Source: Methylotenera mobilis 13
Lineage (GTDB): Bacteria > Pseudomonadota > Gammaproteobacteria > Burkholderiales > Methylophilaceae
DNA length: 64,000 bases
Assembly (NCBI RefSeq): GCF_000384255.1
Contig: NZ_KB913035.1
Location: 2,619,093-2,683,092, forward strand
Reading direction: 5' to 3'
Under the pieces are notes generated by a model. The model was given only the letters and a program-made list of their open reading frames with translations. It was not told the DNA's origin and did not search any database. Shown here in pieces: positions 1-64,000 of the stretch (position 1 is the stretch's first letter; each line of letters starts with the position of its first letter). The translations under genes and the position numbers were made by a program.

Positions 1-58
1 ATATTTACCTCTAAAGTGTTGCTGATGCATTTACCGTGCTGGGTTAATCATAACGCTA

Positions 59-1297
59 TTAGAATAACCACCAACCAAGCCAGATAGCCGACACCTGCAA
101 CACCAAGCCAAGTGTCACCTGTTGGAAAAAAACTTTTCCACCGGTGACTGCGGCTGTAATTACTTTAGAGATGGCGTTCGCTGAAAATGCTACTAATATT
201 GGCACGGTAGCATTTGCGGCCGTAATTTTATTACTTGCCGCTAAAGAAGCCGCTGAAATAGTAGAAGCATGCACATCGGCTAAACCTGCTACAGCAGATG
301 CCACAACTAAGCCAGCCTGACCAAACCATGCCTTAAGCGCTGCTGACGCAATCAGCACAACAGCGATGACTAACGCCAGTGTCAGTGCAGTTTTAACACT
401 AAAAGACCGACTAGGCTTACTCAACTCTTGGCTTTGATGATTAAATGAATTTAAAGTAATCACAAGGCCATATAGCGCGATAGTCAGCCCTCCAAATAAT
501 AAAGGCACTTTTAATGCGTGCAAAGTAGGTGGGTGGATAGCCGCCAACAGCATCACTAACTGAAGCACTGTGGACAGACTTGACAGCGTAGCTCCTGCAA
601 CTGCCGTACCTATTAGATCTGGCGTTTTTCGGACGCGAGCTCCCATCGCGCCTATCGTCGCAATACTGGAAATAAAGCCTGATACCAAGCCTACTAGAGG
701 CAAACCCGTACGGCTACCTAATAAACGCAACGCTAAATGACCCAGCGCGCCAATAAACATCACTAATATTACAATTAACCACAAGTTACGAGGATTAATC
801 GCATCAAAAGGGCCTACTAAAGCATTAGGCACTAATGGTAAAACAATCAAAGTTGCAGCAGCTAGAATCAAGAAATCTATCATCTCATCTTTAGTGACCA
901 CCCCTCGAACAAAGCCGTGTATGGGCTCTTTTGCAGCAAGCAATATCGCAGCGGCAACAGCCAAACTAGCCGCCATCGATGCCGTAGTCATGGCTAGCCC
1001 GCCCAAAATAACAGTAAACACTAGGCTAATCTCTGTGGTTAATCCAGGATCTTCATCTCTTCTAGTAAAATAGGCTGTTGCTACAAAAACAGTGACGCAG
1101 ATAATTGAAACGACAAGCAACCAAAAATTGACTGAAGTGCTCACTGCGCCAAGTAAAGAAGCTATCGTAAAAGTGCGCACCCCTGCAATTGTTCTATCAC
1201 CCCCATCCGCCTTGCTACGCTCACGCTCGGCCCCAATTAGCAACCCGATGCCTAAGGCAACTGCTAAATTTAACCAGTGCGCATTATCAATTAACAT
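59..1297 (-). CDS. MgtC/SapB-family DUF4010 integral membrane protein
   Basis: Multi-pass inner-membrane protein of about 412 residues. The N-terminal part has the MgtC-like stretch with GIGLLIGAERER and a following G-x-R-T-F segment. The remainder is a run of hydrophobic helices resembling the DUF4010 domain. The substrate is unknown; family members are loosely linked to magnesium or low-pH adaptation, but I see nothing that fixes a transported ion. I chose the ATG at 1297 because GGAAGAG lies just upstream; an in-frame TTG at 1309 would add four residues. The gene ends 58 bases from the window edge and is convergent with nothing visible. It is followed upstream by radC on the same strand. 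Confidence 0.75.
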   Translation of the reverse strand: MLIDNAHWLNLAVALGIGLLIGAERERSKADGGDRTIAGVRTFTIASLLGAVSTSVNFWLLVVSIICVTVFVATAYFTRRDEDPGLTTEISLVFTVILGGLAMTTASMAASLAVAAAILLAAKEPIHGFVRGVVTKDEMIDFLILAAATLIVLPLVPNALVGPFDAINPRNLWLIVILVMFIGALGHLALRLLGSRTGLPLVGLVSGFISSIATIGAMGARVRKTPDLIGTAVAGATLSSLSTVLQLVMLLAAIHPPTLHALKVPLLFGGLTIALYGLVITLNSFNHQSQELSKPSRSFSVKTALTLALVIAVVLIASAALKAWFGQAGLVVASAVAGLADVHASTISAASLAASNKITAANATVPILVAFSANAISKVITAAVTGGKVFFQQVTLGLVLQVSAIWLGWWLF

Positions 1298-1331
1298 ACA
1301 CTCTTCCAATCATTAATCTTTAGCATTTTAA

Positions 1332-2006
1332 TTACAACAAACCACGCTCAGCAAACGAAAGAGTTTGATTGCCTGCCACAATAAAATGATCTAATACACG
1401 CACATCTATCAGTGCCAAAGCTTGTTTCAATTGTTGCGTGATTAGCTCATCTGCTGCGCTCTGTTGTGCAACTCCAGAAGGATGGTTGTGTGCAAAAATA
1501 ACACTCGCAGCATTATGATGAATCGCTCGCTTCACCACTTCTCGAGGATAAACACTCGTTTGGGTAAGCGTGCCATTAAATAGCTCCTCAGCAGCATGTA
1601 AACGATTTTGTGCATCTAAAAACAACACCATAAAAACTTCTCGTGTAAGCGCTCCCAGCTTAAGCACTAAATAGTTGCGTACCTGTTGTGGCGACTGAAA
1701 CACATCTCTCGCTTGTAACTGCTCATTTAAAGCTCGACGACTCATTTCAAAAATTGCTTGCAGCTGCACATATTTACTAGTGCCAATACCATGCACCTGA
1801 CTGAGTTCACGCTCAGTTGCTGCAAAAATACCATTAAGACTACCAAACTGACTGAGTAAGTCGCGCGCCAAATCTACTGCGCTTTTACCGACCACACCGA
1901 CGCGTAAAAAAATTGCCAATAACTCAGCATCAGATAAAGCATCAGCACCCATCTCTATTAGCTTTTCTCTAGGTCGCTCACTAGCAGGCCAGTCTGTAAT
2001 TGCCAC
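1332..2006 (-). CDS. radC: RadC family JAB/MPN-domain protein
   Basis: A 224-residue protein of full family length. An N-terminal helix-hairpin-helix-like region contains HGIGTSKY at residues 72-79. The C-terminal JAB1/MPN metalloprotease-like fold carries the metal motif HNHPSG at 173-178 followed by Asp186. RadC is historically called a DNA repair protein, but its biochemical role is unsettled. In many Betaproteobacteria it lies next to and divergent from coaBC-dut, as here, except that an extra gene (2093-2857) sits between them. Confidence 0.93.
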
Positions 2007-2092
2007 TTAACACCTCTTATTGTTCACGGATTTTAACCGACTAAATTCATTACACTGATATGATCAACACTCGAAGCGACAACTGCTAGCCA

Positions 2093-2857
2093 CTAGCGCA
2101 ACCATCCTATTTCACGTGCAGTCATTGCACCAATCATTGTATGCCTTAAACCTTTAGGGATTTCAGCATCGTTATCATTGATAGGAATGCGGCCGCCCAT
2201 TAGCTCAGCAAAATTTTGTGGGTATAGCGGTATTTTATCTGGCTCAGCATACCCATGAGGATAAATAGGTAAAGTACTCTGCAAATCATACTTATCAGTG
2301 GCATTTAAAGTATGTAACAACTCATGTGCGGTGACTACCAAGTTCTTTTTTGCATAGGCGGAGCTACCAAACAAATTTACACGCCCGATTCGCCCTTTAT
2401 TAAGGGCTGTTGAATGTCCTAATACTCGGTTATTTTCAGGGTCGTGATAAAGTAAATACAATCGTATATCTGGCCGTACATTTACCTTTGGACTATGTTG
2501 CCATGCAAACAACCGAAATTTTAAGCTCCACAGCATAGTACTTAATATGCTGCCATTTTTAGGAGGCTCTGGTGGTAACTCATCGACAATATCACCTAGT
2601 TGCACTTCTATTGGTCGCCGTAAACCTAATTGGTATGACGTAGCTTCTTCTGCAAAGTACTCCGCCATCGGCTCAAAATCATCACGACTGAGGGTTCGCA
2701 AGTAAGCACTAACTTCATCGCTACCATCGGCATTGATTGGATAAACTGCAACGTAAAGATTATGCTTCCAAGCTAAATCAGCTTTATCCAACCAAACTTC
2801 TTGTATAACCGTTGCTAAAATTAGCAGCAGGATGATAATTCTGAATTTACGCCACAT
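2093..2857 (-). CDS. putative membrane-anchored or secreted metzincin-like metalloprotease, unknown function
   Basis: I do not recognise a named family. The 254-residue protein has one hydrophobic segment at residues 6-19, which could be a signal anchor. A zinc-protease motif HELLH occupies residues 178-182. It continues as HELLHTLNATD, matching HExxHxx(G/N)xxD of metzincin-type enzymes with Asp188 as third ligand. A methionine at 220 in AELMGG is suitably placed for a Met-turn. The rest has no repeats or second membrane segment. The domain would face the periplasm if the N-terminus is an anchor. It stands alone between radC and the divergent coaBC. Protease function is inferred from the motif only. 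Confidence 0.6.
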   Translation of the reverse strand: MWRKFRIIILLLILATVIQEVWLDKADLAWKHNLYVAVYPINADGSDEVSAYLRTLSRDDFEPMAEYFAEEATSYQLGLRRPIEVQLGDIVDELPPEPPKNGSILSTMLWSLKFRLFAWQHSPKVNVRPDIRLYLLYHDPENNRVLGHSTALNKGRIGRVNLFGSSAYAKKNLVVTAHELLHTLNATDKYDLQSTLPIYPHGYAEPDKIPLYPQNFAELMGGRIPINDNDAEIPKGLRHTMIGAMTAREIGWLR

Positions 2858-2988
2858 TGTGTATACGCCGCATGAATGTTATTGGTTTTATATGATATCT
2901 ACTATAAAACATTTTCTTTCGTTTCAATGATGCATAAAGAATATTTTATACAAAACAATGTTCGTATTAGAATGAAAGACTTACATCA

Positions 2989-4185
2989 ATGACAAGCATT
3001 ATGCAAAATAAAAAATCAATTGTATTAGGAGTCACTGGGGGAATCGCAGCCTACAAAGCAGCAGAACTCGTACGCCTATTCGTAAAAAATAATATTGATG
3101 TGCAAGTCGTCATGACGCAAGCTGCTTGCCAGTTTATTTCCACCGTCACGATGCAAGCCCTATCAGGTAAACCAGTATTCACAGACATGTGGGATGCATC
3201 AATCCCTAATGGTATGCCACACATCGAATTAAGCCGCGCTGCAGATGCCATCGTTATTGCACCAGCGAGCGCAGACTTCATTGCAAAACTCGTACATGGT
3301 CGTGCTGACGATTTACTTTCCACCCTATGCCTAGCGAGAGACTGTGACTTACTGGTCGCTCCGGCGATGAACAAACAAATGTGGGAGAACCCTGCTACCC
3401 AACGTAATATCGCACAACTAGTCAGCGATGGTATTCACATACTTGGGCCAGACAGCGGTGAACAGGCGTGCGGCGAAATTGGCTTAGGCCGCATGCTAGA
3501 GGCAGAAGACCTACACTATTTAATCAACGCGTATTTCCAACCTAAACGACTTAGAGGCAAAAAAATAATGATTACGGCAGGCGCCACATTAGAAATGATA
3601 GACCCTGTGCGCGCTATTACAAACTTAAGCTCAGGCAAAATGGGATACGCCATCGCCCAGGCCGCTTTTGAAATGGGTGCAGAAGTCACGCTCATCAGTG
3701 GCGCTACTGCACTTACGCCCCCAACTGGGGTACGCAACATTGCAGCAACATCAGCAGGTGCAATGTATCAAAGCGTAATGCAAAACATCGCAAACCAAGA
3801 CATATTTATTGGTGTCGCAGCAGTTGCAGATTACAGCCCAGCGAATTCACAATCACAAAAAATTAAAAAAAGTGAGCAATCACTGACGCTGGAGCTAAAG
3901 CTCAACAAAGATATACTAGCAGAAGTCGCCAGCTTACCTAGTCCGCCATTTTGTATAGGCTTTGCTGCCGAAACCGAAAATCTATTAGAGTTCGCGGAAG
4001 CAAAAAGACAAAAGAAAAAACTTCCATTAATCGTCGCCAACCTGACGAGCGATGCAATGGGCAGTGACAACAACAAAGTCATTCTACTAGACAACAATGG
4101 TAACTATCCACTTGAACCAGCCACCAAAATTGAAGTGGCCAGATCAATATTGAAGCATGTTGCTGACATGCTTCAAGTCAAATAA
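2989..4185 (+). CDS. coaBC: Bifunctional phosphopantothenoylcysteine decarboxylase/phosphopantothenate-cysteine ligase
   Basis: Catalyses two consecutive steps of coenzyme A synthesis: ligation of cysteine to 4'-phosphopantothenate, then FMN-dependent decarboxylation. The CoaC flavoprotein domain spans about residues 1-188, with GGIAAYK at 17-23, the catalytic His78, PAMN at 125-128 and the lid cysteine Cys161 in ACGE. The CoaB ligase domain follows, with TAGAT at 196-200 and NLSSGKMG at 212-219. Its length (398) is normal. A second in-frame ATG at 3001 is possible; neither has a strong ribosome binding site. In relatives dut usually follows directly; here a TonB receptor gene intervenes. Confidence 0.96.
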   Translation: MTSIMQNKKSIVLGVTGGIAAYKAAELVRLFVKNNIDVQVVMTQAACQFISTVTMQALSGKPVFTDMWDASIPNGMPHIELSRAADAIVIAPASADFIAKLVHGRADDLLSTLCLARDCDLLVAPAMNKQMWENPATQRNIAQLVSDGIHILGPDSGEQACGEIGLGRMLEAEDLHYLINAYFQPKRLRGKKIMITAGATLEMIDPVRAITNLSSGKMGYAIAQAAFEMGAEVTLISGATALTPPTGVRNIAATSAGAMYQSVMQNIANQDIFIGVAAVADYSPANSQSQKIKKSEQSLTLELKLNKDILAEVASLPSPPFCIGFAAETENLLEFAEAKRQKKKLPLIVANLTSDAMGSDNNKVILLDNNGNYPLEPATKIEVARSILKHVADMLQVK

Positions 4186-4209
4186 TCAAATATATCAATA
4201 TTGCCAAAT

Positions 4210-4245
4210 GATAGTGCTGTTTGATACAGGTCAAACAGCACTATC
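4210..4245. other. 15-bp perfect hairpin downstream of coaBC
   Basis: Perfect inverted repeat: arms 4210-4224 and 4231-4245 with a 6-base loop. It follows the coaBC stop codon by 24 bases. No thymine run follows on either strand, so it is not a textbook intrinsic terminator. It could protect the coaBC 3' end or act in the leader of the receptor gene at 4345. Confidence 0.6.
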
Positions 4246-4271
4246 AACATCAAAAAACTCATGAAAATCAT

Positions 4272-4304
4272 GATTCTATTATGCAAATTAGCGATTAGAA
4301 TCGC
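4272..4304. promoter_or_regulatory. nested inverted repeats upstream of the TonB receptor
   Basis: GATTCTA at 4272-4278 is mirrored by TAGAATC at 4296-4302. A compact repeat GCGATT-AG-AATCGC occupies 4291-4304. The receptor starts at 4345. These could be operator half-sites, but they do not match the Fur consensus well and no regulator is identified. Confidence 0.25.
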
Positions 4305-4344
4305 ACCCAATTACTTACTCTAGATTAATCAGTTAAGGTCTACC

Positions 4345-6495
4345 ATGCATCACACCACTCCGTTCCCAATCAAACTACTGTCAATAGCCATTATCAGCAC
4401 TTTTAGTATTAACCAACACGTGTACGCAGAAGAAATTGTCAGTGAAAAAATTATCACAGCACCAATCGTCGTGACTGCAACTCGTGTAGAACAAAATAGC
4501 TTCGACCTACCAGTGGCCATTGATGTCGTGGAAAGCAAAGACATCCAAAATGGCCAATTACAAATGACGCTTTCAGAAAGCTTAATTCGTGTACCAGGGA
4601 TTACAGCGCAAAACAGAAACAATCAAGCACAGGATCCGCAAATCTCTACACGCGGATTTGGTTCCCGCTCAAGTTTCGGCGTACGCGGCGTGCGTGTTTA
4701 TGTAGACGGCATTCCTTTGACCATGCCTGATGGCCAAGGTCAGCCTGGGGTAGTAGATTTATCGGCAATTAAAAGCATTGAAGTTATGCGAGGCCCTTTC
4801 TCAGCACTCTACGGAAACTCTTCAGGAGGTGTTATCCAAATGTTAACGAAAGATGCGCCAAAAACTAACGAAGTTGGTGGCACAGTGATGTTTGGTAGCT
4901 ACGGTACCAAAAGACAAATTCTTGAGACTACTGGCACTGCAGAGCAAATTGAATACATGCTCAATGTATCCAATTTTGAGACGGATGGTTACCGAGATCA
5001 CAACTCAGGCAAAAAACAACAAGCCACTGCAAAATTCAAAATCAATATTACTGATGATACAAAATTAACCACCTTAGTAAATTGGTTTGAGCAAGAGGCT
5101 CAGGATCCATTAGGACTCACACGAGAGGTTGCATTCTCCAAACCAGAGAGCGCTGGCGTAGGTGCGATTGACTCAAACACACGTGTTTATCGTAGTCATA
5201 CTCAAGTTGGCTTCAACCTAGAACATCGGATTAACACCAATAATGGCATCAGCCTGATGAGCTATGTTGGCACGAGGGAAAATGAGCAATATCTAGCTCT
5301 ACCATCACAAGCTCCCGTCAACGCAAATGGTAGAGCAAGTGAAATATCGCGCGATTTTTGGGGTGTAGATTTACGTTGGGATAACAATGGAGAAATACTC
5401 CATCGTCCATACAATATTAGTATGGGCTTTACCTACGGGAAAATGAATGATGACAGGACCGATACCAATGCCGACTTTGGTACAAAAAGAACCACCAATA
5501 TCCCTAATAACACTAACTTTGGACTAAATCGACGCGAACAAAACATTTCGTACAACTTTGACCAATACATTCAAGGCAAACTTTCACTCTCAAACAATTT
5601 AGATATTCATGCTGGTGCTAGACACACCAAGGTTAATCTTGAGGTTAAAGATGATTTTATTACAGGCACCAGTGCGAACGGTGATAATAGTGGTAAAGTT
5701 GAATATCAAAAAACCACACCTGTTATCGGTACAATTTGGAAAGTAAATCCACAATTAAACTTGTATGCTAACTTTGGTAAAGGTTTTGAAACACCAACTT
5801 TCATTGAATCAGCATTCGCAAGCTCTGCAGCCAATAGCACTCCAAATCTTGCACTCAGACCTAGTGAAAGCAAAAACTATGAACTAGGCGCAAAAGCATT
5901 CTTAAATGACAACACTCAAGCAAAGCTAACATTGTTTAAAGTAACAACTGATGATGAAATTGTTACCTTAGATAACATCTCAGGACGTGTAAGTTATACA
6001 AACGCTAATAAAACTAACCGTACAGGCATGGAGTTTTCAATAGACTCTCAACTAGATAATAATATTTCGCTGTATGCTGCATATACCTTACTTAATGCAA
6101 AATTTGATTCTGACTTTACTAATAACCTCGGCAGAACAATATTATCCGGCAATAGAATTCCTGGAACATACCGTTCACAGCTATATGGTGAAATCGCCTG
6201 GAAATATATACCTTTAGGTTTCAGTACAGCGTTAGAGGGCCGCCATAATAGTAAAGTTTATGTAGATGACATCAATAGCGACGTTGCACCGTCTTATACC
6301 ATTTTCAACGTAAGAGCAGGCTTTGAGCAACAACTAGGTCAATGGAGCATAAATGAATACTTACGTATTGAAAATATGTTTGATAAAGACTACATAGGCG
6401 GCGTCAGAATCAATGATGGTAATTCAAGATTTTTCGAACCAGGTACAGATCGTAACTACTTATTAGGTCTTAGCGCGAAATATAAATTCAACTAA
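4345..6495 (+). CDS. TonB-dependent outer-membrane receptor, YncD/PqqU-like
   Basis: A 716-residue gated beta-barrel. A signal peptide ends near residue 28 (VYA). A TonB-box-like stretch with VVTATR follows, then a plug of about 120 residues and a 22-strand barrel. The plug carries RGFGSRS, VYVDGIP, MPDGQGQ and RGPFSALYGN-SGGV; the barrel has GKGFETPT and a C-terminal N-F-D-K-x-Y-x-G block. From memory these blocks closely match E. coli YncD, identified as the PQQ receptor PqqU. In a methylotroph this would suit PQQ-dependent methanol dehydrogenase, but the ligand is inferred. The chain ends Phe-Asn rather than the usual terminal Phe. The gene sits alone between coaBC and dut, with its own terminator. 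Other TonB substrates, such as metal chelates, remain possible. Confidence 0.88.
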   Translation: MHHTTPFPIKLLSIAIISTFSINQHVYAEEIVSEKIITAPIVVTATRVEQNSFDLPVAIDVVESKDIQNGQLQMTLSESLIRVPGITAQNRNNQAQDPQISTRGFGSRSSFGVRGVRVYVDGIPLTMPDGQGQPGVVDLSAIKSIEVMRGPFSALYGNSSGGVIQMLTKDAPKTNEVGGTVMFGSYGTKRQILETTGTAEQIEYMLNVSNFETDGYRDHNSGKKQQATAKFKINITDDTKLTTLVNWFEQEAQDPLGLTREVAFSKPESAGVGAIDSNTRVYRSHTQVGFNLEHRINTNNGISLMSYVGTRENEQYLALPSQAPVNANGRASEISRDFWGVDLRWDNNGEILHRPYNISMGFTYGKMNDDRTDTNADFGTKRTTNIPNNTNFGLNRREQNISYNFDQYIQGKLSLSNNLDIHAGARHTKVNLEVKDDFITGTSANGDNSGKVEYQKTTPVIGTIWKVNPQLNLYANFGKGFETPTFIESAFASSAANSTPNLALRPSESKNYELGAKAFLNDNTQAKLTLFKVTTDDEIVTLDNISGRVSYTNANKTNRTGMEFSIDSQLDNNISLYAAYTLLNAKFDSDFTNNLGRTILSGNRIPGTYRSQLYGEIAWKYIPLGFSTALEGRHNSKVYVDDINSDVAPSYTIFNVRAGFEQQLGQWSINEYLRIENMFDKDYIGGVRINDGNSRFFEPGTDRNYLLGLSAKYKFN

Positions 6496-6526
6496 CATTA
6501 TTAATTAGAGCAACTAATCAAACGAT

Positions 6527-6556
6527 AGCCAGTAAATCAATTTACTGGCTTTTTTA
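6527..6556 (+). terminator. intrinsic terminator of the TonB receptor gene
   Basis: Perfect 10-bp stem (6527-6536 with 6541-6550), four-base loop TCAA, followed by a run of T to 6556. It lies 32 bases after the receptor stop codon and isolates it from dut. Confidence 0.9.
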
Positions 6557-6615
6557 TTACCCATAATTAGTGTTTAATAGGCACTTAATTAAATCCAATA
6601 AAAACATACACTATC

Positions 6616-7068
6616 ATGTCCATACTCATCGACCTAAAAATTATAGACGACCGCTTACGCAGTCAGTTTCCAACCTATGCCACACCTGGATCAGCAGGTT
6701 TAGACTTACGTGCCTGCATTGAGTCACCTATCACTTTACAGCCTGGTGAAACCACCCTCATTCCTACTGGCATGGCGATACATATCGACAACACATACTA
6801 TGCTGCACTTATTTTACCGCGATCCGGCCTAGGCCATAAGCACGGTATTGTGTTGGGAAACCTCGTTGGACTAATTGATTCAGACTATCAAGGGCAGCTG
6901 ATGGTATCCTGCTGGAATCGTGGCAACACCGCGTTTGAATTAAACCCGCTAGAAAGAATCGCGCAATTGGTGATTGTGCCAGTCATGCAGGCTGAGTTTC
7001 ATGTAGTCGATGATTTTGACAGCTCAGAACGTGGTGAAGGTGGCTTCGGTAGCACCGGAAAACACTAA
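6616..7068 (+). CDS. dut: Deoxyuridine 5'-triphosphate nucleotidohydrolase
   Basis: Hydrolyses dUTP to dUMP and pyrophosphate, keeping uracil out of DNA and feeding thymidylate synthesis. The 150-residue trimeric dUTPase shows the conserved motifs in order: GSAGLDLRA near residue 26, [10 protein letters not shown] near 76, [13 protein letters not shown] near 89, and the C-terminal P-loop-like [10 protein letters not shown] that closes over the substrate. The start ATG follows an AT-rich gap with little visible ribosome binding site. It normally forms a unit with coaBC; here they are separated by the receptor gene and its terminator, so dut needs its own promoter. Confidence 0.96.
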
Positions 7069-7113
7069 CAAAAAATAATATGTGAATTTACTGAAAAGAA
7101 ACACATATTTAGC

Positions 7114-7143
7114 TTGAAACAAACAAAGAATGTGTACTATAAT
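7114..7143 (+). promoter_or_regulatory. sigma70 promoter of rpmB-rpmG
   Basis: TTGAAA at 7114-7119 and TATAAT at 7138-7143 with an 18-base spacer. Transcription would start about 7150, some 30 bases before the rpmB start codon. Confidence 0.75.
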
Positions 7144-7181
7144 CACGCTCTTTCTCAAAAATAGAGTTCTTGGAGATAACC

Positions 7182-7418
7182 ATGGCACGTGTATGTCAGG
7201 TAACAGGCAAAAAGCCAATGGTGGGTAACAATGTTTCTCACGCACAAAACAAAACAAAACGTCGTTTTTTACCTAATTTGCAAAACCGCAAATTTTGGGT
7301 TGAGAGCGAAAATCGCTGGGTAAGCATGCGTATTACTAACGCTGCGCTACGCACTATCGACAAAAACGGTATTGATGCTGTTTTAGCTGATATGCGTGCT
7401 GCTGGCCAAAAGATTTAA
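7182..7418 (+). CDS. rpmB: 50S ribosomal protein L28 (bL28)
   Basis: Small basic 50S subunit protein, 78 residues, starting [11 protein letters not shown] place the start at the ATG at 7182, preceded by GGAGA with a five-base spacer; an in-frame TTG at 7170 overlaps that ribosome binding site and is unlikely to be used. Only one cysteine is present, so this is the zinc-free form. It pairs with rpmG downstream, the usual proteobacterial rpmB-rpmG operon, under the promoter at 7114-7143. Confidence 0.97.
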
Positions 7419-7454
7419 GCTGCTAACTTAACTTAGCAAATAAAGGAAAGTAAA

Positions 7455-7610
7455 ATGCGCGAAAAAATCAAATTAGAGTCAAGTGCTGGTACAGGTCACT
7501 TCTATACCACTACAAAAAACAAACGTACAATGCCAGGCAAATTAGAAATTAAAAAATTTGATCCAGTCGTACGTAAGCACGTAATGTACAAAGAAACAAA
7601 ATTGAAATAA
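7455..7610 (+). CDS. rpmG: 50S ribosomal protein L33 (bL33)
   Basis: A 51-residue protein beginning [10 protein letters not shown] and ending KETKLK, in good agreement with proteobacterial L33. It binds 23S rRNA near the E site. There are no cysteines, so it is the zinc-independent paralogue type. AAAGGAAAG upstream of the ATG serves as ribosome binding site. It lies 36 bases after rpmB and ends at a bidirectional terminator. Confidence 0.96.
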
Positions 7611-7627
7611 TTGCTTATTTCAGTAAT

Positions 7628-7656
7628 AAAAAAGCTCACTATATGTGAGCTTTTTT
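7628..7656. terminator. bidirectional intrinsic terminator between rpmG and the MscS gene
   Basis: 12-bp stem AAAAAAGCTCAC (7628-7639) with its complement at 7645-7656, loop TATAT. A-runs and T-runs flank both sides, so it can stop the convergent transcripts from rpmG (+) and the MscS channel gene (-). Confidence 0.9.
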
Positions 7657-7701
7657 ATTATCTATCCATTATTCACGCTATGAGTAATAATAAGTTAACC
7701 A

Positions 7702-9000
7702 CTAGCCATCCTTATTCTCATCCTTAACATCAGCTACTGCTGTACCTAATATGCGCACTTCTCTTTGCGGATATGGGATTGATATATTATTGGCCTTAAA
7801 CAATCTCCATATCGCCATAAACAGGTCTGATTGCAAGCTTGCAGTGCCCTCTTCTGCATCATGAATCCACACAGTCAATCTAACGTCAATACCGCTATCT
7901 GCGAAGCCCGTCACTATCGCAGTAGGCTCTGGGGTGACTAACACTCTAGGATGGTCGTCTGCGGCCTTCACAAGCAGTTTCAGCACCAAGTCTAGGTCAC
8001 TTTCATAAGCAACCTGCATCGTGACCAACACCCTTGTATTTCTATCCATACAAGAATGGTTAATCACAGGATTAATAATCAACGTTTCATTCGGAATAAT
8101 GACTTCAGTACCATCAAGCTTTTGCAATACCAAATAGCGTGTACGCAAATCTCGAATAATCCCATAATGAACATCAATCGTCACGATATCGCCAATGCTG
8201 ATTGATTTATCCATCAGCAAGATAAAACCACTGACGTAGTTACTCGCAATACGCTGTAAACCAAAACCCAAACCAACACCTATTGCACCGCCAAATACCG
8301 AAATGAGCGTCAAATCTAAGCCAACCGCAGAAAGTGCAATAAGCACTGCAATAAACAGCAGAAAAACCCTCAACACTTTCGACAACATCACGCGAGTATT
8401 AGCATTGAGTTGATCAACTTGCATGAGCTTGTTTTCAACAAAACGACTTAACCACATTGCAACAAAAATTGTCGTTAATATAGTGAGCAGGCCTTGCAAT
8501 ACTAACAGTAAATTAACCGAGTTCTTACCTATTGTAAATTTAACTGCCTCCAGTGTTTCTAACATTTCTGGCAGTACGCCACTTAAATGCAATGCAAGGA
8601 CCATCCAGATTAATGTGGCAAGGGTATTTTCAAGCGCTTTAAGTACCCCCCCTGGTGCAATGATATAGCGCATCGCATAAACAGCTAATCGAACTGCTGC
8701 CATCGCTAATAACAAATTACTAGCGAGATGAAGCATCGTCGTATGCTGCCAATGACCTAAAACCCACTTGGATATCAAAACAATAACAAGCATGGATAGC
8801 GGAAATAACAAACGGTTAAATGTACCTATGCCTATTTTCCAATGCTCTGGTGCATGGCGCATGACATATGCGCGTATTACCCCATTAATCATCCAGGCAA
8901 TTGCACACGCCATCACAATCACACTAATCTGCCAGCCGGCTACGGGTGTTCCAATATCAGCTAAAATTTCTTGCCAGATAATATCGATACGACTATTCAT
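7702..9000 (-). CDS. MscS-family mechanosensitive ion channel with extended N-terminal membrane region
   Basis: Inner-membrane channel protein of 432 residues, presumed to release solutes on hypo-osmotic shock. Five or so hydrophobic segments precede the MscS core. The pore helix region contains the glycine/alanine-rich GGAIGVGLGFGLQRIASNYVSG pattern (seen around residues 240-260; only short parts quoted: GVGLGFGLQ, SNYVSG). It is followed by the beta domain with SIGDIV and IPNE. This resembles the longer MscS/YbdG-like homologues rather than the 286-residue E. coli MscS. It is 17 bases downstream of mgtE and possibly co-transcribed. Confidence 0.88.
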   Translation of the reverse strand: MNSRIDIIWQEILADIGTPVAGWQISVIVMACAIAWMINGVIRAYVMRHAPEHWKIGIGTFNRLLFPLSMLVIVLISKWVLGHWQHTTMLHLASNLLLAMAAVRLAVYAMRYIIAPGGVLKALENTLATLIWMVLALHLSGVLPEMLETLEAVKFTIGKNSVNLLLVLQGLLTILTTIFVAMWLSRFVENKLMQVDQLNANTRVMLSKVLRVFLLFIAVLIALSAVGLDLTLISVFGGAIGVGLGFGLQRIASNYVSGFILLMDKSISIGDIVTIDVHYGIIRDLRTRYLVLQKLDGTEVIIPNETLIINPVINHSCMDRNTRVLVTMQVAYESDLDLVLKLLVKAADDHPRVLVTPEPTAIVTGFADSGIDVRLTVWIHDAEEGTASLQSDLFMAIWRLFKANNISIPYPQREVRILGTAVADVKDENKDG

Positions 9001-9017
9001 GTCTAAAAGCCTAGGAA

Positions 9018-10454
9018 TTAAATCAAAAAGATTGTGGCCAGTCCTAAAAAGATAAAAAATCCACCACTATCTGTCATTGCTGTAATCAGCACACTAGAAC
9101 CAACAGCAGGATCACGCCCTATCTTATTCATCATTAGCGGGATGACGACCCCCATCAAAGCCGCTAACAATAGATTAAGCGTCATTGCTGACATCATCAC
9201 CAAGCCCAATGGGAAACTTCCGTATAACGCATAAGCCACAGCGCCAATCACACTTCCCCACAGCAAACCATTGAGTAAAGCAACACCCAGCTCTTTAGTA
9301 ATGAGCGACTTCATATTGTGAGAGGCAACCTGCCCTAAAGCTAAACCACGGACAATCATTGTCGTTGTTTGATTTCCAGAGTTACCGCCAACACCTGCAA
9401 CAATTGGCATCAGTGCTGCCAGCGCTACTATTTTCTCAATAGATCCCTCAAATAACCCAATAACTCGCGAGGCAACAAGCGCGGTAATCAAATTTATTGC
9501 AAGCCATGCCCATCTATTTTGTACAGATTTCCATACCGAAGCAAAGAAGTCCTCTTCCTCACGTAAACCAGCCATTGAAAGCATATCGCTCTCAGCTTCT
9601 TCACGAATCAAATCCATGACGGCATCAACTGTGACGCGACCAACCAACTTACCATTTTCATCAACAACAGGTGCTGTCACCAAGTCGTAGCGCTCGAATG
9701 CCTTGGCTGCATCATCTGCTATATCTTCAGGATGAAATATAACGGCATCTTCAGACATAACATCAGAGACGTTTGCATCAAGATCACTCACAACTAGTCG
9801 CTTCAATGGCAACACACCATGCAAAACATCATGACGGTCAACGACAAACAATTTATCTGTATGATCAGGCAAGCCACCTAGTCGACGCATATAGCGCAAA
9901 GCTACTTCCAAAGTAATATCTTCACGTATCGTAACGATATCAAAATCCATAATCGAACCAACAGCGTCATCCGAATAAGATAATGCCGATTGCAAACGAG
10001 CTCGATTCTGCGCATCAAGGCTATCCATCAAGTCCTGAAGCACATCTTTTGGTAAATCTGGTGCTAAGTCTGCAAGCTCATCCGTATCTAGCTGCTCTGC
10101 CGCAGCCAGCAACTCATCGGAGTCCATGTCAGCAATCAATGTCTGCCTTACAGCATCCGACACCTCAAGCAATATTTCGCCATCACGATCAGCTTTTACT
10201 AACTCCCAAACATCCAAACGCTGCTCTAGAGGCAGAGCCTCTAGAATGTATGCAACGTCTGCAGGATGTAAGAACTCTAATTTTTTTTGTAGCTCATTAA
10301 GGTTTTGCTTATGTACCAAAGACTCTATCAGTTCATGATTAGACATCTCTTGGTTGTGAACCATATTCTCAATCAAGCGATGCTTTTCAAGAAGCGATAT
10401 TACCTGTTGTAGGCTCTCGCTCAAACTCTCTTTGGTTTCTTGAATGTCTGCCAT
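9018..10454 (-). CDS. mgtE: Magnesium transporter MgtE
   Basis: Mg2+ channel of 478 residues with the canonical three-part layout. A cytosolic alpha-helical N domain covers about residues 35-165. Paired CBS domains cover about 170-290, where Mg2+ binding closes the pore. Five transmembrane helices follow, with PIVAGVGGNSGNQ, the conserved loop, near residue 348, and a final segment with the invariant DPAVGSSVLITAMTDS pore region (partial motifs DPAVGS and TAMTDS seen). Gating by cytosolic Mg2+ is known for the family. No Mg2+ riboswitch is evident in the 140-base divergent gap to the glutaredoxin-like gene. Confidence 0.95.
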   Translation of the reverse strand: MADIQETKESLSESLQQVISLLEKHRLIENMVHNQEMSNHELIESLVHKQNLNELQKKLEFLHPADVAYILEALPLEQRLDVWELVKADRDGEILLEVSDAVRQTLIADMDSDELLAAAEQLDTDELADLAPDLPKDVLQDLMDSLDAQNRARLQSALSYSDDAVGSIMDFDIVTIREDITLEVALRYMRRLGGLPDHTDKLFVVDRHDVLHGVLPLKRLVVSDLDANVSDVMSEDAVIFHPEDIADDAAKAFERYDLVTAPVVDENGKLVGRVTVDAVMDLIREEAESDMLSMAGLREEEDFFASVWKSVQNRWAWLAINLITALVASRVIGLFEGSIEKIVALAALMPIVAGVGGNSGNQTTTMIVRGLALGQVASHNMKSLITKELGVALLNGLLWGSVIGAVAYALYGSFPLGLVMMSAMTLNLLLAALMGVVIPLMMNKIGRDPAVGSSVLITAMTDSGGFFIFLGLATIFLI

Positions 10455-10594
10455 AATGACCCAATACTATTTTTATTTATTTACTACGCCATTATGATTT
10501 ATTTTTCATAAAAAATAGAATCATTCGGCAAAAAATATGAGTTAATCAGCATAATGAAACGGTAGCTAATACCATCATAGGAACTACAAAAACC

Positions 10595-10861
10595 ATGTTA
10601 AAACTCAATCTTTATACTACATCACACTGCCACCTATGCGAGCAAGCAGAAGCAACCCTAAAAAGCATAATGAACGATTATGACATTAGTTGGATTTCAA
10701 TTGAAATTGCAGATAACGATCAACTACTGGAAGCCTATGGCACAAAAATTCCAGTGATAAAAGTAATTGGTACGAATACTGAGCTTGCTTGGCCATTTGA
10801 TACAGAGACGGTTTTAACTCACATCACACAAATAATACCGAATCAATTGATAAAAAAATGA
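10595..10861 (+). CDS. glutaredoxin-like DUF836 family protein
   Basis: An 88-residue thioredoxin-fold protein with a CxxC motif (Cys12-His-Leu-Cys15) after the first beta strand, and the cis-proline region KIPVI near residue 49. These small DUF836 (YchJ/thiol-isomerase-like) proteins are presumed thiol-disulphide oxidoreductases; the substrate is unknown. It is a single gene, divergent from mgtE, ending at the 20-bp terminator shared with the ribosomal block. Confidence 0.8.
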   Translation: MLKLNLYTTSHCHLCEQAEATLKSIMNDYDISWISIEIADNDQLLEAYGTKIPVIKVIGTNTELAWPFDTETVLTHITQIIPNQLIKK

Positions 10862-10875
10862 AGTAAACACAAGTG

Positions 10876-10921
10876 CTTAAAACTAAAAAACCAGCAATCT
10901 AGCTGGTTTTTTAGTTTTAAG
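10876..10921. terminator. 20-bp bidirectional terminator closing the ribosomal block
   Basis: Perfect 20-bp inverted repeat (10876-10895 and 10902-10921) with a 6-base loop. The stem contains an A-run and a T-run so it works in both directions: for the DUF836 gene on plus and for rplQ, the last gene of the alpha cluster, on minus. Confidence 0.93.
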
Positions 10922-10935
10922 ACAACTTATGCAAC

Positions 10936-11325
10936 TTATTCTGAAACAACAGCCTCTGTTGATGGATCTGGACGATCAACTAATTCCACTAAAGCCATCG
11001 GCGCGTTATCACCGTTGCGGAAACCACATTTCAAGATACGTAGATAACCACCATTACGTGTTAGGTAACGTGGGCCTAACTCAGCAAACAATTTACCTAC
11101 AATGTCACGATCACGTAAACGATCGAAAGCAAGACGGCGGTTTGCCAAAGTTGCAGTTTTACTAAGCGTAATTAACGGCTCTGCAAACTTACGCAATTCT
11201 TTTGCTTTTGGCAAAGTAGTTTTGATGATTTCATGACGCAACAAAGATGTTGTCATGTTACGGAACATTGCAGCACGATGACTGCTTGTACGATTTAATT
11301 TACGATTGCTATTACCGTGACGCAT
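10936..11325 (-). CDS. rplQ: 50S ribosomal protein L17 (bL17)
   Basis: 129-residue 50S protein near the nascent-chain exit tunnel. It starts [12 protein letters not shown], the family signature, and carries the basic helical body with MTTSLLRHE and a short acidic C-terminal tail. It is the last gene of the alpha cluster, 42 bases downstream of rpoA, and ends 15 bases before the terminator. Confidence 0.97.
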
Positions 11326-11367
11326 AGTAATTCCTTAAGTTTTCTATATCTTCAATATCAGCTTGTA

Positions 11368-12354
11368 TTAAGCTTTTTCTAAACCAACCGGTGGCCAGTT
11401 TTCTAATTTCATACCTAATGTCAAGCCACGAGTAGCTAAGACATCTTTAATTTCATTCAATGATTTACGGCCAAGATTAGGAGCTTTTAACAACTCATTC
11501 TCTGTACGTTGAATCAAATCACCGATGTAAAATATATTTTCCGCCTTCAAGCAGTTAGCTGAACGAACTGTCAATTCTAAATCATCAACCGGACGTAGCA
11601 GTACTGGATCAACTTGTGGAGCAGATTTAACTTCAACTTCACTTGGTGCACCTTCTAAATCAGCAAACACTGACAACTGACCCATCAAAATACGGGCAGC
11701 ATCACGAATTGCTTGTTCAGGCTCAATAACACCATTTGTTTCAACATCCATTACCAACTTATCCAAGTCAGTGCGTTGCTCTACACGAGCGCTATCTACA
11801 TAGTAGCTAACTTTGTTAATTGGACTGAATGATGCATCCACCATGATAAAGCCTAATACACGATCTTCATCATTAGATTTCTGACGCACTGGAACAGGTT
11901 GATAACCACGACCAATTTCAACTTTAACTTCCAAGTTCAGTTTGCCACCTTTTGTAAGGTGTGCAATCACATGATCAGGGTTAACGATTTCCGCATCATG
12001 ACCAGTTTCGAAATCAGCCGCAGTGACAACACCTTCAACAGATTTGTTCAGTTTCAGAATAGTTTCTGATTTTGAGTTTAATTTCAGTGCTACACCTTTA
12101 AGGTTAAGCAAGATATCAACAACATCTTCTTGAACACCATCTAAAGTAGAGTACTCATGCACTACACCATCAATTTTCACTTCTGTAATTGCGAAGCCTG
12201 GAATTGATGAAAGCAAAACGCGACGTAATGCATTACCAAGCGTGTAACCAAAACCACGCTCCATAGGCTCTAAAGTAACACGTGCGCGTAATGGAGATAA
12301 CACCTCAACATCTACAACGCGAGGCTTTAAATACTCGGTAGGACTGTTTTGCAT
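11368..12354 (-). CDS. rpoA: RNA polymerase alpha subunit
   Basis: 328 residues. The N-terminal dimerisation/assembly domain (to about residue 235) contains [15 protein letters not shown]. After a flexible linker, the C-terminal domain (about 250-328) binds UP elements and activators and contains [14 protein letters not shown]. Two alphas nucleate the core enzyme by binding beta then beta'. It lies between rpsD and rplQ, the usual alpha order rpsM-rpsK-rpsD-rpoA-rplQ. Confidence 0.98.
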
Positions 12355-12456
12355 AGTTATACCTTTAATTTTTTAATATGCTCGTTACTTACATAAAGAA
12401 CGAGTGATTAAATTGGTTAACCGCATGGGCTAACCAATAATCTAATCAGAACTTAA

Positions 12457-13086
12457 TTACTTAGAGTAAAGCTCAACTACCAATGATTCATTGATGGTTG
12501 GTGGCAACTCATCGCGTTGTGGTTTAGCTTTAAAAGTACCTTTCAAAGCTTTAACATCAACCTCTAACCACTCTGGGAAACCACGTTGCTCAGCAGCTTC
12601 TAAAGCACTCTTAATACGCAATTGCGTTTTTGATGCTTCAGCTACGCTAATAACGTCACCAGCTTTAACTTGGAATGAAGGAATATTAACGCGCTTGCCA
12701 TTTACTAAAATGCTGTTATGACGAACGATTTGACGTGCTTCCGTACGTGAACCGCCCAAACCCATTCTGTAAGTGACGTTATCTAAACGGCACTCTAACA
12801 ACTGAAGCAAGTTCTCGCCAGTAATACCTTTTTTGCGATCAGCTTCTGCATAATAGCTACGGAACTGCGCTTCTAAAACGCCGTAGATACGACGTACTTT
12901 TTGTTTCTCACGCAATTGCACACCGTAGTCAGATAAACGCTGATTACGACGTTGACCGTGTTGACCGGGTGGAAAGTTACGTTTTTCAATTGCACATTTA
13001 TCAGTAAAGCATTTTTCAGCTTTTAAAAACAACTTCTCGCCTTCGCGACGGCACTGACGGCATTTAGGATCTAAATTTCTAGCCAA
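12457..13086 (-). CDS. rpsD: 30S ribosomal protein S4 (uS4), four-cysteine form
   Basis: Primary 16S rRNA binding protein of the 30S body, 209 residues, with the S4 RNA-binding fold from about residue 98 ([11 protein letters not shown]). The N-terminus carries Cys9, Cys12, Cys26 and Cys31, the zinc-binding (C+) arrangement known from Bacillus S4, whereas E. coli and, as I recall, Neisseria S4 lack the full set. In E. coli S4 represses the alpha operon; whether that holds here is unknown. It is 102 bases upstream of rpoA. Confidence 0.97.
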
Positions 13087-13112
13087 GATAGTTCTCCAGT
13101 AATCTTTTTCGC

Positions 13113-13502
13113 TTAGATGCGACGTTTTTTAGGTGGACGGCAACCGTTATGCGGCACTGGCGTCACATCAGTAATGCTGGTAATTTTAAAACCAGCTGCA
13201 TTAAGTGCGCGCACAGCAGATTCACGACCTGGACCTGGGCCTTTAATGCGCACTTCTAAATTCTTCACGCCGTTCTCTTGAGCTGATTTACCAGCAACTT
13301 CAGCTGCAACCTGCGCTGCAAAAGGAGTACTTTTACGTGAACCTTTAAAACCTTGACCACCAGATGTAGCCCATGACAAAGCATTGCCTTGACGGTCTGT
13401 AATCGTGATGATGGTATTGTTAAAAGATGCATGCACGTGGGCGATGCCCTCTGCAATATTCTTTTTAACTTTTTTTCTTACGCGTACATTAGCTTTTGCC
13501 AT
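13113..13502 (-). CDS. rpsK: 30S ribosomal protein S11 (uS11)
   Basis: 129-residue platform protein that contacts mRNA near the Shine-Dalgarno helix. Family blocks seen: [13 protein letters not shown] near residue 25, [14 protein letters not shown], and the C-terminal [12 protein letters not shown]. It lies 26 bases before rpsD and 102 bases after rpsM. Confidence 0.97.
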
Positions 13503-13604
13503 GTTGCATTTTCCTTACCAATAAATCTAACTTAAATTGTAAACTTCCAACCATTAAAATCTAAAAGCACTCAATTGATCGTCAATAAAGCGCCTAGAAA
13601 TAGG

Positions 13605-13967
13605 TTACTTAGACTGCTTAATTGCCTTGATTGGGCCTTTACGAGTACGCGCATTAGTTTTAGTGCGTTGACCACGAACTGGCAATCCACGACGGTGACG
13701 GACACCTCTGTAGCATCCTAAATCCATCAAACGTTTAATATTCATTGAAACTTCGCGACGTAAGTCACCTTCAACTTTGAACTTCGCTACTTCATCACGT
13801 AACTTTTCAACATCCGCATCATTCAGATCTTTAATTTTTGCAGTTGCTAAAACACCAGCAGCAAGACAAATCTTTTGTGCAGTGTTACGTCCAATACCAT
13901 AAATTGCTGTTAAAGCAATTTCAGTGTGTTTGTTATTCGGGATATTTACCCCTGCAATACGCGCCAT
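13605..13967 (-). CDS. rpsM: 30S ribosomal protein S13 (uS13)
   Basis: 120-residue 30S head protein forming bridges to the 50S subunit. It starts [14 protein letters not shown] and has the helix-two-turn-helix region YGIGRNTAQ. The basic tail [12 protein letters not shown] reaches the P-site tRNA. First gene of the alpha cluster; GGAG precedes the ATG, and a promoter lies at 14020-14048. Confidence 0.97.
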
Positions 13968-14019
13968 ACTTTACTCCAAATTAGGCCTTACTGATTCACT
14001 TGCTTTAAAAAAGCCGATG

Positions 14020-14048
14020 ATTTTAACAGGAAAACCATTTTTTATCAA
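14020..14048 (-). promoter_or_regulatory. sigma70 promoter of the alpha cluster (rpsM)
   Basis: On the minus strand TTGATA (14043-14048) and TAAAAT (14020-14025) with a 17-base spacer. Start of transcription would fall near 14013, giving a leader of about 45 bases before rpsM. Confidence 0.75.
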
Positions 14049-14087
14049 ATAGCTAATCTTCTGATCAATCAAAATATTGACCAACTT

Positions 14088-14120
14088 AAATTAGTATGCA
14101 GCCTAAGCCTTTACTAATTT
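14088..14120 (-). other. 9-bp hairpin downstream of rpmJ
   Basis: Inverted repeat 14088-14096 with 14112-14120 and a 15-base loop, directly after rpmJ and before the rpsM promoter. No T-run follows, so any terminator role for the spc transcript is uncertain. Confidence 0.4.
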
Positions 14121-14141
14121 TGGATAATTGAGGTTAATCAA

Positions 14142-14255
14142 TTAACCTTGACGTTGTTTATGACGTGGATCTGTGCAGATAATGCGCACAACGCCGCGAC
14201 GACGAACAACTTTACAATGACGGCATAAAGCCTTTACTGATGCACGAACTCTCAT
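14142..14255 (-). CDS. rpmJ: 50S ribosomal protein L36 (bL36), zinc form
   Basis: 37-residue protein [10 protein letters not shown]...RHKQRQG, too short for usual gene-length cut-offs. It has the zinc ribbon ligands Cys11, Cys14, Cys27 and His32, the C+ form. It organises 23S rRNA near the base of the L7/L12 stalk. It lies between infA and rpsM and is the last gene of the spc-type cluster. Confidence 0.96.
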
Positions 14256-14301
14256 ATTTCACTCCAATACAACTAAACTGTATGCTTACAACGCTAATTA
14301 T

Positions 14302-14520
14302 TTATTTTGCACGGAACGTAATTCGCGCGCGAGATAAATCATAAGGCGTCATCTCAACGGTGACTTTATCACCAGGCAAAATACGAATGTAGTGCATACG
14401 CATTTTTCCTGAAATATAGCCTAAAACCACATGACCATTTTCCAACTTAACTCTGAAAGTAGCATTGGGGAGATTCTCTAAAATCTCACCTTGCATTTCA
14501 ATTCTATCTTCCTTAGCCAT
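14302..14520 (-). CDS. infA: Translation initiation factor IF-1
   Basis: 72-residue OB-fold protein that occupies the 30S A site during initiation. It starts [13 protein letters not shown] and contains the typical G-H-V[12 protein letters not shown] block. Only 7 bases separate it from secY, so the two are translationally coupled neighbours. In E. coli infA lies elsewhere; secY-infA-rpmJ is common in Betaproteobacteria. Confidence 0.97.
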
Positions 14521-14527
14521 CTTGCAA

Positions 14528-15850
14528 TTACTTAACGCTCGGTGCGTTACCTTTAAAATTAGCTTTTCTAAGCAACCCCTCGTATTGATGAGACATCAAA
14601 TGAGACTGCACCTGTGTCATAAAGTCCATAGTAACAACGACTATAATCAACAAAGAAGTACCACCAAAATAGAAAGGCGTATTAAATTTCAAAATCAAAA
14701 ACTCAGGTAACAAACAGACCAAGGTAATATAAGCAGCACCGACTAGTGTCAAACGGCCCATAATACGATCAATATATTTTGCTGTCTGATCACCAGGTCT
14801 AATACCTGGAACAAAAGCACCACTTTTCTTCAAATTATCAGCCGTATCTTTAGGATTAAACTGTAACGCTGTGTAGAAAAAACAGAAGAAGAAAATTGCA
14901 GCAGCAAACAAAAATATGTAAATAGGTTGTCCAGGTGACAATGCCGCAGCTACATCTTTTAGCCAAAATGTACTCTCACTACTACCAAACCAACCTGCTA
15001 AAGTAGCTGGAAAAAGAATGATGCTTGAGGCAAAAATTGGAGGTATAACACCAGCCATATTTAACTTCATAGGTAAGTGCGTAGTTTGACCACCATACAC
15101 TTTATTACCCACTTGGCGCTTAGCGTAGTTAACTGTAATCTTACGTTGACCACGTTCAACAAACACGACCAAAGCTGTTACTAGCACAGTAGCGATCAGC
15201 AAGAAAAATGCTAACGGGATACTAAAAGCACCTGTATTGACCATTTCAGCAGTTGAGCCGATTGCACTTGGCAAACCTGCAACAATACCTGCAAAAATGA
15301 TGATAGAAATACCGTTACCAATACCACGCTCTGTAATCTGCTCACCAAGCCACATTAAGAACATAGTGCCTGACACTAAAGTAATCACAGCGGTTAGTCT
15401 AAACGCCATGCCTGGATCAAAAACAAGATTAGGCTGACCTTCTAGCATAATCGCTATGCCTAACGCCTGGAACATAGCAAGTACGACTGTCCCATAACGC
15501 GTGTATTTCGTAATCGCTCTACGGCCTGCTTCACCTTCTTTTTTCAACTGCTCTAGCTTAGGCGACACTGCTGTCATTAACTGCATGATAATAGATGCAG
15601 AAATGTAAGGCATGATACCTAATGCAAATACAGTAAATCTAGACAAAGCGCCGCCCGAGAACATGTTAAACATGCCCAAGATGCCACCACTTTGTGAAGC
15701 AAACAACTTTGCAAGTTCATCAGGGTTAATACCTGGAACAGGAATATGTGCACCTAAACGGTAAACGATTAACGCACCTAAGACAAACAATAGGCGACTT
15801 TTAAGTTCGCCCATTTTTGCCGCTGTTTTTAATATGCCTTCTTGTGCCAA
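14528..15850 (-). CDS. secY: Preprotein translocase subunit SecY
   Basis: Central pore of the Sec translocon in the inner membrane, 440 residues with ten transmembrane helices. The plug/TM2 region contains [14 protein letters not shown]. The cytosolic loop between TM6 and TM7 has [13 protein letters not shown], and PPIFASS starts TM7. It works with SecE (41376-41723) and a SecG not present here. It follows rplO in the spc-type order. Confidence 0.98.
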
Positions 15851-15861
15851 GATATATACTC

Positions 15862-16302
15862 TTAAGCAGCTTCTAAAACTTTACCACCAGCAGCTTCAAC
15901 TGCAGCGCGAGCGCCTTTAGTCAATAGCAAACCTTGGATACTGTACTTAGCAGTGACATCGCCTGATAAGAATATCTTAGCGTTTGTTACTGTACCAGAA
16001 ACGATGTTTGCTGCTTTTAAAGCCAACAAGTCAATCACTTCATTAGGAATCAAAGCTAATTCACTAGTACGCACATGTGCTGTATTCGCTTTAGTTAATG
16101 ATTTAAAGCCACGTTTTGGTAGACGGCGTTGGATAGGCATCTGACCGCCTTCAAAGCCAACTTTATGAAAACCACCAGTACGTGATTTTTGACCTTTATG
16201 ACCACGACCAGCTGTTTTACCTAAACCAGAACCAATACCACGACCAACACGGCGACGTTCTTTTTTCGAGCCTTCTGCAGGCTTAATCGTATTTAATTGC
16301 AT
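15862..16302 (-). CDS. rplO: 50S ribosomal protein L15 (uL15)
   Basis: 146-residue late-assembly 50S protein. The glycine/arginine-rich N-terminal extension with [19 protein letters not shown] and [18 protein letters not shown] is typical. Its ATG overlaps the rpmD stop codon (TAATG), so the two are translationally coupled. Confidence 0.97.
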
Positions 16303-16499
16303 TATCCCTCTACCTTTAATAGATAGCCAACGGTATTGATCATACCGCGAATTGCCGGAGTATCTTGTAATTCAACTGTATGGTGCATGCGACGCAAGCC
16401 TAAACCTCTAACGGTAGCTTTATGCGCCTCAATACGACCAATAACACTTTTAACAAGAGTTACTTTAATGCCTGATGCATCTTTTTTTGCTTTAGCCAT
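16302..16499 (-). CDS. rpmD: 50S ribosomal protein L30 (uL30)
   Basis: 65-residue protein with an alpha/beta fold. It has [10 protein letters not shown] near residue 14, then [17 protein letters not shown], the family signature. It is flanked by rpsE (2-base gap) and rplO (1-base overlap). Confidence 0.96.
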
Positions 16500-16501
16500 G
16501 A

Positions 16502-17014
16502 TTAGCCTCTAATTTCTTCAACTGATTTACCGCGTTTAGCTGCGATTTCCGCTGGTGTATTCATTGACTCTAAACCGTTCAATGTAGCGCGAACCAAGTT
16601 GTAAGGATTGGTTGAACCAATACATTTTGCTACAACGTTAGTCACACCCATTACTTCGAAAATAGCGCGCATTGCACCACCGGCGATAATACCAGTACCT
16701 TCAGAAGCTGGTTGAATAAATACTTTAGCAGCACCGTGAACACCTGTAACTGCATGATGCAAAGTACCGTTTGTTAAGTTAATTTTTAACATACCGCGGC
16801 GCGCTTCATCCATTGCTTTTTGCACTGCAACTGGAACTTCACGTGCTTTACCTTTACCCATACCTACAGCACCGTCACCATCACCTACCACTGTAAGTGC
16901 GGCAAAACTCATAATACGACCACCTTTAACCGTTTTACTTACACGATTAACTGCAATCATTTTTTCGCGCAAACCATCAGTCTGCTGCTGTTGCTGTTCA
17001 ATTTCTTTTGCCAT
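16502..17014 (-). CDS. rpsE: 30S ribosomal protein S5 (uS5)
   Basis: Decoding-centre/accuracy protein of the 30S subunit. I start at the ATG at 17014 ([11 protein letters not shown], 170 residues), preceded by AAAGAGG; an adjacent ATG at 17017 adds one Met, and a TTG at 17032 lies upstream of the ribosome binding site. The double-stranded-RNA-binding-like N domain has [16 protein letters not shown], and the C domain has [24 protein letters not shown] polyglutamine stretch of five precedes the folded part. Confidence 0.96.
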
Positions 17015-17041
17015 CATTAACCTCTTTAGCAATCAGACCAA

Positions 17042-17395
17042 TTAGAAGGACAAGCCGTTTTCACGTGCGGCATCAGCCAACGCTTTAATACGACCATGAT
17101 ATTTGTAACCAGAACGATCAAAAGCAACAGTAGTTACACCAGCCTTGATCGCTTTTTCAGCAATTAATTTACCAATTGCTGTAGCAGCTTCAACGTTGCC
17201 ACCATTTTTGATGTTTTTGCGAACTTCAGCTTCTACTGTAGAAGCGCTAACGATCACTTTATCACCAGTACCGGCAATAATTTGCGCGTAAATGTGCGTA
17301 TTAGTACGGTGCACACTCAAACGAGTAACTTTTAGCTCTGCAATTTTGGCACGGGTTTTACGTGCACGACGCAAGCGATTATTTACGTTGTTCAT
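17042..17395 (-). CDS. rplR: 50S ribosomal protein L18 (uL18)
   Basis: 117-residue 5S rRNA-binding protein. It has a basic N-terminus with [12 protein letters not shown] and the family core [15 protein letters not shown]. The C-terminus [25 protein letters not shown] is diagnostic (quoted in parts: [16 protein letters not shown]). It lies between rplF and rpsE with short gaps. Confidence 0.97.
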
Positions 17396-17405
17396 TTTTT
17401 AAGCC

Positions 17406-17939
17406 TTATTTCTTTTTGGTTTCTTTAATTACAACAACTTCATCAGCATAACGAACACCCTTGCCTTTATATGGCTCTGGTGCACGGTAAGCGCGAATCT
17501 GTGCAGCAACTTGACCAATAACCTGTTTATCAACACCAGTTAACACAACTTCAGTTGGTGTAGGTGTAGCAACAGTAACGCCTTCTGGCATTTTGTGGTT
17601 GATCGGATGTGAATAGCCTAATTCCAAATTCAACATAGCGCCTTGTGCAGCAGCTTTGTAACCAACGCCAACTAGCGTCAGCTTACGTGTAAAGCCTTCT
17701 GAAACACCTTTAACCATGTTAGCAACTAAGGCACGTAGCGTACCTGACATTGCTTGAGAATGCTGAGCATCGTTAGCCGCTGCAAAAGTGATAGTCTCAC
17801 CTTCACGTTTTAGCAAAACTGCACCAGTCAAAGACTGTGTCAATTTACCTAATGGACCACTAACATTAATTGCATCAGCGCTTAAGACAACTTCAACTTT
17901 AGCAGGGATAGCTACTGGATTTTTAGCAACACGTGACAT
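17406..17939 (-). CDS. rplF: 50S ribosomal protein L6 (uL6)
   Basis: 177 residues with two tandem L6 domains near the sarcin-ricin loop. It starts MSRVAKNPV; the C-terminal domain has [18 protein letters not shown], and the signature [14 protein letters not shown] follows. Standard length, 10 bases from both neighbours. Confidence 0.97.
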
Positions 17940-17949
17940 TTGCTTCTCC

Positions 17950-18345
17950 TTAAGCCACTACGCACAGCACTTCACCACCGATACCGGCAGCTTGAGCTTT
18001 ACGATCTGTCATTACACCCTTAGATGTAGACATAATTGTCACACCAAGGCCATTCATTACCTTAGGAATCTCTTGACTTCCTTTGTACACACGCAAACCA
18101 GGCTTACTGATACGCTGGATTCGTTCAATTACTGGACGACCTGCGTAGTATTTAAGACTAATGTTTAACGTTGCTTTATTACCTTCTGTCTGCACAGCAA
18201 AGTCTTCGATATAACCTTCATCTTTAAGAACGCTAGCGATAGCTGACTTAACATTAGAAGAAGGCATAGTTACAACCGCTTTATTGACCATCTGCGCATT
18301 ACGAATGCGAGTCAACATATCGGCAATTGGATCACTCATACTCAT
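17950..18345 (-). CDS. rpsH: 30S ribosomal protein S8 (uS8)
   Basis: 131-residue 16S rRNA binder of the platform. It contains [14 protein letters not shown] near the start and [16 protein letters not shown] near residue 100, with the C-terminal GGEVLCVVA. The start at 18345 (MSMSDPI) has AGGGGA eight bases upstream; the ATG at 18339 is the alternative. In E. coli S8 represses the spc operon at the rplX-rplE junction; I could not confirm an equivalent site. Confidence 0.97.
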
Positions 18346-18360
18346 AGATCTATTCCCCTA

Positions 18361-18666
18361 TTACCAGCTAGCTTTGGTGACGCCTGGCACTTGGCCACTC
18401 ATCATTAAATCACGCAACTTACTACGCGCAATACCAAATTTACTAAACACACCACGTGGGCGACCAGTTAAAGCACAACGATTACGAAGACGCACTGGGC
18501 TCGAGTTACGTGGAAGCGCTTGGAATTTCATACGCGCTTCAAAACGGCTTTCAGCAGTAGCATTAACATCATTCATTGCAGCTTCAAGTGCCGCACGTTT
18601 TGCAGCAAATTTACTTACAGTTGCGCGGCGTTTGATTTCGCGCTCTGTCATACAGGTTTTAGCCAT
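18361..18666 (-). CDS. rpsN: 30S ribosomal protein S14 (uS14), zinc-free form
   Basis: 101-residue long form of S14 in the 30S head. It has [14 protein letters not shown] near residue 51, then [14 protein letters not shown], the family signature. It lacks the CxxC-x12-CxxC zinc site of the short paralogue. Three bases separate it from rplE. Confidence 0.97.
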
Positions 18667-18669
18667 ATC

Positions 18670-19209
18670 TTAACCTCTGAAAGGGAAACTGAATGCAGCA
18701 AGTAATGCTTTTGCTTCTTCATCAGTTTTCGCAGTAGTAGTAATAGTGATATTCATCCCACGAATTGCATCGATTTTATCGTATTCAATTTCAGGGAAAA
18801 TTATCTGCTCTTTAACGCCCATGTTATAGTTTCCACGACCATCAAAAGACTTAGCAGAAATACCACGGAAGTCACGGATACGAGGAATAGCCACTGTTAC
18901 TAAGCGATCCAAAAACTCGTACATGCGTTCACGACGCAAAGTAACTTTACATCCAACAGGATAATCATCACGAATCTTAAATGAAGCCACTGATTTCTTA
19001 GCTTTGGTTACAATTGCTTTTTGACCAGCAATTTTTTCCATATCACCAACAGCATGCTCCATCACTTTTTTATCTGCAACAGCCTCACCAACACCCATAT
19101 TAAGTGTGATTTTTTCAATGCGAGGCACTTGCATCACAGAAGTGTAACCAAATTGCTCAGTCAATGACTTAACAACTGAGTCTTTATAGTATTGTTTTAA
19201 ACGCGCCAT
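18670..19209 (-). CDS. rplE: 50S ribosomal protein L5 (uL5)
   Basis: 179-residue 5S rRNA-binding protein contacting P-site tRNA. It starts [10 protein letters not shown] and contains [11 protein letters not shown] near residue 34. The [18 protein letters not shown] and AFPFRG-like C-terminus (AAFSFPFRG) are diagnostic. Normal spc position after rplX. Confidence 0.97.
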
Positions 19210-19217
19210 TATTCTTC

Positions 19218-19535
19218 CTATGCGTCAACTGCTTCGCCATTAGATTTGAATACGCGAATTTTGCGACCATCTTCTAATGTCTTAAAGCCTACGCGATCAC
19301 CTTTTTGGGTCGCACTGTTAAATAAAGCAACGTTTGAGATGTCAACTGGCATCTCTTTAGCAATAATGCCACCAGCGATACCCTTCATCGGGTTTGGTTT
19401 TGCATGTTTCTTAACTAAGTTAAGACCCTCTACAACAACGTGACCTGAATCAAGAATACTTAACACTGTACCTTGCTTACCTTTATCTTTACCTGTATTC
19501 AGGATGACTTGATCACCCTTGCGAATTTTATTCAT
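19218..19535 (-). CDS. rplX: 50S ribosomal protein L24 (uL24)
   Basis: 105-residue assembly initiator protein. Its KOW motif ([21 protein letters not shown], partly quoted: [14 protein letters not shown]) covers about residues 4-24, followed by [15 protein letters not shown]. It follows rplN by 8 bases. Confidence 0.97.
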
Positions 19536-19543
19536 GTGAGCTC

Positions 19544-19912
19544 CTACAAAACTTCTGGCGCTAATGAAACGATTTTCATGAATTTTTCTGAACGTAATTC
19601 ACGAGTCACTGGCCCAAAAATACGCGTGCCAATCGGTTCGAGCTTGTTATTTAACAACACAGCTGCATTACCGTCGAACTTAACCAAAGAGCCATCTGGA
19701 CGACGAACACCTTTAGCAGTACGCACAACAACCGCACTGTACACTTCGCCTTTTTTAACGCGACCACGAGGCGCAGCATCTTTAATGCTCACCTTAATGA
19801 TATCGCCAATACCAGCGTAACGACGTTTAGAGCCACCTAACACCTTGATGCATTGCACAGAGCGTGCACCAGTGTTGTCGGCAACTTCTAGCCGAGATTG
19901 CATTTGAATCAT
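19544..19912 (-). CDS. rplN: 50S ribosomal protein L14 (uL14)
   Basis: 122-residue protein at the subunit interface (bridge B8). I start at the ATG at 19912 ([17 protein letters not shown]), which has GGAG at a good distance and gives the universal length; a TTG at 19927 is upstream of that site. Family core [20 protein letters not shown] follows. First gene of the spc-type cluster, with a promoter and structured leader upstream (19950-20078). Confidence 0.97.
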
Positions 19913-19949
19913 GAGAGTAATCTCCAACTTAATCCGTAAAAACCAACAC

Positions 19950-20037
19950 CGGCCATTTATAGTTAAAAACTATGTAGGCCGACAGACCACGGTCAGTATT
20001 GGGGCGAGAGCTTTATGACTAATGAAAGTCGCTCGCC
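19950..20037 (-). promoter_or_regulatory. structured leader of rplN: two hairpins
   Basis: Hairpin A, 20003-20037: GGCGAG/CTCGCC outer stem with an inner CTTT/AAAG pairing. Hairpin B, 19950-19981: CGGCC/GGCCG outer stem and ATAGTT/AACTAT inner stem. Both fall in the roughly 130-base leader between the promoter at 20050-20078 and rplN. They could be a ribosomal-protein binding site or an attenuator; this is inference. Confidence 0.5.
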
Positions 20038-20049
20038 GAAAAACAAAAC

Positions 20050-20078
20050 ATTATATACAGCTTAAAACGATTGCGCAA
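20050..20078 (-). promoter_or_regulatory. sigma70 promoter of the spc cluster (rplN)
   Basis: Minus-strand TTGCGC (20073-20078), 17-base spacer, perfect TATAAT (20050-20055). The -35 lies inside the right arm of the hairpin that follows rpsQ. E. coli also has a promoter at this rpsQ/rplN boundary. Confidence 0.7.
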
Positions 20079-20103
20079 TTACTTTTAACGGTAATTGCGC
20101 AAT
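20070..20103 (-). terminator. 13-bp hairpin after rpsQ, possible S10-cluster terminator
   Basis: ATTGCGCAATTAC and its complement flank an 8-base loop, starting seven bases after the rpsQ stop codon. On the minus strand it is followed by CGTTTTAAG, a weak T-tract, so termination is probably partial. Confidence 0.55.
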
Positions 20104-20110
20104 AATTCAC

Positions 20111-20356
20111 TTAGGCTTGTTTAACTACCCAAGTTTTGGTTTTTGATAATGGACGACTTTCAACGATAGTCACCAAATCACCTTCTTTACAACTGTTTGT
20201 TTCATCGTGTGCGTGAAATTTCTTTGATTGGCGAACCACTTTACCGATCAAAGGATGTTTAACTTTACGCTCAACTAACACAGTAACAGTTTTGTCCATC
20301 TTGTCGCTAACTACACGGCCAGTAAGACTACGAACCACTTTTGTTGTATCGGTCAT
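20111..20356 (-). CDS. rpsQ: 30S ribosomal protein S17 (uS17)
   Basis: 81-residue OB-fold 16S rRNA binder. It contains [20 protein letters not shown] at the N-terminus (partly quoted: [12 protein letters not shown]) and the basic loop [12 protein letters not shown]. The family signature [16 protein letters not shown] follows. Last gene of the S10-type cluster. Confidence 0.97.
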
Positions 20357-20357
20357 A

Positions 20358-20552
20358 TTATGCCTGCTTTGCTTTCTCAGCTAACACAGTCTTAACACGC
20401 GCTACATCTTTGCGTACTTTACCTAGCTGATCTACTTTATTTAATTGCTGAGTAGCCACTTGCATACGTAGAGAGAATTGCGCACGGCGTAATTCAATTA
20501 ACTCTGCATTCAGCTCTTCAACGCTTTTTGCTCTTAAATCGGTTGCTTTCAT
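20358..20552 (-). CDS. rpmC: 50S ribosomal protein L29 (uL29)
   Basis: 64-residue two-helix protein near the tunnel exit, where trigger factor and SRP dock with L23. The start at 20552 ([14 protein letters not shown]) gives the family length and avoids an 11-base overlap with rplP that an upstream GTG would create. One base separates it from rpsQ. Confidence 0.95.
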
Positions 20553-20568
20553 ATTAGCTTCCTTGTCC

Positions 20569-20985
20569 TTAACTACCAAGTTGGCGTGTCATGAATGTCG
20601 TCTCGATTGGTAGCTTAGCAGCTGCCAAACGGAACGCTTCACGCGCTAGCTCTTCGCTAACACCGTCCATCTCGTATAACATTTTACCTGGTTGGATTTG
20701 AGCTACGTAGTACTCTGTACTACCTTTACCGTTACCCATACGTACTTCTGCAGGTTTTTTAGAAATTGGTTGGTCTGGGAAAATACGAATCCATACGCGA
20801 CCACCACGTTTAATGTGACGAGTCATCACGCGACGTGCTGCTTCAATTTGACGAGCTGTCAAACGTCCACGACCAATCGCCTTTAAACCGAAATCACCAA
20901 AACTTACTTTATTACCCGTCGTTGCAATGCCTTTATTACGGCCTTTTTGCATCTTGCGGTATTTTTGTCTAGACGGTTGTAGCAT
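20569..20985 (-). CDS. rplP: 50S ribosomal protein L16 (uL16)
   Basis: 138-residue protein at the A-site/central protuberance. It starts [17 protein letters not shown] and has [24 protein letters not shown]-like blocks (here [11 protein letters not shown]). The gene begins inside the rpsC coding region, overlapping its last 17 bases in another frame, so translation is probably coupled. Confidence 0.97.
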
Positions 20986-21691
20986 CTTTAGCCCTCGCCT
21001 TTCTTACTCTTTTTTCAGGTTCCGCAGCTGGTGCTACAGCAGCTTGCGCAGCTTGAGCATTACCTGCAAAAATTTCACCTTTGAATACCCATACTTTGAT
21101 ACCAATGATGCCGTATGTTGTTGAAGCTTCAGCTACACCGTAATCAATATCAGCACGCAATGTATGTAATGGCACACGACCTTCACGATACCACTCAGTA
21201 CGTGCGATTTCGATACCATTCAAACGACCTGAACTCATGATTTTGATACCTTGTGCACCTAAGCGCATTGCATTTTGCATAGCACGCTTCATAGCACGAC
21301 GGAACATCACACGTTTTTCAAGTTGTTGCGCAATTGATTGTGCAATCAAAGTAGCATCAAGCTCTGGCTTACGCACTTCTTCAATGTTCAAATGAACTGG
21401 AACGCCCATCAAACCTTGCAATGAAGCACGTAATGACTCAATGTCTTCACCTTTTTTACCGATAACAACGCCTGGGCGTGCACTGTAAATAGTGATCTTT
21501 GCATTTTTAGCTGGGCGCTCAATCATAATACGACTAACTGCAGCACTTGCTAGCTTCTTATTCAAAAACTCGCGCACTTTGATGTCGCTTTGCAACATCG
21601 CAGGGAAGTTCTTACTATTGGCATACCAACGTGAGGCCCAGTTCTTTTGAACGCTCAGACGGAAACCAATTGGATTAATTTTCTGACCCAT
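20969..21691 (-). CDS. rpsC: 30S ribosomal protein S3 (uS3)
   Basis: 240-residue protein at the mRNA entry channel, with helicase-related function. It begins [15 protein letters not shown] type 2 domain covers about residues 40-110 with the GxxG loop in [13 protein letters not shown]-terminal domain with [20 protein letters not shown] follows. The tail is alanine-rich then basic ([10 protein letters not shown]). It overlaps rplP by 17 bases. Confidence 0.97.
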
Positions 21692-21700
21692 GATTATCCC

Positions 21701-22030
21701 TTAGTTACCGACAGTCACATGAATGTGACAGGTTGGTTTAGTAATACGACCCGCACGACCTTTTGCACGCGGACGAATACGTTTAAGCACAATGCCTTTA
21801 TCAACATAAATTGAAGTAACTTTCAATTCGTCGATATCAGCGCCATTGTTATGTTCAGCATTAGCGATTGCAGACTCAACAACTTTCTTGATGATCTCAG
21901 CACCTTTTTTAGGTGTGAAATTCAAAATGTTAAGTGCGTGATCCACTTTCTTGCCACGAACAAGGTCTGCCACCAATCTAGCTTTTTGCGGAGAGAGATG
22001 CACACCTTTTAATATTGCAGATACTTGCAT
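21701..22030 (-). CDS. rplV: 50S ribosomal protein L22 (uL22)
   Basis: 109-residue protein whose long beta-hairpin lines the nascent peptide tunnel. It has [17 protein letters not shown] near residue 13, and the hairpin ends in [16 protein letters not shown]. No deletion is seen in the macrolide-related loop. Confidence 0.97.
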
Positions 22031-22040
22031 AATTCAGCTC

Positions 22041-22316
22041 CTACTTCTTAGCTTTCTTGTCGGCTGCATGCCCTTTGAATGTACGTGTTAACGCAAATTC
22101 ACCAAGCTTGTGACCTACCATGTTTTCAGAAATCAACACTGGAATGTGTTGCTTACCATTATGAATTGCAATAGTAAGACCGATAAAATCTGGGAAAATT
22201 GTAGAACGACGTGACCAAGTTTTAATTGGTTTACGATCGCGAGTTGCCGCAGCAACTTCTACTTTTTTCGCCAAATGACCATCAATAAATGGACCTTTTT
22301 TAAGTGAACGTGCCAT
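22041..22316 (-). CDS. rpsS: 30S ribosomal protein S19 (uS19)
   Basis: 91-residue 30S head protein that contacts S13 and the inter-subunit bridge. It starts [15 protein letters not shown] and has the block [14 protein letters not shown], then [15 protein letters not shown]. It lies 4 bases after rplB and 10 before rplV. Confidence 0.97.
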
Positions 22317-22320
22317 ATGA

Positions 22321-23154
22321 TTACCTTACATTCCTTGGACGACGACTAACGCGCATATTATCCGTACGTTTGCTGCTACGTGTACGGTAACCCTTAGTTT
22401 TAACACCCCATGGGCTCACTGGATTCATACCAGCAGCTGTTTTACCTTCACCACCACCGTGAGGGTGATCAACCGGGTTCATTACCACACCGCGTACGGT
22501 TGGACGAACACCACGCCAGCGCATCGCACCAGCCTTACCGATTGAACGTAGTGAATGCTCTTCATTGCCCACTTCACCTAAAGTTGCTTTGCAATCTACG
22601 TGTACGCGGCGAACTTCACCAGAACGTAAACGTAATTGAGCGTAGCTACCTTCACGTGCAAGTAATTGCACAGAAGTACCAGCTGAACGCGCCAACTGCG
22701 CACCTTTACCAGGTTGCAACTCGATACAATGGATCGTGCTACCAACTGGAATGTTACGCAATGGCATTGCGTTACCCACTTTAATAGGTGCATCTGAACC
22801 ACTGATTAATTGCGCGCCTGCAGCAATGCCGCGTGGTGCAATAATATAACGACGCTCACCATCAGCGTAACAAAGCAAAGCAATGTGTGCTGTACGATTT
22901 GGATCATATTCAATATGCTCCACTTTCGCCGGAATGCCATCTTTATTACGACGGAAGTCGATTAAACGGTAATGCTGTTTATGACCACCACCTTGATGAC
23001 GCGTTGTAATATGACCGTTGTTATTACGGCCTGCGTTTTTGCTTTGACTTTCCAACAGCGGTGCGTGAGGTTTACCCTTGTACAAATCAGGTGTAACCAC
23101 CTTTAGTACACCACGACGGCCGGGGGAAGTTGGTTTGACTTTAACTAATGCCAT
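22321..23154 (-). CDS. rplB: 50S ribosomal protein L2 (uL2)
   Basis: 277-residue protein adjacent to the peptidyl-transferase centre. The N-terminal OB-like domain has [18 protein letters not shown]. The SH3-like domain and the invariant C-terminal [12 protein letters not shown], containing the essential histidine, are present near residue 227. It is standard in length and position. Confidence 0.98.
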
Positions 23155-23165
23155 ATCTTCTCTCC

Positions 23166-23480
23166 TTATTCGCCCGCTGCGAAGTTAATTTCTTGGCCTG
23201 GTTTCAAGCTCACATAAGCTTTTTTCCAGTCTTTACGCTTGCCCATATTTTTGCCAGCGCGTTTAGTTTTACCGCCAACATTAATAACAGCAACACTAGC
23301 AACTTCAACTTTAAAAACAAGCTCAACAGCCGCTTTGATTTCTGGTTTAGTTGCATCAGTACGCACTTTAAATGCGATTTGCTGATGCTTGTCAGCAATG
23401 TAAGTTGCCTTTTCGGTGATTTGCGGAGCTAAAATCACTTGCAATAAACGGTCTTGAGTTTTAGTAATAGCGCTCATCAT
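23166..23480 (-). CDS. rplW: 50S ribosomal protein L23 (uL23)
   Basis: 104-residue tunnel-exit protein, docking site for trigger factor and SRP. Family blocks [14 protein letters not shown] near residue 14 and [20 protein letters not shown] are visible. The gene starts ATGATG; the first ATG overlaps the rplD stop codon. Confidence 0.96.
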
Positions 23481-24103
23481 GCTAGCATCTCCTCAAGTTT
23501 CTTCACTGCAGCTTCTGTAGCAACTACATTAGGGAAGCGAACCAAGCTAACTGGGTCAGCAAATTGCGCTTCAACCACCATTACGTTAGTTAAGTTACGT
23601 GAAGATAAATATAAGTTCTCATTAAAGCTATCAGTTAGCACTAACACGCCACCTGCATAACCCATACCCTTGATTTTCTCTGCCAACGCTTTTGTTTTTG
23701 GCGTATCAACAGAAAACTCTTCAACTACACTTAAACGCTCTTGACGAACAAGTTCAGACAAGATTGTTTGCATGCCAGCACGGTAAGCCTTACGGTTTAC
23801 TTTATGGCTGAAGTTTTCATTAGGTGAATTAGGGAATGCACGACCACCTCCGCGCCAAATAGGACTTGAGCTCATACCTGCACGAGCATTACCAGTACCT
23901 TTTTGTGCATAAGGTTTATGTGTCGTATGCGCAACTGTGTCACGGCCCTTTTGAGCACGTGTAGCAGTACGAGCATTAGCCATGTAACCAACCACAACTT
24001 GATGAACCAACGCTTCATTAAATTCGCGACCAAATGTATCTTCAGATACAGTCACGCCTTTTTTAGCTGGCTTACCATTTTTATCTATTAGCTTAAGTTC
24101 CAT
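23477..24103 (-). CDS. rplD: 50S ribosomal protein L4 (uL4)
   Basis: 208-residue protein whose extended loop reaches the exit tunnel, with the loop region [21 protein letters not shown] near residue 68 (partly quoted: [10 protein letters not shown]). In E. coli L4 autoregulates the S10 operon by binding its leader; the leader here is different and no equivalent was recognised. It overlaps rplW by 4 bases and rplC by 1. Confidence 0.97.
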
Positions 24104-24771
24104 TATTTAGAACCTCCCTGTGCTTTAGTAGCCTTCTCTTTAATGGCTGGACGTACAACAACGTCACCACCTTTAGAGCCAGGGATTGCACCTTTAATCA
24201 ATAGCAAGTTACGCTCTACATCAACGCGAACGATTTCTAGATTCTGCGTAGTCACCTTAACAGCACCCAAATGACCAGGCATACGCTTACCTGGGAAAAC
24301 ACGACCAGGATCTTGCGCCATACCGATAGAACCAGGTACGTTATGTGAACGTGAGTTACCATGAGAAGCACGGTTAGAACTAAAGTGGTGACGCTTAATC
24401 GCCCCAGCAAAGCCCTTACCTAAAGATGTGCCAGTAACGTCAACTTTCTGACCCACTTGGAAAATATCAACTGTGATATTTGCACCAGGTGTGTAATTAG
24501 CTAGAACGTCGTCACCGACTGAGAATTCATGAATACCAGCACCTGCAGCAGAGCCTGACTTAGCATAATGCCCAGTCAAAGCTTTGTTGATACGGCTGGC
24601 ACGACGTGTGCCGTAAGCTACTTGAAGGCCAGTATAGCCATCGCTTGCGGTCGTCTTGATCTGTGTCACGCGGTTAGGTACAACTTCCAACACGGTTACC
24701 GGAACGCTTGCGCCATCCTCAGTAAACACGCGGGTCATACCCACTTTGCGACCAATAAGCCCTAAGCTCAT
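24103..24771 (-). CDS. rplC: 50S ribosomal protein L3 (uL3)
   Basis: 222-residue early-assembly protein reaching the peptidyl-transferase centre. It starts [16 protein letters not shown]. The loop [22 protein letters not shown] contains the glutamine that is N5-methylated by PrmB in relatives (partly quoted: [14 protein letters not shown]). It lies 117 bases after rpsJ, with a promoter in that gap. Confidence 0.97.
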
Positions 24772-24837
24772 GATCGTTTCCTTATATTTTAGTTAAAAAG
24801 TCGATTACAATTGACCGACTTCTGTGAAAGAGGCCGG

Positions 24838-24866
24838 ATTATACCGAACCTCAGTTTTTTTTACAA
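24838..24866 (-). promoter_or_regulatory. sigma70 promoter between rpsJ and rplC
   Basis: Minus-strand TTGTAA (24861-24866), 17-base spacer that starts with an A-run, perfect TATAAT (24838-24843). Transcription would begin near 24831, 60 bases before rplC. A 6-bp AAGTCG/CGACTT hairpin follows in the leader. Confidence 0.7.
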
Positions 24867-24888
24867 CAAGATTTTACTACTTAAGTTT

Positions 24889-25197
24889 TTACAACTTAAT
24901 TTCAACATCCACACCAGCAGGCAAATCTAACTTCATTAATGCATCTACTGTTTTATCAGTTGGATCCACAATGTCCATTAAACGTTGATGGGTACGAATT
25001 TCGAATTGGTCACGTGAAGTTTTGTTTACGTGTGGTGAACGTAAAATATCAAAACGCTCGATACGTGTTGGTAATGGCACTGGACCTTTTACAACAGCGC
25101 CAGTACGTTTGGCAGTTTCTACGATTTCTTGAGCTGACTGATCAATCAAACGATAATCAAAAGCTTTAAGACGGATACGGATTTTTTGGTTTGTCAT
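24889..25197 (-). CDS. rpsJ: 30S ribosomal protein S10 (uS10) / NusE
   Basis: 102-residue 30S head protein that also acts as NusE, linking NusG to the ribosome in transcription-translation coupling. The start at 25197 ([19 protein letters not shown]) gives the usual length and has a GGCAG-type site before it. Core block [22 protein letters not shown] is present (partly quoted). A promoter for the remainder of the cluster lies downstream, before rplC. Confidence 0.97.
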
Positions 25198-25219
25198 TTT
25201 ACTGCCTTTCAAAAGAGCG

Positions 25220-25245
25220 AAACGGCAGGGTTCACCCTGCCGTTT
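25220..25245 (-). terminator. 11-bp GC-rich hairpin between tuf and rpsJ
   Basis: Perfect stem 25220-25230 with 25235-25245 and a four-base loop (TGAA on minus), followed on minus by CGCTCTTTTG. It sits at the str/S10 boundary. The short T-run suggests partial termination or attenuation; it also immediately precedes the rpsJ ribosome binding site. Confidence 0.6.
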
Positions 25246-25261
25246 GATTTAACTACAAAAA

Positions 25262-26452
25262 TTACTCGATAATCTTAGCTACCACACCAGCACCAACAGT
25301 ACGACCACCTTCACGGATAGCGAAGCGTAAGCCTTCTTCCATCGCGATTGGGGCAATCAATGTTACTGTGATTGATACGTTGTCGCCTGGCATTACCATT
25401 TCTGTACCTTCTGGCAATTCAACTGCACCAGTAACGTCTGTGGTACGGAAGTAGAATTGTGGACGGTAACCTTGGAAGAATGGTGTGTGACGACCACCTT
25501 CATCTTTACCCAACACGTAGATTTCTGCTGTGAATTTTGTGTGTGGTTTGATAGAACCAGCTTTTGCCAATACTTGGCCACGTTCAACTTCTTCACGTTT
25601 TGTACCACGTAGCAATACGCCTACGTTGTCGCCTGCTTGACCTTGGTCTAGCAATTTGCGGAACATTTCCACGCCTGTACATGTTGTTTTTAGTGTGTCT
25701 TTGATACCTACGATTTCGATCTCGTCACCAACTTTAACGATACCGCGCTCGATACGACCTGTTACCACAGTACCACGGCCTGAGATAGAGAATACGTCTT
25801 CTACTGGCATTAGGAATGTGCCGTCGATTGCGCGCTCTGGCATTGGGATGTAGCTGTCTAATGCTTCTGCTAAGCGGAAGATTGCTGGTTCGCCGATTTC
25901 TGATTGGTCACCTTCAAGGGCTAGTTTTGCTGAGCCTTTGATGATTGGTGTGTCGTCGCCTGGGAAGTCGTATTTGCTTAGCAAGTCACGCACTTCCATT
26001 TCAACGAGTTCTAACAATTCAGGATCATCTACCATGTCTGCTTTGTTTAGGAACACTACGATGTATGGTACGCCAACTTGACGTGCTAACAAGATATGCT
26101 CACGCGTTTGTGGCATAGGGCCGTCAGCTGCTGAACATACCAAGATCGCGCCGTCCATTTGTGCTGCGCCTGTGATCATGTTTTTAACATAGTCAGCATG
26201 GCCTGGGCAGTCTACGTGTGCGTAGTGACGTGTTGCTGTTTCGTACTCAACGTGTGCTGTGTTAATGGTAATACCACGTGCTTTTTCTTCTGGTGCTGCG
26301 TCAATTTGGTCGTACGCTTTAGCTTCGCCGCCGTATTTTTTTGTCAATACAGTGGTGATCGCTGCTGTTAGTGTTGTCTTACCATGGTCAACGTGGCCAA
26401 TCGTGCCTACGTTAACGTGCGGCTTGGTCCGCTCAAATTTACCTTTTGCCAT
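25262..26452 (-). CDS. tuf: Elongation factor Tu, copy 1 (str cluster)
   Basis: 396-residue GTPase that delivers aminoacyl-tRNA to the ribosome. The G1 loop GHVDHGKTT is at residues 18-26, G3 DCPGH near 81, and G4 NKAD near 136; domains 2 and 3 are intact. Protein and, as far as I compared, DNA are identical to the copy at 41987-43177. Identity begins at the stop codon and ends at the start codon, with different flanks. It is 44 bases downstream of fusA. Confidence 0.99.
25262..26452 (-). repeat. tuf direct repeat, copy 1
   Basis: 1,191-base same-orientation repeat of 41987-43177. Boundaries coincide with the coding region: the base before the stop triplet is A here and C in the other copy, and the bases upstream of ATG differ at once. 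Confidence 0.95.
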
Positions 26453-26496
26453 GATTATTTCCTTTTATCTAAACTTTAAAATTAATTAGTGATGGA

Positions 26497-28587
26497 CTAT
26501 TTTTTATTAATAATGGCATCAGCCACGTTTCTTGGTGCTTCTGTGTAGTGCTTGAATTCCATGCTGTAACTAGCGCGACCTTGTGAAAGTGAACGCACAA
26601 CAGTTGAGTAACCGAACATCTCTGCCAACGGCACTTCTGCACGAATCACTTTACCTGATGCAGTATCTTCCATGCCTTGAATCATACCGCGGCGTGAAGA
26701 CAAGTCACCCATTACATCACCCATGTAGTCTTCAGGCGTTTCCACCTCAACAGCCATCATAGGCTCAAGCAAGATCGGGTCAGCTTTACGCATACCATCT
26801 TTGAAACCGATTGATGCAGCCATCTTAAACGCGTTCTCGTTAGAGTCAACGTCATGGTATGAACCATCAAACAAAGTAACCTTAACGTCAACCACTGGGA
26901 AGCCAGCCAAGATACCTGAAGGAATTGTCTCACGTAAACCTTTTTCAACCGCAGGGATGAATTCACGTGGCACAGTACCGCCTTTAATTTGGTCAATGAA
27001 CTCAAAGCCTTTACCAGCTTCATTTGGTTCCATTTTCAACCAAACATGACCATACTGACCTTTACCGCCAGATTGTTTAACAAACTTACCTTCAACCTCA
27101 ACAGATTTCTTAATCGCTTCACGATAAGCAACTTGTGGTGCACCAACGTTAGCTTCAACGTTGAACTCACGACGCATACGGTCAACCAAAATCTCCAAGT
27201 GCAACTCACCCATACCAGAAATAATGGTTTGGTTAGTTTCCTCATCAGTTTTAACACGGAATGAAGGATCTTCTTGTGCCAAACGGTTCAAAGCAACACC
27301 CATTTTTTCTTGGTCAGCTTTAGTTTTTGGCTCTACAGCAACGTGAATCACTGGCTCTGGGAAAATCATACGCTCTAGGATAATTTCAGTACCTAACGCA
27401 CATAAAGTATCACCAGTCGTCGCTTCTTTCAAACCAACCGCAGCTGCAATGTCACCTGCGCGAACCTCTTCAATAGGCACACGGTTGTTAGCATGCATTT
27501 GCACGATACGGCCGATACGCTCTTTTTTACCTTTGAGTGGGTTGTACACTGTATCACCAGCATTAACCACACCTGAGTACACGCGGAAGAAGATCAATTG
27601 ACCAACAAACGGGTCAGTCATGATTTTGAATGCTAATGCTGAGAATTTCTCATCATCTGAAGCCTTCAAACGGATTTCATTACCATCTTCGTCTTCTGCT
27701 TTTGTGTCTGGAATATCAGTTGGCGCAGGCATCAATTCGATCACCTTATCCAACATCGCTTGCACACCTTTGTTTTTGAATGCTGAACCACACATCATCG
27801 GTACGATTTCAGAAGCAATAGTACGTGTACGCAAACCTAACAGAATGTCAGCTTCAGACAACTCACCCTCTTCAAGGTATTTGTTCATCAGCTCTTCACT
27901 GGCTTCAGCCGCAGCTTCAACCATGTTTTCGCGCCATTTGTCGCAATCAGCCTGCAAATCAGCAGGGATATCACGGTAATCAAACTTCATACCTTGAGAT
28001 GCTTCGTCCCAGAAGATAGCTTTCATTTTGATTAAGTCAACAACGCCTTCGAACTTTTCTTCAGCACCGATTGGCACTTGTAAAGGCACAGGGTTAGCTT
28101 TCAAACGTGCACGCATTTGATCATACACTTTGAAGAAGTTAGCACCAGCACGGTCCATTTTGTTAACGAACGCTAAGCGTGGCACCTTGTACTTGTTAGC
28201 TTGACGCCATACAGTCTCTGATTGTGGCTGCACACCACCTACCGCACAGTAAACCATACATGCACCATCAAGCACACGCATTGAACGCTCTACTTCAATC
28301 GTAAAGTCAACGTGGCCTGGGGTATCAATAATGTTGATGCGATGTTGATCAAATTGACCAGCCATACCTTTCCAGAAGCAGGTAGTAGCAGCAGAAGTAA
28401 TGGTAATACCACGCTCTTGTTCTTGCTCCATCCAGTCCATGGTTGCAGCGCCATCATGCACTTCACCAATCTTATGATTAACGCCTGTATAAAATAAAAT
28501 ACGCTCTGTCGTAGTTGTTTTACCTGCATCGATGTGAGCAGAAATACCAATGTTACGATAGCGATTAATAGGGGTTTGACGAGCCAC
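26497..28587 (-). CDS. fusA: Elongation factor G
   Basis: 696-residue GTPase driving translocation and, with RRF, ribosome recycling. GTPase motifs: [13 protein letters not shown] near residue 17, DTPGHVDFT near 88, NKMDR near 142. Domain IV contains the catalytic-tip region, and domain V closes the protein. It starts with GTG (28585-28587), with AAAGG upstream. Order rpsL-rpsG-fusA-tuf is the classical str operon. Confidence 0.99.
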
Positions 28588-28643
28588 GTTTATTACCTTT
28601 ACTTAATTTTCTTAAAGAGCGATTCTGTTAGTTAAATAACTAA

Positions 28644-29114
28644 TTAGAAGCGGAAATGTGAGAACGCTTTGTTAGCTTCAGCCATACGGTGAACTTCTTC
28701 ACGCTTCTTCATCGCTGAACCACGGCCCTCTGAAGCCTCAACCAATTCGGCTGCTAAACGCAAGCCCATTGACTTCTCACCACGCTTACGCGCTGCATCA
28801 CGCAACCAACGCATCGCCAACGCGCTACGACGGCTAGGACGCACTTCTACTGGCACCTGGTAGTTTGCACCACCAACACGGCGACTCTTAACCTCAACCA
28901 ATGGGCGTAGGTTAGATAACGCAAGCGTAAACACTTCTAAAGCATCTTTGCTTGTTTTGCTGGTCACTTGATCAAATGCACCATACAAAATACGCTCAGC
29001 AACAGATTTCTTACCACCTGTCATTAGTACATTTACAAATTTAGACACCTCTTGGCTACCAAATTTTGGATCTGGCAGAATGTGGCGTTTGGGGACTTCT
29101 CTACGTCTTGGCAT
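28644..29114 (-). CDS. rpsG: 30S ribosomal protein S7 (uS7)
   Basis: 156-residue 30S head assembly protein. It begins [16 protein letters not shown] and has [16 protein letters not shown] near residue 26. The family block [16 protein letters not shown] is near 83. In E. coli S7 represses the str operon by binding the rpsL-rpsG spacer; the spacer here is 99 bases and contains small hairpins, but I cannot confirm the site. Confidence 0.97.
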
Positions 29115-29213
29115 AATCTTCTCTATTCTCTTTTATGTTTTGCTAGCAACTGCTCAGCAAGGCTTTTGGTTAGCCGCTACATTAACAAAACCGATGACCG
29201 GTTATAATTTATA

Positions 29214-29600
29214 TTACTTAGCTTTAGCTTCTTTAGGACGCTTAGCACCGTATTTAGAACGTGATTGCTTACGATCTTTAACACCTGCAGTATCCAAGCT
29301 ACCGCGCACCATATGGTAACGCACACCTGGTAAGTCTTTTACACGACCACCGCGTAACAATACCACGCTATGCTCTTGCAAGTTATGGCCTTCACCACCG
29401 ATATAGCTAATTACTTCATAGCCATTGGTTAAGCGAACTTTAGCCACTTTACGCAAAGCTGAGTTTGGCTTTTTAGGTGTTGTAGTGTAAACGCGAGTGC
29501 AAACACCACGTTTCTGCGGACAAGCTTCAAGTGCAGGCACTTTGCTCTTCGTGACCACTTTAACGCGTGGTTTACGTACTAACTGATTGATGGTTGGCAT
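29214..29600 (-). CDS. rpsL: 30S ribosomal protein S12 (uS12)
   Basis: 128-residue decoding-centre protein. It has [16 protein letters not shown] near residue 40 and [13 protein letters not shown] near 87; the two lysines altered in streptomycin resistance are wild type, and RVKDLPGVR also holds the aspartate that can be methylthiolated. First gene of the str cluster, with a near-consensus promoter and structured leader upstream. Confidence 0.98.
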
Positions 29601-29641
29601 TGCCTGTAACCTCTAATGATGTTCTCTAAAATTAATTTCAA

Positions 29642-29689
29642 AATCTACAAAATAGATTAGGATGGCGTTATAGACAATAACACCATCCT
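29642..29689 (-). promoter_or_regulatory. tandem hairpins in the rpsL leader
   Basis: Hairpin 1 pairs 29659-29671 with 29677-29689 (13 bp on the minus-strand RNA if one G-U is allowed). Hairpin 2 pairs 29642-29647 with 29653-29658. Both lie between the promoter at 29702-29730 and rpsL, so they form a structured leader. Regulation by a ribosomal protein or attenuation is inference. Confidence 0.5.
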
Positions 29690-29701
29690 GAAAAACCCAA
29701 C

Positions 29702-29730
29702 ATTCTATTTAGCCTGACTTTTATTGTCAA
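29702..29730 (-). promoter_or_regulatory. near-consensus sigma70 promoter of the str cluster (rpsL)
   Basis: Minus-strand perfect TTGACA (29725-29730), 17-base spacer, TAGAAT (29702-29707). It starts just after the rpoC stop codon. The predicted start near 29695 gives a leader of about 95 bases. Confidence 0.85.
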
Positions 29731-29747
29731 GACTTAATTATTTGGTT

Positions 29748-32700
29748 CTATTCTGCATCTATCTCACTACTTACTTCTACTGTTGTATTTACTACCACTT
29801 CTTCTGCTTCTGCAACCGCTTCTACTACTGGAGTTTCATTTCTTGGAACTCCGCCAGCAACCGCAGCACGCTTACGCGCTTCGTGATATGCAAGACCGGT
29901 ACCTGCTGGAATCAAGCGACCAACAATTACGTTTTCTTTCAGACCACGCAAGTCATCACGCTTACCTAAGATTGCTGCTTCTGTCAGTACGCGCGTTGTT
30001 TCTTGGAACGACGCTGCTGAGATGAATGAGTCTGTTGATAATGAAGCTTTAGTAATACCAAGCAATACATATTCAAACATTGCAGGACGTTTGTCTTGGG
30101 CAATCACCACTTCGTTTTCTGCTAACAAATCAGCACGTTCAACTTGCTCACCTAGAATGAAGCTTGTATCACCAGCATCCGTTACACGTACACGACGCAA
30201 CATTTGACGTACGATGACTTCAATATGTTTGTCATTAATCTTAACGCCTTGCAAACGATAAACGTCTTGCACTTCGTCAATGATGTAACGCGCTAAAGAT
30301 TCGCGACCTTGTAAACGTAAAATGTCTTGTGGATCAGCTGGGCCGTCAACAATTGTTTCACCTTTAGTCACCACTTGACCGTCATGCGCAGTCACGTGCT
30401 TATCTTTTGGAATCAAGTATTCATTTGAAATACCGTCCAAATCAGTAATCACTAAACGTTGTTTACCTTTAGTATCTTTACCGAATGAAACAGTACCCGT
30501 TACCTCAGCCAACATACCTGCATCTTTTGGTGAACGCGCTTCGAACAACTCAGCCACACGCGGCAGACCACCGGTAATATCACGTGTTTTAGATGACTCT
30601 TGTGGTACACGAGCCAATACTTCACCCACACCCACTTCTTGACCATCTTTCACGGTAATAATACAACCGATTTGGAACGTTACGTTAACTGATTGATCAC
30701 CACCAGCAAGCTTCACTTCATTGCCATTTGCATCTAACAATTTAACTTGTGGACGCAAGCCTTTAGTTTGGCCAGCACGTTGTTTAGGATCAATAACCAC
30801 CAATGATGACAAACCAGTTACGTCATCGATTTGTTTAGCAACGGTGATACCTTCTTCAACGTTTTCGAATTTAACGAAACCAGCGTACTCAGTAATGATT
30901 GGACGCGTATGCGGATCCCAAGTTGCAATTGCCTGACCTGCTTTGACAGTTTTACCATCAGTAATTTGCAAAGTAGCACCGTATGGCACTTTATGACGCT
31001 CACGCTCACGGCCATTTTCATCAGCAATAATCACTTCACCATTACGTGAAATCACCACTTGCTCATTACGTACGTTAGTTACGTAACGCATGGTTGATGT
31101 GAAGTTTAATACACCGTTAGATTTACTTTCAACTTGTGACACTGAAGCCGCACGTGATACCGCACCACCGATGTGGAACGTACGCATCGTTAACTGTGTA
31201 CCAGGTTCACCAATAGATTGCGCAGCGATTACACCCACTGCCTCACCCATGCTAATGAGCTTGCCACGACCTAAGTCACGACCATAACATTTAGCACAAA
31301 TGCCGTAGCGCGTGTCGCAAGTAAGTGCAGTACGCACTTTCACTTCATCGATACCTAAAGCGTCGATATGCTCTACTTCATCTTCTGTCAGCAATGTACC
31401 CGCTGGGTAAATCACTTCTTGTGTTTCTGGATTGATCACATCTAAAGCTGCTGTACGGCCCAAGATACGGTCGTGCAATGGCTCGATCACTTCACCACCC
31501 TTAACCAAGGCTTTAGTCACCAAACCGTCGCTAGTACCGCAATCGTGCTCAGTGACTACTAAGTCTTGTGTTACGTCCACTAAACGACGTGTCAGGTAAC
31601 CTGAGTTCGCTGTTTTCAACGCAGTATCGGCTAGACCCTTACGAGCACCGTGGGTTGAAATAAAGTATTGCAACACGTTCAAACCATCACGGAAGTTAGC
31701 TTTAATCGGCGTTTCAATAATAGAACCATCCGGTTTCGCCATCAAGCCACGCATACCTGCCAACTGACGTACCTGCGCTGCAGAACCACGCGCACCTGAG
31801 TCGGCCATCATGTAAATCGCATTGAAAGATTCTTGACGGATTACTTTACCGTTAGCATCTTTCATTTGATTGCCATCAGCATCTAATACGTCTTCTTCTT
31901 TCAGCTGCTTCATCATCGCATCAGCGACTTTATCACCAGCACGACCCCAGATATCCACTACCTTGTTATAACGCTCGCCCTGAGTGACTAAACCAGAGAC
32001 GTATTGGTCTTCAATTTCTTTCACTTCAGCATCAGCTGCAGCAATTAACTGCTCTTTTTCTGCAGGCACCAACATATCGTTAATGCTGATAGAGATACCC
32101 GCTTTAGTTGCATATGAGTAACCAGTATTCTTCAACTGGTCAGCAAAGATAACTGTTTCACGAATACCAACTTTACGGAACGAAGCATTGATTAGTTTTG
32201 AAAGCTCTTTCTTCTTCAAGGCTTTATCAATGTGGCTGAACGGCAAGCCCGCTGGTAAGATGTCTGACAGCAATGCACGGCCCACCGTTGTTTCGTAACG
32301 TGTTGTTTTCTCGGTTTTTACACCATCTAAATCAACGTCGTATTCTTTAATACGCACAGTCACTTTAGCGTGTAGATCAATCAATCCTTGATCAAACACA
32401 CGTTGCACTTCTTTTACGTCTGAGAAGCGCATGCCAGTACCGCGTGCGTTAACTTTCTCACGTGTCATGTAGTACAGACCCAACACGATATCTTGTGAAG
32501 GCACGATGATTGGCTCACCGTTAGCTGGTGACAATACGTTGTTTGAAGCCAACATCAAGGTACGTGCTTCCATTTGCGCTTCTAAGCTCAATGGAACGTG
32601 AACCGCCATTTGGTCACCGTCAAAGTCGGCGTTGAATGCCGCACAAACTAACGGGTGTAACTGGATCGCTTTACCTTCGATTAAGATAGGTTCGAACGCT

Positions 32701-34004
32701 TGGATACCCAAACGGTGCAATGTAGGCGCACGGTTCAATAGTACTGGATGCTCGCGGATTACGTCCTCGAGGATATCCCATACTTCTGGTCCTTCTTCTT
32801 CTACTTTTTTCTTCGCCGCTTTAATGGTTGTCGCTAGACCTAACACTTCCAGTTTATGGAAAATGAATGGTTTGAACAATTCCAACGCCATTTTTTTCGG
32901 TAAACCGCATTGATGCAGTTTCAATTGCGGACCAACCACAATGACTGAACGACCTGAATAGTCGACACGCTTACCAAGCAAGTTTTGACGGAAACGACCG
33001 CCTTTACCCTTGATCATGTCAGCTAATGATTTCAATGGGCGCTTGTTAGCACCAGTCATCACCTTACCGCGACGACCGTTGTCTAATAATGAGTCCACTG
33101 CTTCTTGCAACATACGTTTTTCGTTACGTACGATGATTTCTGGCGCTTTCAACTCTAACAAGCGTTTCAAACGGTTGTTACGGTTAATGACGCGACGATA
33201 TAGATCGTTCAAGTCAGACGTTGCGAAACGGCCGCCATCCAATGGTACCAATGGACGTAGCTCTGGTGGCAATACTGGCAAGATTTCAAGAATCATCCAC
33301 TCTGGTTTAATGCCAGATTTTTGGAACGCTTCTAACACTTTTAAGCGTTTAGCGATTTTCTTGATTTTAGCTTCTGAACCCGTTGCGCCTAAGTCTTGAC
33401 GTAGCGTTGTAATTTCACGCTCAATGTCCATTGTACGTAACAATTCGCGTACCGCTTCAGCACCCATCACCGCGTTGAATTCATCACCGTACTCTTCTAC
33501 TTTTGCCAAGTAGTCATCTTCAGTCAACAACTGACCGCGTGTAAGCGGCGTCATGCCTGGGTCAACCACGATAAATGCTTCAAAGTACAATACACGCTCG
33601 ATATCACGCAAAGCGATATCCAATACCATACCTAAACGGCTTGGTAATGATTTCAAGAACCAGATGTGTGCGACTGGTGATGCTAAGTCGATATGACCCA
33701 TACGCTCACGACGTACTTTTGACAATGTCACTTCAACGCCGCATTTTTCACAAATCACACCACGGTGTTTTAAGCGTTTGTATTTACCGCATAAGCACTC
33801 GTAATCTTTGATAGGGCCAAAGATTTTTGCGCAGAACAAACCATCACGCTCAGGTTTGAAAGTACGGTAGTTAATGGTTTCTGGCTTTTTTACTTCGCCA
33901 TATGACCATGAACGGATTTTTTCAGGTGAAGCTAACGCAATCTTAATTGCATCAAACTCTTCTTCTTGCGTTACCTGTTTAAATAAGTCTAATAGAGCTT
34001 TCAT
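29748..34004 (-). CDS. rpoC: RNA polymerase beta' subunit
   Basis: 1,418-residue catalytic subunit. The N-terminal zinc site has [20 protein letters not shown] near residue 70 (partly quoted: CLCGK, CEKCG). The Mg2+-binding [12 protein letters not shown] lies near 460. A second zinc cluster with [16 protein letters not shown] is near 890 (partly quoted). The C-terminus ends in a valine/glutamate-rich tail. It is 17 bases downstream of rpoB. No strong terminator follows; the str promoter begins within about 20 bases. Confidence 0.99.
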
Positions 34005-34021
34005 GTGAATTCTCTCCTGAA

Positions 34022-37000
34022 TTAGTTGCGATCTAGGTCGATGTCGATAGCGAGTGAACGAATTTCTTTCACTAACACGTTAAATGACTCAGGCATGCCT
34101 GCATCAATTTTGTGTTCGCCTTTAACGATGTTTTCATACACTTTGGTACGGCCAGTTACGTCATCAGACTTCACTGTCAGCATCTCTTGCAAGGTATATG
34201 AAGCACCATAAGCCTCTAACGCCCAAACCTCCATCTCACCGAAACGCTGGCCACCGAATTGCGCTTTACCGCCTAATGGTTGTTGCGTTACTAATGAGTA
34301 TGGACCTGTAGAACGAGCATGCATCTTGTCATCAACCAAGTGATGTAGTTTCAACACGTGCATATAACCTACAGTCACAGGACGCTCAAATTTGTCGCCA
34401 GTACGGCCGTCAAACAAGGTCACCTGTGTTTTACCTGCATGGAACTGCAATTGTTTAGTACGTGCATCATCATCTGGGAACGCCAAATCAAGCATCGCTC
34501 TAATATCAGATTCAGCTGCGCCATCGAACACTGGTGTTGCAAATGGCACACCTTGTTTAAGGTTTTGCGCTAAATCTAAAATCTCAACATCGGTGAAAGA
34601 TTTAATATCTTCATGCTTACCAGTGCTATCGTTATAGATCTTTTCCAAGAACTTACGGATATCAGCTACTTTGGTTTCTTCACGTAACATTTCTTCGATA
34701 CGTAAACCCAAACCTTTAGCAGCCCAACCTAAGTGCACTTCCAAAATCTGACCGATGTTCATACGTGACGGAACGCCTAGTGGGTTCAACACGATGTCCA
34801 ATGGGGTACCGTCAGCCATATGCGGCATATCTTCTACTGGACAGATTTTTGAAATCACACCCTTGTTACCGTGACGACCAGCCATCTTATCGCCTGGTTG
34901 GATACGACGTTTAACAGCCAAGTAAACCTTAACCATTTTTTGTACGCCTGGTGGCAATTCGTCACCTTGCGTCAATTTACGTTTTTTCTCTTCAAAGCGA
35001 TTATCAAACTCAATACGTGCTTGTGACAAGCTGTCTTTCAACTGTTCTAACTGACGTGCTGCTTCTTCATCTGACAAACGAATATCGAACCAATCGTAAC
35101 GACCTACAGACTCTAAGTACTCAGCAGTCAATGCTTCGCCTTTTTTCAGTTTGTTAGGACCGCCAGTAGCCACTTTACCTTCAATCAAGCGACGGATACG
35201 ACCGAATGCATCGTCTTCCACGATACGCATCTGATCAGCCAAATCTTGTTTGTAGTGTGCTAATTGGTCATCAATAATTTGTTGTGCACGTGCATCACGG
35301 TCAATACCTTCGCGCGTGAATACTTGTACGTCAATCACGGTACCACTCATGCCAGAAGGCACGCGCAATGAAGTATCTTTAACATCAGATGCTTTTTCAC
35401 CGAAAATCGCACGTAACAATTTTTCTTCTGGTGTTAGTTGTGTTTCGCCTTTAGGCGTTACTTTACCAACCAATACGTCACCAGCTTCAACTTCAGCACC
35501 AATATGAATGATACCTACTTCATCCAGACGCGCTAACATGCGCTCACTCAAGTTTGAAATATCTTGTGTGATTTCTTCTGCACCAAGTTTTGTATCACGT
35601 GCAACCACTGACAACTCTTCAATATGAATAGAGGTGTAACGATCATCAGCCACTACGCGCTCAGAAATTAAGATCGAGTCTTCGTAGTTATAACCGTTCC
35701 ATGGCATAAAGCCTACCAACATATTTTGGCCAAGCGCTAGCTCACCCATATCTGTTGACGCACCATCCGCAATCACATCGCCGCGTGATAATTTATCACC
35801 GACTTTTACCAATGGACGTTGGTTAATGTTCGTATTTTGGTTAGAACGCGTGTATTTAGTTAAGTTGTAAATATCCACACCAACTTCACCAGCTTGTGCT
35901 TCTTCATCGTTTACACGAATCACAATACGTGCAGAATCCACATAATCAACCAAACCACCACGACGTGCAGTTACGACAGTACCAGAGTCAACTGCCACTG
36001 TACGCTCAATACCTGTACCTACCACGGCTTTTTCAGCACGTAGACATGGCACTGCTTGACGCTGCATGTTTGCACCCATCAATGCACGGTTCGCATCATC
36101 GTGTTCCAAGAATGGAATCAATGATGCCGCCACAGATACAATCTGACCTGGTGCAACGTCCATATATTGAACGCGCTCTGGTTGTGTCATTGTAAACTCG
36201 TTGTGATGACGTGATGAAATCAAGTCATCCACAAATAAGTTCTTAGTATCTAAATCAGTGTTCGCTTGCGCGATCATGTACTGACTCTCTTCAATCGCAG
36301 ATAGATAGTCAATCGTGTCTGATACTTTATTAGCTTCAACACGACGATATGGTGTTTCTAAGAATCCATATTCATTGGTACGTGCATATAAAGCTAAAGA
36401 GTTGATCAAACCAATGTTTGGACCCTCTGGCGTTTCAATCGGACACACACGACCATAGTGAGTTGAGTGCACATCTCGCACCTCAAAGCCAGCGCGCTCA
36501 CGTGTCAAACCACCAGGGCCAAGTGCTGAAATACGGCGTTTATGCGTAATTTCAGACAAAGGATTCGTTTGGTCCATAAATTGTGACAATTGGCTTGAGC
36601 CAAAGAACTCACGAATCGCACTAGACACCGGCTTCGCATTAATCAAATCATGCGGCATCAAGTTGTCAGACTCAGCTTGTGATAGACGCTCTTTAACAGC
36701 GCGCTCTACACGAACTAAACCAGTACGGAATTGATTCTCTGCAAGCTCACCCACTGAACGGATACGACGATTACCTAAGTGGTCAATATCATCGATCTCG
36801 CCGCGGCCATTACGCAACTCTAGCAATACACCGATTACTGCCAAGATGTCATCATTGGATAGGATGTTTGCACCTTCGTCACCTTGAGGACCCACTGACT
36901 CGTAAAACTTACGAATCCAGTTAGATTGACGCTCTTCTGCTTTTTCAGGGAAGGCACGACGATTAAACTTCATACGACCTACACGTGATAAGTCATAACG

Positions 37001-38194
37001 ATCTTCATTGAAGAACAAGCCTTGGAACAACGCTTCAACTGACTCTTCAGTTGGCGGCTCACCAGGACGCATCATGCGGTAAATAGCAACACGTGCACTA
37101 TATTGATCTGGGATTTCATCAATACGCAATGTTTGTGAAATGTAGTCGCCATGATCCAAATCGTTTGAATACAATGTGCTTACTGTACGAATGTTTGCAT
37201 CAACCAACTTATCTAATAAAGACTCAGTGATTTCGTCGTTTGCGTTGGCAACAACTTCGCCAGTTTCTTGATCAACGATTGTGTTTGCTAATGCGCGTCC
37301 AAGAATGAAATCTTGTGGTACTGCGATTTCGCTAACGCCAGCTTTTTCCATATCACGGATATGCTTAACGGTAATACGCTTATCTTTAGCAACAATGACT
37401 GATCCGTCTTTAGCAACGATATCAAATTTAGCCACTTCACCACGTAAGCGCTCAGGCACTACTGTAAATTCAACACCAGTTTTACTAATGTGGAATGTAT
37501 CAAAATCATAGAATGTTGAAATGATTTGCTCTGGTGTATAACCAAGGGCTTTCAACAAAATAGTCACTGGCATTTTACGACGACGATCGATACGGAAATA
37601 CAAGTAATCTTTTGGATCAAACTCAAAGTCCAACCATGAGCCACGGTAAGGAATAATACGAGCTGAGAATAATAATTTACCTGAGCTGTGTGTTTTACCA
37701 CGATCATGCTCAAAGAACACGCCTGGACTACGGTGCAATTGAGACACGATCACGCGCTCAGTACCGTTAATCACAAACGAACCATTTTCAGTCATCAAAG
37801 GCAACTCGCCCATGTACACTTCTTGTTCTTTCACTTCTTTAACCGTCGGTTTTGAAGCTTCTTTGTCCATAATGGTTAAACGTACGCGCACACGCAAAGG
37901 TGCAGCATAAGTTAAACCACGTTGTTGACATTCTTTAACGTCAAATGGCTCAGCACCAAGTTGATAGCTCACGTAATCTAAACGTGCGTTACCTGAATGA
38001 CTAACGATCGGAAAAACAGAACTGAATGTTGATTGCAGACCTGATTCTGTACGTTGATCAGCAGGTACATTAGACTGCAAAAATGCAGCATATGACTCTA
38101 ATTGCATTGCCAGCAAATAGGGAATTTCTTGAACGCTTTCTCGCTTGGCAAAACTTTTACGAAGGCGTTTCTTTTCGGTGAAGGAATAGCTCAT
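34022..38194 (-). CDS. rpoB: RNA polymerase beta subunit
   Basis: 1,390-residue subunit forming the active-site cleft with beta'. The rifampicin-binding region reads [11 protein letters not shown]...[17 protein letters not shown], the wild-type sensitive sequence. The C-terminus has the beta'-interacting [26 protein letters not shown] region (partly quoted: [12 protein letters not shown]). It is preceded by the rplL-rpoB spacer with a GNRA-looped hairpin at 38363-38386, a classic attenuator position. Confidence 0.99.
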
Positions 38195-38226
38195 TGCATC
38201 TCCTAGATATTTTGAGGGCAGAAATT

Positions 38227-38266
38227 AAAATACTTTTTTGCACTACATCCATTACGTAAGTATTTT
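38227..38266 (-). other. 9-bp long-loop inverted repeat in the rpoB leader
   Basis: AAAATACTT (38227-38235) and AAGTATTTT (38258-38266), 22 bases apart, ending about 30 bases upstream of the rpoB start. Weak AT pairing; it may present or mask the ribosome binding site. Confidence 0.3.
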
Positions 38267-38362
38267 CACCTCTAACCTCAGTTACTGTTGAACTGAAGGC
38301 TTGTTGCAGCACTAACACGACAAATTACATTTTGTTACATCACATACCATTACAAATGGCGA

Positions 38363-38386
38363 AGGCTGACGGTCTCCCGTCAGCCT
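38363..38386 (-). terminator. rplL-rpoB attenuator-like hairpin with GAGA loop
   Basis: Perfect 10-bp GC-rich stem (38363-38372, 38377-38386) closed by a GAGA tetraloop on the minus-strand RNA, a GNRA type. It lies 22 bases after rplL, where E. coli has the partial terminator that sets the ribosomal-protein to polymerase ratio. No T-run follows, so an RNase processing site is the alternative. Confidence 0.6.
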
Positions 38387-38408
38387 AATTTATACACTTA
38401 AAGATGTA

Positions 38409-38783
38409 TTATTTGATTTCGCCAGTTGCACCAGCTTCGATCAATTTTTTCAACGCTGCATCAGCATCAGCTTTTGAAACGCCTTCTTTAATTGCTTTAG
38501 GTGCGCCGTCAACTAAGTCTTTAGCTTCTTTCAAGCCTAAACCTGTCAATTCACGAACCGCTTTAATTACAGCAACTTTTTGTTCACCAGCGCCTAAAAG
38601 CACAACGTTGAACTCAGTTTGCTCAGCTGCTGCAGCTGGAGCTGCACCACCTGCTGCTGACGCTACTGCAACTGCTGCAGCTGATACGCCAAATTTTTCT
38701 TCGATTTCTTTAATAAAAGCTGTCAAGTCTAAAACTGACATTGAACCAACTGCTTCTAAAATATCTGCATTTGAAATTGCCAT
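38409..38783 (-). CDS. rplL: 50S ribosomal protein L7/L12 (bL12)
   Basis: 124-residue stalk protein, present in several copies per ribosome, that recruits EF-Tu and EF-G. The N-terminal dimerisation helices are followed by an alanine-rich hinge ([13 protein letters not shown]). The C-terminal factor-binding domain has [28 protein letters not shown] (partly quoted). It lies 53 bases after rplJ. Confidence 0.98.
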
Positions 38784-38836
38784 TTGAATATTTCCTAAAA
38801 TAAAATAATGTTGCTTTAAATAAGCGATCTGATGAA

Positions 38837-39328
38837 TTAAGCTGCTTCTTTAGCGTCACGGATAGCCGCGATCGCACGAGCAAACTTAGTAGGCACTTCG
38901 TTAAGCGTACGCGCAAATTTAGCAAGTAACTCTTCACGACTTAATGTAGATGCCAACGCCTGAACACCAGCAACATCCATCAATTGATTTGGCACCGCAC
39001 CTGCTTTAATAACGAACTTGTCGTTAGTTTTAGCAAAATTGTTCAGCACTTTAGCTGCCGCTACTGGATCAGCAGAAATGCCGAACACCAACGGACCAAC
39101 CATTTCGTTTGCTAATGCTGCAAATGGTGTACCTTCAACCGCACGACGTACCAACGTGTTTTTCAACACGCGTAAGTACACGCCTGATTTTCTGGCATCT
39201 GCACGCAATACCGTCATATTGGCTACGCCCATACCACGGTACTCAGCAAGAACAATCGCTTGTGCTTGTGCAACTTGCGCACTTACTTCAGCAACAACCG
39301 CTTTTTTCTCTGTAAGATTTAGACTCAA
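38837..39328 (-). CDS. rplJ: 50S ribosomal protein L10 (uL10)
   Basis: 163-residue base of the L7/L12 stalk. The N-terminal rRNA-binding domain begins [15 protein letters not shown] and has [20 protein letters not shown]. The C-terminal helix binds L12 dimers. The start codon is TTG (39326-39328) with AGGAGA seven bases upstream; no in-frame ATG is close enough to keep the conserved N-terminus. In E. coli the L10-L12 complex represses its own mRNA at the leader. Confidence 0.96.
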
Positions 39329-39643
39329 GGTCTTTCTCCTTCCGTTAAAATCTCCGCTTTATTTCTAAAGCAGAATCAGCTCTTATAATTAATATTATAA
39401 AAACCACTTTTACGGCGACCTTTTATCAGGAATTAACCTGTTTTAGGGATGCGCCATCTGCGTAGGCATGATATTTATTACAACCATTAAAACCAAAGTT
39501 TTAAGACCTGCATAAAAATCACATTAAATCGAAACGACACCTACGGTCTTTGATAACCTCATATCTGCACAACCTTAGTTAGCCGATAATGAGCCCAAAG
39601 CACTATATGAGTGAGGTGAAAATTACCCCACTCATTATTCTAA
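39329..39643 (-). promoter_or_regulatory. 315-base rplA-rplJ spacer, probable L10 leader
   Basis: The only gene-free stretch over 300 bases. It holds several pairing elements on the minus strand: an 11-bp stem with one G-U right after rplA (39607-39635), TTAAAAC/GTTTTAA (39487-39504), and a small CAGG/CCTG hairpin near 39430. Position and length fit an L10-L12 autoregulatory leader. No convincing promoter was found; TTGGTT/TATCAT with 17-base spacing is a weak candidate. Confidence 0.45.
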
Positions 39644-40330
39644 TTAAGCAACTAAACTTGCTTGATCAACACGCACACCTGCACCCATCGTACTAGATAC
39701 AGATAATTTTTTCAGGTAAACACCTTTACTTGCAGCTGGTTTAGCTTTGTTTAAAGCATCAACTAATGCAGCCAAGTTACCTTGCAATTGTTCAACTGTG
39801 AAAGAAGCACGGCCGATTGTGCAATGAACAATACCACCTTTGTCTGTACGGTATTGCACTTGACCAGCTTTAGCATTTTTAACTGCAGTAGCAGCATCAG
39901 GAGTCACAGTACCCACTTTTGGGTTTGGCATCAAACCACGTGGGCCTAACACTTGACCTAAAGCACCAACGATACGCATTGCATCAGGTGTAGCGATCAC
40001 AACATCAAAGTCCATCACACCAGCTTTAACTTGCTCAGCCAAGTCTTCAAAACCAACGATGTCTGCACCAGCAGCTTTAGCAGCTTCAGCTTGTGCGCCT
40101 TGTGCGAACACAGCAACACGTGTAGTTTTACCTGTACCGTTAGGCAACACAATAGCACCACGTACTAGTTGGTCAGATTTACGTGCATCAATACCTAAAT
40201 TGATCACTGCATCCACAGATTCGTTAAATTTTGCAGTTGCGTTTTCTTTAACTAAAGTTAGACCTTCAGTTACAGGGTACAACTTATTACGGTCTACTTT
40301 TGCGCGTAGTGCGTTAATTCTTTTAGCCAT
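39644..40330 (-). CDS. rplA: 50S ribosomal protein L1 (uL1)
   Basis: 228-residue protein of the L1 stalk, which moves E-site tRNA; it represses the rplK-rplA mRNA in E. coli. The start at 40330 ([20 protein letters not shown]) is one base from the rplK stop codon; longer in-frame extensions run into rplK and are not credible. It has [17 protein letters not shown] near residue 125 (partly quoted). Confidence 0.97.
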
Positions 40331-40331
40331 G

Positions 40332-40763
40332 TTATACACCCTCCACTTCAATACCCATACTACGTGCGCTACCAGCGATAGTGCGAACCGCAGCATCCAT
40401 ATCAGCAGCAGACAAATCAGCTTGTTTAGTTTTCACAATATCTTCAGCTTGTGCACGAGTGATTTTGCCAACTTTATCAGTATGTGGACGCGGTGAGCCT
40501 TTAGTAATACCAGCTGCTTTTTTGATCAAAATAGTTGCTGGAGGAGATTTCATCACGAATGTGAAGCTCTTATCAGCAAATGCAGTAATTACTACTGGAA
40601 TAGGTAATCCTGGCTCAACACCTTGTGTTGCAGCGTTAAACGCTTTACAGAATTCCATAATATTCAAACCACGTTGACCCAATGCTGGACCTACTGGTGG
40701 ACTTGGATTAGCTTTACCTGCAGGAATCTGCAGCTTGATATAGCCAATAACTTTCTTTGCCAT
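40332..40763 (-). CDS. rplK: 50S ribosomal protein L11 (uL11)
   Basis: 143-residue protein of the GTPase-associated centre, target site region of thiostrepton and needed for RelA activation. It begins [30 protein letters not shown] (partly quoted: [17 protein letters not shown]), then the C-terminal rRNA-binding domain with [12 protein letters not shown]. It is 76 bases after nusG. Confidence 0.98.
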
Positions 40764-40839
40764 GCTATTACTCCTAATTTGGGTACTAACGCCTCAAACC
40801 AAATCAAAGCTCCCCGTTAATAAAAACGACTACTTACTA

Positions 40840-41376
40840 CTAAACTTCTTTTTCTACCTGACTAAACTCCAACTCAACTGGTGTAGAGCGTCCAAAAATA
40901 ACCACTGAAACACGCAATTTGCTTTTCTCGTAATTAATCTCTTCAACATTACCAGAGAAGTCTTTGAATGGACCGTCTGTAATACGAACAGACTCACCTT
41001 TTTCAAACGTAAGTTTTTGTGTAGGATTACTTTTACTATCATCGATACGCTGTAAGATAATATCGACTTCTTTATCTTTAATTGGTGTTGGCTTTTGTGC
41101 ACTACCACCAATAAATGCCGTTACGCGCGGCGTGCTTTTCACCAAGTGCCACGTGTCGTCGGTCATATTCATCTGCACCAACACATAACCTGGGTAAAGC
41201 TTGCGCTCAGAAATAGTCTTTTGGCCGGCCTTCATCTCAATCACCTCTTCGATAGGGACCAAAATCTGACCAAACTGATCTTGCAGACCAGAACGCACAA
41301 CGCGCTCTTCAATACCTTTTTGCACTGACTTTTCAAAACCTGAAAAAGCTTGCACCGCGTACCATTTCATACTCAT
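40840..41376 (-). CDS. nusG: Transcription termination/antitermination factor NusG
   Basis: 178-residue elongation factor linking RNA polymerase to Rho or to S10/NusE. The NGN domain starts [18 protein letters not shown], and a KOW domain near residue 125 has [17 protein letters not shown] (partly quoted). I start at the ATG (41376) that overlaps the secE stop as TAATG; ATG at 41370 is an alternative. The secE-nusG-rplKA order is canonical. Confidence 0.97.
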
Positions 41377-41723
41377 TACGCGCCCCGTCCTAGTAACCAC
41401 TTAACCATAAAAGCAAATCCGATATCAACCACCGCTAGAAATGCAGCCATTACAACCACCAATGCAAATACTACCAAAGTAGTTTGTATTGTTTCCTTAC
41501 GTGTTGGCCAAACCACCTTACGTGACTCAGCAACAGCTTCACCAATAAAACTAAACGATTGCTGCCCGATAGGGGTAGTCCATAGAACAGCAACAGAAGC
41601 TGCCAAACCTGCAAGCACAGCCAATATACGCACTACAGTAGGCTTATCTGCCAAAAGGTAAAAACCAGCAATCCCTGCTACTAGCAACAGAATAGCCAAT
41701 AGCAACTTAATTTTATTGAGCAT
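41376..41723 (-). CDS. secE: Preprotein translocase subunit SecE
   Basis: 115-residue partner of SecY in the translocon. Two N-terminal transmembrane helices (about residues 6-24 and 33-48) precede the conserved amphipathic helix [21 protein letters not shown] (partly quoted: [12 protein letters not shown]), followed by the essential TM helix. Three TM segments are the E. coli-like long form. Upstream are a 34-base palindrome and tRNA-Trp. Confidence 0.97.
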
Positions 41724-41785
41724 AATTGTCTTAATTTAAGAACTTACTTAATGGTGACTAAAATAACTTCAGGTCTTACTAACGC

Positions 41786-41819
41786 GAATAACTAGAAATA
41801 TTAATATTTCTAGTTATTC
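41786..41819. other. 34-base perfect palindrome between tRNA-Trp and secE
   Basis: Two 16-base arms, 41786-41801 and 41804-41819, separated by two bases. AT-rich. It lies 30 bases downstream of the tRNA-Trp 3' end and about 60 bases upstream of secE on the minus strand. It forms a strong hairpin in RNA; with no T-run after it, it may direct tRNA 3' processing or act on secE expression. Confidence 0.75.
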
Positions 41820-41848
41820 ATCAGATTAATAAATCCATACTATAAATC

Positions 41849-41924
41849 TGGCAGGCCAAGAGGGTCTCGAACCCCCAACCCTCGGTTTTGGAGACCGATA
41901 CTCTACCAATTGAGCTATTGGCCT
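41849..41924 (-). tRNA. trnW: tRNA-Trp (anticodon CCA)
   Basis: 76-base tRNA with encoded CCA. Acceptor AGGCCAA pairs with TTGGCCT; the anticodon loop has CTCCAAA with anticodon CCA; TTCGAAC T-loop. The tuf-tRNA-Trp-secE-nusG context is conserved in many proteobacteria. Confidence 0.98.
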
Positions 41925-41943
41925 GTACTTAAAACTTTTCAAT

Positions 41944-41975
41944 AAGAACTGCGCAGGGTTGTTTGCACAGCTCTT
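41944..41975 (-). terminator. 12-bp imperfect hairpin between tuf and tRNA-Trp
   Basis: Arms 41944-41955 and 41964-41975 pair fully on the minus-strand RNA with two G-U pairs, loop of 8 bases. It is followed by ATTGAAAAGTTTT, a poor T-run. It may be a weak terminator or a processing hairpin separating the tuf mRNA from tRNA-Trp. Confidence 0.45.
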
Positions 41976-41986
41976 AGATAACTATC

Positions 41987-43177
41987 TTACTCGATAATCT
42001 TAGCTACCACACCAGCACCAACAGTACGACCACCTTCACGGATAGCGAAGCGTAAGCCTTCTTCCATCGCGATTGGGGCAATCAATGTTACTGTGATTGA
42101 TACGTTGTCGCCTGGCATTACCATTTCTGTACCTTCTGGCAATTCAACTGCACCAGTAACGTCTGTGGTACGGAAGTAGAATTGTGGACGGTAACCTTGG
42201 AAGAATGGTGTGTGACGACCACCTTCATCTTTACCCAACACGTAGATTTCTGCTGTGAATTTTGTGTGTGGTTTGATAGAACCAGCTTTTGCCAATACTT
42301 GGCCACGTTCAACTTCTTCACGTTTTGTACCACGTAGCAATACGCCTACGTTGTCGCCTGCTTGACCTTGGTCTAGCAATTTGCGGAACATTTCCACGCC
42401 TGTACATGTTGTTTTTAGTGTGTCTTTGATACCTACGATTTCGATCTCGTCACCAACTTTAACGATACCGCGCTCGATACGACCTGTTACCACAGTACCA
42501 CGGCCTGAGATAGAGAATACGTCTTCTACTGGCATTAGGAATGTGCCGTCGATTGCGCGCTCTGGCATTGGGATGTAGCTGTCTAATGCTTCTGCTAAGC
42601 GGAAGATTGCTGGTTCGCCGATTTCTGATTGGTCACCTTCAAGGGCTAGTTTTGCTGAGCCTTTGATGATTGGTGTGTCGTCGCCTGGGAAGTCGTATTT
42701 GCTTAGCAAGTCACGCACTTCCATTTCAACGAGTTCTAACAATTCAGGATCATCTACCATGTCTGCTTTGTTTAGGAACACTACGATGTATGGTACGCCA
42801 ACTTGACGTGCTAACAAGATATGCTCACGCGTTTGTGGCATAGGGCCGTCAGCTGCTGAACATACCAAGATCGCGCCGTCCATTTGTGCTGCGCCTGTGA
42901 TCATGTTTTTAACATAGTCAGCATGGCCTGGGCAGTCTACGTGTGCGTAGTGACGTGTTGCTGTTTCGTACTCAACGTGTGCTGTGTTAATGGTAATACC
43001 ACGTGCTTTTTCTTCTGGTGCTGCGTCAATTTGGTCGTACGCTTTAGCTTCGCCGCCGTATTTTTTTGTCAATACAGTGGTGATCGCTGCTGTTAGTGTT
43101 GTCTTACCATGGTCAACGTGGCCAATCGTGCCTACGTTAACGTGCGGCTTGGTCCGCTCAAATTTACCTTTTGCCAT
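41987..43177 (-). CDS. tuf: Elongation factor Tu, copy 2 (tRNA-linked)
   Basis: Same 396-residue protein as 25262-26452, with the G1 loop GHVDHGKTT and all three domains intact. It follows four tRNA genes in the order Thr-Tyr-Gly-Thr, matching the E. coli thrU-tyrU-glyT-thrT-tufB operon, so this copy corresponds to tufB. A strong hairpin (43211-43236) lies in its leader. Confidence 0.99.
41987..43177 (-). repeat. tuf direct repeat, copy 2
   Basis: Same-orientation copy of 25262-26452, offset by 16,725 bases. The interval between the copies holds fusA, rpsG, rpsL, rpoBC, rplJL, rplKA, nusG and secE. Confidence 0.95.
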
Positions 43178-43210
43178 TGCTTCAGTCCTTTACAATATTT
43201 TATTAACCAT

Positions 43211-43236
43211 AAGTTTTATTAGAATTAATAAAACTT
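43211..43236 (-). promoter_or_regulatory. 11-bp hairpin in the tRNA-linked tuf leader
   Basis: Perfect AT-rich stem (43211-43221 with 43226-43236), four-base loop. It lies about 34 bases upstream of the tuf start codon, past the tRNA-Thr gene. Possible processing or translational control element. Confidence 0.5.
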
Positions 43237-43348
43237 GTTCAAATCATCATGCCCAACGCTTCACCAAACGGCTACACATTACTAAGCACACTATATTAAC
43301 AACCTCTAACCGCCACAGCAACTTGCCATCAACTAGCACATAAGCCTA

Positions 43349-43423
<75 letters not shown>

Positions 43424-43448
43424 GCTTAAATCCGCGACAGCCAACTGA

Positions 43449-43524
43449 TGGAGCGGGCGACGAGGTTCGAACTCGCGACATCTTGCTTGGAAGGCAAGTG
43501 CTCTACCAACTGAGCTACACCCGC
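43449..43524 (-). tRNA. trnG: tRNA-Gly (anticodon TCC)
   Basis: 76-base tRNA with encoded CCA; acceptor GCGGGTG, anticodon loop CTTCCAA with TCC, T-loop TTCGAAC. The glyT position of the cluster. Confidence 0.97.
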
Positions 43525-43585
43525 GTACATGTTATATAACGCCAACAAGCTCAAATTACCGCAACTTACTATATGTTTTACAAAC

Positions 43586-43670
43586 TGGTGGAGGGGGAAG
43601 GATTCGAACCTTCGTACTCTGAGAGAACGGATTTACAGTCCGTCGCCTTTAACCACTCGGCCACCCCTCC
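43586..43670 (-). tRNA. trnY: tRNA-Tyr (anticodon GTA)
   Basis: 85-base class II tRNA with a long variable arm and encoded CCA; acceptor GGAGGGG, anticodon loop CTGTAAA with GTA. The tyrU position. Confidence 0.97.
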
Positions 43671-43742
43671 TCACCGAACCCGCGATTATGCTGAAAATTT
43701 GACTTGCTGTCAAATGTATAAAAGGGAATTTGCTAAGAATTC

Positions 43743-43818
43743 TGGTGCCGGGTATCGGAATCGAACTGATGACCTTCGCATTACAAGTGCGCTGCTCTAC
43801 CAACTGAGCTAACCCGGC
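43743..43818 (-). tRNA. trnT: tRNA-Thr (anticodon TGT)
   Basis: 76-base tRNA with encoded CCA; acceptor GCCGGGT, anticodon loop CTTGTAA with TGT. First tRNA of the cluster, 18 bases after the promoter -10. Confidence 0.97.
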
Positions 43819-43835
43819 GTTTTCGTGAGATGCGT

Positions 43836-43863
43836 ATTATACGCAATTTTCGAAAAATGTTAA
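43836..43863 (-). promoter_or_regulatory. sigma70 promoter of the tRNA-tuf operon
   Basis: Minus-strand TTAACA (43858-43863), 16-base spacer, perfect TATAAT (43836-43841). The -10 lies within a palindrome TGCGTAT-T-ATACGCA. The -35 touches the sspB stop region. The predicted start is close to the first tRNA. Confidence 0.8.
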
Positions 43864-43864
43864 G

Positions 43865-44293
43865 TTATTTTACGATTTTTAATACAGGTTTTTTACTTTT
43901 TATTAATTCTTCTTTATTTTCAATGGGTTTTGCACTTTCTTCAACATCACCCTCTGAAACATCTACTTCTTGCCGCTCTGATTCAGCCTCAAAAAACATA
44001 CCTTGACCATTTTCGCGTGCAAAAATACCACTTACCGCAGTCATTGGAACATATATATTTTGTGACACTCCACCGAAGCGCGCAGAGAATACCACAGAAT
44101 CATTATCTATGTGTAAATCTTTTGTAGCACCGTAATTAATATTTAAAACTATTTCACCATTTTTAACATATGCCATTGGCACTCGTGTTTGCGCATTTAC
44201 GGCAACAATCAAATGTGGCGTTAAATTGTTATCGACGCACCACTCATGAAGTGCACGTAACATATATGGTTTTGTTGGAATTAAGTCAGACAT
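43865..44293 (-). CDS. sspB: ClpXP adaptor / stringent starvation protein B
   Basis: 142-residue adaptor that tethers ssrA-tagged proteins to ClpXP. The folded dimeric substrate-binding domain spans about residues 1-105, beginning with KPYMLRALHEWCVDNNLTPHL (partly quoted: PYMLRALHEWC). A charged linker follows, then a short C-terminal basic tail KKPVLKIVK, matching the ClpX-binding tail type. Downstream of sspA, as in E. coli. Confidence 0.95.
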   Translation of the reverse strand: MSDLIPTKPYMLRALHEWCVDNNLTPHLIVAVNAQTRVPMAYVKNGEIVLNINYGATKDLHIDNDSVVFSARFGGVSQNIYVPMTAVSGIFARENGQGMFFEAESERQEVDVSEGDVEESAKPIENKEELIKSKKPVLKIVK

Positions 44294-44342
44294 ATTTAAC
44301 GAACCTATTTAAGATAGCTTCAGTTACACACTATAAGAGTAA

Positions 44343-44377
44343 TGGCGTTTGATTTTAGCAACTTTAATCAAACGCCA
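44343..44377 (-). terminator. 12-bp hairpin between sspA and sspB
   Basis: Perfect stem 44343-44354 with 44366-44377 and an 11-base loop, 22 bases after the sspA stop codon. It is followed on minus by TTACTCTTAT, so only weak intrinsic termination is expected. Confidence 0.5.
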
Positions 44378-44398
44378 CTAAGCACTACTTTAGATCAT

Positions 44399-44998
44399 TT
44401 ATTTACGCATTGCTTTTTCTGAAGGCGTCATTGCATCTGCATACAATGGCCTTGAAAATAAACGCTCTGCATATTTTAAAATTGGTGCAGCCTGATTAGG
44501 TAACTCAATACCATAATGTCCCAAGCGCCAAAGTAACGGCGTTACCGCAACATCTAACATAGAGTAATCATCACCTAGAAGATAATTCTGCTTAGAGAAA
44601 ATAGGCACCAATTGGCTCAAGTTATCACGTATCGTTGCACGCGCTTTATCTGCCTTTTCTTGATCACCAGACTCAATATCAGCAATATGGCTGAACAAGT
44701 CTTTTTCAAAGCTATACAGAAACAATCTAGCGCGCGCACGCATCACTGGATCAGGCGGCATTAGTTGTGGGTGAGGAAAGCGCTCATCAATATATTCATT
44801 GATAATATTCGCCTCTGACAACACCAAATCACGCTCAACCAAGACAGGCACATGATTGTACGGATTAATAACAGCTAAATCTTCTGGTTTATTTGCCAAG
44901 TCGACATCAATTACCTGAAAATCCATGCCTTTTTCGAATAGTACAATACGGCAGCGGTGGCTATAGGGATCTGTTGTCCCCGAGTATAGAGTCATCAT
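44399..44998 (-). CDS. sspA: Stringent starvation protein A, GST-fold
   Basis: 199-residue RNA-polymerase-associated protein with a thioredoxin-like N domain and a helical glutathione-transferase-like C domain. Blocks: TLYSGTTDPYSHRCRIVL near the start (partly quoted: DPYSHRCRIVL), NPYNHVPVLVERDLVL near 46, and LGDDYSMLDVAV near 142. In E. coli SspA lacks transferase activity and modulates transcription in stationary phase. It is three bases from petC. Confidence 0.95.
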   Translation of the reverse strand: MMTLYSGTTDPYSHRCRIVLFEKGMDFQVIDVDLANKPEDLAVINPYNHVPVLVERDLVLSEANIINEYIDERFPHPQLMPPDPVMRARARLFLYSFEKDLFSHIADIESGDQEKADKARATIRDNLSQLVPIFSKQNYLLGDDYSMLDVAVTPLLWRLGHYGIELPNQAAPILKYAERLFSRPLYADAMTPSEKAMRK

Positions 44999-45001
44999 AA
45001 T

Positions 45002-45715
45002 TTAATGTATTTCCTTCCAGTAAGCTTTTTTGAGTTTGCATGTCAGCACTAACAACACACCCAAAAATAGCAAGACAAACCAACCAAGTTGGTTTCTTTG
45101 ATGCTTTGCTGGTTCAGCCATGTAAGCCATAAAGTTTGTTAAATCACCCACCAAAACATCGTATTCTTCGACGGACAGCTTGCCTGGCTTAACAAGTTTC
45201 AGCGTGTGAGTTTCGTGATTCAACTCCTGCTCACCCTGCAACTCATAAAGCACATGAGGCATACCCACCTTATCAAACACCGTGTTATTCCAACCCGTTG
45301 CTCTAGAGCTATCACGGTAGAATCCCCGCATATAGGTATACACCCAGTCCGCACCGCGAGCGCGCACCTCCACTGACAAGTCAGGCGGCGCTGCTCCAAA
45401 CCACTTAGCCGCATCCTTCTTACTGATAGCAACCTTCATTGTGTCGCCAATCTTTTCACCAGCTAACATCAAATTGTCTTTGATCTGCTTTTCAGTTAAA
45501 CCTATTTCCAACAATCTGTTGTAGCGCATGTAGTTAGCACTATGGCAGTTTAAGCAATAATTAACGAAAGTACGTGCACCACGTTGCAACGACTCATGAT
45601 CCGCTGCATCAATCGGCGCTTTATCCAAACTAATACTTTCACTTGCGCTCACTACCAAAGGCGTCGCAAGGAAAGGCATCAACAACAAAGTTAACAATAA
45701 TTTTTTCATGGTCAT
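45002..45715 (-). CDS. petC: Cytochrome c1 of the bc1 complex
   Basis: 237-residue membrane-anchored c-type cytochrome, receiving electrons from the Rieske protein and passing them to a soluble cytochrome c. A signal peptide covers about residues 1-25. The haem-attachment site CLNCH is at 54-58. A methionine ligand is expected near the C-terminal third, and the C-terminal TM anchor has LGWFVLLFLGVLLVL. The start overlaps the petB stop (TAATG); ATG at 45709 is the alternative. Confidence 0.96.
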   Translation of the reverse strand: MTMKKLLLTLLLMPFLATPLVVSASESISLDKAPIDAADHESLQRGARTFVNYCLNCHSANYMRYNRLLEIGLTEKQIKDNLMLAGEKIGDTMKVAISKKDAAKWFGAAPPDLSVEVRARGADWVYTYMRGFYRDSSRATGWNNTVFDKVGMPHVLYELQGEQELNHETHTLKLVKPGKLSVEEYDVLVGDLTNFMAYMAEPAKHQRNQLGWFVLLFLGVLLVLTCKLKKAYWKEIH

Positions 45716-47013
45716 TATCCCGTTACCCTTTCTGGCATTGGTTTAGTCTTATCTTTTTTCGTATACCAAGGCATCAAAACAAAGAACAAGAAATAAACCA
45801 CTGTAAAGATACGCGCAACTACTGTAGCGCGATCAGCACCACCCATCCATGCACCGAACTGCCCCCAAATATTTGATGGCACGGTTCCAAGATAGCCAAG
45901 CACCAAGAAACTGATGACAAATGCAACCAACCATTGTTTATACAGCATGCCGCGATAACGAATCGACTTCACTGGACTCTTATCCAACCATGGCAAGAAA
46001 GCAAACGCCACCACTGACAAGCCCATTGCAGCAACACCAGGGAATTGTGAGTTCAAAATAGGTGGAACAGCACGCAAGATAGAATAATATGGCGTGAAGT
46101 ACCAAACTGGTGCAATATGCGCTGGCGTTTTAAGCGGATCAGCAGGTACAAAGTTATTTGCCTCTAGGAAATACCCTCCCATTTCAGGCGCAAAGAAAAT
46201 AATGGCTGAGAATACAATCAGAAATACTGACACGCCAACCAAGTCCTTCACCGTATAGTAAGGGTGGAAAGGAATACCATCTAATGGAAACCCTGTTTTC
46301 TTATCTTTCAGCTTCTTAATTTCAATACCATCTGGGTTGTTTGAACCAACTTCATGCAACGCAATTAAGTGAGCAACAACCAAGCCAACCAACACAAATG
46401 GCAAAGCAATCACATGGAATGCAAAAAAACGATTCAACGTTGCATCAGACACCAAGTAGTCACCACGCAACCACTCTGAAACGTCAGGGCCAATAAATGG
46501 AATAGCTGAGAACAAGTTAACAATTACTTGCGCACCCCAATAAGACATTTGACCCCAAGGCAATAGATAACCGAAGAATGCTTCACCCATCAACACTAAG
46601 AAGATTGCAACACCGAACAACCAAATCAACTCACGCGGGGTTCTGTAAGATCCGTAGATGATGCCGCGGAACATGTGCAGATAAACCACAACAAAGAACA
46701 TAGACGCGCCAGTTGAGTGCATGTAACGAATCAACCAACCCCATGGCACATCACGCATGATGTACTCAACAGATCCGAATGCTAGATCCGCATCTGGTTT
46801 GTAATGCATTGTCAGGAAAATACCTGTCAATATTTGCAGCACCAACACCAACAAAGCCAAAGAACCAAAAAAGTACCAGAAGTTAAAATTCTTTGGTGCG
46901 TAATACTCGGTTAAATGCGCTTTGACATTACTAGTCAACGGAAAACGTGCATCAACCCAATTTAAACCGTCATTTAAAGCGCTTGATAGCGCTGATTTAT
47001 TTTTATCAGTCAT
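45715..47013 (-). CDS. petB: Cytochrome b of the bc1 complex
   Basis: 432-residue, eight-helix diheme cytochrome that oxidises ubiquinol and reduces quinone across the inner membrane. It has HSTGASMFFVVVYLHMFRG near residue 98 (first haem His pair), GYLLPWGQMSYWGAQV near 148, and the Qo motif near PEMGGYF and PAHIAPVWYF. The single long protein equals fused b6 and subunit IV. Two bases separate it from petA. Confidence 0.98.
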   Translation of the reverse strand: MTDKNKSALSSALNDGLNWVDARFPLTSNVKAHLTEYYAPKNFNFWYFFGSLALLVLVLQILTGIFLTMHYKPDADLAFGSVEYIMRDVPWGWLIRYMHSTGASMFFVVVYLHMFRGIIYGSYRTPRELIWLFGVAIFLVLMGEAFFGYLLPWGQMSYWGAQVIVNLFSAIPFIGPDVSEWLRGDYLVSDATLNRFFAFHVIALPFVLVGLVVAHLIALHEVGSNNPDGIEIKKLKDKKTGFPLDGIPFHPYYTVKDLVGVSVFLIVFSAIIFFAPEMGGYFLEANNFVPADPLKTPAHIAPVWYFTPYYSILRAVPPILNSQFPGVAAMGLSVVAFAFLPWLDKSPVKSIRYRGMLYKQWLVAFVISFLVLGYLGTVPSNIWGQFGAWMGGADRATVVARIFTVVYFLFFVLMPWYTKKDKTKPMPERVTG

Positions 47014-47015
47014 GA

Positions 47016-47654
47016 TTATGCTTTCTCTTCAGTATCAACACCAATCAGAAGTAGATTCTCACTCAAATATTTATGCGGCGGCACCACTAAATTGATAGGT
47101 GCAGGAGAGCCTTTAAATACGCGACCAGCTAGGTCGAACTTAGAACCATGGCAAGGACAGAAGAAGCCACCAGTCCAGCCTTCACCCATATCACCGCCAC
47201 GTTGCAACTTCTCGCTTGGTGAACAACCCAAATGCGTACAAATACCAACCACTACAGCAAGATTAGGCTTAAGTGAACGGCTCTCATTTTTACAGTACTC
47301 AGGTTGTTGCGATGTGACTTCGGACGCAGGGTCTGATAACTGATCATCATGCTTAGCCAACTCTGCAGTCATCTCATCAGTACGATTAATAATCCAAACC
47401 GGCTGACCGCGCCATTCAGCCGTCATCATTGTACCTGGCTCTATCTTACTAATATCCACCTCTACAGGTGCGCCTGCTGCTTTTGCTCGCTCGCTTGGCG
47501 TCATGCTTTTTACAAAAGGCACTGCCACAGCAGCACAACCTAATGCACCCACCGCAGAAGTGGCTATTAAAAAGTTACGCTTATCTAAATCTACCTGAGA
47601 ACACTCGCGCTTTTGCGAGTCAGCCTGCTGATTGTCATTTTGGTTGTCTGACAT
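47016..47654 (-). CDS. petA: Rieske iron-sulfur subunit of the bc1 complex
   Basis: 212-residue [2Fe-2S] protein starting at ATG 47654 ([10 protein letters not shown]), preceded by AGAGGA; longer upstream readings lack family similarity. The N-terminal anchor (about 28-48) follows [12 protein letters not shown], a Tat-like motif with Lys25-Arg26 rather than two arginines. Cluster ligands are Cys139, His141, Cys166 and His169; disulphide cysteines are 144 and 168. Tat export is expected, and tatABC lies nearby (49973-51480). Confidence 0.96.
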
Positions 47655-47758
47655 GTTTTCCTCTTGCTCGAAAGGATTGACTGGATATAGACGCCGCACC
47701 CACACTAGGTGATAGCGCCAACTTTTACTAAAACATTTAACATTAAGTATGTCCGAGC

Positions 47759-47777
47759 ATTTTCTACAGTAGAAAAT
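47759..47777. promoter_or_regulatory. 19-base palindrome in the petA upstream region
   Basis: ATTTTCTAC-A-GTAGAAAAT, perfect 9+1+9, flanked by CCGAGC at 47753-47758 and again at 47781-47786. It lies between the candidate promoter at 47843 and petA. It could be an operator or an RNA hairpin; no regulator assigned. Confidence 0.35.
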
Positions 47778-47842
47778 AGCCCGAGCACTCAACAGCAGCC
47801 AAAGCAATAAAATCTAGGCGTGGCTTCATGTTTAGGCCGCAG

Positions 47843-47848
47843 ATTATA
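47843..47848 (-). promoter_or_regulatory. candidate -10 element for petABC
   Basis: Perfect TATAAT on minus with only a weak -35 (TTTAAT at 17 bases). It would give a leader of about 180 bases containing the palindrome at 47759-47777. Confidence 0.45.
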
Positions 47849-47903
47849 CAATTTTTTGATTGCCAATTAAAGCTTTATTTATTAAGTTACTGAAATAAAA
47901 CGA

Positions 47904-48653
47904 TTAAACAGGATTGTGTATGTCAATAAATTGATGTTCTAGATTGAATTTTTGTGCCAAATGACATCCTAATGCCTGAACCCCATAACGCTCTGTCGCA
48001 TGATGCCCTGCAGAAATATAGGCAACGCCTGACTCTATTGATTGATGTGTAGTCTGCTCTGAAATCTCCCCGCTTATGTAAAGATCAACTCCCGACGCTA
48101 TCGCCTGCTCCATGTAGCCTTGTGCAGCTCCAGTGCACCAAGCTATTTTTTTAATTTTTTTCTCGTGATCTCCAATAACCATTACTCGACGGGCCAGACG
48201 AAGCTCGAGCATCGTTGCGACTTCTGACAAGGTCAACACGGCTTCAATCTCAGTATATGCAAGCAAACTATCAGCGCCAATGTAGGCTTGCGCCTTAAAT
48301 CCCAACAAATTACCAAGCTGCACATTATTACCCAACTCGCCATGGGCATCCAATGGCAAATGGTATGCCATCAAGTTAATTCCGTGTGTTAGTAGAAACT
48401 TAATACGTCTTTGCTTAATACCCACAATCTCTGGCGCTTCATTTTTCCAGAAATATCCATGATGGACCAGTATCAAATCAGCACCAACCTTATGCGCCGC
48501 CTCCAATAACGCCATACTTGCCGTGACACCACTGACAATTTTACGAACTTCGGTGCGCCCCTCTACCTGAAGACCATTAGGGCAGTAATCTTTGAAACGC
48601 TCTACTTGCATCAGTTGTTGGGTATAATGATTTAACTCATTGATTTTTACCAT
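47904..48653 (-). CDS. Nif3-like dinuclear metal centre protein (YbgI/DUF34)
   Basis: 249-residue Nif3/YbgI-family protein; members form toroidal hexamers with a dinuclear metal site, and the cellular role is debated. Metal ligand motifs are visible: HHGYFWK near residue 64, and H-HATERYG near the C-terminus. Family blocks NGLQVEG and GADLILVHHG are present. It lies upstream of petA and divergent from the HtrA-type protease gene, a conserved betaproteobacterial arrangement. Confidence 0.9.
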   Translation of the reverse strand: MVKINELNHYTQQLMQVERFKDYCPNGLQVEGRTEVRKIVSGVTASMALLEAAHKVGADLILVHHGYFWKNEAPEIVGIKQRRIKFLLTHGINLMAYHLPLDAHGELGNNVQLGNLLGFKAQAYIGADSLLAYTEIEAVLTLSEVATMLELRLARRVMVIGDHEKKIKKIAWCTGAAQGYMEQAIASGVDLYISGEISEQTTHQSIESGVAYISAGHHATERYGVQALGCHLAQKFNLEHQFIDIHNPV

Positions 48654-48791
48654 AAGCTTGAACCCTTTAATAATGTTAGGCTATTGATTTTATAGAGTGT
48701 TGACCCTATATCAAAAACTAACACTCGATCTGTATTTAGATACAAAGTAACCATCACTAAATTTATTAATTACCATATTAAGAATTAAAAA

Positions 48792-49964
48792 ATGAACAAT
48801 TCTCTACATAAAAGATTATGGCTAATTTTTGCGCAAGCAGCCACTATATGCATGGCTTTAATATTTGCTTTACGCATCTTCTACCCCAATCTGCTTAATT
48901 TCAGAGAACCTGTTGTGGTAGTTAAGCAAGCAGACCCAATATCAGCCAGCAGTCCCGCTCACTCATACAGTCATGCAGCAAAAAAAGCGATGCCTGCTGT
49001 TGTCAATATTTTCACTAGTAAAAAACAGACAACCAGCCCCCATCAGGACTTTTTGGATGATCCCGCATTTCGCCACTTCTTTGGTGACCAACTAGACGAG
49101 CTTGAAATTCCATCACAACCTGAAAATAGCTTAGGCTCTGGTGTTATCGTCAGTGCTCAAGGGCTAATATTAACTAACAACCACGTCATTGCCACTGCAG
49201 ACTCGATTGAAGTAGCTTTATCTGATGGTAGAAAAATGACCGCCACAGTGGTAGGCACTGACCCAGATACAGATCTTGCACTCATTAAAGTAGACGCCAA
49301 TGATTTACCTGCCATCACTTTTGCCAGTTCAGACTCATTAAGTGTTGGCGACGTAGTGTTAGCTATTGGCAACCCGTTCGGTGTGGGTCAAACAGTCACA
49401 CAAGGCATAGTGAGCGCACTCGGTCGCAGCCATCTAGGGATTAATATTTATGAAAACTTCATACAAACAGACGCCTCCATTAACCCTGGCAACTCAGGTG
49501 GCGCACTGATTGACACAGAGGGAAATCTAGTTGGCATCAACAGCGCCATCTATTCACGCAGTGGTGGCTCCATGGGTATCGGGTTTGCAATCCCAACTAC
49601 TTTAGCGCAACAAGTGATGGAACAAATCGCGGCACAAGGCAACGTAACGCGCGGTTGGATTGGCATTGAAGCTCAAGACATCACGCCAGAACTAGCAGAG
49701 TCCTTCAGATTAAGCAAAGTGCAAGGCGCATTAATTGCTGGCGTACTTAGAAATAGCCCAGCAGACAGAGCTGGACTCCGCGCCGGGGATATATTAGTAG
49801 CAATTGAAGGCAAACCTGTTACAGATAGCGGCACCATGCTTAACTTAATAGCAGCCTTGAAACCAAATCAAAAGGCGACGGTGCAAATCATTCGTGCTGG
49901 CGCCATGGTTAATATTACAATCGTGATTGGCAAGCGTCCAAAACCTACCGTGGCGCTAGAGTAA
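48792..49964 (+). CDS. Membrane-anchored HtrA/DegS-type serine protease
   Basis: 390-residue trypsin-like periplasmic protease. One N-terminal hydrophobic segment (about 10-29) anchors it. Catalytic triad: His131 in TNNHVI, Asp161 in TDLALI, Ser235 in NPGNSGGALI. A single PDZ domain (about 285-380) follows, with GWIGIEAQ and SPADRAGLRAGD. One PDZ and an anchor resemble DegS/AlgW, which trigger sigma-E release, more than two-PDZ DegP; the actual substrate is unknown. It is convergent with tatC, 8 bases apart. Confidence 0.92.
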   Translation: MNNSLHKRLWLIFAQAATICMALIFALRIFYPNLLNFREPVVVVKQADPISASSPAHSYSHAAKKAMPAVVNIFTSKKQTTSPHQDFLDDPAFRHFFGDQLDELEIPSQPENSLGSGVIVSAQGLILTNNHVIATADSIEVALSDGRKMTATVVGTDPDTDLALIKVDANDLPAITFASSDSLSVGDVVLAIGNPFGVGQTVTQGIVSALGRSHLGINIYENFIQTDASINPGNSGGALIDTEGNLVGINSAIYSRSGGSMGIGFAIPTTLAQQVMEQIAAQGNVTRGWIGIEAQDITPELAESFRLSKVQGALIAGVLRNSPADRAGLRAGDILVAIEGKPVTDSGTMLNLIAALKPNQKATVQIIRAGAMVNITIVIGKRPKPTVALE

Positions 49965-49972
49965 AATATAGA

Positions 49973-50713
49973 TCAAGCTGGTGGTAAGATGTTAGATTCA
50001 CTTCCGTCCGAAGTGAACTTTGCCACAACAATACCCAGCTCATAAAGCAACCACATTGGCACTGCAAGCATGAATTGTGAAATAACATCAGGCGGTGTCA
50101 CAACCGCCGCAATTACAAATGCTCCAACAACAACGTAGCCTCTAGCCTCTTTTAGCGCATCAATCGTGACCCATCCAAAGCGTACCGCCATCACCACAGC
50201 AATTGGCACTTCAAAGGCTAGCCCGAATGCAAAGAATAAGGTAATGACAAAATCCAAATAATTTCCTATATCGGTCATCACAGCCACACCTTCAGGCGCG
50301 GTGCCGACTATAAATCCGAATATCACAGGAAATACAAGGAAATAGGCAAAAGTCATCCCAGCAAGAAACAAAAAGCTACTTGCAACAATAATTGGAATCA
50401 TGAATTTCTTTTCATGAGCGTACAGACCAGGTGCGACAAAAGACCAGATTTGATACAAGGTATGTGGCAATGACAACACAAAGGCTGTCATCATTGCTAC
50501 CTTCATTGGCACGAAGAATGGTGTAGTAACTGCAGTAGCAATCATCTGACCACCTGTGGGTAGCTCACTTAATAATGGTGCCGCCAATAAAGCGTAAATC
50601 TCATTTGCAAATGGGAAAAGTATGATAAAAACTATGACAAAACCTATTACGATACGTAACAAACGGTTTCTTAATTCAATCAAGTGCGAGATGAAATTTT
50701 CTGTCGGTGTCAC
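49973..50713 (-). CDS. tatC: Sec-independent translocase TatC
   Basis: 246-residue, six-helix receptor for twin-arginine signal peptides. The N-terminus has FISHLIELRNRLLR, including the conserved HLxELRxRL; Glu and Pro residues follow in later loops (FVAPGLYAHEKKF, F-G-L-A-F-E-V-P). It starts with GTG (50711-50713). It lies 8 bases after tatB in the order tatA-tatB-tatC. Confidence 0.97.
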   Translation of the reverse strand: MTPTENFISHLIELRNRLLRIVIGFVIVFIILFPFANEIYALLAAPLLSELPTGGQMIATAVTTPFFVPMKVAMMTAFVLSLPHTLYQIWSFVAPGLYAHEKKFMIPIIVASSFLFLAGMTFAYFLVFPVIFGFIVGTAPEGVAVMTDIGNYLDFVITLFFAFGLAFEVPIAVVMAVRFGWVTIDALKEARGYVVVGAFVIAAVVTPPDVISQFMLAVPMWLLYELGIVVAKFTSDGSESNILPPA

Positions 50714-50721
50714 AGCGGGCG

Positions 50722-51078
50722 CTAATCTTTAACTGAGGAATGGGGTTCTTGAGGTTTTATAGTAGAGGATGCCGTGTCATCGACTTCCTGAATTGCATTC
50801 TGATTGGAAGTGCTAACTGCATCCGCCAAATAATTCGCGCCACTCTGCAAACCTGACTGTGCACTGTCCGTTGCTTGTTGAATCTCTTGCTGAAGCTTCT
50901 GCAACTCCGCAAACCGCGACTCACGATTCACTTCATCTTTAATCTGTGCCATATAACGCTGCATACGCCCCACCACGGTACCGATGGTACGGGCTACTTT
51001 AGGCAGTTTCTCAGGACCTATCACGATAAGTGCAACAATTGCAATCACAACCAATTCAGAAAATGCAATATCAAACAT
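50722..51078 (-). CDS. tatB: Sec-independent translocase TatB
   Basis: 118-residue protein, one N-terminal TM helix with the FDIAFSELVVIAIVALIVIGPEKLP pattern (partly quoted: FSELVVI, IGPEKLP), an amphipathic helix, then a polar tail. It forms the substrate-binding complex with TatC. It is 51 bases after tatA. Confidence 0.95.
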   Translation of the reverse strand: MFDIAFSELVVIAIVALIVIGPEKLPKVARTIGTVVGRMQRYMAQIKDEVNRESRFAELQKLQQEIQQATDSAQSGLQSGANYLADAVSTSNQNAIQEVDDTASSTIKPQEPHSSVKD

Positions 51079-51129
51079 TCTGCCTAAATCCTATTCCCAA
51101 TATGCCTAACAGCTCAGCATTCCATGCTG

Positions 51130-51480
51130 CTATTTAGCAGCAGTAGCCTTAGCTTTTGAAGGCGCCTTCTTTGTGGTAGTCGATTTAGCTTTAGTTGCTG
51201 TTTTGGTTGCTGTAGCTGGCTTAGCAGCGGCTCTTTTCCTAGCCGCAGACTTAGAAGAAACAATTTCAACAGAATCGCCTTCAATCAATACTGTTTTATC
51301 AGCAACTTCTGCTTGTTCTGGAGCACCCGCAGCCGCCTGCTTGCCTTCATTGACCGCATCTTTAAAGTTTTTTACTGCACCACCAACGTCTCCGCCAATG
51401 TTACGAAGTTTTTTTGTACCAAACACGAGTACTACAATGAGTAAAACTACTAACCAATGCCACCAAGCTCCGATTCCCAT
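51130..51480 (-). CDS. tatA: Sec-independent translocase TatA with lysine/alanine-rich tail
   Basis: Pore-forming component, 116 residues from ATG 51480 ([21 protein letters not shown]); a more upstream in-frame start would place charged residues before the short TM helix. [21 protein letters not shown] is the hinge and amphipathic helix (partly quoted). The last 40 or so residues are almost only Lys, Ala, Thr and Arg, resembling a histone H1 tail, longer and more basic than usual TatA tails. Confidence 0.94.
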
Positions 51481-51508
51481 TGTCAATCTCCTCAATATAT
51501 ATTGTTAA

Positions 51509-51847
51509 CTATGTTCTAGGTAGCGTATCGCCGCCACCAAACACATGCATGTGTATATGAAATACTTCCTGACCACCTTCACGCCCAGTATTAATCATTG
51601 TGCGGAATCCAACCAGTCCCTGTTGCTTAGCCAACTCTGGTGCTAGCAATAGCATCTTACCCAATAAAGTTTGATGTTGCGAGCTACAACTTGCCAAACT
51701 TTCAACATGCTGTTTAGGCACTATTAAAAAATGTACTTTAGTGATGGGATGTATGTCATGAAAGGCAATCACATCATCATCTTCATATATCTTCCTTGAA
51801 GGGATATCGCCTTGAACAATTTTACAAAAAATACAATCAGCACTCAT
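51509..51847 (-). CDS. HIT-family hydrolase (HinT-like)
   Basis: 112-residue purine nucleoside phosphoramidase-type protein. It starts at ATG 51847 (MSADCIFCKIVQGDIPS). It has the AFHDIHPITKVHFLIVPK block (partly quoted) and the histidine triad HIHMHVFGGG near residue 98. It lies between hisE and tatA, a common betaproteobacterial order. Confidence 0.94.
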   Translation of the reverse strand: MSADCIFCKIVQGDIPSRKIYEDDDVIAFHDIHPITKVHFLIVPKQHVESLASCSSQHQTLLGKMLLLAPELAKQQGLVGFRTMINTGREGGQEVFHIHMHVFGGGDTLPRT

Positions 51848-51927
51848 TTTATATTCTTTCAACTTTCCGCTTTAAATCACCCAAGGATTGTAGAGGGTTA
51901 TAAAAAAATTTAGCTATTAATAAACCA

Positions 51928-52263
51928 TCAATCCTGTTTGCCGCGACTAGCCTTCTCTTCAATACCAGACAATCCTTCTCGCCTAGCTAACTCTAACAGT
52001 ATATCTTGTGGCTTTAAATCAGCTTTGGCCAGCATAATCATTGTGTGGAACCACAAGTCTGCAGTTTCATAGATAATCTCATCCTTGTTACCGCCTTTGG
52101 CAGCAATGACAGTTTCAGTAGCTTCCTCACCTATTTTTTTAAGAATACTATCCATCCCTTTAGCATATAACTTCGCAACATAAGATGATGTCGGATCTGC
52201 AGACTTACGCTGCTCCAACAATTCTGAAAGTCGTGCTAACACATCATTCATATCATCACTCAT
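51928..52263 (-). CDS. hisE: Phosphoribosyl-ATP pyrophosphatase HisE
   Basis: Second histidine-pathway step, PR-ATP to PR-AMP. 111 residues from ATG 52263, which overlaps the hisI stop; ATG 52251 (MNDVLARL) is also possible. MazG-like helical fold with the metal-binding [13 protein letters not shown] and [14 protein letters not shown] (E-x2-E, E-x2-D type) motifs. Separate from HisI, unlike the E. coli fusion. Confidence 0.95.
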
Positions 52264-52642
52264 GCTTATAAATTTCATCAGGGTTTTTAATAACGGGCTG
52301 ATCTATCACCCAAGTATCTTCTTTTAGGATTTTAAAGAAGCAATTGTGCCGACCAGTATGACAGGCTATACCACCAATCTGCTCAACCTTAAGCAAGACC
52401 ACATCCTCATCGCAATCCAAACGGATTTCATGTATTTTTTGAACGTGCCCAGACTCCTCACCTTTATGCCACAGCCTATTGCGCGATCTTGACCAATAGA
52501 CGGCTCGATTTGTTTCGCTACTCAACTGCAGAGCTTCACGGTTCATCCATGCAAACATCAACACTCGTCCTGTGTCGTACTCTTGAGCAATAACAGGAAC
52601 AAGACCATTGGCATCCCAAGTTACTTCATCTAACCAACTCAT
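52256..52642 (-). CDS. hisI: Phosphoribosyl-AMP cyclohydrolase HisI
   Basis: Third histidine-pathway step, opening the purine ring of PR-AMP. 128 residues with the zinc/magnesium motif [28 protein letters not shown] (partly quoted: [16 protein letters not shown]). Metal cysteines in DCD and CHTGRHNC are present. The start is ATG 52642. Confidence 0.96.
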
Positions 52643-52734
52643 CCGATAACCTATCTATTGAAACTTCTGTTTAACTTACCACTTTACGCCAGTAAATGTA
52701 ACGTCAACTCATCACTAGCATCTGCGTTAGGCAG

Positions 52735-53502
52735 TTACAACCTAACTTCAATCCCATGCTGTGCCATATACTCTTTTGCCTGCTTAACTGTATATTCCCC
52801 ATAGTGAAAAATACTAGCCGCCAACACAGCATCAGCGCCACCCTCTTTCACTCCATCGACTAGATGCTGTAAGTTACCTACACCGCCTGATGCGATGATT
52901 GGCACTTCCACTGCATTACTAATGGCCTTATTAAGCGGATTATTAAATCCGATTTTGGTACCATCTCTGTCCATGCTAGTGATCAGCAACTCGCCTGCTC
53001 CAAGGCTGACCATATACTCTGCCCACTTAACTGCATCCAAACCAGTTGGTTTACGTCCGCCATGTGTAAAGACTTCCCATTCGAATGGCTGGTTATCTAC
53101 TTTTTTGGCATCAATCGCAACTACAATACATTGCGAGCCAAACTTAGCAGTGGCATCTTGCACTACTTTAGGATTAAGCACTGCTGTTGTATTGATACTC
53201 ACTTTGTCAGCACCTGCATTTAAAAGGCGACGCACATCTTCAACCTCGCGCACACCACCACCTACTGTTAGTGGGATAAATACCTGACTCGCCACTTCTT
53301 CAATGATATGCAGAATAAGGCCTCGGTTATCTGAGCTTGCTGTAATATCTAAGAAAGTGAGCTCATCTGCTCCCTGCTCATCATAACGCCTAGCAATCTC
53401 TACTGGATCGCCAGCGTCTCTCAGCTCAAGAAAGTTAACACCCTTGACTACACGACCGTTAGTGACATCCAAGCAAGGAATAATACGTTTGGCTAATCCC
53501 AT
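52735..53502 (-). CDS. hisF: Imidazole glycerol phosphate synthase, HisF cyclase subunit
   Basis: 255-residue (beta/alpha)8 barrel joining ammonia, supplied by HisH, to PRFAR to give imidazole-glycerol phosphate and AICAR. It begins KRIIPCLDV with catalytic Asp11, and the second catalytic Asp is in [11 protein letters not shown] near residue 130-180. It lies 10 bases after hisA; a 92-base gap precedes hisI. Confidence 0.97.
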
Positions 53503-53512
53503 CAGCTAAACC

Positions 53513-54253
53513 TTATGCACTTAACTCATCGGCAAGCTTCTGTGCTGCCGCAAAATCTAAAGTGCCTTCATAAATCGCACGACCTGTAATCGTGCCAATA
53601 ATGCCTTCACTAGCTACTGCACAAAGTTTTTTAACATCTTCTAAATTTGTAACGCCACCAGAAGCAATCACTGGTATTGTCAATGCTTGCGCTAAGGCCA
53701 CAGTGGCTTCGATATTGACACCAGTCAGCATGCCATCACGACCAATATCCGTGTATACAATCGACTCAACACCGTAATCTTCGAATTTTTTTGCCAAATC
53801 AATGACGTCATGACCAGTCAACTTAGACCAGCCATCAATCGCAACTTTACCATCCTTAGCATCTAGGCCTACCATAATCTGCCCAGGGAAAGCATAACAA
53901 GCCTCATGTAAGAAACCTGGTGTTTTGACTGCGGCAGTTCCAATAATCACGTAATCAATGCCGCTATCCAAATAACGCTCAATAGTATCTAGGTCTCGAA
54001 TACCACCGCCTAATTGGATAGGTATATCACCACCGACAGCGCTGACAATAGATTTAATTGCGCCTTCATTCACAGGCTTACCTGCAAAAGCGCCATTTAA
54101 GTCCACAAGGTGTAATCGCTTACCGCCAAGATCAACCCAATGCCTAGCCATCGCGCCTGGGTCTTCCGAAAATACGGTTGATTCTTCCATCAAACCTTGC
54201 TTAAGTCTGACACAGTGACCATCTTTTAAATCAATTGCTGGGATAATTAACAT
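53513..54253 (-). CDS. hisA: ProFAR isomerase HisA
   Basis: Fourth-step isomerase, 246 residues, (beta/alpha)8 barrel related to HisF. Catalytic Asp in IPAIDLKDG near residue 8 and Asp/Thr in [10 protein letters not shown] near 128 are present. A phosphate-binding ASGGV follows. It sits between hisH and hisF. Confidence 0.97.
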
Positions 54254-54332
54254 AGTGAAAATTAATTTTATATACGAAAAAGTTAAAAAGGAGAAAAGCT
54301 GTTATACATTTAAGATAATCTACTGAGATAAT

Positions 54333-54995
54333 CTATTTAGGCGTCCAACTAACAAAATTACTCAATAATTGTAAGCCCGCGTGAGCACTTTTTTCTGGGT
54401 GAAACTGTACTGCAAATAAATTATCTTTAGCAACAGCGCAAGTGAAGCGCTCAGGATAATTGGTAAAGCCCTCAATGATACCTTCATCTTCAGGCTGCAC
54501 ATAATAGCTATGTACATAATAGAATCTAGCACCATCTTCAATACCGTGCCAAAGAGGATGCGCATTAGCATCAGGACTGCGGTGCTGATAGACCTGATTC
54601 CAGCCCATATGAGGCACTTTTAGCTTCTCACCTTGGGCATCAACCATATTTTCAGTGACAAATCTTTTCACACTGCCTTTAAAGAACCCTAGACCCGCGG
54701 CATCACCTTCCTCAGAGTGCTCAAATAGCATCTGAAGGCCAATACAAATACCTAAAAACGGTTTGTTTTGAGCTGCATCCAACACCGCAGCTCGCAACCC
54801 TCTTGCATCTAACTCTTTGATGCAATCAGGCATCGCTCCCTGACCAGGGAATACAACACGTGACGCCTTTGCAACATCATCAGGACGACTCGTCACAACT
54901 ACATTTTTTGTAGGTGCAACATGCTCCAATGCCTTAGACACCGAGCGTAAGTTACCCATACCATAATCAACTACTGCAATATCAATTGTACTCAT
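54333..54995 (-). CDS. hisH: Imidazole glycerol phosphate synthase, HisH glutaminase subunit
   Basis: 220-residue class I glutamine amidotransferase supplying ammonia to HisF. Catalytic triad Cys84 in GICIGLQ, His199 and Glu201 in FHPEKS. Standard length. A 10-base direct repeat AGATAATCTA (54313-54322, 54326-54335) spans its stop codon. Confidence 0.97.
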   Translation of the reverse strand: MSTIDIAVVDYGMGNLRSVSKALEHVAPTKNVVVTSRPDDVAKASRVVFPGQGAMPDCIKELDARGLRAAVLDAAQNKPFLGICIGLQMLFEHSEEGDAAGLGFFKGSVKRFVTENMVDAQGEKLKVPHMGWNQVYQHRSPDANAHPLWHGIEDGARFYYVHSYYVQPEDEGIIEGFTNYPERFTCAVAKDNLFAVQFHPEKSAHAGLQLLSNFVSWTPK

Positions 54996-55044
54996 ATTTT
55001 AAATACGGCCTAAGGTCATTTCTCACGGTTGCTCGATGGCAGAC

Positions 55045-55632
55045 TTACAAACTACCTTTGGTCGACGGCATAATACCAGCCATACGTGCATCTAGCTCAA
55101 CTGCCATACGTAGTGCGCGCCCAAAAGCTTTAAATATGGTTTCTGCTTGATGGTGAGCATTATGACCCTTCAAGTTATCAATATGCAAAGTGACATTGGC
55201 ATGATTCACAAAGCCCTGAAAAAACTCATGCACTAAATCCACATCAAAAGTACCAATAGCAGCACGCGTAAATGTACAGCCAAACTCTAATCCTGGACGC
55301 CCAGAAATATCTAGCACAACTCTTGATAGCGCCTCATCTAATGGCACATAGGCATGTCCATAACGGCGAATACCTTTTTTATCTCCTACCGCCTGTGCGA
55401 ATGCCTGACCAAGCGTAATACCAATATCCTCAACTGTATGATGTGCATCAATATGTAAGTCACCCTTAGCATTCACTTCGATATCCATCATGCCATGACG
55501 GGCAATTTGGTCCAGCATATGATCCAAAAAGCCTAAGCCAGTGTTAAATTGAGAAACGCCAGTGCCATCTAAGTTGATGCTCACTGTAATTTGAGTTTCT
55601 AAAGTATTCCTAGTAATTTTAGCGTTACGCAT
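55045..55632 (-). CDS. hisB: Imidazoleglycerol-phosphate dehydratase HisB
   Basis: 195-residue monofunctional IGPD with paired manganese-binding motifs HHTVEDI near residue 68 and [15 protein letters not shown] near 167. The phosphatase domain fused in E. coli HisB is absent. In the transcript order it is the gene after hps, from which it is separated by a terminator; it therefore needs its own promoter, none clear within the 85-base gap. Confidence 0.97.
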
Positions 55633-55720
55633 AAGTCTAATGTTTTATATTATCAGCCTGCATTTTAACCCATTAAAAGGTTGTAACACATAGCTACATG
55701 ATGAATTTAAAATCTAAAAT

Positions 55721-55752
55721 AAAAAAACCCCAGTTTTAAGACTGGGGTTTTC
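55721..55752 (-). terminator. intrinsic terminator of hps
   Basis: Stem AAAACCCCAG / CTGGGGTTTT around an 8-base loop, with a run of seven T after it on the minus strand. It begins about 28 bases after the hps stop codon and lies between hps and hisB. Confidence 0.9.
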
Positions 55753-55779
55753 ATTTTACTACTTAGATATCAACAGATA

Positions 55780-56457
55780 TTAACTAAATAATTTTTTGAT
55801 CCAGCCGAACAAACCACCTGTAGAACCGCCATGAGCGATTGCAGTGATTTCTGCAGCAGCAGCAGCTGGGTCAGCAGCGCCGTAAATTGCAGCACCAGCA
55901 ACAATGATTGTTGCGCCAGCGTCACGAACTTGTGCAGCTGTAGCAGCTTTAACGCCACCAGCCACTGAGATTTCAAGACCTAAGTTCAAACCAGCAACTA
56001 ATGCCAAGTCAGCAAATGGTGTTTGACCAGCAGCTTGTTGATCCAAACCAGTATGCACGCCAATGATGTGCGCGCCTAATTTAGCAACTTCTTGTGTGCG
56101 TGCTTTTTTATCAGCAACGTTGATCAAATCAACTTGTGCTTTTTTACCGTATTTGTTAGCTACATCAATCACGCCTTTGATTGTACCGATGTCTGAAGTA
56201 CCCAATACTGTACAGATATCTGCACCAGCTTTGTAGAATGGCTCAGCTTCGTAGAAACCAGCATCCATTGTTTTCAAGTCAACTAAGATTTTGTTGTTTG
56301 GGAACTTAGCACGCAATGTTTGAAGCAATTTGATACCGTTATGCTTAATGCATGGTGTACCAATTTCTAAAATATCCACGTGTGGAGCAACTTTAGCTGC
56401 TAAAGCAACTGTTGCGTCGAAATCTAATGAGTCTAATGCCATTTGGGTTTGTGCCAC
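55780..56457 (-). CDS. hps: 3-hexulose-6-phosphate synthase
   Basis: 225-residue (beta/alpha)8 enzyme that condenses formaldehyde with ribulose 5-phosphate, the entry step of the RuMP cycle. It has the family's LALD-type opening (MALDSLDF), EIGTPCIKHNG near residue 31, and the catalytic D60-x-K62-x-x-D65 array of the orotidylate decarboxylase suprafamily. VAGGV and a short C-terminal extension ending GWIKKLFS follow. It starts with GTG with GGAGG seven bases upstream, a strong site. It interrupts hisC and hisB and has its own terminator. The 6-phospho-3-hexuloisomerase gene is not in the window. Orotidylate decarboxylase is unlikely given the motif context. Confidence 0.95.
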   Translation of the reverse strand: MAQTQMALDSLDFDATVALAAKVAPHVDILEIGTPCIKHNGIKLLQTLRAKFPNNKILVDLKTMDAGFYEAEPFYKAGADICTVLGTSDIGTIKGVIDVANKYGKKAQVDLINVADKKARTQEVAKLGAHIIGVHTGLDQQAAGQTPFADLALVAGLNLGLEISVAGGVKAATAAQVRDAGATIIVAGAAIYGAADPAAAAAEITAIAHGGSTGGLFGWIKKLFS

Positions 56458-56529
56458 GATACATCCTCCAACTAATAATAAATCAAAATAATGACTTACC
56501 TAGGTTAAAAATACAGATTGAAAATAATT

Positions 56530-56535
56530 ATTATA
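56530..56535 (-). promoter_or_regulatory. candidate -10 of the hps promoter
   Basis: Perfect TATAAT on minus, about 70 bases upstream of the hps start, in the 259-base gap after hisC. No good -35 is found at 16-18 bases, so it may need an activator or be fortuitous. Confidence 0.35.
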
Positions 56536-56716
56536 TTGTGCACAAAACGCACATTTCGCTATCATAACCGCACTTCGTGTGAAAATTCAAACTTTTCGTG
56601 CTTAATTTGTATGTTTTATCAATCTGGCACCTTTAAATTGCTTAAATCATTCAAAAATCTCTCACAAAAAGCCAGTTCTAAGCATTATTCAAGCACTTAT
56701 TAAAGTGATAACATCA

Positions 56717-57778
56717 TCAACTTAGAATTGCTCTCAGCGCCTTGAGCAAGAGCTCTGACTGCGCATCAGTACCAATTGTGATGCGTAAATACGGCGCGAT
56801 TCTACTAGGTGATTTAAAGTGACGCACAATAATATTGTGTTCACGTAATGCTGAACTTAATTCAGCACCATCACGTGTTTGATGTTTAGCAAATATAAAG
56901 TTTGCGCCTGACGGCAACACGTCAAAACCTAAGGACACTAAGTCTTTAATGAGCGCCTCACGCGTAGCAACGACCTTAGCACACGTTTCATCAAAGTAGT
57001 CAGCATCAAGCATGGCTGCGACAGCGCCTGCTGAAGCAAAACGATCGATAGGGTAAGAGTTAAAACTATCTTTCACACGTATCAAGGCTTCTATCAACTC
57101 AAATGAACCAAGCGCATAGCCAACGCGCAAACCCGCCAAAGAGCGTGCTTTAGATAAGGTATGCGTAACAAGCAAGTTAGGATATTGATTAACTAAAGTG
57201 ACTGCAGACTCTGTACCAAAATCTACATACGCCTCATCTATCACCACTACTGATTCGGTATTGTTTTGCAATAGCCATTCGATTTTCGCAAGTGGCAACG
57301 GCATGCCAGTTGGTGCGTTAGGATTAGGAAATATGATGCCACCATTAGGCTTTTTATAGTCTTCTACGCAAATGCCAAAGTCTTCTGCCAGCGGAATCGT
57401 TTGATAGTTAATGTCATACAATCCGCAGTAGACTGGGTAAAAGCTGTAAGTAATATCAGGGAACAACAAGGGCAGGTCATGTTTTAATAATGCTTGAAAC
57501 ACATGGGCTAAAACCTCATCAGATCCGTTACCTACAAACACTTGACTGCTATCTAAATGATGTACTTTAGCAATTGCAGCTTTTAATGCGTCAGAATTGG
57601 GGTCTGGGTATAGACGCAATGTCTCTGCGGCCTCTAACTTTAGAGCCTCAATTACTTTTTGACTTGGCCCATAAGGGTTTTCATTGGTATTTAACTTCAC
57701 CAAATTATTAATTTTTGGTTGTTCGCCTGGCACATAAGGGGTGAGCTTATGAACAACATCACTCCAATATTTACTCAT
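56717..57778 (-). CDS. hisC: Histidinol-phosphate aminotransferase HisC
   Basis: PLP-dependent fold-type I enzyme, 353 residues, converting imidazole-acetol phosphate to histidinol phosphate. NENPYGPS near residue 32, NPNAPTG near 152, and the Schiff-base lysine in [17 protein letters not shown] near 209 are present (partly quoted: LSKARSLAG). It is the last gene of the hisG-hisD-hisC group before hps; 142 bases separate it from hisD. Confidence 0.96.
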
Positions 57779-57920
57779 ACTAAAACCTCGGACATATTCT
57801 TTGTCATCACATTATCCAACGTGAAATTAATCAATAGGTGCGCACCATCAAATTGGTATACGCTTTATCGAACATTAACGTACCACCTGTGAACCCCGAT
57901 GGTTAAAATGCCAATCAAGA

Positions 57921-59216
57921 CTATTTAAGACGATACTCCGCAGAGCGCGCGTGTGCTTGCAGACCTTCACCGTAAGCTAACGTGGCAGCAACCTTACCTA
58001 ACACTTGCGCACCTTCTGAAGACACCATAATCAAGCTTGAGCGCTTTTGGAAGTCGTAAACACCTAACGGTGATGAAAATCTTGCGGTACGCGAAGTAGG
58101 CAAGACGTGATTTGGTCCTGCGCAGTAATCACCCAGGGCCTCACAGGTATCACGTCCCATAAAAATAGCACCCGCGTGTTTAATTTTCTTACTAAAGGCT
58201 AATGGCTCTTCAACAGATAATTCCAAGTGCTCTGGCGCAATGTAGTTACTGATTTCTGCCGCCTCTTCCAAATCACGCACATGGATTAAAGCACCACGGT
58301 CTGTCAATGAAGTGGTAATAATATCTTTACGCGGCATTTCTTGTACCAATCTCTCGATACTAGCAGCCACTTTGTCTAAAAAGTCAGCATCAGGGCTCAG
58401 CAAAATAGATTGCGCTAGTTCATCATGCTCAGCTTGCGAGAACAAGTCCATTGCAATCCAGTCAGGATTAGTTTTCCCATCACAAATGACCAGAATCTCA
58501 GACGGGCCGGCCACCATATCAATACCTACTACGCCAAATACGCGACGTTTAGCAGCGGCAACATAAGCATTGCCAGGACCTACTATTTTATCAACTTGTG
58601 GGACTGTTTCTGTACCATACGCCAATGCACCAACTGCTTGAGCACCACCTAGACAGAATACACGGTCAACACCACACACGGCAGCAGCAGCCAAGACCAA
58701 CTGATTTTTCTCACCGTTTGGCGTAGGTACAACCATAATCAACTCTTGAACGCCTGCCACTTTCGCAGGTATCGCATTCATCAATACAGAAGATGGATAT
58801 GCAGCTTTCCCGCCTGGGACATACAAACCAACACGGTCAAGTGATGTTACTTGCTGGCCAAGCAAAGTGCCGTCAGCCTCTGTATAGCTCCATGAACTCA
58901 TCAATTGCTTTTCATGATAACTTTTCACACGGTCCGCAGCAGTTTGTAATGCCGATCGCTGCTCTGCTGGTAAACCATTCAATGCCGCAACCAATTCAGA
59001 CTGACTGATTTCAAGCTCACTGATTTTGCTAGCATTTGTTTTATCGAAACGATTCGTATATTCAAGCACTGCAGCATCACCACGATTTTTAACATCTTTT
59101 AAGATATTAGCTACTACCACATCAATGCTATCGTCTTGCGCTGTTTCAAATGCAAGCAATTGTTTTAAGTTGGCTTGGAAATCACTATCTGAAGTAGAAA
59201 AACGTCTAATTTTCAT
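57921..59216 (-). CDS. hisD: Histidinol dehydrogenase HisD
   Basis: 431-residue zinc-dependent enzyme carrying out the last two NAD-linked oxidations to histidine. It has GLYVPGG near residue 128, [17 protein letters not shown] near 208, and the active-site AGPSEILVI and [13 protein letters not shown] region near 258. It lies 24 bases after hisG. Confidence 0.97.
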
Positions 59217-59240
59217 ATGACTAAACCTATTTACCTAAAT

Positions 59241-59885
59241 TTATTTATTCTTTGCAATGGCAGTTTGAAACGCATCCATAATCGGCTGCAACTTAGCCCT
59301 ATTAAGCTTAAGTGACGCCTGATTGACAACAAGTCTTGAGCTAATATCACCGACTTCCTCTACGGCTTTAAGCTTGTTTGCACGCAGTGTGCCACCTGTG
59401 CTGACCAAATCAACGATCACATCAGCCAACCCAACCAATGGGCCAAGCTCCATAGAACCGTACAGTTTAATTAAATCAACATGCATGCCTTTTGCTGCAA
59501 AATGCTCGCGTGCAGTTTTTACGTATTTAGTCACTACTTTAAGGCGCGCACCACTGCGAATAGAGCCAAAGTAATCAAAATCTTCACGCACAGCCACCAT
59601 CATTTTGCATTTTGCAATCTGCAAATCTATCGGCTGATACAAGCCATCGCCACCATGTTCATCTAACACGTCTTTACCAGCAATACCTAAATCAGCAGCG
59701 CCATATTGTACATAAGTAGGCACATCGGTCGCGCGCACGATAATCAAACGGACATCTGGTCGATTCGTTTCTATAATCAGCTTACGAGATGATTCTGGAT
59801 CTTCAGCCGCATGAATCCCTGCTGCTGCCAGTAATGGTGCAGTTTCTTCAAAAATTCTGCCCTTTGATAGTGCTATCGTAATCAT
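59241..59885 (-). CDS. hisG: ATP phosphoribosyltransferase catalytic subunit, short form HisG
   Basis: First, committed step: ATP plus PRPP to PR-ATP. 214 residues, the short HisG(S) lacking the C-terminal regulatory domain. Such enzymes need HisZ, a histidyl-tRNA synthetase-like partner, for activity and feedback inhibition; no HisZ is in this window. The PRPP loop [12 protein letters not shown] is near residue 160. It lies 13 bases after murA. Confidence 0.96.
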
Positions 59886-59898
59886 TTTTCAGTATTCT

Positions 59899-61164
<1,266 letters not shown>

Positions 61165-61476
61165 TTACTTGGTCGCATTCAATAAAGTTTGAAGCTCACC
61201 ACTTTCGTACATGGCACGCATAATGTCTGAACCGCCAACAAATTCGCCGTTAATATACAACTGCGGGATTGTTGGCCAATTTGCATAAGTCTTAATACCC
61301 TCACGGATATTTTGATCTGCCAATACATCAATAGCAAGGTACTCTACGTTGCATGCATTGAGAATTTGCGTTGCCAAGTTTGAAAATCCACATTGTGGAA
61401 ATTTTGGACTACCCTTCATGTAAAGTACAACTGGGTTACCTGTTACCTGACTTTTAATTAATTCCTGCGTATCCAT
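61165..61476 (-). CDS. grxD: Monothiol glutaredoxin, Grx4 type
   Basis: 103-residue CGFS glutaredoxin for iron-sulfur cluster transfer. The motif Cys29-Gly-Phe-Ser32 is preceded by the lysine of YMKGSP, and the glutathione-binding WPTIPQLYINGEFVGGSDI follows near residue 68 (partly quoted). The BolA-like gene, its usual protein partner, is the next gene upstream, 54 bases away. Confidence 0.96.
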   Translation of the reverse strand: MDTQELIKSQVTGNPVVLYMKGSPKFPQCGFSNLATQILNACNVEYLAIDVLADQNIREGIKTYANWPTIPQLYINGEFVGGSDIMRAMYESGELQTLLNATK

Positions 61477-61530
61477 TATTTATCCTAATTACAAAACTTT
61501 TCACTAGTGTCTGTTAGACACACTTTAAAC

Positions 61531-61782
61531 TTAATCGTTACCTTTTAATTTCAACCACGCCTCCGGCGTAAAGGTTTTCATCGATAAAGCATGTATTTCA
61601 GCTTTCATTCTTTCACCTAACGCGGCATATACAAGCTGATGTTGCTTCACCATGTTCTTACCTACGAACTCTGGACTCACGACAATCGCCTCAAAATGCG
61701 TACCATCGTCACCTAGTACTTTTATATAATCACACGCTAAATTTTGTGTAATGTATGCTTCTAATTGCTGGGCACTTAACAC
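61531..61782 (-). CDS. BolA-family protein (IbaG-like)
   Basis: 83-residue BolA-like protein with the class II KH-like fold. Blocks: Y-I-K-V-x-G-D-D near residue 19, [14 protein letters not shown], and the C-terminal [14 protein letters not shown] (partly quoted: [13 protein letters not shown]). The invariant histidine is present. In Betaproteobacteria this gene typically sits between the ABC transporter genes and murA. Binding to the adjacent GrxD via a shared [2Fe-2S] cluster is likely by family knowledge. Confidence 0.92.
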
Positions 61783-61830
61783 GTGTCACTCACCTTTTAT
61801 TATCGAACTCATTTATTATCCAACTTGGCA

Positions 61831-62631
61831 TTATGACCTAAGTTTGTAGCCTGATTTTAACATTTTTAATGTAATCAGTGCTAACACTAGAAATGACGCA
61901 CCCACGATTAACAAACTGAGTACAGGGGACACATCACCCTTACCAAAAAAGCCATACCTAAACCCATCTATCATGTAGAAGAATGGGTTTAGATGAGATA
62001 TTTTTTGCCAAAATGGCGGCAATGAATGAATTGAATAAAACACGCCGGACAAAAATGATAAAGGCATAATGATAAAGTTCTGGAAAGCCGCCATCTGATC
62101 AAATCGATCAGCCCATATCCCAGCAATGATGCCAAAAGTTCCGAGCAATGCACTGCCAAGTAAGCCAAATGCAATAATCATCCATGGGTTTGCTACTGTT
62201 AAATCAACAAACCACATTGCAACAAGATAAATACACAGACCGACAACTAAGCCACGAATAACTGCCGCAATCAAGAACGCCATAAAAAATTGCAAATGCG
62301 TCAATGGCGTTAATAAAACAAATACGATATTACCCATGACCTTTGATTGAATCAGGCTAGATGAACTGTTAGCAAAAGCGTTCTGCAACACAGACATCAT
62401 AATCAAACCGGGGATTAAAAACTCAGTATAGGCAACACCATCATAAACTTGCACATGCTTATCTAGTACATGAGAAAAGATCAACAAATACAGCAGTGCG
62501 GTAATTACTGGCGCAGCTACGGTTTGAAAAGAGACGCGCCAAAAACGTAATAACTCTTTTTTAAGTAGCGTCCATGGGCCAACCCAGCCCGACCTGTTAC
62601 TAAGTGCATCTATCATTTTTGAATCACTCAT
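61831..62631 (-). CDS. ABC-2 type transporter permease (YadH family)
   Basis: 266-residue inner-membrane permease with six hydrophobic segments and the ABC-2 signature region (SGVFYSIHSLPPFWQK, near residue 185, partly quoted). It starts 8 bases inside the preceding ATPase gene. Substrate unknown; position next to mla-type genes suggests an envelope lipid or polymer export role, as inference. Confidence 0.88.
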   Translation of the reverse strand: MSDSKMIDALSNRSGWVGPWTLLKKELLRFWRVSFQTVAAPVITALLYLLIFSHVLDKHVQVYDGVAYTEFLIPGLIMMSVLQNAFANSSSSLIQSKVMGNIVFVLLTPLTHLQFFMAFLIAAVIRGLVVGLCIYLVAMWFVDLTVANPWMIIAFGLLGSALLGTFGIIAGIWADRFDQMAAFQNFIIMPLSFLSGVFYSIHSLPPFWQKISHLNPFFYMIDGFRYGFFGKGDVSPVLSLLIVGASFLVLALITLKMLKSGYKLRS

Positions 62632-63565
62632 GATGGTTGGCCATTAATGGTTGCTCTACGGCGACGTTACCAACCAATGACAAAAAGACATCTTCCAAAT
62701 CAGCTTCATTTAATTGCATATCAATTACCTTGATACCGCTAGCGCGCAGAGATGAAAGCACAAACTCAATCTGAATCATATCGGTTAAGGCAAAGGTATA
62801 AATACCATTTTCAGCATGGCGTACTAAACGCTCCACATCATGAGGCAAGCGCACATCACCTAATGTGAGGCGCAAATGCTTACCTGAAAACTTATTGAGC
62901 AGATTAGCCGTACTGTCCAAGGCCACCACTTTACCTTGCTTCATCATACCAACACGACTACACAAAGTTTCCGCCTCTTCCAAGTAATGCGTCGTTAAAA
63001 TAATCGTATGGCCGTCTCGATTTAACTTTTTGATAAACTCCCAAAGCATCTGGCGCAACTCAACATCCACGCCAGCCGTAGGCTCATCTAACACAATCAC
63101 AGGCGGCTTGTGAGCAAGCGCCTGTGCAATGAGTGCGCGTCGCTTCATCCCTCCAGACAACTTACGCATATTAGTATGTGCTTTATCAGCTAAACCAAGC
63201 CCCTCTAACACCTCATCAACCCAAGCGTCATTTTCACGACCTAAGCCAAAATAACCAGCTTGAAACCGCAACATTTCGCGGACGTTAAAAAATGGATCAA
63301 ACACCAACTCTTGAGGCACGACACCTAACAGTTGACGAGCCTGCTGATATTGCTTTTGCACGTCAAACCCCATGACAGAGATACTGCCAGCGGTTGGCGC
63401 AATTAAGCCTGCGAGAATATTAATTAATGTGGACTTTCCAGCACCATTAGGTCCAAGTAACGCAAAGAACTCGCCTTGCTCGATGGCAAGGTCAATACCG
63501 TTAAGAGCATGAAGTGCACCAAAATTCTTATGCACACCTTGAATGTGAATTGCAGGATGATTCAA
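62624..63565 (-). CDS. ABC transporter ATP-binding protein (YadG family)
   Basis: 313-residue ATPase. Walker A GPNGAGKST is at 38-46, signature LSGGM at 136-140, and Walker B VIVLDEP at 156-162, with a C-terminal extension typical of YadG/DrrA-type ATPases. The apparent start is TTG (63563-63565) with no clear ribosome binding site; no in-frame ATG keeps the N-terminal strand. It overlaps the permease gene by 8 bases. Confidence 0.92.
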   Translation of the reverse strand: MNHPAIHIQGVHKNFGALHALNGIDLAIEQGEFFALLGPNGAGKSTLINILAGLIAPTAGSISVMGFDVQKQYQQARQLLGVVPQELVFDPFFNVREMLRFQAGYFGLGRENDAWVDEVLEGLGLADKAHTNMRKLSGGMKRRALIAQALAHKPPVIVLDEPTAGVDVELRQMLWEFIKKLNRDGHTIILTTHYLEEAETLCSRVGMMKQGKVVALDSTANLLNKFSGKHLRLTLGDVRLPHDVERLVRHAENGIYTFALTDMIQIEFVLSSLRASGIKVIDMQLNEADLEDVFLSLVGNVAVEQPLMANHHE

Positions 63566-63778
63566 AAAATGACTTTCGATTGTCTATTAAAACCTATTTA
63601 AGTACTTAACTACAAAAAAGCCTTAACTTTCAAAAGCGATCATAAATATGCACCACTCATATTTAGTGGTCATTTGAAAATACCAGCTTACAAAAACTAC
63701 TATTTTTCAATGAATAAGGCGGCGCCAAATTATGATGTGTATCTGAATCAAAATGCAGATTCCGACATCTACCTAGAC

Positions 63779-64000
63779 TTAAGCACTTAGAGGAATAAAA
63801 TCAGCAACCCCGTAAAGCGTCGCTAAACTACCAAGTCCTTCAGGTAAGCTTTTGAATGTGATTTTATGATGAGAAGCGATTGCTCTGCGTTGCCACTCCA
63901 TAATCAGACTGATGGCGGCTGTATCTGTATTAGTGACAGCCGAGAAATCAATCTGAAGCCCGTCGTTCATCGGTAACGCGACACTCTCCACGAGCACAGA
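63779..64000 (-). CDS. mlaB: STAS-domain protein, MlaB-like (5' end beyond the window)
   Basis: C-terminal 73 or so residues of a small STAS protein, reading to the window edge. It contains IDFSAVTNTDTAAISLIMEW, the STAS strand-helix with the Asp-Thr-Ala-Ala motif (partly quoted: VTNTDTAAISLI). In E. coli MlaB activates the MlaF ATPase of the phospholipid transporter. The context before YadGH-BolA-MurA fits mla. The start codon is not in the window, so the full length is unknown. Confidence 0.75.
   Translation of the reverse strand, partial: SVLVESVALPMNDGLQIDFSAVTNTDTAAISLIMEWQRRAIASHHKITFKSLPEGLGSLATLYGVADFIPLSA

Follow-up and report, generated by a model that had tools for sequence, protein, structure and literature searches.

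The question raised by this locus is why a gene for a receptor of the PqqU type should stand between coaBC and dut in Methylotenera mobilis 13, and whether it arrived there as an acquired cassette, as an earlier note on this DNA had proposed. The window, by which is meant the whole stretch of DNA that was analysed, is 64,000 nucleotides long, and within it the receptor gene occupies 4345..6495 on the forward strand, starts with ATG and encodes 716 amino acids. The open reading frames that flank it on the same strand, at 2989..4185 upstream and 6616..7068 downstream, were named coaBC and dut from a reading of their sequences and mark the locus of the exchange described below; the reported position of the gene within this pair therefore stands. 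The claim that the gene has its own terminator is also borne out, by a terminator-like hairpin at 6527..6550 on the forward strand with 10 pairs and then a T-rich tail, although the evidence for it is modest, with 4 terminator-like sites counted over the stretch scanned where shuffled sequence gave 1.8 +/- 1.2. Between coaBC and pqqU, at 4210-4245, there is also a long inverted repeat, almost perfect but with no evident run of T, which may mark where the coaBC transcript ends. The count of promoter-like sites did not exceed chance (5 against 7.7 +/- 3.1), and across 1300-10600 no Rfam family was found at gathering scores.

The receptor was assigned to the pqqU type from Pfam, NCBIfam, phmmer, signature residues and a fold match. 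Pfam places a Plug domain at residues 54-163 and a TonB_dep_Rec_b-barrel domain at 233-668, both well above their cut-offs, and in phmmer searches of solved structures the nearest relatives are 6v81 (E 2.6e-133) and 9c4o (E 4.6e-132), the structures of YncD and of the PqqU-PQQ complex respectively, E. coli PqqU being the protein formerly called YncD. The same two entries are nearest by fold (9c4o, E 8.5e-49; 6v81, E 2.9e-45), with FecA next at 7.2e-30, so that the fold is closer to PqqU than to other TonB receptors, in an AlphaFold2 model of moderate confidence that was built from 20 sequences, has a mean pLDDT of 61 and is poor in the plug. The likeness to E. coli PqqU extends over the full length of plug and barrel, at 36% identity in the fold match, and the blocks RGFGSRS, MPDGQGQ and RGPFSALYGN that had first drawn attention to the protein are all present and align with the E. 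coli protein. Among 21 NCBIfam families the top match is NF041535 (TonB_rec_PqqU), with 571.7 bits over residues 42-716; this is under the cut-off of 1200, so NCBI's model would not name the protein PqqU, and TIGR01783, the family of TonB-dependent siderophore receptors, scores 191.4 bits, under its own cut-off of 223.5.

The positions of the E. coli residues and the effects of their mutants are taken from a portion of PMC12124388, where the signature of PqqU is given as tyrosine, phenylalanine or tryptophan at E. coli position 99 with arginine at both 304 and 365, and where K274 and R536, important in E. coli, are expressly not required. The aromatic residue at 99, which in E. coli is the tyrosine that stacks on PQQ (PMC12124388, in the portion used), is F111 in the window protein (codon 4675..4677), and the two arginines are R311 (5275..5277) and R371 (5455..5457), all three codons being placed by alignment on the forward strand. 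By this published signature the protein is, as far as sequence can tell, a PqqU, despite the NCBI naming cut-off that it does not reach, and its nearest solved relatives are PqqU and YncD rather than receptors of other ligands. The glutamines at E. coli 84, 121 and 308 are also kept (Q96, Q133 and Q315), as is the arginine at 536 (R548, codon 5986..5988, forward strand, by alignment). Other positions differ, with L317 for Q310, I487 for N477 and F491 for Y481. The lysine at 274 is also absent, the codons aligned with K274 and residue 276 (5185..5193, forward strand) reading V281-x-R283 in place of a lysine and, two residues on, a hydrophobic residue. The earlier concern that the PQQ contacts might not be conserved is thus answered in two ways, as the signature contacts are kept but K274, a contact with a mutant phenotype, is lost; its change to glutamate in E. 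coli slows growth on low PQQ (PMC12124388, same portion).

In a homologue alignment of 137 rows, from which two rows were left out beforehand and in which some genomes appear twice, the aromatic residue at 99 and the arginines at 304 and 365 occur together in 135 rows. Position 274 is V, A or L in 53 rows, every one of which has R or K at 276, and it is K in 72 rows, none of which does; all 5 rows with R at 274 have L at 276, while E274 is found in 6 (one with K276, none in the window's family) and Q274 in one. A positive charge therefore stands at exactly one of the two positions in 131 of the 137 rows, at neither in 6 and at both in none, although the pattern amounts to some 3-5 changes on a tree built without those columns and a sign test is not significant. 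V281 and R283 lie inside a predicted strand, 280-295 of the AlphaFold2 model, and so both should face the same way; R283 probably takes over the positive charge of K274. Among the proteins with this arrangement is one from a genome outside the window's family (L250, from G415 of family f8), a V-x-R PqqU that groups inside Methylophilaceae and may have been transferred.

A receptor with these replacements could by now serve a different ligand, for example a complex of PQQ with metal, a lanthanide chelate or some other carboxylated small molecule. The loss of K274, Q310 and N477 speaks for such a shift, as do the XoxF-like enzymes that the host appears to have, judged by a sequence motif. The source itself, in the portion drawn on, places E. 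coli K274 at the catalytic-metal position of PQQ and proposes that PqqU homologues with E274 co-import metal (PMC12124388). The window protein resembles these homologues in having no lysine at 274 but differs in having valine there with arginine at 276, so that no acidic residue has taken the place of K274, and the positive charge at 276 in all 53 rows with an uncharged V, A or L at 274 tells the same way. With the residues at 84, 99, 121, 304, 308, 365 and 536 all kept as well, a change of ligand is considered unlikely, and PQQ is taken as the ligand in what follows.

If so, what use would a PQQ receptor be to this host? The genome, a single contig of 2.80 Mb, was checked for both synthesis and use of the cofactor, as the earlier note had advised. 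One PqqC and two PqqE exceed their profile cut-offs, and the first PqqE lies in one cluster with pqqB- and pqqD-like reading frames and a 25-residue PqqA-like frame, these three having been read by eye. The second PqqE (G000:C1:1687618-1688658; L178:4550-5957), with a pqqD-like frame adjoining, lies outside the main pqq cluster. The profile for PQQ alcohol dehydrogenases has four matches over its cut-off, of which one has the motif DEWDFAG, presumably that of MxaF, and two have DEWDYDG, presumably that of XoxF. Two matches over the cut-off to HxlA, the hexulose-phosphate synthase, fit the description of the host as a RuMP methylotroph, and TonB has three matches over the cut-off.

The conserved binding residues and the fold suggest that the receptor would bind PQQ at the cell surface and carry it to the periplasm, where the PQQ-dependent methanol dehydrogenases would take up what is imported; in a cell that makes PQQ, the molecules recaptured would include those that had leaked. 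Both scavenging and recovery had been put forward as functions, and since the synthesis genes are present together with MxaF-like and XoxF-like dehydrogenases, recapture fits better than a dependence on scavenging: recapture of its own PQQ is probably the main use of the receptor, with scavenging as a bonus. This differs from E. coli, which makes no PQQ (PMC12124388, in part). The combination is common in the 49 genomes of the genus set, this one among them, in which PqqU (counted at E up to 1e-40) occurs in 39 and PqqC over its cut-off in 46, and 37 of the 39 PqqU carriers have both. Among 32 other relatives in the order, 10 have PqqU, 8 have PqqC over the cut-off and 5 have the two together. 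In a published survey just 23% of PqqU carriers had PQQ synthesis (PMC12124388, in the part consulted), which places this clade in the minority of producers that also import; the point of import there would be for producers to regain cofactor of their own making.

That the gene is a recent insertion into the coaBC-dut pair is ruled out by its distribution, as 40 of the 49 genus-set genomes carry pqqU beside coaBC, dut or both. The insertion is thus old, and what is new is the exchange of alleles at the locus. The three genes follow in order on one contig in 28 of the 49 genomes, named isolates such as Methylophilaceae bacterium 11 (L042) and Methylophilus sp. 14 (L053) having the same order, and in a further 12 pqqU, or a piece of it, is beside just one of the two neighbours; G040 and G025, which are among these 12, have coaBC elsewhere without an adjoining pqqU. 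Four genomes (G017, G022, G023 and G041) have coaBC beside dut without pqqU, and the arrangement is indeterminate in five (G004, G006, G008, G037 and G046). Outside the set, none of the 15 order relatives whose coaBC region was examined has pqqU between coaBC and dut: dut follows coaBC on the same strand in 13 and on the other strand in one, and in one the contig ends. For eight pqqU loci in the family's other genera, of which two share a contig, the flanks retrieved contained neither coaBC nor dut. A search of plasmids by protein turned up 26 records, out of 1019, that had 80% coverage, and none of these was 60% identical or more. In one Methylotenera bin (L056:4977-7096) the pqqU frame stops after 500 codons while the similarity continues to 7096, the result of a broken gene or of a sequencing error. 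The proposal of an acquired cassette therefore fails for the insertion itself, but alleles and barrels have been exchanged at this site, in the window's lineage among others.

Conflict between trees and the pattern at silent sites give good support to an exchange of pqqU alleles by recombination at coaBC-dut in Methylophilaceae. The orientation of pqqU varies, the gene running either with dut or against it, and the class with the reverse orientation takes 3 changes on the PqqU tree but 12 on the CoaBC tree, at least 5 of which are forced by starred branches; on the latter tree it is scattered almost as if the labels had been shuffled (47 of 500 shuffles came out as low), with G030 labelled forward from a piece of 75 amino acids while its other contig belongs to the reverse class. 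Two contigs of one bin, L140 and L141, have flanks that are 92-100% identical except for one block of 200 bases (86%), yet their PqqU proteins are only 49% identical, that of L141 being 93% identical to the PqqU of G027. The bin in question, G047, is 1.5 Mb in size and probably holds several strains, as it has three differing coaBC-pqqU contigs (L139, L140 and L141) with three pqqU alleles. With yet other relatives the difference likewise extends over the entire gene, which may run in either direction.

Within the window's own lineage an exchange of the barrel and not of the plug is supported, relative to G043 and G026, the two nearest relatives by coaBC. DNA identity to these two is 73-94% from coaBC through the plug, falls to 57-73% between roughly 5050 and 6550, and is 86-100% beyond. 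The gene can accordingly be divided on the forward strand into a part with signal peptide and plug (4345..5000, 73-91% identical to G026 and G043, its right limit approximate as the drop falls at about 4950-5050) and a barrel part with approximate limits (5000..6495, 57-73% identical), in which silent sites are at background. At four-fold silent sites the window agrees with G043 at 188 of 318 in the flanks, 41 of 77 in the plug and 39 of 117 in the barrel (p 2.7e-06 for barrel compared with flanks and 0.007 for barrel compared with plug), and with G026 at 178 of 310, 42 of 77 and 44 of 120 (p 1.5e-04 and 0.018). The plug-barrel contrast in the window is by itself moderate, at these p values of 0.007 and 0.018. 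A second pair, G013 and G028, gives 234 of 345 in the flanks, 51 of 75 in the plug and 44 of 136 in the barrel (p 1.6e-12 for flank against barrel, 7e-07 for plug against barrel). Silent identity in the barrel between the window and its two nearest relatives, 33-37%, is that of distant pairs (31 +/- 5%), and it is at most 41% in 20 of 22 pairs, not independent of one another, whose CoaBC proteins are at least 90% identical (rounded).

The trees agree with this division. In the plug tree the window protein falls with G026 and G043 (95*), whereas in the barrel tree it falls with L042, L057, G039 and G036 (99*); the latter tree rejects the grouping with G026 and G043, which had been named beforehand from the CoaBC tree (p-AU 0.009). 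For the whole protein the same grouping is not rejected (p 0.341), which is what a mosaic would give, and for this reason the whole-gene tree is not used for the claim of exchange. The nearest barrel, that of G039, is 73-74% identical, and among the lineages compared no donor of the barrel above 74% amino-acid identity was found.

It could be argued that the barrel has simply diverged fast by vertical descent, through selection on its loops and without recombination. The loops of TonB receptors generally vary quickly, and a milder dip in the barrel is also seen between G043 and G026, which share a pqqU type (58% silent identity against 72% in the flanks). Two further receptors of the same three strains serve as controls: in a ZnuD-like receptor, not found in G013 and G028, there is no drop (plug 46-50%, barrel 49-52% silent identity), and in a BtuB-like receptor, whose barrel is 67-68% identical in amino acids, the drop is weaker than in pqqU (plug 49-51%, barrel 39-42%). 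This BtuB-like receptor (L184:2128-4074, with L188 and L189) is only 72% identical to G043 and G026; its comparison between G013 and G028, which picked up very short frames, is left out. Taken together, the controls and the dip between G043 and G026 show that exchange is not general to these receptors; they also suggest that it may not be unique to pqqU and that the barrel signal may be owed in part to ordinary rapid divergence. Selection on loops does not, though, account for four-fold sites in conserved codons that are at background in the barrel only, nor for a barrel tree in which the window protein changes group and the grouping of its flanks is rejected, and differences of the whole gene, with opposite orientations on near-identical flanks, are impossible by point changes. 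Vertical descent is thus judged improbable as the explanation, and chimeric assembly of metagenome bins still more so. Many of the relatives are indeed drafts, the bin G047 has its three coaBC-pqqU contigs and G030 has two different ones, all of which would suit chimeras; yet G000, G011 and G013 are single contigs, the contig of G028 is 483 kb long, and the separate assemblies G026 and G043 give the same picture. Recombination is therefore retained as the source of the swaps, and would have acted through the conserved flanks or through the plug, giving whole-gene and barrel-only swaps.

Exchange of receptor alleles between strains has a parallel in the FpvA pyoverdine receptors of Pseudomonas, in which the ligand changes with the allele, whereas the PQQ contacts in pqqU are constant. 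By analogy with E. coli, the most likely driver would be evasion of phages or bacteriocins for which the exposed barrel is the target, with the pocket for PQQ kept. YncD (PqqU) is a receptor of E. coli phages, and BtuB, YncD and FhuA are receptors of Drexlerviridae (PMC8594841, in the part consulted), while the binding of PQQ closes loops 7 and 8 of PqqU and reportedly blocks one of the phages that use it (PMC12124388, in part). The window protein resembles BtuB and FhuA, which phages use, in being an outer-membrane nutrient receptor, and may by analogy serve phages too. Against this, alleles may have been exchanged by neutral hitch-hiking, or in competition for the ligand through better capture of PQQ, a reading that we regard as a serious competitor with somewhat less than an even chance of being right. 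It is favoured by PQQ being a shared good (PMC12124388, same portion); the binding contacts, however, have stayed constant while the remaining barrel changes, and the part played by YncD in E. coli, both as an entry point for phage and as one that bound PQQ can close, tells against it.

On balance the explanation that we hold to be rather probable as a whole is that of a PqqU-type receptor which would recapture PQQ, has the V281/R283 site, and has had its allele or barrel exchanged at coaBC-dut in escape from phages or bacteriocins. A bolder version is offered tentatively, and we would not put it ahead of its negation: that pqqU is an allele-exchange locus of Methylophilaceae at which strains trade the exposed barrel, or the complete gene in one orientation or the other, while the pocket stays constant, because the receptor is at once a recapture pump and a phage entry, and that V-x-R, a third arrangement of charge, may admit PQQ-bound calcium or lanthanide. 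Neither V-x-R nor the exchange of barrel or gene was met in the literature covered, namely part of PMC12124388, in whose supplementary figures V274 may show, passages of PMC7193533, PMC10875860 and PMC8594841, and searches on PqqU, YncD, FpvA, and PQQ with TonB in Methylophilaceae or Methylotenera.

The arrangements at 274 and 276 amount to a natural mutant series for the binding of PQQ and of PQQ with metal. The exchange of barrels and genes, in turn, points concretely to conflict among methylotrophs over a single receptor, and the natural alleles of pqqU offer material for asking what phages touch.
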